DNA of 25,050 nt from a virus: the IMG/VR virus record IMGVR_UViG_3300025128_000310, positions 1-25,050 of that record; one strand, written 5' to 3'. Below, piece after piece: positions 1 through 25,050 of this stretch. The notes beneath the pieces are model-generated. The model saw nothing but the letters and a program-made list of their open reading frames with translations, made no database searches and had not been told where the DNA came from. Numbering within the stretch: the first letter of the stretch is position 1; every line of letters begins with the position of its first letter. The translations under genes and the position numbers were made by a program.

Positions 1-21
1 ACAACGAAAGGAAATTCCACA

Positions 22-513
22 ATGATTAAAGTAAACGATTACAAACTAGGCAAAGCAAAATTCATCAAGGCTTCAAGTCTCAAGACACTACGCCACCTAG
101 TAACAATTAAGGCAAAAGTAATAATTGGATATAATTCAGAAACAGGCAATCCTGTATGGGAAGAAAAAACTGTTTGCGGTTGGGCAAGCAATGTTATCGC
201 TACAGGACGAAGTGTGCAATTCTCACTAGTTGATGACAGAGGAAACCACAGAGGATTTGTAAGTAGCATCGGAGCCGAAACTGAAGTTTATGTTCAACAC
301 TCAAACATGTTCCCATTTGATCTAGAAGAAGAATTTCAAGCAAACGGTGAAAACGTAAAGCACTTTGACTGGGCATACGGAACCGAATGGCTAAACGTAA
401 AATACACAACCGTATGGGGAGACTCCAAAATTGACCCACGAACCAAAGCCGGAAAGAACGCTATCGCCGGACTAGAAGTTCCAACCTACGAAGAATACAT
501 CGCAACAATCTAA
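22..513 (+). CDS. Hypothetical 163-aa moron-like protein
   Basis: The function is not recognised. The protein is soluble, with no signal peptide or membrane segment, and alternates beta-rich stretches (CGWASNVIATGRSVQFSLVD near residues 53-72) with a Lys-rich C-terminus. The start is fixed by GAAAGGAAATTCCACAATG. This resembles the right half of the leader found before four other plus-strand genes, so the rest of its leader probably lies just outside the window. The gene runs against the minus-strand tail operon, is AT-richer than its neighbours with few CCGG sites, and is followed by its own terminator. Those are the marks of an independently expressed accessory gene. Confidence 0.75.
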   Translation: MIKVNDYKLGKAKFIKASSLKTLRHLVTIKAKVIIGYNSETGNPVWEEKTVCGWASNVIATGRSVQFSLVDDRGNHRGFVSSIGAETEVYVQHSNMFPFDLEEEFQANGENVKHFDWAYGTEWLNVKYTTVWGDSKIDPRTKAGKNAIAGLEVPTYEEYIATI

Positions 514-531
514 AGCGAAGAAACAAAGTTG

Positions 532-564
532 CCCTCCACTTCGGTGGGGGGTTTCTTTATTTTT
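532..564 (+). terminator. Intrinsic terminator after the 163-aa gene
   Basis: CCCTCCAC and GTGGGGGG form an 8-bp stem with one G-T pair, closed by a TTCG tetraloop. The T-rich run TTTCTTTATTTTT follows. It ends transcription from the left edge. Its T tract overlaps the last codons of the convergent 41-aa gene. Confidence 0.85.
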
Positions 565-682
565 CTAACTCGTCAAGCTGTTCCTGCAACTTGCGGTTCT
601 GGATAGTTAGGATTGCGATGCGCAACTCTTTAGGAAACTCTTTATTAAGTTCATTGAGAATCTCTACTGGATCAATCTCCAT
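557..682 (-). CDS. Small 41-aa protein at the end of the tail operon
   Basis: The ORF starts with ATG at 682 inside the last codons of the tail-fibre gene (11-base overlap) and ends with TAA at 557-559. The protein begins MEIDPVEILNELN and ends LQEQLDELEK. It is charged, predicted helical and probably a short coiled coil. The overlap suggests translational coupling to the fibre gene. Short helical proteins at this position are common in phage tail operons, but I cannot name a family. Its last codons lie in the T tract of the opposing terminator. Confidence 0.6.
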   Translation of the reverse strand: MEIDPVEILNELNKEFPKELRIAILTIQNRKLQEQLDELEK

Positions 683-1571
683 TATCTGATTCAACAATCT
701 CTGTGCGTTCATATTCAACAATTAGTTCGCCTGCTTCATCAGTCATGTCGCTGTCGATGATGGCTTGGTCTTTGCGTTCACCTATGACCATCCAATTACA
801 CTCCGCTCCGCTTGGTCCGTTAATGGTTAGTGTCTTTCCTGATAGTGACCAAGTAACCGCATTTCCTGAACTACTAACCATTGACCAAAGATTCTTGTTT
901 AATGCTTCAAAAGTTCCTGCTGTCATATTTGAAACTGTATCTAGATCAACGGTTGCGGAACCTCCACTGAGTGTAACGGTTCCCCGATAAATGTTGTCAC
1001 ATGTTGGTCCCTCAATAAAGCTGTGACGCAATCGCCAATCGCCTCCCTTTGATGGGTGCGGTATGTCAAATGAACCGGAAGACTTGGAAAGTGAACCAAC
1101 GACTACAAGCCCAGAGGAACTTAGAGCCATTCTGGTTGAGGATGAATCAGTAAACCAAATATGGTAACTGGGTAGGCTACTATCTCCATCACCGTAAATG
1201 TTGTATGCCGCTCCAGAAGTGTATGATGTGCCTGTTTTGAACTCTAAGATTTCCCTACCTGAACTCCTTGAAGATTTGATTGTGAAGTCGTGATTGCCGA
1301 ACAGAATGAACCGTCCGTCATCATCTACGCCGCAATAATTAACAGCGTCAATAGCAAAATAAATTGATCTACTTGATGAATCATGCCCAATCCACATTGC
1401 GTCGCCATCAAGACTCATGCCGCCATCGTAACCGCTACCATCCATTGTTATGATGCCGTCCCAGCCACTGTTGTCGGGCGTAACATTAGTTGCTGATCCA
1501 ACTTTTACAGTATTAATGACAAGGTCGTTTAATTCCGCCGCCGTTAAAACTGCGCCACTACTAAAAGCCAT
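672..1571 (-). CDS. Tail fibre / receptor-binding-type minor tail protein
   Basis: This 299-aa protein is rich in Ser, Gly and Asp. The N-terminus (MAFSSGAVLTAAELNDLV) looks like a short virion-attachment segment. The middle is repetitive beta material. From about residue 165 it carries a recognisable fibre C-terminal module: 'IPHPSKGGDWRLRHSFIEGP', then 'YRGTVTLSGGSATVDLDT', 'MTAGTFEALNKN' and 'WMVIGERKDQ'. Modules of this kind are common on tail fibres and spikes of marine and freshwater phages, where they trimerise and contact the host. It follows the distal tail gene by 4 bases. The upstream ribosome site (AGGAT) is weak, so coupling is likely. Confidence 0.75.
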   Translation of the reverse strand: MAFSSGAVLTAAELNDLVINTVKVGSATNVTPDNSGWDGIITMDGSGYDGGMSLDGDAMWIGHDSSSRSIYFAIDAVNYCGVDDDGRFILFGNHDFTIKSSRSSGREILEFKTGTSYTSGAAYNIYGDGDSSLPSYHIWFTDSSSTRMALSSSGLVVVGSLSKSSGSFDIPHPSKGGDWRLRHSFIEGPTCDNIYRGTVTLSGGSATVDLDTVSNMTAGTFEALNKNLWSMVSSSGNAVTWSLSGKTLTINGPSGAECNWMVIGERKDQAIIDSDMTDEAGELIVEYERTEIVESDNGD

Positions 1572-1575
1572 ATTT

Positions 1576-2949
1576 CTATCCTAACCTAAAAGTATTCAAG
1601 ATGCCGATATCAGTGTTATTCAGTTTGAGGCTTTGGTTATCTATCGCACTCACTAAATCGAAGCGTATCTGCGTGTTCTGCGGTGTTGCGTTTATCTCAC
1701 GACCAACGATCACGCACTTATAGGTTTTGGAACTCCCGGCTCCGGTAGGTGTGAGAGTTACTTCTGTATAGGTCCAGAGGCAATCGTCACCGCTGAGGAG
1801 ATCAGTAAAGTTGGTGTTCTGTGATCCTGTGTCTATATGCGGCTCGATAGCACCGAGTGTTGTCGTTATCTGTTGCGTTACAAAACTTACGGTGTTATAC
1901 CGTGTCGTCCACCAGTCCGCCACATTGGTTTTCGCTGTTTGCGAAGGAGTCGCCTGTGGCAGGATAACATTATTGTAATTGACTGAGCGAACTCCTAAAC
2001 CCTGCTGGCTTGTCGTGTTGTTGCTGATCACCGCATCTCCGCTCCCACCTTGGTCTTGTACGGTTGCTTGGTTAGATACTTGAGAACTATTGAACTGAGT
2101 AGATGCGCTCATTATCGGAAAGACTCCGGAGGAGCCGGTTTCGTTAAAAACATATTTTTTGAATTTGTCGTTACTGCTAACTGTCTCCCGAGTAAGTTTC
2201 CGGTTGATGTAGAAAGCGTTGAAATCAAATTTTGTACTAGCACCTGAACCGGATGTGCTGACGTTCGCCGGGAAAGCTATTCCCGGACCTGTCGGCAATA
2301 CTTGGTTGTTAATGTAATCCCGAGCGCTACCCGATACAAGGCTTTGGAGTTTCCCTGTATAACCTATATCATTATCGTTAGCTGGAGCGCTTACTGTAAT
2401 ATCGTTGTTACCTCGTTCGATCGTCATTTGTGAATCAGCGGCGGCGGCGAAACGTGGGAAAGCTACAGCCGTGATGGCATCTCCTCCGCTACTATAACCG
2501 TTCACGATATCTAACATGATTTCATCTAGGGAATCATAAACCGGGCTACCCAAACTGATTGCTGTTACTTGATCTCTAGCGGCGTAGATAAACGGATCCG
2601 CTAATGTAAGCACCGCATTCGAGCGCCGTCCGTCATCATCAAAACGGATATCAGTACAGACCATAAAGCAAACGTCACTTTCAAGAGTAGAACCGCCGAG
2701 ATCACTTTGGAGTTTGAACTTATATACGGCATTAAACCAGTCGTAATTCTGTAGACTTCCTCCTCCTCCGGGTGTTAAAGCGTTATCCTGATTATCTAGT
2801 TGTAGTTGTCCACGACTCGTGCCGAATCTGCCAACCTGCGCTTCTTGCCGTATCGTAAAGCCCTGCGTGCGTGTCGTAAACGTTTCAAATACTACAGAGC
2901 CACTATCAATCGTCATGCCTTGAATGACCCAAGCTGTCGTGACGGTCAT
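1576..2949 (-). CDS. Distal tail / baseplate-type minor tail protein
   Basis: This 457-aa protein lies directly downstream of the tape measure, overlapping it as ATGA, the usual place for distal-tail or tail-hub proteins. The N-terminal ~130 residues (VIQGMTIDSGSVVFETFTTR, then GRFGTSRGQLQLDNQDNALT) resemble the strand-rich start of distal tail proteins of phages of Gram-positive bacteria. The middle is Ser/Asn/Thr-rich. The C-terminal ~100 residues return to a structured region (CLWTYTEVTLTPT to NTFRLG). There is no enzymatic motif. I infer a structural tail-tip role, mainly from position. Confidence 0.65.
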   Translation of the reverse strand: MTVTTAWVIQGMTIDSGSVVFETFTTRTQGFTIRQEAQVGRFGTSRGQLQLDNQDNALTPGGGGSLQNYDWFNAVYKFKLQSDLGGSTLESDVCFMVCTDIRFDDDGRRSNAVLTLADPFIYAARDQVTAISLGSPVYDSLDEIMLDIVNGYSSGGDAITAVAFPRFAAAADSQMTIERGNNDITVSAPANDNDIGYTGKLQSLVSGSARDYINNQVLPTGPGIAFPANVSTSGSGASTKFDFNAFYINRKLTRETVSSNDKFKKYVFNETGSSGVFPIMSASTQFNSSQVSNQATVQDQGGSGDAVISNNTTSQQGLGVRSVNYNNVILPQATPSQTAKTNVADWWTTRYNTVSFVTQQITTTLGAIEPHIDTGSQNTNFTDLLSGDDCLWTYTEVTLTPTGAGSSKTYKCVIVGREINATPQNTQIRFDLVSAIDNQSLKLNNTDIGILNTFRLG

Positions 2950-5819
2950 CTTCTTACCGTTGAAGAAACCGGGAGTTGTAGATTGCCTTCTTGCCGGGTA
3001 TATCTTTCGAGTTCTCGAACAACGTCTTCACCGGATACGCCTACCGGCATATTGATTGTTACATTAGTTGTTCCGTTCATATTACCTAATCTGTCAAGGG
3101 GAATAACGGCTTCCGGTCCCTGCTCTCCAATTAATGAGAGCTGTGGCTGTGTAACAATTCCGCCTGTTGCCATTGGCGTAGCTCCGAGGAATGCGGCCAC
3201 ACTGGCTCCGAAGCCAAGAGTATCGAGTTGCCCGGCATCGTCAAATAACATATTAATGAAACTTTGCGGAACTCCCCGAGTATCTACTCCTATTTTAATT
3301 AGAGCTTCAACTTTATTTAAGTCACGAACTTGTTGCTCTAAATTATTAAGAACTTCCGTAAGCCTGCGGTATTCCGCTTCAGCCAGTTCTCCATTTTTGA
3401 AAGCATTATTAAGAACAGTTGATTGTTCGTCAAAGAATCCATTGACTTCTTCAACCGGTAATCCAACGAGTTCTTTACTTACACCGGCGAGAGAATCGGC
3501 GTAACGTTGCGAAGCCCGGAGGAGTTCACCTTCCCTCTCTAGCTGTGTCTTTTCTTCATCGTTAAGCCCGGCAATAGCTTCGACAAGGGTATTCGCTGTT
3601 TCTTTTACTCGGAGGAGCGCTGTATCGAACCCAAAAGCGGTATCGACTACATCATTGATCTGTTGAACTAACCTGTCAAATTCATCACGGACTTCGGCGA
3701 GTTCTTCCGCTGTCAGCTTACTTGTCGCTTTGAAAGTCCTGAACCGGGATTCCACTTCCTTCATGGGTTCCTCAACAGTTTCGACAGCCTGCCCATATCC
3801 AAGGAAGGAACCTATACCAGCTTGAACCTCCGGGTCTGTTAATTCAAGCGCTCTCGCTATACGCTTCTGCGCTTCAACGTATGTCATTGAATCCCCGGCG
3901 GCATCGAGAAGGTTGGCTCCGTATAATCCGAGTGACCGGGTTATCGCAATAATCCCTTCGTTACTCGTTAGATAGGCTTTTGCTTCGGACTCGAGAGCTT
4001 TCCGGTAGTCATCGAAAGCGTCCGCTGTTTCGTCAATAGCAATCATTATCTCCCGGGCTTGCTTCGTTGTTAGCTCCCCGGCTGTGATTTGGTCAGCAAG
4101 CTCGTTTGTTACCCCGGCGATTGATTCATCAGCTTCTCGGAGCTTCTTAACGAAAGCGTCCTCCTGTCGAACAAGATGCTTTGTTTGATCTCCTAATTTA
4201 TGGAACTCGTCTGTGCCATCCTCGACTAGCGGAATAAGGGAACTCATTTCGATATCTAACTTCTGGAACTGCGGAACTACGTCACGCTTAATTAGTTCCG
4301 AAAGTAACGTTTGTGAACCTACGAAATCACCAATACTCGGATCCGCTTCCTCAGCGCTTCCCTTCAGCTCGGACAGCCGGGAAGCTAATTCTTTAACTCT
4401 CGCAGTCAAAGTAGCTGTAGGATCACCGGATTCTTCTATTTCTTTCCGGAGGATAGTCATTCGATCCCGAGCTTCCTGCGCTCGTTTACGGAACCCACGC
4501 AATATTAATCCGGTAGCTGTCGCCGCCACGCCCATAGCAATAAACGCCTTTGGGTGAGCTTTAACAACTTTTAACAATCCGCCAAGGACTCCTCGACCGC
4601 CTGCCCCGGTTAGCTTTCCTACGCCAAATGCGACTGGACCGGCCGCCGCGGCCATCGTTGCCATCGCTACAGCAGTTGATTTAATCGGACCCGGGAGATT
4701 ACCAAACCCGGAAGCAAGAGTTTTAACGATTCCGCTTAAGTTCTCGAGGACCGGGACAACTATCGGAATAAGGACATTACCTAAGTCGATAAGCGCTTGC
4801 TTAATGTTAGCCATAGCCTGTGACAATTTAAATGCGGCGGTTTCCGAAGTAGCATCAAACGCCTGATCCAGAGCCCCGGTTGTATCGGTCATGTTCGCAA
4901 ATATCTGTTCCGTAGTCGCTACGTTCGCACCCATTAGATCCATAACACCTGAAAGCGCTCGGATATTACCAAACACGGATGCCGCCGCCGCTTCATTCCC
5001 GGCGAACTCCTCAGATAATGTTTTAAGGGTTGCGAGAAGTCCCTCCTCCTTTATCTGCTTGCGTAAACCTTCGGAGGATAATCCCATCTTCTTCAGGGCT
5101 TTTTCCGCTTGAACGGAAGGACGAAGGAGCGATGATAGGATTCCCCGGACCTGCGTTGCCGCTTCCGCCGCATTCGTCCCGGTTCTCGATAGGGCCGCAA
5201 ACGCCGCACCGACTTCCTCGAACTGGACACCCATAGCGGACGCTATCGGTAGCACCCGGCCCATGCTCCCGGCGAGTTCCGATGCTTCCAGCTTTCCTTC
5301 TCGGACCGCCGCAACCATTACATCTGTCGCTTTCGTAGCGGATATGTTTGATTCACCGTAAGCGTTAAGCGCTGACGTAGCAAGGTCAGCTATCGTAGCG
5401 GTATCGCCTAAACCTACTGCCGCCGCTTTCGCCGCCGCTTCGAGGGTTTCTGTCGCCGCCGCTCCTCGTAAACCAGCGGACGTAATGAAGAACATAGCAT
5501 CAGCGAGATCCTTCGGAGCTTGCGCTGTCGTCCCGGCGAGTCTCCGAACGTCCTGCTCGAATCCTTGTACTGTGTCAGCGGATAACCCAACGAGGGACTG
5601 AATCTTGGTCATACTCGCTTCAAAGTCCGCCGCCGCCTTGATTGAAAGTCCCCCAACTGCAATTAAAGGAGCGGTAACTCCCCGGGTGAGTTTCTTCCCG
5701 GTAGCGGTAGCTTTCTCGGAGAACTTATCCATCGAAGCACTAGCATCCGCCATTGTCTTCTTCATTTTAGAAGCGTCAGCGGTTATTATCGCTTTCAGAA
5801 CAGTGGTCATCGCCGCCAT
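2946..5819 (-). CDS. Tape measure protein
   Basis: This 957-aa protein sets tail length and is packed inside the tail tube. The N-terminus has a TP901-type tape-measure domain (residues ~65-345: 'AADFEASMTKIQSLVGLSAD', 'LAGTTAQAPKDLADAMFFIT', 'AAFAALSRTGTNAAEAATQV'). Hydrophobic Ala/Gly-rich helices follow (~345-440), then long charged coiled coil, and a C-terminal segment near 'GEQGPEAVIPLDRL' that is typical of these proteins. The ATG at 5819 overlaps the G-T stop as TAATG, with AGGAG nine bases upstream. At about 0.15 nm per residue the tail would be roughly 140 nm (inference). Confidence 0.95.
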   Translation of the reverse strand: MAAMTTVLKAIITADASKMKKTMADASASMDKFSEKATATGKKLTRGVTAPLIAVGGLSIKAAADFEASMTKIQSLVGLSADTVQGFEQDVRRLAGTTAQAPKDLADAMFFITSAGLRGAAATETLEAAAKAAAVGLGDTATIADLATSALNAYGESNISATKATDVMVAAVREGKLEASELAGSMGRVLPIASAMGVQFEEVGAAFAALSRTGTNAAEAATQVRGILSSLLRPSVQAEKALKKMGLSSEGLRKQIKEEGLLATLKTLSEEFAGNEAAAASVFGNIRALSGVMDLMGANVATTEQIFANMTDTTGALDQAFDATSETAAFKLSQAMANIKQALIDLGNVLIPIVVPVLENLSGIVKTLASGFGNLPGPIKSTAVAMATMAAAAGPVAFGVGKLTGAGGRGVLGGLLKVVKAHPKAFIAMGVAATATGLILRGFRKRAQEARDRMTILRKEIEESGDPTATLTARVKELASRLSELKGSAEEADPSIGDFVGSQTLLSELIKRDVVPQFQKLDIEMSSLIPLVEDGTDEFHKLGDQTKHLVRQEDAFVKKLREADESIAGVTNELADQITAGELTTKQAREIMIAIDETADAFDDYRKALESEAKAYLTSNEGIIAITRSLGLYGANLLDAAGDSMTYVEAQKRIARALELTDPEVQAGIGSFLGYGQAVETVEEPMKEVESRFRTFKATSKLTAEELAEVRDEFDRLVQQINDVVDTAFGFDTALLRVKETANTLVEAIAGLNDEEKTQLEREGELLRASQRYADSLAGVSKELVGLPVEEVNGFFDEQSTVLNNAFKNGELAEAEYRRLTEVLNNLEQQVRDLNKVEALIKIGVDTRGVPQSFINMLFDDAGQLDTLGFGASVAAFLGATPMATGGIVTQPQLSLIGEQGPEAVIPLDRLGNMNGTTNVTINMPVGVSGEDVVRELERYTRQEGNLQLPVSSTVRR

Positions 5820-6366
5820 TAGCGTTTACTCCTGTTCTTCTGTCTAGCCATTTCGTTTGCTCGGTTTCTTTCGTCTGCTTCTATTTGATAGAGCGCTCTC
5901 CATCCGGTCATTTCGGCTGATGACATTCTTTCGAGTAGCTCCCCAACTGTCATAGACAGTTCCCGGGCGAGATGAAAGTAAAACCTTAACTCGGGATTTC
6001 CTCCTGCGAGTCCGAGGAATCTTTTCCCACTTCGTCCACCGAATCAGCGGCGAGCCCGGAGACTCGTAAACACTCGGTTGCTACCAGATCAATCGCTTGC
6101 GCTGATTTCTCCTCGAGTAGCCACTCAAGATCATCTTCGGTGAAAGCAGGCTCTCCGGTTTCCGGGTCAAAGCAACAGTGGAGGATAACATTCTTGTAAA
6201 GTAACTGCGCTGACTGGTCGCCTTCTACCGTCCAGCTTTGTTGCATGTCGCTTCGTTGTTTAGCGGTCATGGAGCGTATACCTATTTTCACTCCCCACGC
6301 TTCAACGCCAAGTATTGTTTCCTCCCGGTCACTTGCTTCTCGTATTCGATCAGCCAATCTAGCCAT
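5819..6366 (-). CDS. Tail assembly chaperone G-T (programmed -1 frameshift product)
   Basis: This is a joined CDS: residues 1-115 from the G frame (6366 to 6022), then a -1 slip at GGGAAAA and 67 residues in the new frame ending with TAA at 5819, 182 aa in all. The extension has no good start of its own. It reads RFLGLAGGNPELRFYFHLAR and continues 'ELSMTVGELLERMSSAEMTG', a sequence typical of T extensions in siphophages (a MTVxELLxRMSSxE pattern). G and G-T hold the tape measure before tail polymerisation. Location just before the tape measure, frame, heptamer and T sequence all agree. Confidence 0.9.
5986..6366 (-). CDS. Tail assembly chaperone G
   Basis: This 126-aa protein is the unshifted product. 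It begins MARLADRIREASDREETILG, is acidic and mostly helical, and ends EEIPS at TAA 5986. It acts with G-T to keep the tape measure soluble during tail assembly and is absent from mature tails in studied phages. The sequence 'SMTAKQRSDMQQSW' and the 'FTEDDLEWLLEEKSAQAIDL' stretch are typical of this class. The tail-tube gene lies 25 bases upstream and the tape measure lies just downstream, the classic order. Confidence 0.88.
   Translation of the reverse strand: MARLADRIREASDREETILGVEAWGVKIGIRSMTAKQRSDMQQSWTVEGDQSAQLLYKNVILHCCFDPETGEPAFTEDDLEWLLEEKSAQAIDLVATECLRVSGLAADSVDEVGKDSSDSQEEIPS
6022..6028 (-). other. -1 ribosomal slippery heptamer GGGAAAA
   Basis: The bases read G GGA AAA in the G frame (GTG GGA AAA GAT), fitting X XXY YYZ. 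A one-base backward slip opens the T frame. Lambda uses the nearly identical GGGAAAG for its G/G-T pair. Confidence 0.9.
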
Positions 6367-6391
6367 TGTGTTCTCTCCTTATATTAAGTTG

Positions 6392-6799
6392 TTAGTAGGT
6401 TCCCCGAGTCACAGCACCTGTGACTTGTAGGTCTATGCTGAATGTTACTACATCACCGACCGGGTTGCTAACGGCATAATTCGTCATTATAGCTTCTCCG
6501 GTGTATTTAACATTTCCGGACGTTGTTCCTGCTGGGCCGTAAATAAACGAACGGCTTGCTGGCTCAGTTCCAGAAATATACCCATCAACTGTCGCATCCC
6601 ATATTCCGGATACACTGATCGTGGTGTCTTTCAAACCTACGATGTAGGATTTGTTACTCGAACCGAAAGCTGTTGTTTCGGCGGTATCTATTGTCTGAGG
6701 AAAGCTAACGTCAGTGAGCGTGTCAGATATATTTCGGCTTGATCCGCCTGTATCATCAATCGCAAAGTCTGTAGACTTTCCGTGTGCAAATGTTGGCAT
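6392..6799 (-). CDS. Tail tube-like protein, second copy
   Basis: This 135-aa protein has ATG at 6799, preceded by CTAGGAGGAATCAA. The longer reading from 6829 overlaps the upstream gene and lacks such a site. It begins MPTFAHGKSTDFAIDD, and the core 'DTAETTAFGSSNKSYIVGLK' with 'ISVSGIWDATVDGYI' is the family signature of siphophage major tail proteins. It is a shorter paralogue of the gene just upstream and lacks that gene's extra C-terminal domain. One copy probably forms the tube; the other may be a minor or alternative subunit. Confidence 0.82.
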   Translation of the reverse strand: MPTFAHGKSTDFAIDDTGGSSRNISDTLTDVSFPQTIDTAETTAFGSSNKSYIVGLKDTTISVSGIWDATVDGYISGTEPASRSFIYGPAGTTSGNVKYTGEAIMTNYAVSNPVGDVVTFSIDLQVTGAVTRGTY

Positions 6800-6809
6800 T
6801 TGATTCCTC

Positions 6810-7562
6810 CTAGAATCTTGCGAAGGCAACCATAAATGTTATGGAGCCACTTGATCCGGCTGTGCTAGCCGTCACCCGCAGGTAACGATTAACTGTGCCA
6901 GATACTGCTTTAATTTCCGAAGTCTTGGCTGTTGAGCCGACAACGGTGAATGAAATAAGATCAGCCCAAGTCGAATCGTTCGCTGAGTGCTGAATCTTAA
7001 TTGTTGTGTTTCCATTAACTGTGTTAGTGGGAACGTGTAGAGTGCCTGCTCCTCCGTTAGCGGAAGAAGCGGCGTTATCTACAGAACTTAGAGCGCCGAG
7101 GGATCCGTGAGCGATACTAGCCCCGGCGGTTAATTGAACTCCTCCTGCGAGAGCGAACGATAAGTTCGAGACTTGGTTGGGTGTACACTCGAAATCCGCA
7201 GATACCGTGTGAACGTCCGCAACCGGAGAAGTTATTGCGTAACTTGTTTCATTAGCTTGCGCTATTATCGCCCGGGAGCCGATAGCGGCGGATCCTTCTC
7301 GAACGGTAATTATCGGCGTTGTCGCATTCCCGAGAAGCGCTTGTAGTTCCTCATCGGAGCCATCTGTATCAGCGGCCCATAACCCGGAGAGGGATAGAGT
7401 TCCGGCTCGTAACCCGGTTATGAACGTTTTGTTTGTGTCTCCAAACGCTGTTGTTTCGGAAACTTCGTTATCTAAAGAAACACTAGAATCCGTGAAATAG
7501 CTTGTTAGGTCGAACTCGTCTATGTATACGGCAGTATCTTTACCGTGAACAAATGTAGGCAT
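6810..7562 (-). CDS. Major tail (tube) protein with C-terminal extra domain
   Basis: Residues 1 to ~135 of this 250-aa protein form a tail-tube domain (MPTFVHGKDTAVYIDEFDLT, 'SETTAFGDTNKTFITGLRAG', 'SLSGLWAADTDGSDEELQ') matching the downstream paralogue. Residues ~140-250 form a separate beta-rich Thr/Ser/Ala domain ('TTIKIQHSANDSTWADLISF', 'NRYLRVTASTAG') like the surface domains on phage tail tubes that bind carbohydrate or decorate virions. The start overlaps the upstream stop as TAATG. The two-domain form suggests this is the main tube subunit. Confidence 0.82.
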   Translation of the reverse strand: MPTFVHGKDTAVYIDEFDLTSYFTDSSVSLDNEVSETTAFGDTNKTFITGLRAGTLSLSGLWAADTDGSDEELQALLGNATTPIITVREGSAAIGSRAIIAQANETSYAITSPVADVHTVSADFECTPNQVSNLSFALAGGVQLTAGASIAHGSLGALSSVDNAASSANGGAGTLHVPTNTVNGNTTIKIQHSANDSTWADLISFTVVGSTAKTSEIKAVSGTVNRYLRVTASTAGSSGSITFMVAFARF

Positions 7563-7726
7563 TACTTAACTTCCTTTTTATCGAGCGGAGCTAGATAGCC
7601 TTGCTTAACGAGCCAGTCATCGGCTTTCCCGGTTAGCTCTACAGTGTCGCCGGGAGAATAGACTCGTCCTTTAATTTCGATCTCGGCTATTCCATCCGCT
7701 CCGCCGGTTACTTTGTACTTTGGCAT
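7562..7726 (-). CDS. Small 54-aa virion-region protein
   Basis: The ORF starts ATG at 7726 (GGAGGTAAATATG, a strong ribosome site) and ends TAA overlapping the tail-tube ATG. The protein begins MPKYKVTGGADGIAEIEIKG and continues 'RVYSPGDTVEL', then '..WLVKQGYLAPLDKKEVK'. Short proteins with this 'G..Y.PGDTVEL ... LV.QGYL.P' pattern occur in phage head-tail regions. I infer a structural or connector role. Its ribosome site could pair with GAGGT at 7752-7756, so its translation may be damped. Confidence 0.7.
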   Translation of the reverse strand: MPKYKVTGGADGIAEIEIKGRVYSPGDTVELTGKADDWLVKQGYLAPLDKKEVK

Positions 7727-7802
7727 ATTTACCTCCAGCATGGCGAAACCAGAGGTCTAGCCACTTGGACATTCGCTCCACTCGGGAGACTAGGACATCA
7801 TC

Positions 7803-7831
7803 AGATTACACCCTTCTACCGGGTTTGTCAG
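7803..7831 (-). promoter_or_regulatory. Candidate promoter for the tail operon
   Basis: On the minus strand, CTGACA (7826-7831) and TAATCT (7803-7808) are 17 bases apart, giving a start near 7796 and a ~70-base leader before the 54-aa gene. The spacer holds a CCGG. It would drive the tail genes separately from the head genes. Confidence 0.45.
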
Positions 7832-7852
7832 GAGTTCTCAAAAATAGTCCGA

Positions 7853-7881
7853 TGGAAACCGGATTGTTATTATGCTATGAT
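7853..7881 (+). promoter_or_regulatory. Promoter of the zinc-ribbon gene
   Basis: TGGAAA (7853-7858), a 17-base spacer beginning CCGG, and TATGAT (7876-7881). Six bases later comes ATGGAAGCAA, so transcription could start on that ATG. Confidence 0.6.
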
Positions 7882-7887
7882 TGTCTT

Positions 7888-7920
7888 ATGGAAGCAACGA
7901 GTAAAGGAGTTAATCCAATG
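7888..7920 (+). promoter_or_regulatory. Conserved GGAAGCAA leader, copy 1
   Basis: ATGGAAGCAACGAGTAAAGG opens the leader, followed by AGTTAATCC and the gene's ATG. TGGA and TCCA can pair across the ribosome site (4 bp, the weakest of the copies). The first ATG is in frame, 10 codons upstream of the second. Confidence 0.6.
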
Positions 7921-8091
7921 GAAGATATCAACTTTGATGACTTTCAGACCCGGAAGCGGAAGCGCCGCTCTCGTGGTTTAGCAAAGTTCTATATTAGGTG
8001 CTTGGACTGTCGAGCGCTTATCGGTGATTGCGTAATGGACAAGTATCCGACTTGCCCATTCTGCGGCGGAGCTAATTGGAGCAATGATTAA
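7918..8091 (+). CDS. Small zinc-ribbon protein (57 aa)
   Basis: The gene starts at ATG 7918, nine bases after AAAGGAG. The N-terminus is strongly basic (TRKRKRRSRG), followed by two Cys pairs, CLDC and CPFC, about 18 residues apart: a zinc ribbon that probably binds nucleic acid or a host protein. It is inserted between the MuF-like and tail genes, opposite to both, with its own promoter, ending 3 bases before the convergent MuF stop. No terminator is visible. A second in-frame ATG at 7888 would add MEATSKGVNP if the message is leaderless. Specific function unknown. Confidence 0.75.
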   Translation: MEDINFDDFQTRKRKRRSRGLAKFYIRCLDCRALIGDCVMDKYPTCPFCGGANWSND

Positions 8092-8093
8092 GA

Positions 8094-9305
8094 TTAGAAG
8101 CTAGTTATCTGCCAACCGTCAGCAAACACATATCGATGGGGATCCTCCGGGATCCCTGTCCCTATTTTTGTAGGAGGGTTCGATAACTCCGGAACCATAT
8201 CAACCGTACAACGACAGTTAGGATGCGCAGGAGGATAGTCTCCTCTCCCTCCCTGCCAACTAAACGACTGCTTTAATGGGACTCTCGTCCCTCCGAGCGG
8301 AGTGCATATATTACATACGTCCGTTGGTCCGGTTACCCATTCCTTCTGGGTTCCAGCTCCGACTAGCCCATCGTTTTGTGTTTGTAACATTACATCGACC
8401 ATTCCACGGTTCTGGGCAAACGCTGTTTCTGTTCGGGCAATCATTCTCGCCCGGGAGCGCCGCAGTTTATTTCCGTAACGCTCTCCGTGGTTCTCCGTCC
8501 TTCGGATAATCTCCTCCGCTTCGAGTCCCTGATTCGCAAGTCGATTCGCATAGGTGTTCATGCTTCTATCGACTGCTATCGCCCAGCGAGGAAACAAACC
8601 ATTGGTATAAGGAAGGATCCTCCCGGCGTAGTCCGCTCCGGTTATCGGGACAGCGGCGGTTTCCGCAAGAAGCCCGAATAATCTCCGGGCGGTCTGTTCC
8701 GGAGTTAATCCGGTTACGGTCCTCCCGGTTGAGAAAGTCTGTTGGGCCGTAAACCCTTCAGCGATTATTCCCTCGATAGACATTTGTATGTCATTCGTTA
8801 CCGAGCTAATTATTTCACCGGCTCGAAATCGGGCATACACTTTTCCGGGCATATCATCGGGTTGCTGGTCGAATAAATCGACTCCGGCGATTGGGGCATC
8901 CCAGTCGAAGGGTTGCCATACGAGCTTGTCTTTGGCTTTCTCGACTTCTCCCGGGTGTACGATTCGTGCGTCAATACCTAGCTTCTGGAGTTCCCGGTTA
9001 ATGCTTTCACGCACTCTCTTTGCCATAGTTCTAGCTGAATCAGCGTAAACGGCGAAGATAGGGGCCGCTATCCTGTCGGTTTCCCGGGTTAGTTCTTCTT
9101 TTAATTGGTCTATTTCCCGGCGCTCATTAACTGTATTAAATAGAAACCGTTGATAGAAGTTCTCCGGGATTTCCTCGATTGTTGTCATAACGGCATCGAA
9201 TATCCGCTTTTCTTGCGCCGCTAACCTATCTGAATCAGTAGGACGGAACCGGGGAAGGTGATTATCTCCCCGGCGCTTCTGCGTCCATTCAACTCGAACG
9301 GTCAT
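8094..9305 (-). CDS. MuF-like head morphogenesis / minor capsid protein
   Basis: This 403-aa protein follows the portal. The N-terminal half is helical and charged. The C-terminal part carries the Mu F-like signature: 'RSRARMIARTETAFAQNRGM' (near 285-305), 'TDVCNICTPLGGTRVPL' and 'YPPAHPNCRCTVDMVP' (to about 370). Such proteins join the portal inside the procapsid and help DNA ejection or assembly. The conserved Cys/His pairs may bind metal. There is no added toxin or ADP-ribosyltransferase domain. It overlaps the portal stop by one base. Confidence 0.88.
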   Translation of the reverse strand: MTVRVEWTQKRRGDNHLPRFRPTDSDRLAAQEKRIFDAVMTTIEEIPENFYQRFLFNTVNERREIDQLKEELTRETDRIAAPIFAVYADSARTMAKRVRESINRELQKLGIDARIVHPGEVEKAKDKLVWQPFDWDAPIAGVDLFDQQPDDMPGKVYARFRAGEIISSVTNDIQMSIEGIIAEGFTAQQTFSTGRTVTGLTPEQTARRLFGLLAETAAVPITGADYAGRILPYTNGLFPRWAIAVDRSMNTYANRLANQGLEAEEIIRRTENHGERYGNKLRRSRARMIARTETAFAQNRGMVDVMLQTQNDGLVGAGTQKEWVTGPTDVCNICTPLGGTRVPLKQSFSWQGGRGDYPPAHPNCRCTVDMVPELSNPPTKIGTGIPEDPHRYVFADGWQITSF

Positions 9306-10615
9306 TAATCAACTGATTCTTCTTCGTCTGCTGGTAATCCAGCGAGTTCTCGCAAGTAATCGTTGAGGTTGTCGTCCGGCAACATAGCTCCGGAAGCTGT
9401 TAGTTTGCTAACGTAATCACCTAGGATTCCAATATCGGGATCCCGGGGAGCGGAGTATTTAAGAAGCGGATAGTTTTCTTCATCTACTCCGTTTAATTTA
9501 AGCAACCGGGGAATCGCATAATTATTGAATACGTCCGCTATTCCCCCAAGCCACGCTTCGATCGTATCCATAAAGAGTTCAATCTTCGATACGGAAAGCG
9601 CTTGGGTTCCTATCTTTTCGTGGCCGAGCAAAATAAAATCTGCGAGGATGCTCATAGCAATTTTTTGGTCGTATCTGTTAATAATTTGATTCGTGTCAAA
9701 TTGTCGTTTTCCGCCGCTGGCAAGGAGTTGAATATCGTAGGCTTTCTGACCTGTCTCCGGGTCGTATGCCAAAGGAAATACTAAACCTTCTTGCTCATCA
9801 CGGCGAATGTTTCTGACTATCCTTTTTATTTCTGTCAGTGCGGCGGTTTCTTGAGAAGTCGCATTATCGGAAAGTAGCTGTGGCGGTACATACGCAACCG
9901 GGAGTCCGCAAAGGTCACGCTCGATGCCAATCGCTTCGATAGTCTGTATACGTTTCTGGTAATACCACGAAGTGTAAGCGGAGCGGAGGATTGATCTTCC
10001 TCGGGGATTGTTAAGTTTCGTTGTTGTTCTAAATAGGAGAGCTTTCTCGATAGGGATAAATACTGGGCCGGTCCCGGCGATAGGATTCATTTGCGTCATT
10101 CCCTCGATACCGCCATTCTTATCGAACTTCCACTGATATACGGTATCTTGCGAACGAACCGGGAGCTTTCGCCAGCCGATTCTCCCATCGTTATGTTTCG
10201 AGGAGGAGCCATCATCGGCGTGTCCTTCCCGGCGCTTGTACACGATTTCATTAAAGGAGAAGCCGTAAGTAAGCATTGAGAGGATGTTATTAAGGGTGTC
10301 TTGCCACGAAATGCTCATATCGTTTAGGCAGGAAGCGACAAACTCGGCTTCGTCAATAGCGGTCTGGCTATCTTTATCACTAGGCTCGACCGTCCAATCT
10401 ACGGAGCGGAACAACATTTCAATAGCTTGTAGGATACCGCCGATGACCGGATGGTTCTCCGCCATCTCCCGGTAAATCGCATATCCACGCTTGCCTTGAA
10501 GTTGTCGAAGGAAGTCCTCCTCTACTCGTCCGCCGTATTGGACAAGCCCGGAGGATCCTATCTCCATATAATCGGTTGAGGTTGCTCGTGCCTGTTTTTC
10601 CATAATTACACCCAC
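9305..10615 (-). CDS. Portal protein
   Basis: This 436-aa protein lies between the large terminase and the MuF-like gene. It resembles the DUF935/Mu-type portal group: 'AENHPVIGGILQAIEMLFRS', 'VDWTVEPSD', 'LSMLTYGFSFNEIVYKRREG', 'GRSILRSAYTSWYYQKRIQT' and a C-terminal helical region. Twelve copies form the DNA channel and bind terminase. The start is either GTG at 10615 or ATG at 10603 (MEKQARATS); neither has a good ribosome site. It is 7 bases from the terminase stop. Confidence 0.9.
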   Translation of the reverse strand: MGVIMEKQARATSTDYMEIGSSGLVQYGGRVEEDFLRQLQGKRGYAIYREMAENHPVIGGILQAIEMLFRSVDWTVEPSDKDSQTAIDEAEFVASCLNDMSISWQDTLNNILSMLTYGFSFNEIVYKRREGHADDGSSSKHNDGRIGWRKLPVRSQDTVYQWKFDKNGGIEGMTQMNPIAGTGPVFIPIEKALLFRTTTKLNNPRGRSILRSAYTSWYYQKRIQTIEAIGIERDLCGLPVAYVPPQLLSDNATSQETAALTEIKRIVRNIRRDEQEGLVFPLAYDPETGQKAYDIQLLASGGKRQFDTNQIINRYDQKIAMSILADFILLGHEKIGTQALSVSKIELFMDTIEAWLGGIADVFNNYAIPRLLKLNGVDEENYPLLKYSAPRDPDIGILGDYVSKLTASGAMLPDDNLNDYLRELAGLPADEEESVD

Positions 10616-10622
10616 TTAGATA

Positions 10623-11948
10623 TTAACTGATTTCCCACGGAGATGCTTGGGTTGTCCCAAAAGGTATTACCGCAGGCGGCGCTTTACTTCCGATCATTAA
10701 CTCTGTTAAGCCCCAAACCAGCGCATCTAACCTATCTGGGGAGTCGCTTTCCGGTGTCCATGAACACATTTGATCTTCGAGAACCGGGAAAGCTCCTACA
10801 TGTTTCACCTTCCCTTGTTCGTATAAAGCGGATATTGGTTCAGCCCGGGTACGCTTTCCCCGGGTTGCGTGAACGGTTTTAATCGGTATTTGGCTCTCAA
10901 CTGTTTGTAATGTATGTCGAACCATATCGCCGCCTTGGTTCGCTTCGACAACGATTCGATCAGCGGAGGAGCGATGATATAAAGCGATTGCGGCGTTCGC
11001 CCATTCCACCGGGGAACCCTTTAATGACCTATCATCGAGGACATACCCGGTTCCGTTAGCGTCTACTCCTACCGCTACAATCCCGGTTTCGGCGGAATCC
11101 TCCCGGGAAGTAATCGCCGGATCTACTCCAATTACAATTCTTGTTAAGTCAGGGAGATTATTTACCCGGCTCTGTTCGATCATCTCCCGGGTCCATAAGG
11201 CTCCTTCAACGTCATCGAGGATTTCTGCGTACAATTCTTGGCGGCCCAGTCGGGTTCCTTCATACCGGGCTTTGACTTCTTCAAGGAAAGTAGTAGCTAG
11301 ATTCATTTGATTCTCGTATGTGCTTCCCCGGGTGACAATAACATCTTCTCGTTCTACCAAGCTCCGGATTAGCCGGGTTGGTCTAGGTGTAGTTGTCGCT
11401 ACTACTCGAGGATCGTCACCTATACGCAAACCGAATATGAGCTGATCCCATGCCTCTGGATACCGCCACGCCGCAATTTCATCTGTCCAAGCACAATCAT
11501 GGTTTGGTCCTCGAAGCCTGTCCGGCTCATCGGCACTGTAAGTGGTTGCTTTCGCTCCGTTCTTGAAGGTTATTCTTCGCTTGCTTGGTTCATACCGGGG
11601 ACGTTCTCCCGGGGGAAATATGCGCAATAATCCGGATTCTCCTTCGACCATCGTGTCTCGAACGTCAGCGGCGGTAGCTCCTATGAGCGCTATTCTCCCG
11701 GCTTCGTTATTAATTACCTTCTGACGTATCCATTCGGCTCCGCTCCGGGTCTTTCCGAACCCTCTCCCGGCGAGGATTAGCCATACACGCCAGTTTCCCG
11801 GCGGAGCTAGTTGCTTCTCTCTAGCCCATACCGACCAATCCCACATAGCTTGTTCTTGTTCTTCCGGGGATAAAGTATCGAATACTTCCGGGTCTAGTCG
11901 AAGTAACCGGGTTACTACGCTCTCGCCGCTCATTGCATTTGTTTGCAT
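10623..11948 (-). CDS. terL: Terminase large subunit
   Basis: This 441-aa packaging motor has an ATPase with Walker A GRGFGKTRSG (61-70) preceded by the strand VWLILA, Walker B ending in the catalytic acid 'CAWTDEIAAW' (156-157 DE), and coupling motif 'VVATTTPRPT'. The nuclease domain begins 'RIVIGVDPAITS' (~270) and ends with an Asp in 'DRLDALVWGLTELM'. It cuts concatemers and drives DNA into the head. The first ATG (11948) lies in the repeat array; an in-frame ATG at 11933 is the alternative. Confidence 0.96.
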   Translation of the reverse strand: MQTNAMSGESVVTRLLRLDPEVFDTLSPEEQEQAMWDWSVWAREKQLAPPGNWRVWLILAGRGFGKTRSGAEWIRQKVINNEAGRIALIGATAADVRDTMVEGESGLLRIFPPGERPRYEPSKRRITFKNGAKATTYSADEPDRLRGPNHDCAWTDEIAAWRYPEAWDQLIFGLRIGDDPRVVATTTPRPTRLIRSLVEREDVIVTRGSTYENQMNLATTFLEEVKARYEGTRLGRQELYAEILDDVEGALWTREMIEQSRVNNLPDLTRIVIGVDPAITSREDSAETGIVAVGVDANGTGYVLDDRSLKGSPVEWANAAIALYHRSSADRIVVEANQGGDMVRHTLQTVESQIPIKTVHATRGKRTRAEPISALYEQGKVKHVGAFPVLEDQMCSWTPESDSPDRLDALVWGLTELMIGSKAPPAVIPFGTTQASPWEIS

Positions 11949-12009
11949 TCTTTACATTTCCTCGCATTTGTTTGCATTTGCCTGCATTTTGCTACATTTG
12001 TTTGCATTT
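11931..12009. repeat. Eight-copy, 10-bp-phased GCATTT repeat between terS and terL
   Basis: GCATTT or ACATTT (plus strand) recurs with its CAT at about 11936, 11946, 11955, 11965, 11975, 11985, 11995 and 12005, so the spacing is 10 bases with one of 9. On the coding strand the unit is AAATGYAnnn. Spacing equal to one helical turn puts every copy on one DNA face, as expected for cooperative protein binding. Next to the small-terminase gene, it is a candidate packaging-initiation (pac or cos-like) site. Confidence 0.7.
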
Positions 12010-12010
12010 C

Positions 12011-12493
12011 CTAGCTTCCCGGGGTGAGTTCGGCGGTTTCCTCGGGAATGTTTGCCTTGTTTTCGAGTTGTTTTAACCGGGAGCGGAGTAAATCGCCTAT
12101 ATCTGTGCGTAAAGCTCCACCGTCAGCCCCGGCGAGTTCGACCTGTCGAGGAGCGTCTAGACCATTTAGGGCCGAGCGGCGAGCCGATACTCGGAGAGCG
12201 CTATTCACGGCGTGGATTACTGTTACCGGGTCACCTTTAGCTCCTTCGATCTGACTTATTGCTGTCCTCCATAGATAGTCGAGTCTCTCATTTTCAAGGA
12301 TTCTATGCTCCTCTACGGCTTCTCCTCCCCACATTTTAATAGCTTCGGTATACGCCGCCTTGGCTCCGCTTCTCCCGGCGTAGCCTACTCGGTCAGCTAT
12401 CTGCTGGAAAGATAAACCGATTGAACGCAGACGGACAACTTCCTCGTATTTAGCGAGGACTTCCGGCGTTTTATTGGTTTGTATCTTCGACAT
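12011..12493 (-). CDS. terS: Terminase small subunit
   Basis: This 160-aa protein is immediately upstream of terL. The N-terminus has a helix-turn-helix ('EEVVRLRSIGLSFQQIADRV', then 'GYAGRSGAKAAYTEAI'). The middle helices ('LENERLDYLWRTAISQ') would oligomerise, and 'SARRSALNGLDAPRQVELAG' is a phrase common in small terminases of phages of Gram-positive bacteria. It recognises the packaging site and loads DNA onto TerL. The phased repeats just downstream are its likely binding region (inference). Confidence 0.85.
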   Translation of the reverse strand: MSKIQTNKTPEVLAKYEEVVRLRSIGLSFQQIADRVGYAGRSGAKAAYTEAIKMWGGEAVEEHRILENERLDYLWRTAISQIEGAKGDPVTVIHAVNSALRVSARRSALNGLDAPRQVELAGADGGALRTDIGDLLRSRLKQLENKANIPEETAELTPGS

Positions 12494-12504
12494 TTGTACA
12501 GAGC

Positions 12505-13182
12505 CTAGTGTATTCCCGGTAATTTCTCAAAGATGTACCCGGCGAACTCTCCGACTTGTAGCCATTTAACGTATTCCCGGCGGAGGAGATGGGTTTCTAC
12601 GTCTACCGGACGTTGTACTCCTACGAGGGAAAGCTCCTTTTCGGCTATTTCGTTAAGGGTTATCCCTCCTATTTGCTTCTGTTTCATGGTCCAGCGGTGT
12701 ATTGTCGAGCCTAGATATCCTGAAGCGAGCGGTATTTTGTCTACAATTATGATCGCTCCTCCCGGGTTGAGTCGCTTATGTAGCTTATTTAAGAGGGTTT
12801 CCCGGCTGTTTACCGGGATAAACATTAATGTTAGGAATAGGACAGCGATATCGAAGTTCTCATATTCGTAGTCGAGAGCGTCCGCTATTAGGAGCTTTCC
12901 CGGCGCTTTGTACATTTCTTGCATCTCCCGGGCGCTTTCGATACCTATTAAGTCGATTCGGCGGGTTTCGACTGTTTCGGCTATCGAGCGGCCTATATTC
13001 CCGGTTGAGGCTCCTATGTCGTAGATTCTTCCCTTCTCCGGGGCGTAGGCTTTAATTAAGTGTGCGGTTCCGTGTGTCGCTAGATCGTACCAAGGGAGGG
13101 TTTCCCGAACGTGTGAGTCAAAGCGTTTAGCGACTTCCGGGTCTTTGAATGTCCAGTTCCCGGGGATCCATGAATCAGGCAT
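12505..13182 (-). CDS. CmoA-like SAM-dependent enzyme (putative carboxy-SAM synthase)
   Basis: This 225-aa class I methyltransferase fold most resembles CmoA over its whole length. It starts 'WTFKDPEVAKRFDSHVRETLPWYD' split as GNWTFKDPEVAKRF and SHVRETLPWYD, then motif I YDIGASTGNIG (~54-64), DLIGIES, 'FDIAVLFLTLMFIP', 'LHKRLNPGGAIIIVDK' and 'DVETHLLRREYVKWLQVGEF'. CmoA makes carboxy-SAM from SAM and prephenate. The residue I align with E. coli Arg199, which as I recall contacts the carboxylate, is Glu here (EIAEKELSL), so the product is not certain. The start overlaps the methyltransferase stop by 8 bases, implying coupling. A plain methyltransferase is the alternative. Confidence 0.72.
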   Translation of the reverse strand: MPDSWIPGNWTFKDPEVAKRFDSHVRETLPWYDLATHGTAHLIKAYAPEKGRIYDIGASTGNIGRSIAETVETRRIDLIGIESAREMQEMYKAPGKLLIADALDYEYENFDIAVLFLTLMFIPVNSRETLLNKLHKRLNPGGAIIIVDKIPLASGYLGSTIHRWTMKQKQIGGITLNEIAEKELSLVGVQRPVDVETHLLRREYVKWLQVGEFAGYIFEKLPGIH

Positions 13183-14320
13183 TGTCGAGTAATTCCTTTA
13201 CTTTTCCGGCGAGTTGCGCTGACATGAGAGGAGGGACCGCTCGGCCTATTCGCTCCCAGCGTTGTCGAAAGTTCCCGGTTAGCTTAAAATCATCAGGGAA
13301 TCCTCCAAGGCGGCGGAGTTCCAGAAGGGTAAATTTCCTTGGTTCGCTCGGGTGTGTTATCCCGGCGGCTCCGGTAGCTCCGGCTGTTTGCGTAATACAA
13401 GGGCATGTTTTCTCGGCATTAGCTCGGGTAAGGTTTAGGTATTTATTGCTTGATTCTCCCGGGCGTAGCTTCAGCCATTCATTGTAGATTGCGTAGGGTT
13501 CTTCAGGGTTTCTTCCTTGCCGGGAGATATCCGCCGATTCCCACTCGTTTCTGTCTCCCGGGTCTGGATGCCCGGAAGATAACGCTTTATCGAACCAGTC
13601 GCCGGGGAGCTTTCCGTATTCTCCCCGGTTCGTTATCCAAGGGCAAGCATCTCGTATCGAGTAGGTATATGGGAGGGGACTCGGCCACATAGGAGCCATA
13701 TTAAGGTCATTGCGTACTCCGTAGAAGAATAACCTCGTCCGGGTTTGTGGAACTCCTAAATAACGAGCATCGAGAACTTTAGCTTCGACTCGATACCCGC
13801 ATTCCTTTAATTCTTTAAGGATTAGCTTGAAATATCCCTTTGCGGATCCCTTTACTAACCCGGCGACATTCTCGGCTGTGAAGACTTTAGGCTGTAAACC
13901 CTTAAGGATCCGGGCGAACTCGAAGAACAAATCATCTGTTTGTTGGGCCGCTTCCGAGTATTTCTTGACTTTACCCCAGTCTTTTTCCCGGTTTCCGGAA
14001 GTCGAGAAGCTACTACACGGCGGAGATCCCTCCAAAACATCTACTTCCCCGGCGGATAACCCGGCGATTTCAAGGATATCTCCCGGCGTGACTTGTCGAA
14101 TATTGCGTGTATCTACCGGGACTCCCGGGTGATTAAGTTCGTATGTTTCCCGGGCTTCCTTAATAAATTCGTTGGCGTATCTAACTTCAAACCCGGCGAT
14201 TTCGTAACCCAAGCAGGCTCCGCCGCAACCGCTGAAAGTCGATATCAGGTTATATCCGCTCTGTCCTCGGAGCTTCTCGATCTCTTTCATAGATGGGACT
14301 ACATACGGTGGTTTCGTCAT
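13175..14320 (-). CDS. C5-cytosine DNA methyltransferase with Arg in motif X (putative DNA carboxymethyltransferase)
   Basis: This 381-aa protein has the C5-methyltransferase motifs in order: I ISTFSGCGGACLGYE (26-40); IV GSPPCSSFS with catalytic Cys102; VI ENV (150-152); VIII QTRTR (192-196); IX 'FTLLELRRLGGFPDDFK'; and X. Residues ~205-330 form the target-recognition region. Motif X reads ERIGRAVPP: the near-invariant Asn of GNAVPP is Arg360. In engineered M.MpeI, replacing this Asn with a basic residue confers carboxy-SAM use, the base pairing with the carboxylate. With CmoA-like and Asn-synthetase-like genes overlapping its two ends, I infer transfer of a carboxymethyl group to cytosine C5. 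The methyltransferase fold is certain; the group transferred is a hypothesis. Confidence 0.9.
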   Translation of the reverse strand: MTKPPYVVPSMKEIEKLRGQSGYNLISTFSGCGGACLGYEIAGFEVRYANEFIKEARETYELNHPGVPVDTRNIRQVTPGDILEIAGLSAGEVDVLEGSPPCSSFSTSGNREKDWGKVKKYSEAAQQTDDLFFEFARILKGLQPKVFTAENVAGLVKGSAKGYFKLILKELKECGYRVEAKVLDARYLGVPQTRTRLFFYGVRNDLNMAPMWPSPLPYTYSIRDACPWITNRGEYGKLPGDWFDKALSSGHPDPGDRNEWESADISRQGRNPEEPYAIYNEWLKLRPGESSNKYLNLTRANAEKTCPCITQTAGATGAAGITHPSEPRKFTLLELRRLGGFPDDFKLTGNFRQRWERIGRAVPPLMSAQLAGKVKELLDNA

Positions 14321-15159
14321 AGTTTCCCGGCTTTCGCTAATTTGTCGAGTTTATTCATTCCCGGGAGCGGAGACTTTGAACCGGGAGATAGCTCGGATAT
14401 TACGACTTTGGCGATTATTTCCGATATTCCGTTATCGCCGCTTTGTAAGTTTTGATGCACGTTGCTCGATATCCCTTCGACTTCCGGAAACTCTCTCCTT
14501 ACGACTTCCTTCTGTCTCGGTTTATTTACTTCATACCAGTCCTTCCCGGCGTACAAATCGAATATGCGCTTATCGAAATATGGGCATATTACATCTATTC
14601 CGTACTGCTTCGAGAGAATAGCCCGGCTGATTATCTGATTAACATCAGGCTTATTAAACATTTTGCGGCGATACTCCTGAAACTTCTCTCGAGTCTCACG
14701 GTAATGAATATAGGCTTCTTTGCTTAGCGCAAAGTGTCCGTCCGCTCCTATCCCGGTTGCAAGCGTAGATATCTTGACTTCCTGTAGCTTCGCAAAGGTA
14801 TCTATCCACGGAAACAAACAATCAACGGTTGTTTTCTTAAGTTTGAGATCATAGTTGCTTCCGGGTAATCGAAGAACTCTGATGACTTCCTCTACCCGGC
14901 GGAGGACCGGCTCGGGAAGAACCGGGAGAAATACCGGAATAAACTCCAAACCGAACTTTCGAGCGAGTCCCCGAGCGGTTCTAAAGTCTTTCGATTGCCT
15001 ATCAGCGAGCGTGAAGCTAATCACAGAAACTTCCTTATCGCAGTCAAGGGCCGCTATTAGTATGCTAGCGCTATCTATACCGGAGGAAGTAGCTACGGCG
15101 AGCTTATCGGGGAGCGGAGAGATAATATCCTGAAGGATGGGCCGTATTTCAGAACTCAT
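14317..15159 (-). CDS. Asparagine-synthetase-like PP-loop ATPase
   Basis: This 280-aa protein has its start at ATG 15159, inside the ParB-like gene's last codons (11-base overlap). A reading from 15243 overlaps that gene far more. It has a PP-loop TSSGIDSAS (24-32), a second nucleotide motif GIGADGHF (136-143, as in GxGADE of AsnB) and 'CPYFDKRIFDLYAG'. This is the synthetase half only: no N-terminal glutaminase Cys domain is present, so the nitrogen donor would be ammonia, an amine or a partner. The family adenylates a carboxylate and makes an amide. It overlaps the methyltransferase start as ATGA. The inferred substrate is carboxymethylcytosine in DNA. Confidence 0.8.
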   Translation of the reverse strand: MSSEIRPILQDIISPLPDKLAVATSSGIDSASILIAALDCDKEVSVISFTLADRQSKDFRTARGLARKFGLEFIPVFLPVLPEPVLRRVEEVIRVLRLPGSNYDLKLKKTTVDCLFPWIDTFAKLQEVKISTLATGIGADGHFALSKEAYIHYRETREKFQEYRRKMFNKPDVNQIISRAILSKQYGIDVICPYFDKRIFDLYAGKDWYEVNKPRQKEVVRREFPEVEGISSNVHQNLQSGDNGISEIIAKVVISELSPGSKSPLPGMNKLDKLAKAGKL

Positions 15160-15643
15160 ATCCACACTTAGGGCAGGTGTTATTTGTTTCGATATCATCA
15201 CCGAAACTCGGGAAGTCTCCCGGGTCACCGTCACTAAGGTCATTAATTAAATCATCAAGGTCATCCGTATCGAACCCGGTTCCGATTAAGTCTCCATCCT
15301 CTATGGCTATTCCTCGGAGGATATCGAGGAGAGCGTGATCATCGTAACTAGCTAGGTCTGATGTTTTGTTATCGGCGAGGAGAATCTTCCGGGCTTCCTT
15401 ATCGTCTACATCTACCCAGAACACTGGCACTTCTTCTATCCCGGCGGCGATAGCCGCTTGAAGTCTGTGGTTCCCGGCGAGAACCCGAGAGGAGTTCCGT
15501 TGAACAACGAGCGTACCGTAGAAGCCATTCTCTTGTATAGAGGTTACTATCGCTCCGATATCTCCCTGCCGGGGATTATCCGGATGTATCTCTAACTTCT
15601 TCACAGATACATATTCAACCGGCGCTTTACTGCGGCCCACCAT
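15149..15643 (-). CDS. ParB-like nuclease-domain protein
   Basis: Residues ~8-105 of this 164-aa protein form a ParB/sulfiredoxin-like domain: 'VKKLEIHPDNPRQGDIGAIV', 'IQENGFYGTLVVQRNSSRVL', AGNHRLQAA (the G-x-R-x motif of this fold), 'VPVFWVDVDDKEARKILLAD'. An acidic linker follows, then NTCPKCGYEF at the end, half of a zinc ribbon. Phage proteins of this type often accompany DNA methyltransferases. This one opens the modification cluster with a good ribosome site (AAAAAGGAGAGAATATG). It may bind or nick DNA, or guide the modification enzymes (inference). Confidence 0.85.
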   Translation of the reverse strand: MVGRSKAPVEYVSVKKLEIHPDNPRQGDIGAIVTSIQENGFYGTLVVQRNSSRVLAGNHRLQAAIAAGIEEVPVFWVDVDDKEARKILLADNKTSDLASYDDHALLDILRGIAIEDGDLIGTGFDTDDLDDLINDLSDGDPGDFPSFGDDIETNNTCPKCGYEF

Positions 15644-15660
15644 ATTCTCTCCTTTTTCAT

Positions 15661-15689
15661 AGGTTAATCAGGAGCGGAAGAAATATCAA
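15661..15689 (-). promoter_or_regulatory. Candidate promoter of the modification/head operon
   Basis: On the minus strand, TTGATA (15684-15689) and TAACCT (15661-15666) are 17 bases apart. A start near 15655 gives a short leader carrying AAAAAGGAG before the ParB-like ATG. Confidence 0.5.
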
Positions 15690-15706
15690 TTATTTCCTGT
15701 TTAATG

Positions 15707-15735
15707 TGGTAATACCCGGGTATTCACGTTAATAT
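15707..15735 (+). promoter_or_regulatory. Promoter of the 89-aa gene with a CCCGGG palindrome
   Basis: TGGTAA (15707-15712), 17-base spacer and TAATAT (15730-15735). The perfect 14-base palindrome AATACCCGGGTATT (15711-15724) lies between the boxes, a possible operator or modification-sensitive site. TGGTAATACC...GGG is shared with the promoter at 23462. Confidence 0.6.
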
Positions 15736-15740
15736 GAATA

Positions 15741-15777
15741 CATGGAAGCAACGAACAACCAAAGGAGAAATTCCATG
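15741..15777 (+). promoter_or_regulatory. Conserved GGAAGCAA leader hairpin, copy 2
   Basis: CATGGAA (15741-15747) pairs fully with TTCCATG (15771-15777), which includes the start codon. AAAGGAG lies in the loop. The ATG at 15742 is six bases after the -10 box and in frame with the main start, 11 codons upstream. Confidence 0.65.
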
Positions 15778-16044
15778 AAAGCAATTAATGTAAAGCAAAA
15801 CATAGTGGCAGTAAAGAACCTCTGCCCAGAGTTCAACGAAAATGATCTTAAGTATCTAACCGTTAAACAAGAGCAAGTTAATAGAAAGAATGAAATCCGA
15901 GAGCTACAAGCACAAATTGACATAATACGTGAAACAGCCAGACTAGCATCAAGGCTGATGGAGTACTACCGAGGAGAAGTTGATAGCATCCGAGATCTCG
16001 AAGAAGTCCTAACAGAACTTAATGGCGAAGGGTGGAGCGAGTAA
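15775..16044 (+). CDS. Hypothetical 89-aa coiled-coil protein
   Basis: The function is not recognised. The start is ATG 15775 after AAAGGAG. Residues ~30-60 ('NRKNEIRELQAQIDIIRETA') form a probable coiled coil, and the C-terminus is acidic ('SIRDLEEVLTELNGEGWSE'). It is an AT-rich single gene with no CCGG, set between two minus-strand operons, with its own promoter, leader hairpin and terminator. The leaderless reading from 15742 would add MEATNNQRRNS. It is probably a moron-type host-interaction or regulatory protein, judged by context only. Confidence 0.75.
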   Translation: MKAINVKQNIVAVKNLCPEFNENDLKYLTVKQEQVNRKNEIRELQAQIDIIRETARLASRLMEYYRGEVDSIRDLEEVLTELNGEGWSE

Positions 16045-16091
16045 GATGGACACCGTAAACGTGGAATGACGCACTTTAATTAACCTTAGAA

Positions 16092-16129
16092 GAAGCTCTT
16101 CACTTCCGTGAGGGGCTTCTTTTAGTTTT
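16092..16129 (+). terminator. Intrinsic terminator after the 89-aa gene
   Basis: GAAGCTCTTCAC and GTGAGGGGCTTC form a 12-bp stem with two G-T pairs and a TTCC loop, followed by TTTTAGTTTT. The T tract runs into the end of the convergent RusA gene. Confidence 0.88.
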
Positions 16130-16526
16130 CGGAGCCCATATCGGTAATCACTAACCGCAAACCGTTATGTTTAGAATCTACTGGGGCATAGAAAGATATC
16201 TGCGTTAAATGCTTACTATTATCGTCAGGGATAACTCCTGCGTCCACGAGTCCATCTATTCCGGCTTTAACCGCAGGATAGCAGGCTCCTATGTCCGCTA
16301 TTGGTTTGCTCCGGTCGTTAATTAAAGGAACCGCATCCACCTTTATCCGGTCGAGTTTCGGTATGTTCTCCATCTTCGCTAACCAGAAGAAGCGCTCCCG
16401 AGTCTCTTTCGTTACCTTCGCTCTCTGCGACCAATGCCAAGTCCTCTCCTTGTTCATCGTCCAAGGTCGTTCGTGATCTTCTAAGTACCAGCGAGCTGGA
16501 ACTTTGTAGGGTTTAGGATTTACCAT
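16122..16526 (-). CDS. rusA: RusA-like Holliday junction resolvase
   Basis: This 134-aa protein is near the family's usual length. The signature runs 'PIADIGACYPAVKAGIDGLV' then 'DAGVIPDDNSKHL'. The conserved acids are Asp78, Asp91, Asp101 and Asp102, with Lys87; in RusA the Asp residues bind Mg2+ and cut four-way junctions. The N-terminus ('WTMNKERTWHWSQRAKVTKE') also fits RusA ('lN..r..H...r...t...R'). It would resolve recombination intermediates or branched DNA before packaging. It starts with TAATG overlap on the HNH stop and GGAGG upstream. Confidence 0.85.
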   Translation of the reverse strand: MVNPKPYKVPARWYLEDHERPWTMNKERTWHWSQRAKVTKETRERFFWLAKMENIPKLDRIKVDAVPLINDRSKPIADIGACYPAVKAGIDGLVDAGVIPDDNSKHLTQISFYAPVDSKHNGLRLVITDMGSEN

Positions 16527-16861
16527 TAGCTCCTCCCGGGCGGTGCGGATTTAATTAAGCCCAGCTTCTTCGCTTCGCCAACGTTATCATGTACCCAACG
16601 ATGACACATACGACAGATAGCAACGGAGTTCTCGACATCTAAGATAGAACCACCGAGGGAGCGGAGGATAGGCTCGTGTAACTCTGTCGAGTATCTCGTA
16701 CAAACTTCCGGAATCCTAGCTTCGCAGAATTGTCTCTTATCGAGTTCTTCCTTAACGAAAGCCCGGCGCTTTGTATTCGTTTTGGCTCGCTTCTTGCTAA
16801 CCGGGTTGAGGGAACCGCTCCGCCGCAGAGGTGTTTTCCGTTTGAGCGGAGTTCTTTTCAT
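16526..16861 (-). CDS. HNH endonuclease
   Basis: This 111-aa protein starts ATG 16861, overlapping the upstream stop as ATGA; a GTG at 16870 is possible but less likely. The basic N-terminus (MKRTPLKRKTPLRRSGS) is seen in many small phage HNH proteins. The HNH core is FCEARIPEVC, 'TELHEPILRSLGG', then 'NSVAICRMCHRWVHDN', with two Cys pairs for zinc and the paired His. Roles include packaging-linked nicking or homing; its place beside RusA suggests DNA processing. The distance from terminase argues against a terminase-associated HNH. Confidence 0.85.
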   Translation of the reverse strand: MKRTPLKRKTPLRRSGSLNPVSKKRAKTNTKRRAFVKEELDKRQFCEARIPEVCTRYSTELHEPILRSLGGSILDVENSVAICRMCHRWVHDNVGEAKKLGLIKSAPPGRS

Positions 16862-17691
16862 ATCCCGCACATACCTTCACATTCTTGGTCGAACAAGGAG
16901 TATTGTCCTAAATCTTCTTCATTGCGGAAATCTATTTGGTCTAAAGGTATGCAAGCCCTATGCAAATACGGAGTTCCATTAATCGTTGCTAATTGCGTCC
17001 CGGGGAGTGGATTTTGCATACGCTTTTCAAACTCTACTGCGTCATTAAATGCTTCGATATCTTCATGTTTCATTCGCCGCCATTCTTTATCGCTGTGATA
17101 GGGGCAACCGATACAAGCACTTCTTGGTGGTGGCGGATATCCGTGATTTTTAATCCACACCAAACAATCGTGTCGTGTCATCCGCAGATCAATAAGTGGA
17201 TATTCGTTTGTAATAAATTTAAGTTGATTGTCTTTCATTCTTTGTATTTCGTCAAGCGATATGCCCATTACGTTAGTTATTTCACCATTTTCAGGTTTCC
17301 ATTTCTCTCCGGGAGCTAGTCCAATAATTTCTCTTTCTTTCTTCTGGACTGGAATTACCTTGTATTCAGTTGTGCATTGTCTCCGGAGTGTCCCGGTTGT
17401 TCCATCCTCTCCTTTAGTAAAGACTGGAATTGAAGCGTGTCTTTTCCCAAGTAAAATATCTTGTTTGATATTTCCATAATTCTTGTCGCTTTTTACCTTA
17501 TGAAATTTGATACCTGCCGCTCGAAGTTTCGGAATTAACCACTCTAAATGCTTGTAAACATCGGGTGGCTCCCAACCAGTATCAGCAAATATTGCATGTT
17601 CTATTGGGGCGATTTCTTTATGAATTGCAAGCAACGCAACAGTAGTAGACTGTACGCCAGCTCCTAGAGATAATATACGTGTTGCTTTCAT
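16858..17691 (-). CDS. PAPS-reductase-like PP-loop protein
   Basis: This 277-aa protein begins 'ATRILSLGAGVQSTTVALLA', where SLGAGVQST is the PP-loop that binds ATP. It continues 'HAIFADTGWEPPDVYKHLEW', 'TLRRQCTTEYKVIPVQKKER' and the Cys motif SACIGCPYHSDKEWRRM. The family is frequent in phages of Actinobacteria and is annotated as phosphoadenosine phosphosulfate reductase, but a sulfate role is unproven. The fold adenylates substrates for sulfur or amine transfer, and the Cys residues could bind a metal or Fe-S cluster. It is not an obvious DndC: no other dnd genes are present. It may modify a nucleic acid alongside the neighbouring methyltransferase (inference). Confidence 0.8.
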   Translation of the reverse strand: MKATRILSLGAGVQSTTVALLAIHKEIAPIEHAIFADTGWEPPDVYKHLEWLIPKLRAAGIKFHKVKSDKNYGNIKQDILLGKRHASIPVFTKGEDGTTGTLRRQCTTEYKVIPVQKKEREIIGLAPGEKWKPENGEITNVMGISLDEIQRMKDNQLKFITNEYPLIDLRMTRHDCLVWIKNHGYPPPPRSACIGCPYHSDKEWRRMKHEDIEAFNDAVEFEKRMQNPLPGTQLATINGTPYLHRACIPLDQIDFRNEEDLGQYSLFDQECEGMCGI

Positions 17692-17903
17692 TGCCCTTCA
17701 ACTCCATAATATGATCTCATGATCGGCCAACAGAAATCTCGGGAACCGTATTGCTCAACATATTCCATATAAAGAGGGAAGTCGCCCGGGGCTACCGTGT
17801 CGTGATTCTCGCAGTAGACATCGGAACAGTAACCCTTCTCGATTCCTTCCGCAAGCCACCTATAATAATCTTTCTCAGTTGGTTTCTTTGTTGGTTTTCT
17901 CAT
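17688..17903 (-). CDS. Small Cys/His phage protein (71 aa)
   Basis: The central stretch is 'WLAEGIEKGYCSDVYCENHD', then FCWPIMRSYYG near the end. The W..DGI..G.CS...C..HD pattern recurs in small proteins of actinobacterial phages; its function is unknown. The Cys/His set could bind zinc. It overlaps the stop of the second methyltransferase by 29 bases and the start of the PP-loop gene by 4, so it sits within a coupled string. Confidence 0.75.
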   Translation of the reverse strand: MRKPTKKPTEKDYYRWLAEGIEKGYCSDVYCENHDTVAPGDFPLYMEYVEQYGSRDFCWPIMRSYYGVEGQ

Positions 17904-19143
17904 TGCTAGTTACCCTCTCCAATAGTATTGCATAAGCACGTTCGGCTTGCTGTGGGACTACGCCATTCCCTAGTAGTTCAAGCTTCCGGGTATATGACAA
18001 ATCAACGCCAGTTACCCAGCGCGGCGGAACTCCCATCATCCATTCGATAAACTCGGGAGAAACTTTAATTGATCCATTCTCGTGGTGATATGTTAAATCC
18101 TCTGGGACTCTCCGGTTCAGAACAGCTTCCCATCGTCCGATTGCTGGGCCGTATTCTTTGTATTTTCCCAATCTTCCCGAGCTATCTCCCACATTATTAC
18201 CGCCGGGAGAACTCTCTTTTTCGCTTGTCTCTCGTAATCCACTTCTGGTGTGTTGTCCTTCGGATCCTTCGCCGTGGGAGTCGGAAGGAGCTTCGTGATA
18301 GATCCGTATTCCTGTATGTGGCGCTGGAGATCCTCGACCGATAGTTTGCTCCCATCGTCTAATTGCTGGTTGATATCGTTCAAAAGACGATCCAGAAAGA
18401 CTAAATCGTTCAGGTTCACTCGTAGGAGTCCTGTTGATCCCGGCTTCCTCCCTGTCCCGGTAGCCATCCCCGATGTCAAACTCCTCCCCTGTCCGGTTGT
18501 CGGAGTCGGCAAAAGTTCTAGATGCGCCAAGACTCCCTGCACGTTTACTGTCCCCTTCGCTCCACTCGGTCGTTTGCCATCTCCTGTCCTCCCGGAGTAG
18601 TCCGGCGATTTCCTTGCGTCCCGGTTCGTCATCGTTGGTAGCAACGCAAAACCATCGCTCTCGTTTATGTGGGGCTCCGACATCACTCGCTCGAATAACA
18701 AGCCACTCCCATCTGATGTAACCGTTTTCGGCCAACGCTTCACAGACTCGTCCCATAGCTTCTCCGTTGTTAGCGGTAAGTATGGCTCCGACATTTTCGA
18801 GGAGGAGGTATCTTGCTCCAGCAAGCCGGGCAACTTTGCAAACATCCGATATGAGCCATCTTTCATCTTTAACTCCTTTTCGTAAACCGCCTGTACTAAC
18901 CGGCTGACAAGGAAAGCCTGCGGTGACGATATCAACTTTCTCCGGTTCAAATAGTTGTTGTGATATTTCTGTCAGATCTCCTAAATTCGGTATGTTCCCG
19001 AATCTTTCCTTAATTACTTTGTCGCTCCCGGGGCAGATGTCAGAGAACCAAACCATTTCGGTGTCGAGGATATTTCTTAACCCCAGTTCGATTCCTCCGT
19101 AACCGGCACAAAGCGCTCCTACTGACAAACCCAATGTTGCCAT
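17875..19143 (-). CDS. C5-cytosine DNA methyltransferase (Dcm-like), second copy
   Basis: In this 422-aa protein, motif I is LCAGYGGIELGLR (11-23), IV GFPCQPVS with catalytic Cys79, VI ENV (116-118), VIII 'APHKRERWFCVA', and X LLGNGVVPQQAERAY with the normal Asn393. 'SPEFIEWMMGVPPRWVTG' precedes motif X, typical of phage enzymes. Residues ~170-340 are a variable, low-complexity recognition region. It should therefore be an ordinary SAM-dependent enzyme. GCAGGAGG abuts ATG 19143; TTG at 19134 is better spaced and would remove MAT. The middle of the gene also holds a long ORF in another frame. Confidence 0.92.
   Translation of the reverse strand: MATLGLSVGALCAGYGGIELGLRNILDTEMVWFSDICPGSDKVIKERFGNIPNLGDLTEISQQLFEPEKVDIVTAGFPCQPVSTGGLRKGVKDERWLISDVCKVARLAGARYLLLENVGAILTANNGEAMGRVCEALAENGYIRWEWLVIRASDVGAPHKRERWFCVATNDDEPGRKEIAGLLREDRRWQTTEWSEGDSKRAGSLGASRTFADSDNRTGEEFDIGDGYRDREEAGINRTPTSEPERFSLSGSSFERYQPAIRRWEQTIGRGSPAPHTGIRIYHEAPSDSHGEGSEGQHTRSGLRETSEKESSPGGNNVGDSSGRLGKYKEYGPAIGRWEAVLNRRVPEDLTYHHENGSIKVSPEFIEWMMGVPPRWVTGVDLSYTRKLELLGNGVVPQQAERAYAILLERVTSNEKTNKETN
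18117..18866 (-). CDS. Overlapping ORF with LLPTPT repeats inside the second methyltransferase
   Basis: This 249-codon ORF lies in another frame of the methyltransferase gene. It has its own ATG at 18866 and a strong ribosome site (AAAAGGAGTTAAAGATG). The product contains 'RWPKTVTSDGSGLLFERVM', 'FALLPTMTNRDARKS', 'LELLPTPTTGQGRSLTSG' and 'KLLPTPTAKDPKDNTP'. Proteins built of LLPTPTxxD modules are annotated in many phages beside or within C5-methyltransferases. Because 'ADSD' in the enzyme frame reads as 'PTPT' one frame over, the likeness could be a by-product of the enzyme's own conservation. It could also extend to TTG at 18950. Confidence 0.4.
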   Translation of the reverse strand: MKDGSYRMFAKLPGLLEQDTSSSKMSEPYLPLTTEKLWDESVKRWPKTVTSDGSGLLFERVMSEPHINESDGFALLPTMTNRDARKSPDYSGRTGDGKRPSGAKGTVNVQGVLAHLELLPTPTTGQGRSLTSGMATGTGRKPGSTGLLRVNLNDLVFLDRLLNDINQQLDDGSKLSVEDLQRHIQEYGSITKLLPTPTAKDPKDNTPEVDYERQAKKRVLPAVIMWEIAREDWENTKNTAQQSDDGKLF

Positions 19144-19742
19144 CCTCCTGCTCTATGCTCGTAAAGTAGCCATGCTGATGTATTGATATTCGCTATCGGA
19201 TCGAACGGAGATGCTCCTTCGTAGCCAGCCATTTTTGCTCTCCACGGCCAATAGTTACTTAAATGTTGCATTAACCCGGAAGCGCCGGAAGATTCATTGA
19301 AAGCTGAAGGATCTCCGCCGCTTTCGCATTTCATTACTCGGAGGAATTTACTAACGTCTGAAGCTGGTCCTCCATATCTTGCTATCGCTGAAATAACTTC
19401 GCTTCGATATCTTTCGACCGCTTCACCATAGTCCCGGTCAGGAACAACATACTCGTGTATAGGAACCATGATATTCCGCTCCATCGCTCGTTGTCTATGC
19501 GCTCGGTTAGTCTGCGGCCCGTAAATTCCATCTTGCTCTATACCAAGCCAATATTGTAATAACTCTACAACTTCTGAGTTCTCAAACATTTCGTAACCAT
19601 AAGCGTATGTCCAATTTTCTACCATACCCCAGTCAACAAAAGGTGGGTAGTTCTTATGATCAGCATTAACTGGTTGCGTTGTAAATATAATCATAAGTGC
19701 GGTTAGCCCGGCGATAAGTAAAGCAGAGAACTTCTTAATCAT
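19119..19742 (-). CDS. Secreted lysozyme / lytic transglycosylase (endolysin candidate)
   Basis: This 207-aa protein has an N-terminal signal sequence: MIKKF, then hydrophobic ALLIAGLTALMIIF, with a likely cut after Ala27 (QPVNA). Residues ~58-85 ('LLQYWLGIEQDGIYGPQTNR') resemble a peptidoglycan-binding repeat. Residues ~125-207 form an SLT/resuscitation-factor-like domain: 'RVMKCESGGDPSAFNESSGA' with catalytic Glu140, then SGLMQH and 'INTSAWLLYEHRAGGWQHW'. It cleaves peptidoglycan, probably exported by the host Sec system. The candidate holins lie about 5 kb away. It overlaps the methyltransferase start by 25 bases. Confidence 0.85.
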   Translation of the reverse strand: MIKKFSALLIAGLTALMIIFTTQPVNADHKNYPPFVDWGMVENWTYAYGYEMFENSEVVELLQYWLGIEQDGIYGPQTNRAHRQRAMERNIMVPIHEYVVPDRDYGEAVERYRSEVISAIARYGGPASDVSKFLRVMKCESGGDPSAFNESSGASGLMQHLSNYWPWRAKMAGYEGASPFDPIANINTSAWLLYEHRAGGWQHWVCQ

Positions 19743-20206
19743 TTAGTTCCTTCCGTCCATTCCCCAACTTCCTCATCGAATACCCATCCATCCTCCGTAA
19801 CCTTTTTATTACCCAAATTGTTTTTATTTAATGTGTATTTATTTAATGGGGTAACTGTACCATTACCCTCGTGGGGAGTCACTTCGTTCGTGGTAATCAT
19901 TTGAGTACCCTCCGGAGCGATTAAGTAATATACGGAAGAAGTCTCTCTTCCCTTGTCAAACCTTCGATCTCTACGAATCAGCCCGGCTTGTTCCAATTCC
20001 CTTTTCGCCGCCTTCAAAGTATTCAATGCAGTTCCCGAGGGCATCCGTTCCAGTATCGCTTTATTAGACGGCCAACACGAATCATCGTCATAGCAGAACG
20101 AAGCGAGCGAGATCCACGTTCGGAGAGCGCTCGGTGATATTTTCTGAGTTAGTATTGAACGAGGAATCACAACGTAATCCCTCGCTCTCCAGCGTTGTTT
20201 CTTCAA
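19739..20206 (-). CDS. Winged-helix replication-initiation-type protein
   Basis: Residues ~10-100 of this 155-aa protein form a helix-turn-helix/winged-helix domain like those of phage replication organisers: 'YVVIPRSILTQKISPSALRT', 'CWPSNKAILERM' and 'TLKAAKRELEQAGLIRRDRR', followed by a wing 'ETSSVYYLIAPEG'. A Thr/Asn-rich linker ('TPLNKYTLNKNNLGNKK') leads to a short acidic tail 'DGWVFDEEVGEWTEG'. It probably binds the phage origin or recruits helicase. It could instead be a regulator. It overlaps the lysozyme start by 4 bases. Confidence 0.7.
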   Translation of the reverse strand: MKKQRWRARDYVVIPRSILTQKISPSALRTWISLASFCYDDDSCWPSNKAILERMPSGTALNTLKAAKRELEQAGLIRRDRRFDKGRETSSVYYLIAPEGTQMITTNEVTPHEGNGTVTPLNKYTLNKNNLGNKKVTEDGWVFDEEVGEWTEGTK

Positions 20207-20221
20207 TTTCCTTCTCCGTAA

Positions 20222-20905
20222 TTAAAATGCTTCTTCAGTTTCGTCAGAGTCTAATACGGTATCTGCGGATTTCTCTATGACTTCATCAATAAGGTTGTAC
20301 ACGTGTTCAAGCTGGTCAGAGTTAAGTTGCTCTCTCCGGGGCAAGCGTTGTTCTTTCCAGAGATGTCGAAGGTCAATCTTCTCCTCATGAAGGAGCGAGT
20401 CTATTCGTTCAACGAGTTTCGCTTGTTCGTCAACTGATATGTACATCGCATTTCTATCAACTTCCTCCGCCGACACTTCGCCCATTCCGAATAGATCCGC
20501 CGCGGCCCGGTTCTTTGCTCTTGTTTCTGCCGTTGCCGGGATATCATGGTTTGCTTTCCTCCCGGCGTTACGTTCAGCGACACTACAAGCTCCCCATCCG
20601 TCAGCAAATCTTCCGTTTGGAGCGGTAGCTCTAACAATAAACTCTGCTGATTTAAGGTTTCCGTCATCGTCCCAGAACAAGGATCTGTCCTTGATCTCGA
20701 AGGAAACTCCGTAAGCTACAGCGAGCTTCCTCCACGCTGAACGTTTAGGGAATCGCTTTCCCTGTATCGTCTGCCAGTCGTTATCATCTAGGAGCTTTAC
20801 GCATAGCTCCTGATATTCTGCCATTGATTCAACAATATCTCCTGCGGATCCTTGCGGTCTAACGAGCGCTAGATTCTGCGGAGACACTTCTATTTCCTCT
20901 CCCAT
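20222..20905 (-). CDS. Conserved phage DNA-recombination-type protein (227 aa)
   Basis: The core is 'GKRFPKRSAWRKLAVAYGVS', 'AEFIVRATAPNGRFADGWGA', 'KANHDIPATAETRAKNRAAA' and 'DLFGMGEVSAEEV'. The pattern 'RATAPNGR...ETRAKNRA..DL.G.GEVSAEE' recurs in phage and archaeal-virus proteins. I recall them being grouped loosely with single-strand annealing or Rad52-like proteins, but I cannot prove that here. The C-terminal third is acidic and helical. Together with the replication protein and RusA it suggests a recombination-dependent replication module. Confidence 0.65.
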   Translation of the reverse strand: MGEEIEVSPQNLALVRPQGSAGDIVESMAEYQELCVKLLDDNDWQTIQGKRFPKRSAWRKLAVAYGVSFEIKDRSLFWDDDGNLKSAEFIVRATAPNGRFADGWGACSVAERNAGRKANHDIPATAETRAKNRAAADLFGMGEVSAEEVDRNAMYISVDEQAKLVERIDSLLHEEKIDLRHLWKEQRLPRREQLNSDQLEHVYNLIDEVIEKSADTVLDSDETEEAF

Positions 20906-21075
20906 TTCCTCTCCTTTGCTTTCTTTAATTCTAGTTCAGCCTTGATCGCTCTAATTCGAGCAAGCGCTTCCTGCTTCTCCGTTTCAACATCGGCCCATTG
21001 TTTGTAAAGTTCTTTCTTGCTCCCGGGTCCGAAGGGATTATATTCATTGCGCATTCTTGGATCCTTCTCGCTCAT
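20890..21075 (-). CDS. Small charged coiled-coil protein (61 aa)
   Basis: The function is not recognised. The C-terminal two-thirds ('EKQEALARIRAIKAELELKK') is a strongly charged helix, probably coiled coil. It overlaps both neighbours (16 and 32 bases). A better ribosome site (AAGGATCCAAGAATG) precedes the internal Met8 at 21054, so the real start may be MRNEYNPFGPG. Confidence 0.6.
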   Translation of the reverse strand: MSEKDPRMRNEYNPFGPGSKKELYKQWADVETEKQEALARIRAIKAELELKKAKERKWERK

Positions 21076-21310
21076 GTAATTCTTCGCAAGCTTTCTCGAA
21101 TCCCTCTAGTAACTCATCTAGGATGGTCCGGTCTGAAATACGTACATCTCTTTGCACTATATCTATTTCATTCACATGCGTGTTTGGATATTCTCCGGAT
21201 TCCATCGCTATTGAAATCACTAAGGAAGTCTGATACATCCTTGCTCGTACAGTCAGCTCTCCCTTGCGAGACTCGTTGCTGACAGCATATTCTGTCTTAT
21301 TCCAAATCAT
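21044..21310 (-). CDS. Hypothetical 88-aa protein
   Basis: The function is not recognised. It is a mixed beta/alpha protein: strands 'GELTVRARMYQTSLVISIAM' and 'EIDIVQRDVRISD', then an acidic helix 'LDELLEGFEKACEELHEREG'. There is no membrane segment or Cys motif. The start at 21310 follows a GGAGAGAAT ribosome site. It is probably an early accessory gene of the rightward-to-leftward operon. Confidence 0.65.
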   Translation of the reverse strand: MIWNKTEYAVSNESRKGELTVRARMYQTSLVISIAMESGEYPNTHVNEIDIVQRDVRISDRTILDELLEGFEKACEELHEREGSKNAQ

Positions 21311-21322
21311 TATTCTCTCCTT

Positions 21323-21799
21323 CTATATATCCCGATTCATATCTCGTAGATATTCCGGTAACGGCAATTCATCTTTCATAGCGGCATCCGAGAACTCGGA
21401 AGCGGTGTATTCGATACCCATTCTCTCAAAGTAGATTTCGTAAGTATGCCAACCACGGCTGTTCTTCCCGGGTCTCCAACGAACGTGAATCGGCTCGTAC
21501 ATATCTTGGTCATTTCCTCCGTTTACGCCTATCCCGAACCCTTGAGTCCCGGTTAAGAATGTTGGCTTCTCTCCAACTTCCGGCTGAAACACAACGTAAT
21601 CTTCCGCTGTCATAACGTTAAATAGGATCCTTGTAAAGTACACCGGATCATCTAATCTGTCGTGACCAACTTCGATAGCTGACATGACAACCTTATCTAG
21701 TTCCTGACCGTGCCAGTGGCTATATAAGTAAAGTGGTTGTGTTTCGTCCTGATCTCCCCAAGTAGGTTGATGGACGATTATGTTATTTCTCGCTCCCAT
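21323..21799 (-). CDS. Conserved actinophage-type protein, unknown function (158 aa)
   Basis: It begins MGARNNIIVHQPTWGDQ and continues 'PLYLYSHWHGQELDKVV', 'HDRLDDPVYFTRILFNVM', and 'EIYFERMGIEYTASEFSD'. The LYSHW...R..D..Y..RI.F pattern is one I know from small early genes of actinobacterial phages; no function is established. The start follows AAAGGAGAAATT. It supports the host inference. Confidence 0.72.
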   Translation of the reverse strand: MGARNNIIVHQPTWGDQDETQPLYLYSHWHGQELDKVVMSAIEVGHDRLDDPVYFTRILFNVMTAEDYVVFQPEVGEKPTFLTGTQGFGIGVNGGNDQDMYEPIHVRWRPGKNSRGWHTYEIYFERMGIEYTASEFSDAAMKDELPLPEYLRDMNRDI

Positions 21800-21843
21800 A
21801 ATTTCTCCTTTGTTTAAGCGATTCTAATATGTCGGTAGGACAA

Positions 21844-22224
21844 TTAAACGATCTGTCCCTGCTCGAAGGTTTCCTTAATGAACCATTTCGGGCTAATCCG
21901 GTAATACGCTTGCCTGCGTCCATCTTCCGGCTTATCCATTTTCCGGTCGATAGGAATAGCGAACTCCTCGTTGAGCTGACGGACTCGCCGCGGCCCATCT
22001 CCTCCGTTAAGGACGTTACGAAGATCATCACCGGATACCCAATCGTATGGCTCCCGGGAGCGGAGGAACTCGAAGATGCGTGTACAGCTTCGATTCATCT
22101 CCTCGATGTCTTTAATAGCTTCCTTCTCCAAACCGGGATAATTACCCTCCCGAGTTCGCTGTTCATTATCTGTTTCCAAATATGGACGCTTGCAATGCGG
22201 ACAACTCTGTCGTGGTGACTTCAT
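21844..22224 (-). CDS. First gene of the minus early operon; Cys motif and helical DNA-binding-like protein (126 aa)
   Basis: It begins MKSPRQSCPHCKRPYLETDN; a single CPHC knuckle lacks a second pair. The middle 'ASCTRIFEFLRS'-type helix (actual text RSCTRIFEFLRSREPYDW) and 'GDDLRNVLNGGDGPRRVRQL' followed by 'RRQAYYRISPKWF' look like a winged-helix domain with a wing. It is the promoter-proximal gene of the long minus operon, reading from GGAAGGAGAGATAATG. Its leader also begins with GGAAGC. A regulator is possible. The 82-codon reading at 21783-22031 is a shadow. Confidence 0.68.
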   Translation of the reverse strand: MKSPRQSCPHCKRPYLETDNEQRTREGNYPGLEKEAIKDIEEMNRSCTRIFEFLRSREPYDWVSGDDLRNVLNGGDGPRRVRQLNEEFAIPIDRKMDKPEDGRRQAYYRISPKWFIKETFEQGQIV

Positions 22225-22260
22225 TATCTCTCCTTCCTTTAGTAGTAGCTTCCAATAATT

Positions 22261-22290
22261 AATTTATCAGATACCTGCGCAATTTGTCAC
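22261..22290 (-). promoter_or_regulatory. Promoter of the minus early operon
   Basis: On the minus strand, GTGACA (22285-22290), 18 bases and TAAATT (22261-22266), then seven bases to GGAAGC (22248-22253), the presumed 5' end. It overlaps the divergent plus promoter, so the two probably compete. Confidence 0.55.
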
Positions 22291-22300
22291 ACCCTTCGTA

Positions 22301-22346
22301 TATTATGACGATAGGAAGCAATTAATATAAGGAGGAAACTTCCTAT
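22301..22346 (+). promoter_or_regulatory. Promoter -10 and leader hairpin of the HTH operon (leader copy 3)
   Basis: TATTAT (22301-22306) is the -10 box; no good -35 is seen at 17 bases. ATAGGAAG (22311-22318) pairs perfectly over 8 bp with CTTCCTAT (22339-22346), which covers the A and U of the start codon. AAGGAGG is in the loop. Unlike copies 1, 2 and 4 there is no upstream ATG. The A to G change is compensated on the other arm, which supports the RNA fold. Confidence 0.65.
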
Positions 22347-22587
22347 GACAATTAATGATGAACACGTATTAGGGTTGCTGAAAGAAGCAACCGATGAGAC
22401 AAAGCTAATGAAGGAGCTTCAGGATCATATTGCTGTCGCCGGGGAGAACCGGCGGATGATATGGCACGAACTCTGGACGGATGGGTATTACACGCAGAAA
22501 GAGATAGCTCTAGCGTGCGGAGTAACCCGGGGAGTCGTGTACAAAGAAATTAAGCGATACACCGATTTCCTAGAGTCTCAAGTATGA
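22345..22587 (+). CDS. Small helix-turn-helix protein (80 aa)
   Basis: Residues ~45-72 ('TDGYYTQKEIALACGVTRGV', then VYKEIKRY) form a clear helix-turn-helix of the sigma/Trp-repressor type, probably DNA binding. The N-terminus ('DEHVLGLLKEATDETKLMKE') is helical and may dimerise. It starts after AAGGAGG within the hairpin leader. It heads a three-gene plus operon divergent from the minus early operon, so it may regulate both (inference from position). Confidence 0.78.
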   Translation: MTINDEHVLGLLKEATDETKLMKELQDHIAVAGENRRMIWHELWTDGYYTQKEIALACGVTRGVVYKEIKRYTDFLESQV

Positions 22588-22781
22588 GCGGTGGATTACC
22601 AAGTACCGCTCCTCCAGAAGGGATTGATTCTTTAGTGGAGAAGATAACTGTCTTGGCTAATGGTTTAATGGCGAGACATACGGACGGACTTTCTGCGGCG
22701 GATATTATGTTTGTCGTTCAGGAAGTATGTAAGAGAGTAAGTCATAGATATGACTTTGAGAATGGAGAGGATCCTTTTTAA
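22584..22781 (+). CDS. Hypothetical 65-aa protein
   Basis: The function is not recognised. It is helical, with 'GIDSLVEKITVLANGLMARH' and 'DIMFVVQEVCKRVSHRYDFE'. The start overlaps the HTH stop as ATGA and the stop overlaps the next ATG as TAATG, so the three genes are translationally coupled. Confidence 0.72.
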   Translation: MSGGLPSTAPPEGIDSLVEKITVLANGLMARHTDGLSAADIMFVVQEVCKRVSHRYDFENGEDPF

Positions 22782-23293
22782 TGCCTATTGAAACAGATGA
22801 AACCGGGAGCTGGCACACGAACTGTGAGCGAGCGGAAGAATTTAAGTCGGGAAACCCGGAGGATTACGAAACGGCTTTGAAGAAGTTAGCAGAGCTTGAA
22901 GATATACGTCTCCGAATCAAAGAGTTGCGAGAAATAGAAACAGACCTCTGCGCTGAAGTTTATGAGCTACTTCCAAAGAAAGAGATGGATATCGGAGGAA
23001 TAGGTCGAGTAACAAAATCGATGGGTTCCTCAAAGAAGTGGGATCACGAAGGTTTATGGTACACGTTATCTGCAAGAGCAAGAGATAAACGAATAACAAA
23101 AGTAGATCCCGAAACCGGAGAGATTACCGTCCGAGAATCCGTTGAAGCGGCTACGATGCGAATCTTGAAAGAGTGCTCCTATGTCTCTTACTGGCGAGCC
23201 GGGAAGCTGACTGAATATGGAGTTGATAAGGACGAATACTGCGAGACTACTTGGACGAAACCCGGAATAAGAATCCAAGGCATTAAGGGATAA
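22781..23293 (+). CDS. Conserved actinophage-type protein, unknown function (170 aa)
   Basis: The N-terminal half is coiled coil ('ALKKLAELEDIRLRIKELRE'), then 'LLPKKEMDIGGIGRVTKSMG', 'WDHEGLWYTLSARARDKR', 'VDPETGEITVRESVEAA' and 'CSYVSYWRAGKLTEYGVDKD' followed by EYCETTW. The tail 'YWR...L...G.D.DEYC' with 'VDPETGE' is a pattern I recognise from phages of Actinobacteria; it has no assigned role. The gene carries several CCGG sites, unlike the single plus-strand morons. Confidence 0.78.
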   Translation: MPIETDETGSWHTNCERAEEFKSGNPEDYETALKKLAELEDIRLRIKELREIETDLCAEVYELLPKKEMDIGGIGRVTKSMGSSKKWDHEGLWYTLSARARDKRITKVDPETGEITVRESVEAATMRILKECSYVSYWRAGKLTEYGVDKDEYCETTWTKPGIRIQGIKG

Positions 23294-23320
23294 AGCGAAG
23301 CGGTAACTGTTATCATTATT

Positions 23321-23398
23321 GAAGTGGGGATATAAGGGTAGAACCACTTTGAACACCAAGGTAGGAAGTTGCTTCCAAAATCTCCTTACCTATCTTGG
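23321..23398 (+). ncRNA. Structured 3' region, candidate small RNA with a loop complementary to the leaders
   Basis: The 237 bases between 23293 and 23530 hold no gene. GAAGTGG (23321-23327) can pair with CCACTTT (23344-23350). AGGTAGGAAG (23359-23368) can pair with CTCCTTACCT (23382-23391, one bulge), leaving TTGCTTCC in the loop. GTTGCTTCCA (23368-23377) is the exact complement of TGGAAGCAAC in leader copies 1 and 2, and TTGCTTCC matches all four. A terminator follows. Local GGAAG/CTTCC pairing is an alternative fold. Confidence 0.35.
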
Positions 23399-23439
23399 GA
23401 AGCCCCGAGAGAGCTTTCTCTCGGGGCTTCTTTCTTTTT
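23399..23439 (+). terminator. Intrinsic terminator of the HTH operon
   Basis: GAAGCCCCGAGAGA and TCTCTCGGGGCTTC form a perfect 14-bp stem with loop GCTT, followed by TTTCTTTTT. This is the strongest terminator in the window. Confidence 0.93.
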
Positions 23440-23461
23440 CCGAGTAAATACCTAAATAATC

Positions 23462-23490
23462 TGGTAATACCGGGATATAAGAACTAGGTT
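23462..23490 (+). promoter_or_regulatory. Promoter of the 68-aa gene
   Basis: TGGTAA (23462-23467), 17-base spacer beginning TACCGGG, and TAGGTT (23485-23490). The -35 and early spacer match the promoter at 15707, which suggests common control. ATG (23497) lies six bases downstream. Confidence 0.55.
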
Positions 23491-23496
23491 TGACTT

Positions 23497-23531
23497 ATGG
23501 AAGCAATTAATAACAAAGGAGAGAATTCCAT
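23497..23531 (+). promoter_or_regulatory. Conserved GGAAGCAA leader hairpin, copy 4
   Basis: ATGGAA (23497-23502) pairs with TTCCAT (23526-23531), covering the start codon; CAAAGGAG is in the loop. The upstream ATG is in frame, 11 codons before the main start, reading MEAINNKGENS. Confidence 0.65.
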
Positions 23532-23736
23532 GAAAGTAACTAGTATTCGATACTTCAAGACCAACCGTGGTGTTGGTTACGAAGCAAAAACCGCAAACGG
23601 AAGTATTCTTAATGACGGTGACGGTGGTCCAACCTATTTCATAGGAGATACGCCAGAAGCAAATAAGAAATATAGAGATCTCAGCGAATTTAAGTTGGAA
23701 GAATATATTGATATCTATGAAGGAGTAAATCAATAG
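23530..23736 (+). CDS. Hypothetical 68-aa moron-like protein
   Basis: The function is not recognised. It begins MKVTSIRYFKTNRGVGYEAK: a beta-rich N-terminus, then 'ILNDGDGGPTYFIGDTPE' and an acidic helical tail 'FKLEEYIDIYEGVNQ'. It is a single AT-rich gene with no CCGG, its own promoter, hairpin leader and terminator. A leaderless start at 23497 would give a 79-aa form. Confidence 0.75.
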   Translation: MKVTSIRYFKTNRGVGYEAKTANGSILNDGDGGPTYFIGDTPEANKKYRDLSEFKLEEYIDIYEGVNQ

Positions 23737-23746
23737 CAAGCTCGTC

Positions 23747-23797
23747 AGCTCCTCCGGTCAGTGTCCGCAAACAGACCGGAGGAGCTTTCGTATTTTT
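23747..23797 (+). terminator. Intrinsic terminator after the 68-aa gene
   Basis: AGCTCCTCCGGTC (23747-23759) and GACCGGAGGAGCT (23774-23786) form a perfect 13-bp stem with a 14-base loop, followed by TTCGTATTTTT. The end touches the stop of the convergent nuclease gene. Confidence 0.88.
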
Positions 23798-24161
23798 AGC
23801 GCTTTCCTCCGTCATAAACGGTTGCGTGTCCTAGCGCTATCATCTCATCGTTCAGGCTCGCTCCGTCAGTATTTAGGATATTCCCAAGGATCCTCCCGAA
23901 CTTTCCCTTCTTATCTAACTGCGTTTGTATGATTACCGCATCGCAGTTACCTATCCAGTCTTCTACAAATCGCTTTGCTTCGAGTCCCTTCTGCTTCTCT
24001 ACCAAGTCCCGGGTTCGTGATTCCGGTGCGTTAATACCAGCGAATCTAACCCTTGCTTGTAAATGTAAATCAAACCCAAGGTCGAGAGTTACGTCTATTG
24101 TGTCTCCGTCTACTACTCTCTCAACTTTAGCTCTGTAATGATATAGGTTATTCTTACTCAT
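23796..24161 (-). CDS. Thermonuclease (SNase-fold) protein
   Basis: The motifs of this 121-aa protein match staphylococcal nuclease: 'VERVVDGDTIDVTLDLG' (Asp18, Asp20, Thr21), 'RVRFAGINAPESRTRD' (Arg39 and Glu47, the counterparts of Arg35 and Glu43) and 'KKGKFGRILGNI' with Arg90 (counterpart of Arg87). All catalytic residues appear present, so it should be an active Ca2+-dependent nuclease. It has no signal peptide and would act in the cell, perhaps in host DNA breakdown. It overlaps the upstream stop as ATGA. Confidence 0.92.
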   Translation of the reverse strand: MSKNNLYHYRAKVERVVDGDTIDVTLDLGFDLHLQARVRFAGINAPESRTRDLVEKQKGLEAKRFVEDWIGNCDAVIIQTQLDKKGKFGRILGNILNTDGASLNDEMIALGHATVYDGGKR

Positions 24162-24424
24162 TTCTTCTCCTCCGAAGATGGAGCGGAGTTCATTCTAAAC
24201 GCCGAATCCAGTTCTTCCATTGTAATTTTTCCATCGTCCGCATAGGCCGCGGCGAGTTTCTGAATAACAGTAGCGGTAGCGGTAAGCCCGGAGAGAAGCG
24301 CCGCCTTGTAAACCGGGATGCCACCGATAATACTTGCTCCTCCGATCACCGCCATCGCTTGATACACAAAAGTTGCGGCGATTCTTCCGAATACGCTTCC
24401 TACAGTCGCTACTGTCTTATTCAT
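24158..24424 (-). CDS. Small membrane protein, holin candidate (88 aa)
   Basis: Residues ~12-55 are hydrophobic, with two likely helices ('IAATFVYQAMAVIGGASIIG', 'VYKAALLSGLTATATVIQKL'). A charged C-terminus 'AYADDGKITMEELDSAFRMN' resembles an EF-hand-like loop found in some phage holin-type proteins. Size, two membrane segments and charged tail fit a holin, which would open the membrane at lysis. It overlaps both neighbours by 4 bases. Confidence 0.6.
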   Translation of the reverse strand: MNKTVATVGSVFGRIAATFVYQAMAVIGGASIIGGIPVYKAALLSGLTATATVIQKLAAAYADDGKITMEELDSAFRMNSAPSSEEKK

Positions 24425-24597
24425 TTATTGTCTTGCCAATGTTCGATAGCAACTCCGATAAGGTGCGCTACTAAAGCAATCGCTGAGATGTATATACCTT
24501 TTTGTAGAGTGCTTCCGCTCAGTGTGATTAGCACGAGCAGAGTTCCTCCTATTGTTAAAGATAAAAATAGTATCTCTTTCGATAATCTTTCAAACAT
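24421..24597 (-). CDS. Second small membrane protein (58 aa)
   Basis: It starts ATG 24597 (MFERLSKEI) and ends TGA overlapping the next ATG. Two hydrophobic helices: 'LFLSLTIGGTLLVLITLSG' and 'YISAIALVAHLIGVAIEHW', with a short turn. It may be a holin partner, antiholin or second holin. It lies 2 bases after the upstream acidic protein's stop. Confidence 0.6.
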   Translation of the reverse strand: MFERLSKEILFLSLTIGGTLLVLITLSGSTLQKGIYISAIALVAHLIGVAIEHWQDNK

Positions 24598-24599
24598 AT

Positions 24600-25049
24600 T
24601 TATCTGTTCCTTCCTCTCCCTCGAGAGCCCGGTCCGCTTGCTGTTCCGGCTCCGCCGGGAGTAATTCCTGTTGTTGTCGGTGCTGGTCTTATCTGAGTTG
24701 CTACTGTTGAAACAACCGCTGTCGCCGCTACGACTGTCCTCCGCTCCTCTACAGTAATGTTTTGACCGGAAGCAACGTAATCATCGAAAGCACCGCTGAA
24801 TACATTTACTTCTTCCTGAAACTCTTCCTTAACACTGTCGTCCGCTTGTATGAAGATTTCAGGTTTATCCTCAAATAATTCTTCAAGCGCTTCTTCCCCG
24901 GCTTCTTCAATGAAATCAGGGTTATCTTCAATAATTTCCTCGAGAACATCGTCCTCCTCGAGTTGCTCAATAAGTTCTTCAAGCGCTCCTTCTTCTTCAA
25001 GTAGCTCCTCAATATCAACTTCTTCAAGGTCTAGATCCGGATCATCTTC
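24600..25049 (-). CDS. C-terminal part of a very acidic protein (runs off the right edge)
   Basis: These are 149 residues of an ORF still open at the window end. The first ~85 are strongly acidic and repetitive (EEL, EEI, LEE blocks such as 'LEELIEQLEEDDVLEEIIED'). Then come 'FQEEVNVFSGAFDDYVASGQ', 'NITVEERRTVVAATAVVSTV' and a Thr/Pro/Gly-rich tail ending GSRGRGRNR. The acidic block and basic tail suggest a virion-structural or DNA-mimic-like region, but I do not recognise the protein. The shorter ORF in another frame (24806-25027) is a shadow of the repeat. Confidence 0.75.
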   Translation of the reverse strand, partial: EDDPDLDLEEVDIEELLEEEGALEELIEQLEEDDVLEEIIEDNPDFIEEAGEEALEELFEDKPEIFIQADDSVKEEFQEEVNVFSGAFDDYVASGQNITVEERRTVVAATAVVSTVATQIRPAPTTTGITPGGAGTASGPGSRGRGRNR

Positions 25050-25050
25050 C

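Follow-up and report, generated by a model that had tools for sequence, protein, structure and literature searches.

A phage ParB-CmoY-CmoX-CmoA operon predicted to carboxymethylate DNA cytosine and to cap the new carboxylate as an amide

What would a virus do with a homologue of the carboxy-SAM synthase CmoA that is encoded directly after a C5-cytosine transferase and an asparagine-synthetase-like ligase? The question is raised by a 25,050-base IMG/VR virus record, an incomplete 25 kb contig (henceforth the window), whose minus strand also encodes the terminase, the portal and proteins of head and tail. Read from 15643 to 12505, and separated from the terminase by the single gene that precedes it, genes for a ParB_N protein, the Asn-synthetase-like ligase (CmoY), the C5-cytosine transferase (CmoX) and the CmoA homologue follow each other in that order (Table 1). 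A preliminary description of this DNA had proposed a natural carboxymethylation of phage DNA cytosine followed by amide formation, and this core proposal is supported by its match to the biochemistry of Synechococcus phage S-B43, in which carboxy-SAM is made by CmoA, 5-carboxymethylcytosine (5cxmC) by CmoX, and the new carboxyl group is linked to glycine by CmoY at the expense of ATP (Yang et al., Nat Commun, Dec 2025, PMC12783734). In the phage DNA of S-B43 the glycine-amide base has been detected, and the 5,615 CmoX candidates found in the same study have CmoA, ligases and ParBc proteins in their vicinity (PMC12783734). DNA carboxymethylation as a system was thus already published in December 2025, and the window is a new example of it with a ligase from another clade.

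Table 1. Operon genes and key residues in the window, with the evidence for each
Feature	Coordinates	Strand	Evidence
ParB_N-domain protein, 164 aa	15149..15643	-	first gene of the operon; PF02195 6.2e-07; PHROG_620/723 ~1e-39
CmoY, putative ATP-dependent amide ligase, 280 aa	14317..15159	-	PF00733 1.2e-05; Asn-synthetase/beta-lactam-synthetase fold
CmoX, C5-cytosine carboxymethyltransferase (predicted), 381 aa	13175..14320	-	PF00145 6.6e-58; best PDB match 8yf3
Ser-Pro-Pro-Cys of CmoX motif IV (residues 99-102), with the predicted catalytic Cys102	14015..14026	-	aligned with SpCmoX and HhaI
CmoX motif X Arg360 replacing the usual Asn	13241..13243	-	aligned with HhaI N304 and SpCmoX R350
CmoA, carboxy-SAM synthase homologue, 225 aa	12505..13182	-	TIGR00740 1.9e-23
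CmoA Glu183, aligned with E. coli Arg199	12634..12636	-	alignment of phage CmoAs

We consider it very likely that the window operon belongs to the phage CmoA-CmoX-CmoY hypermodification systems, in which cytosine is carboxymethylated and the carboxylate is then capped as an amide with glycine or another amine. Here, CmoA would convert SAM and prephenate to carboxy-SAM, while CmoX would flip the cytosine out of the DNA, attack its C6 with Cys102 and move the carboxymethyl group to C5, with Arg360 holding the carboxylate, to leave 5-carboxymethylcytosine in the phage DNA. CmoY would then convert this carboxylate to an acyl-adenylate and couple the activated group to an amine, for which glycine or another amino acid is the likeliest choice, and the amide-capped base would hide the phage DNA from host restriction. 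All three reactions have been demonstrated for S-B43 only (PMC12783734); for the phage studied here we infer the enzyme activities, the target sequence, the amine and the protection from restriction.

The organization of the locus is that of a tightly packed operon. Four ORFs were verified on the minus strand (12505-13182, 13175-14320, 14317-15243 and 15149-15643), and the longest ORFs overlap by 8 nt (CmoX/CmoA), 4 nt (CmoY/CmoX) and 95 nt (ParB/CmoY), in agreement with the coordinates, order and overlaps of the preliminary description, which are correct for the longest ORFs. The true start of CmoY, though, is probably the ATG at 15159 rather than the longest-ORF start at 15243, because the family alignment, the family length (mostly 271-285 aa), the disorder of residues 1-29 of the longest ORF in the predicted structure (pLDDT below 50, as against 88.9 for the model) and the location of this ATG within the ParB stop region (GGATATGAGTTCTGA) all favor it; the longest ORF was accordingly rejected as the real gene. 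With the start at 15159 the overlaps are 11 (ParB/CmoY), 4 and 8 nt, which is the pattern that would be expected of translational coupling in a four-gene operon. At its head, the ATG of the ParB_N gene is preceded by a Shine-Dalgarno-like AAGGAG, and its product ends in a tail of the CxxC type (CPKCGYEF). ParB homologues adjoin CmoX in 110 of the 149 distinct CmoX relatives from our pooled IMG/VR scans, and ParBc genes have been reported near many CmoX genes (PMC12783734). A survey of the ParB fold describes its members as binding various NTPs and as often being fused to methyltransferase domains in phages (PMC12704722).

The genes and their order, the conserved active-site residues, the folds and the co-occurrence with the motif X Arg are observed in the window, and the same association extends well beyond it. 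Copies identical to the window trio are present in other IMG/VR contigs, and many unrelated contigs carry the gene set as well; hence, the association of the trio is far beyond chance, and the search in other phages that had earlier been proposed as a check does recover it. When IMG/VR was scanned with an alignment of each of the three enzymes (CmoX, CmoA and CmoY), we found that the 80 loci selected by CmoX sequence alone all have the motif X Arg, and that CmoA is present in 79 and ParB in 73 of them; the single locus lacking CmoA begins at a contig edge. The pooled scans yielded 149 distinct CmoX proteins, with the SPPC motif in every one (149/149), the motif X Arg in all that were readable at this position (147/147) and CmoA nearby in 145, the remaining four lying at contig or locus ends. 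Among cellular genomes, Endozoicomonas, Brasilonema and a Scytonema plasmid combine the motif X Arg with CmoA, while a Metabacillus relative, 28% identical, has Asn in motif X and no CmoA match at its locus. A use of CmoY free of CmoX was considered and rejected: where CmoY has no CmoX nearby, both CmoX and CmoA occur elsewhere in all seven large contigs tested, and only the eighth record (12.8 kb) has neither. Two further genes of the window were tried as parts of the pathway, namely a PP-loop protein at 16858-17691 (PHROG_424, PAPS-reductase-like) and a second C5-MTase at 17875-19143 with Asn in motif X, and set aside: in the fetched loci each recurs only where the present phage itself is found again in near-identical form.

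Comparison with the closest described systems brings out both the shared core and the variable periphery. As in S-B43, where 5cxmC is turned into 5gcxmC, the window has the three enzymes in one overlapping cluster, the SPPC motif and the motif X Arg in CmoX, a stand-alone AMP-forming ligase, and Glu in the Arg199 column of CmoA. The two differ in gene order (ParB-CmoY-CmoX-CmoA in the window versus CmoA-CmoY-CmoX in S-B43) and in that no adjoining ParB is annotated in S-B43; the identity is 41% for CmoX and 35% for CmoY, with the window CmoY in a separate, supported clade. The ParB-CmoX-CmoA genes of Moraxella phage Mcat8 (KR093632) share with the window their order and their packing by the terminase genes, and its CmoX and CmoA are each 46% identical to those of the window; unlike the window, it has no CmoY, and plain 5cxmC is expected there. 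These comparisons lend independent support from sequence to the idea that hypermodification with carboxymethylcytosine is widespread and draws on an exchangeable gene set. The window contributes to it a coupled ParB-CmoY-CmoX-CmoA operon whose ligase is of a clade apart from the glycine-ligating CmoY.

The nature of the amide hinges on CmoY. Its predicted structure retrieves beta-lactam synthetase (1mc1) and Asn synthetases as the top Foldseek matches, which places it by modeling among the acyl-adenylating amide synthetases, as with the asparagine synthetase B/beta-lactam synthetase family (PF00733). In contrast to that family, both the sequence and the model of the window CmoY begin directly at the synthetase domain with no N-terminal glutaminase domain, and a DNA base is its expected substrate. 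It is thus a stand-alone ATP-dependent ligase of the Asn-synthetase type, with linkage to both CmoX and CmoA. The preliminary description had it amidate the carboxymethyl group with ammonia to give 5-carbamoylmethylcytosine (+57 Da), which is consistent with its homology to Asn synthetase and with ammonia being the substrate inferred for a distinct, glutaminase-bearing cluster of CmoYs (PMC12783734), such as the 466-aa protein of Streptomyces phage TurkishDelight, which combines GATase and Asn_synthase domains. We regard such simple amidation as unlikely because the window CmoY has no glutaminase domain; moreover, it groups with the stand-alone CmoYs, of which the tested member uses glycine. 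Glycine or another amine is the likelier substrate, probably glycine or another amino acid, and a glycine amide would be expected at +115 Da over dC, m/z 343.1.

As to the choice among amines, the evidence is mixed. The residues that are invariant in the family are common to the window CmoY and SpCmoY, but the former lies in a separate clade and differs in its C-terminal residues. A tree of 91 rows places it in a clade of 17 (support 100/99), separate from the clade of 58 rows to which the glycine-ligating S-B43 CmoY belongs, and several positions fixed in the latter clade differ in it. It is a tentative possibility that the 17-row clade attaches an amine other than glycine, in which case the phage DNA would carry an undescribed amide of 5-carboxymethylcytosine. 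Alternatively, CmoY might be inactive or otherwise employed, leaving plain 5-carboxymethylcytosine in the DNA; the presence of CmoY in just 20 of the 80 CmoX-selected loci and the CmoY-free arrangement of Mcat8 agree with this, but the CmoY gene of the window is intact and coupled to CmoX, has a confidently predicted fold and retains every column invariant among 43 CmoYs, making such a role quite improbable.

For CmoX, the residue of interest is the one that would face the carboxylate. The best structural-database (PDB) match of the window protein is 8yf3, the SpCmoX of phage S-B43 with carboxy-SAM (E 1.1e-64), and the motif X of the two reads ERIGRAVPPLM and ERVGRMVPPLM, respectively. The window protein has the C5-MTase fold with SPPC, and its Arg360 aligns with HhaI N304 and SpCmoX R350, bearing out the substitution for Asn that was first noticed in the window sequence. 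SpCmoX Arg350 contacts the carboxylate of carboxy-SAM, and the wild-type enzyme accepts carboxy-SAM only (PMC12783734; structure 8YF3); by alignment, the window Arg360 is predicted to bind this carboxylate likewise. In M.MpeI N374K/R, too, a basic residue stands in for the Asn of motif X and lets the enzyme accept carboxy-SAM; that carboxymethyltransferase is an engineered CpG enzyme, whereas the substitution in the window CmoX is natural (N374K is taken up in the discussion of PMC12783734). The target-recognition region of the window CmoX aligns poorly, and the GC recognition of SpCmoX comes from tests of that enzyme only (PMC12783734). That CmoX also scores above the cut-offs of PF00145 and TIGR00675 would fit an ordinary 5-methylcytosine methyltransferase lying next to unrelated genes, a reading that is very hard to sustain: the family linked to CmoA has an unvarying Arg here, unlinked relatives have Asn, as do the window's second C5-MTase and other ordinary C5-MTases of CmoX loci, and wild-type SpCmoX takes carboxy-SAM only.

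The last component, CmoA, was the one on which doubt had been cast. Its match to TIGR00740 (1.9e-23), yet under the equivalog cut-off, and its predicted structure (pLDDT 87), nearest to E. coli CmoA (4gek/4iwn, TM 0.82-0.85), place it in the CmoA fold and sequence family. Its homology to the tRNA-pathway enzyme would allow for a role in modifying the wobble position of tRNA (cmo5U), as its bacterial counterparts do, uncoupled from DNA, but its sharing of a locus with CmoX in 145/149 distinct cases and the lack of any recognised CmoB-like gene among the window genes scanned render this barely credible. In the E. coli enzyme, Arg199 forms a salt bridge to the carboxylate (PMC3663124); the window CmoA, with Glu at this position, does not have that bridge. 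The preliminary description had flagged that Glu as a caution; the residue is indeed Glu, but it does not count against activity. The S-B43 CmoA is active, exceeding the activity of the E. coli enzyme (PMC12783734), and because it too has Glu, as do 162 of the 196 phage CmoAs (S-B43 included), the alignment indicates that Arg199 is not defining for phage CmoA, in which Glu is the usual residue. The Lys preceding this column is invariant (196/196). The comparison thus settles the doubt over Arg199, and its loss as a mark of an inactive CmoA was rejected. Against the pathway stand the score of CmoA below the TIGR00740 cut-off, the placement of CmoY in a separate clade, with departures at some family positions (SSGIDS for SGGxDS and S268 for L), and the incompleteness of the contig.

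Finally, CmoA also occurs in settings free of CmoX. Ten of the CmoA loci without CmoX carry a PHROG_5475 protein upstream of CmoA (two of the ten are partial), and in most of these a small HAD-like gene lies between the two. This protein, of about 510 aa, combines ParB_N with a class I methyltransferase-like region bearing DFGAGH; DPPY- or PCQ-type motifs are absent from the PHROG_5475 proteins of the ten loci, and when compared by sequence with solved structures the ParB part alone was matched. In a scan with PHROG_5475 only, its query alignment having been built from CmoA loci, the closest 80 relatives together with Gordonia phage Evaa gave 81 loci, of which 80 have CmoA and none has CmoX or CmoY. 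In the complete genome of Evaa the cassette is present, and no match to CmoX was obtained. A search that started from CmoX found no candidate N6- or N4-carboxymethyltransferase (PMC12783734), and phage ParB-Methyltransf_23 fusions have been mentioned, CmoA not (PMC12704722). The PHROG_5475 protein is a candidate carboxy-SAM-using transferase, and this cassette, which is absent from the founding paper (PMC12783734), points to a use of carboxy-SAM whose target is not the C5 of cytosine.

CmoA, the carboxy-SAM synthase homologue of the operon, is also found in cassettes ordered as ParB, PHROG_5475, a small HAD-like protein (in most loci) and CmoA, from which CmoX, the C5-cytosine carboxymethyltransferase, is absent. 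The PHROG_5475 protein combines a ParB_N domain with a class I methyltransferase-like region in about 510 aa. Across its closest 80 relatives from the IMG/VR scan and Gordonia phage Evaa, CmoA is present in 80 of the 81 loci, and CmoX or the amide ligase CmoY in none; the complete Evaa genome likewise yielded no match to CmoX. These associations make PHROG_5475 a candidate carboxy-SAM transferase, whose substrate would be other than cytosine C5.

Variation is also seen in the transferase itself. The C5-MTases adjoining CmoA in Staphylococcus phages vB-SscS-F1 and PhiSepi-HH3 have Gly in place of Arg or Asn in motif X (GGVINQ), with GSPC as motif IV. Related enzymes from two further phages, Perkons (at 49% identity) and Bm15, have the motif X Asn, and no CmoA was seen adjoining either. 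We regard the staphylococcal phage enzymes as a CmoX-like variant not covered by the published SPPC and Arg definition (PMC12783734). In Erwinia phage pEa_SNUABM_30, an intein-like insertion of ~350 aa interrupts the catalytic motif of CmoX (GSPP-CFTEDTI...VVVHN-CKGFSTAG), and the motif X Arg is retained (ERLGRICVPAM). Arg-type CmoX with CmoA further occurs in cyanobacterial and Endozoicomonas contigs; L336 is the sole plasmid among these cyanobacterial loci, and in Endozoicomonas ascidiicola the CmoX frame is broken into two.

Features of the window and of loci fetched for comparison (L-numbers; positions within each locus)
Feature	Location	Strand	Remarks
PAPS-reductase-like PP-loop protein (PHROG_424)	window 16858-17691	-	shortly upstream of operon
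Second C5-MTase	window 17875-19143	-	shortly upstream of operon; normal motif X Asn (LGNGVVP)
CmoX with insertion	L340:204-2357		pEa_SNUABM_30, 29703-31856
C5-MTase adjoining CmoA	L005:6494-7501 / L006:5690-6697		vB-SscS-F1 / PhiSepi-HH3
PHROG_5475 cassettes	L258-L334, L126, L159, L118; L252:1-3952		L258-L334, IMG/VR; L252, Evaa
Arg-type CmoX + CmoA	L336, L335, L337, L338		L336, Scytonema sp. NIES-4073 plasmid2

Among the fetched loci, the pairing of the PHROG_424 protein with the second C5-MTase recurs only in near-identical copies of the window phage. Two plus-strand ORFs (window 15742-16044 and 23497-23736) run opposite to the operon. They share a start stretch of ~46 bp (85% identical, ATGGAAGCAA...ATTCCATGAAAG), a putative duplicated leader or regulatory segment, and are also alike in the sequence upstream.

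Follow-up and report, generated by a model that had tools for sequence, protein, structure and literature searches.

A putative phage CmoX with a motif X arginine is encoded beside a divergent CmoA-like protein

Genes of the cassette and its surroundings

We analysed a viral stretch of 25,050 nucleotides, hereafter the window, which holds the full set of genes published for a DNA-modification cassette, encoding ParBc, CmoY, CmoX and CmoA (Table 1). The frames overlap by 11, 4 and 8 nt in this order, the last overlap joining cmoX to the cmoA-like gene, and are followed by genes for the probable small and the large terminase subunit. The CmoA/CmoX/CmoY system was first described in 2025 (PMC12783734). 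In the system of Synechococcus phage S-B43, Cx-SAM is supplied by CmoA, glycine is ligated by CmoY, and ParBc genes are often adjacent (PMC12783734). The ParBc-CmoY-CmoX-CmoA order next to terminase differs from that of S-B43, where the genes run A-Y-X near a primase-helicase, and the window order recurs in relatives. Moraxella phage Mcat8 has a similar ParBc-CmoX-CmoA arrangement next to terminase, with no match to CmoY within the stretch searched. Streptomyces phage TurkishDelight encodes a CmoX 50% identical to that of the window, but there the ligase includes a glutamine amidotransferase domain, and position 203 of CmoA is Arg.

Table 1 Features of the window discussed in the text.
Feature	Position	Strand	Evidence
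Terminase large subunit, phage context	10623..11948	-	PF03237 1.8e-25, PF17289
Probable small terminase subunit, immediately downstream of cmoA	12011..12493	-	Position before TerL; phrog_645 (profile annotated 'RNase E')
cmoA-like gene, probable Cx-SAM synthase, class III, 225 aa	12505..13182	-	phmmer 4gek 1.4e-18; AF2 fold; class from alignment
cmoX, predicted DNA cytosine-C5-carboxymethyltransferase, 381 aa	13175..14320	-	PF00145; best PDB match 8YF3, sequence and fold
Arg360 codon CGA, motif X (SpCmoX Arg350, HhaI Asn304)	13241..13243	-	Alignments; PMC12783734
Ser122, conserved throughout viral-contig CmoX with linked CmoA; four bacterial copies have Gly; substituted in Asn/CmoA-minus viral sisters	13955..13957	-	Alignments
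Catalytic Cys102 with Ser103 and Ser104, motif IV SPPCSS (Ser103 = HhaI Gln82)	14009..14017	-	Alignments; PMC10666283 for HhaI Q82 role
cmoY, asparagine-synthetase-type ATP-dependent amide ligase, 280 aa	14317..15159	-	PF00733 8.6e-6; tblastn S-B43 CmoY 6e-25; profile vs asparagine synthetases 1.3e-10
ParBc-domain gene, recurrent cmoX neighbour	15149..15643	-	PF02195 6.2e-7; PMC12783734
Second C5-methyltransferase, ordinary methyltransferase, motif X LGNGVVP, PCQ	17875..19143	-	PF00145 2.1e-37

CmoY of the window consists of an ATP-pyrophosphatase domain (PF00733) with an SSGIDS loop and shares about 31–32% identity with SpCmoY, with an insert after residue 100. Domain searches found no glutaminase domain in it, and its similarity to asparagine synthetases is to their synthetase domain. 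An alternative start, ATG at 15243, would overlap the ParBc gene by 95 nt. At two related loci (L015 and L021) CmoY has the P-loop SSGISS, in which the Asp of SGGxDS is missing, and from this sequence change these two ligases may be inactive or altered.

The second C5-methyltransferase was considered as a second carboxymethyltransferase and rejected, since it has PCQ and GN; its retention of GN had been pointed out in the first-pass annotation. Wholly within this gene, in another frame, lies a 277-aa open reading frame (18117–18950, minus strand) which matches PHROG 1008 (E 6e-12). The same profile also matches the C-terminus of the methyltransferase, and the region is probably dual-coding. 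A PAPS-reductase-type (PP-loop) gene (16858–17691, minus strand) is located between the cassette and the second methyltransferase.

Word counts gave no answer as to the DNA target of CmoX. In positions 1–25,050 CGCG is avoided (5 against 94 expected) and CCGG is enriched (266 against 190 expected from trinucleotides), most densely around the modification cassette, but close relatives avoid other palindromes, namely CCGG and GGCC in L011 and L012, and AGCT in L013 (0 against 54 expected). Verrucomicrobia MAGs (L374–L376, L387–L398, L401, L426, L435) carry many CmoX copies per genome, with terminase- and portal-like genes present in L392, and these multi-copy loci look like a prophage family.

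The motif X arginine and its natural controls

The cmoX frame is open throughout, and PF00145 covers residues 24–375 of the product (E 6.6e-58). The best phmmer match in the PDB is 8YF3 (1.1e-64), which also ranks first in a Foldseek search (E 1.4e-29, TM 0.74/0.84) with the AF2 model (mean pLDDT 87.4); confidence in the model is low at residues 103–112 and 119–127, the stretches that include Ser103 and Ser122. The 8YF3 structure is that of CmoX from S-B43 (SpCmoX), a Cx-SAM-dependent DNA cytosine-C5-carboxymethyltransferase (PMC12783734). The crystal contains Cx-SAM, the carboxylate of which is contacted by Arg350, in place of HhaI Asn304. Wild-type SpCmoX accepts Cx-SAM as its sole cofactor, and the R350N mutant is inactive with both cofactors (PMC12783734).

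Residue 360 of the window enzyme lies in the motif X context ERIGRAVPPLM. In HMMER pairwise alignments Arg360 falls on the Asn within M.HaeIII IGNAVP and on that of plant DNMT1, bearing out the Asn to Arg change read in the first-pass annotation, and alignment to 8YF3 places it on the Arg of VGRMVPP. Chance or sequencing error as the origin of Arg360 was ruled out by an identical protein on two further contigs and by the invariance of the column. The remaining catalytic motifs had been described as intact, which is the case for Cys102 (SPPC), Glu150 (ENV) and Arg194 (QTRTR), but motif IV reads PCS where PCQ is usual, a Ser that the first-pass annotation had listed without remark.

The authors of the CmoX study searched for an SPPC motif together with Arg at the SpCmoX Arg350 position (PMC12783734), and the window enzyme has SPPC at residues 99–102 and Arg360. 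Comparison of the two proteins reveals that the SpCmoX Cx-SAM-binding residues Phe25, Glu47, Phe48, Asp69, Cys98 and Arg350 are kept as Phe29, Glu51, Phe52, Asp73, Cys102 and Arg360, with the first four of these binding the adenine and ribose. The whole fold, the small residue after the catalytic Cys and the cassette with CmoA and CmoY are also shared, whereas the sequences are 39% identical over the alignment, the SpCmoX target is GC, and the partner CmoA is of another class. The earlier proposal of a natural carboxy-SAM user, drawn from the motif X Arg and the CmoA-like neighbor, is right in its cofactor and residue, the chemistry having been demonstrated for the S-B43 orthologue; as a class, the discovery is already published (PMC12783734). 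The proposal left out the amide ligase (CmoY) and ParBc genes, which make the cassette complete. By analogy, the suggested return of methyl transfer in an Arg360Asn mutant would likely fail, because SpCmoX R350N accepted neither cofactor.

We compared these positions to those of engineered enzymes. M.MpeI N374K, an engineered carboxymethyltransferase, likewise carries a basic side chain at this position of motif X, as described in PMC12783734, from which the equivalence of Asn374 to Arg360 is taken. The window enzyme differs in being natural, in having Arg instead of Lys and in the additional replacement of the motif IV Gln; the M.MpeI target is CG. In HhaI, Gln82 of motif IV and Asn304 of motif X are the two conserved positions that have been engineered so that bulkier groups can be transferred (PMC10666283). 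The enlarged-pocket M.HhaI Q82A/N304A variants (PMC10666283) are changed at the same two positions as the window enzyme, which has Gln to Ser and Asn to Arg, but the natural enzyme gains a charge partner rather than only losing bulk.

Viral-contig loci were gathered with CmoX queries and grouped by their motif X residue, giving 84 distinct Arg enzymes and 8 Asn enzymes. CmoA was present within the fetched locus for 81/84 Arg enzymes versus 0/8 Asn enzymes (Fisher 1.8e-9). Searches of whole contigs increased the former to 83/84, resolving two of the three exceptions (one CmoA lies ~15 kb away, one is a fragment at a contig end), and found no CmoA on the contigs of the Asn enzymes, which are up to 46 kb long, although three span only ~4 kb. 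When an additional query derived from the Asn enzymes was used and genomes of bacteria and archaea were scanned as well, CmoA accompanied 95/99 Arg versus 0/9 Asn enzymes in viruses, and 34/38 versus 0/1 in the bacterial and archaeal set. The Arg is invariant in CmoX-clade members that have CmoA in the locus and a readable motif X, the distant Staphylococcus group excepted, and its position beside a CmoA-like gene is not chance, in agreement with the earlier view that chance is unlikely. Arg/Asn changes occur about 4 times on the tree, of which 2 are on well-supported branches, and a formal phylogenetic test of the link was not significant, there being too few independent changes. Thus, the Arg-CmoA link is strong as a count and weak as independent events.

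The two groups also differ elsewhere in the protein. The residue following the catalytic Cys is Ala, Ser, Cys or Val in Arg enzymes versus Gln or Val in Asn enzymes. Ser122 is present in all viral-contig Arg enzymes and replaced in the nine viral Asn enzymes, the exceptions being four bacterial Arg copies with Gly and one archaeal Asn enzyme that retains Ser. Since motif X, the post-Cys residue and Ser122 differ between sisters according to the presence of CmoA, the cofactor switch is testable by swapping these three residues. Such natural controls are absent from the main text of PMC12783734, as is the word 'Gln', and a role for the motif IV residue in the switch may be unreported. Asn enzymes from six loci (L086, L093, L098, L104, L469, L474) lie inside or beside the carboxymethyl clade, mostly with ParBc and with no CmoA, and appear from their sequences to be plain methyltransferases.

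Arg at motif X is not strictly required, because the C5-methyltransferases beside CmoA in Staphylococcus phages (L005, L006, L365–L368) have Gly in the motif (VGGVIN), with PCQ kept. Next to its CmoA and CmoY genes, the L367 contig carries a separate gene for an HhaI-like enzyme whose motif X has Arg and whose motif IV reads PCF; here the switch seems to have arisen independently. The statement that GN is almost always found in motif X was too strong in view of this Gly and of a control clade of related phage C5-methyltransferases, which has Met in 79/79 sequences and no CmoA. This Met clade (L285–L364; Flavobacterium and Cellulophaga phages) is large and has SPPCS at motif IV.

The CmoA-like partner

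The AF2 model of the cmoA-like product has its top match in E. coli CmoA (Foldseek 3.3e-16; VIA Z 25.6, rmsd 2.2, 215 aligned). The CmoA fold is supported by the top structural matches, 4gek, 1im8 and 4iwn at Z about 25, followed by CysG(N-16), 3dtn and BelI at about 23; E. coli CmoA is nearest by sequence, profile and fold, with small-molecule methyltransferases of the CysG(N-16)/BelI group close behind. The protein shares its fold and SAM-site residues of the Asp62/Ser66/Asp89 type with E. coli CmoA (4GEK, 4IWN), but is ~25% identical to it, has new invariant Arg residues at 179 and 207, its own Arg163 and Arg191, and has Glu at the position of Arg199, the residue by which the E. coli enzyme holds the Cx-SAM carboxylate (PMC3663124). 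The register at Arg199 was checked in two independent alignments and a 207-sequence alignment.

Three patterns were found among 206 distinct CmoA sequences: Arg or Lys at 199 (86 sequences), Arg at 203 without 199 (13), and class III (105), which includes the window protein. The second pattern contains S-B43 CmoA, a proven Cx-SAM synthase with Glu at 199. Class III has Glu in place of the salt-bridge residue at 199, Arg at 179 and Gln-Arg-Pro at 206–208 in 105/105 sequences (E. coli numbering), with Asp for Glu164 in 103/105 and Phe or Tyr for Asn132. The term 'R199' is absent from the main text of PMC12783734, and the Arg199 point may be unreported.

The CmoA class changes 14 times on the CmoX tree, class III and canonical forms alternating beside similar CmoX, and no cofactor-pocket column of CmoX separates enzymes with a class III partner from those with a canonical partner. 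This repeated replacement, together with the indistinguishable pocket columns, argues that all CmoA classes would make the same cofactor. The window protein is predicted to be CmoA-like and to work like CmoA, without being a canonical CmoA. We tentatively suggest, as the less probable case, that class III, which is common in phages, has another carboxylate-binding site (Arg 207 or 179, not 199) and possibly a carboxyl donor other than prephenate. If so, much of the phage 5cxmC world would run on an uncharacterised route to Cx-SAM or to a relative of Cx-SAM.

Proposed pathway and its meaning

We propose that the four-gene set very probably serves to place an acidic carboxymethyl group on cytosines of the phage's own DNA and to cap it with an amine, with the cmoX product acting as the phage CmoX. 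CmoA would carboxylate SAM to give Cx-SAM. CmoX would then flip the cytosine out for attack by Cys102 on C6 and use Cx-SAM to carboxymethylate C5; Arg360 would hold the carboxylate, for which the small Ser103 would give room. CmoY would activate the carboxylate with ATP and join it to an amine, which, given the lack of a glutaminase domain, is probably an amino acid such as glycine. The end product would be a hypermodified cytosine that shields the phage DNA from host nucleases. This work establishes the set of genes, the residues, the folds and the associations with phylogeny and context, and the chemistry of each step comes from S-B43 orthologues studied by others. That the window proteins act in the same way is inferred, as are the protective role, the amine and the sequence targeted.

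An ordinary SAM-dependent C5-methyltransferase, in which the motif X Arg is neutral or tunes affinity while the CmoA-like and ligase genes act elsewhere, would fit the full set of catalytic methyltransferase motifs and the tolerance of motif X, with its Met in 79/79 members of a large related clade and its Gly in Staphylococcus phages. We consider this highly improbable: the Arg tracks CmoA in 83/84 cases whereas the Asn sisters have none, the motif IV Gln and Ser122 switch together with motif X, and wild-type SpCmoX takes Cx-SAM only (PMC12783734).

The cassette may also work as proposed up to the nature of the group transferred, which would perhaps not be carboxymethyl if class III CmoA yields another acidic SAM derivative or uses a donor other than prephenate. 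The class III substitutions at Arg199, Glu164 and Asn132 and the invariant Arg at 179 and 207 are in line with such a change, but the 14 class changes on the CmoX tree, the pocket columns that fail to separate the groups and the proven Cx-SAM synthase of S-B43, itself with Glu at 199 and Arg at 203, make it improbable. It is distinctly possible, if not the favored outcome, that CmoY ligates another amine or free ammonia instead of glycine, leading to a different end product. Several ligase clusters have distinct active sites (Yang et al., PMC12783734), and the alignment gives only 31% identity between SpCmoY and the window ligase, with its insert after residue 100; the missing glutaminase domain makes ammonia from glutamine unlikely.

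The Arg/Asn split with CmoA, the swapping of class III CmoA with canonical CmoA and the finding that the Arg is not universal are additions to the main text of PMC12783734. The interest beyond the published discovery lies in a three-residue switch with natural controls and in an uncharacterised CmoA class, which is a concrete gap. The window adds one more independent case, at the sequence level, for 5-carboxymethylcytosine being a natural base of phages.
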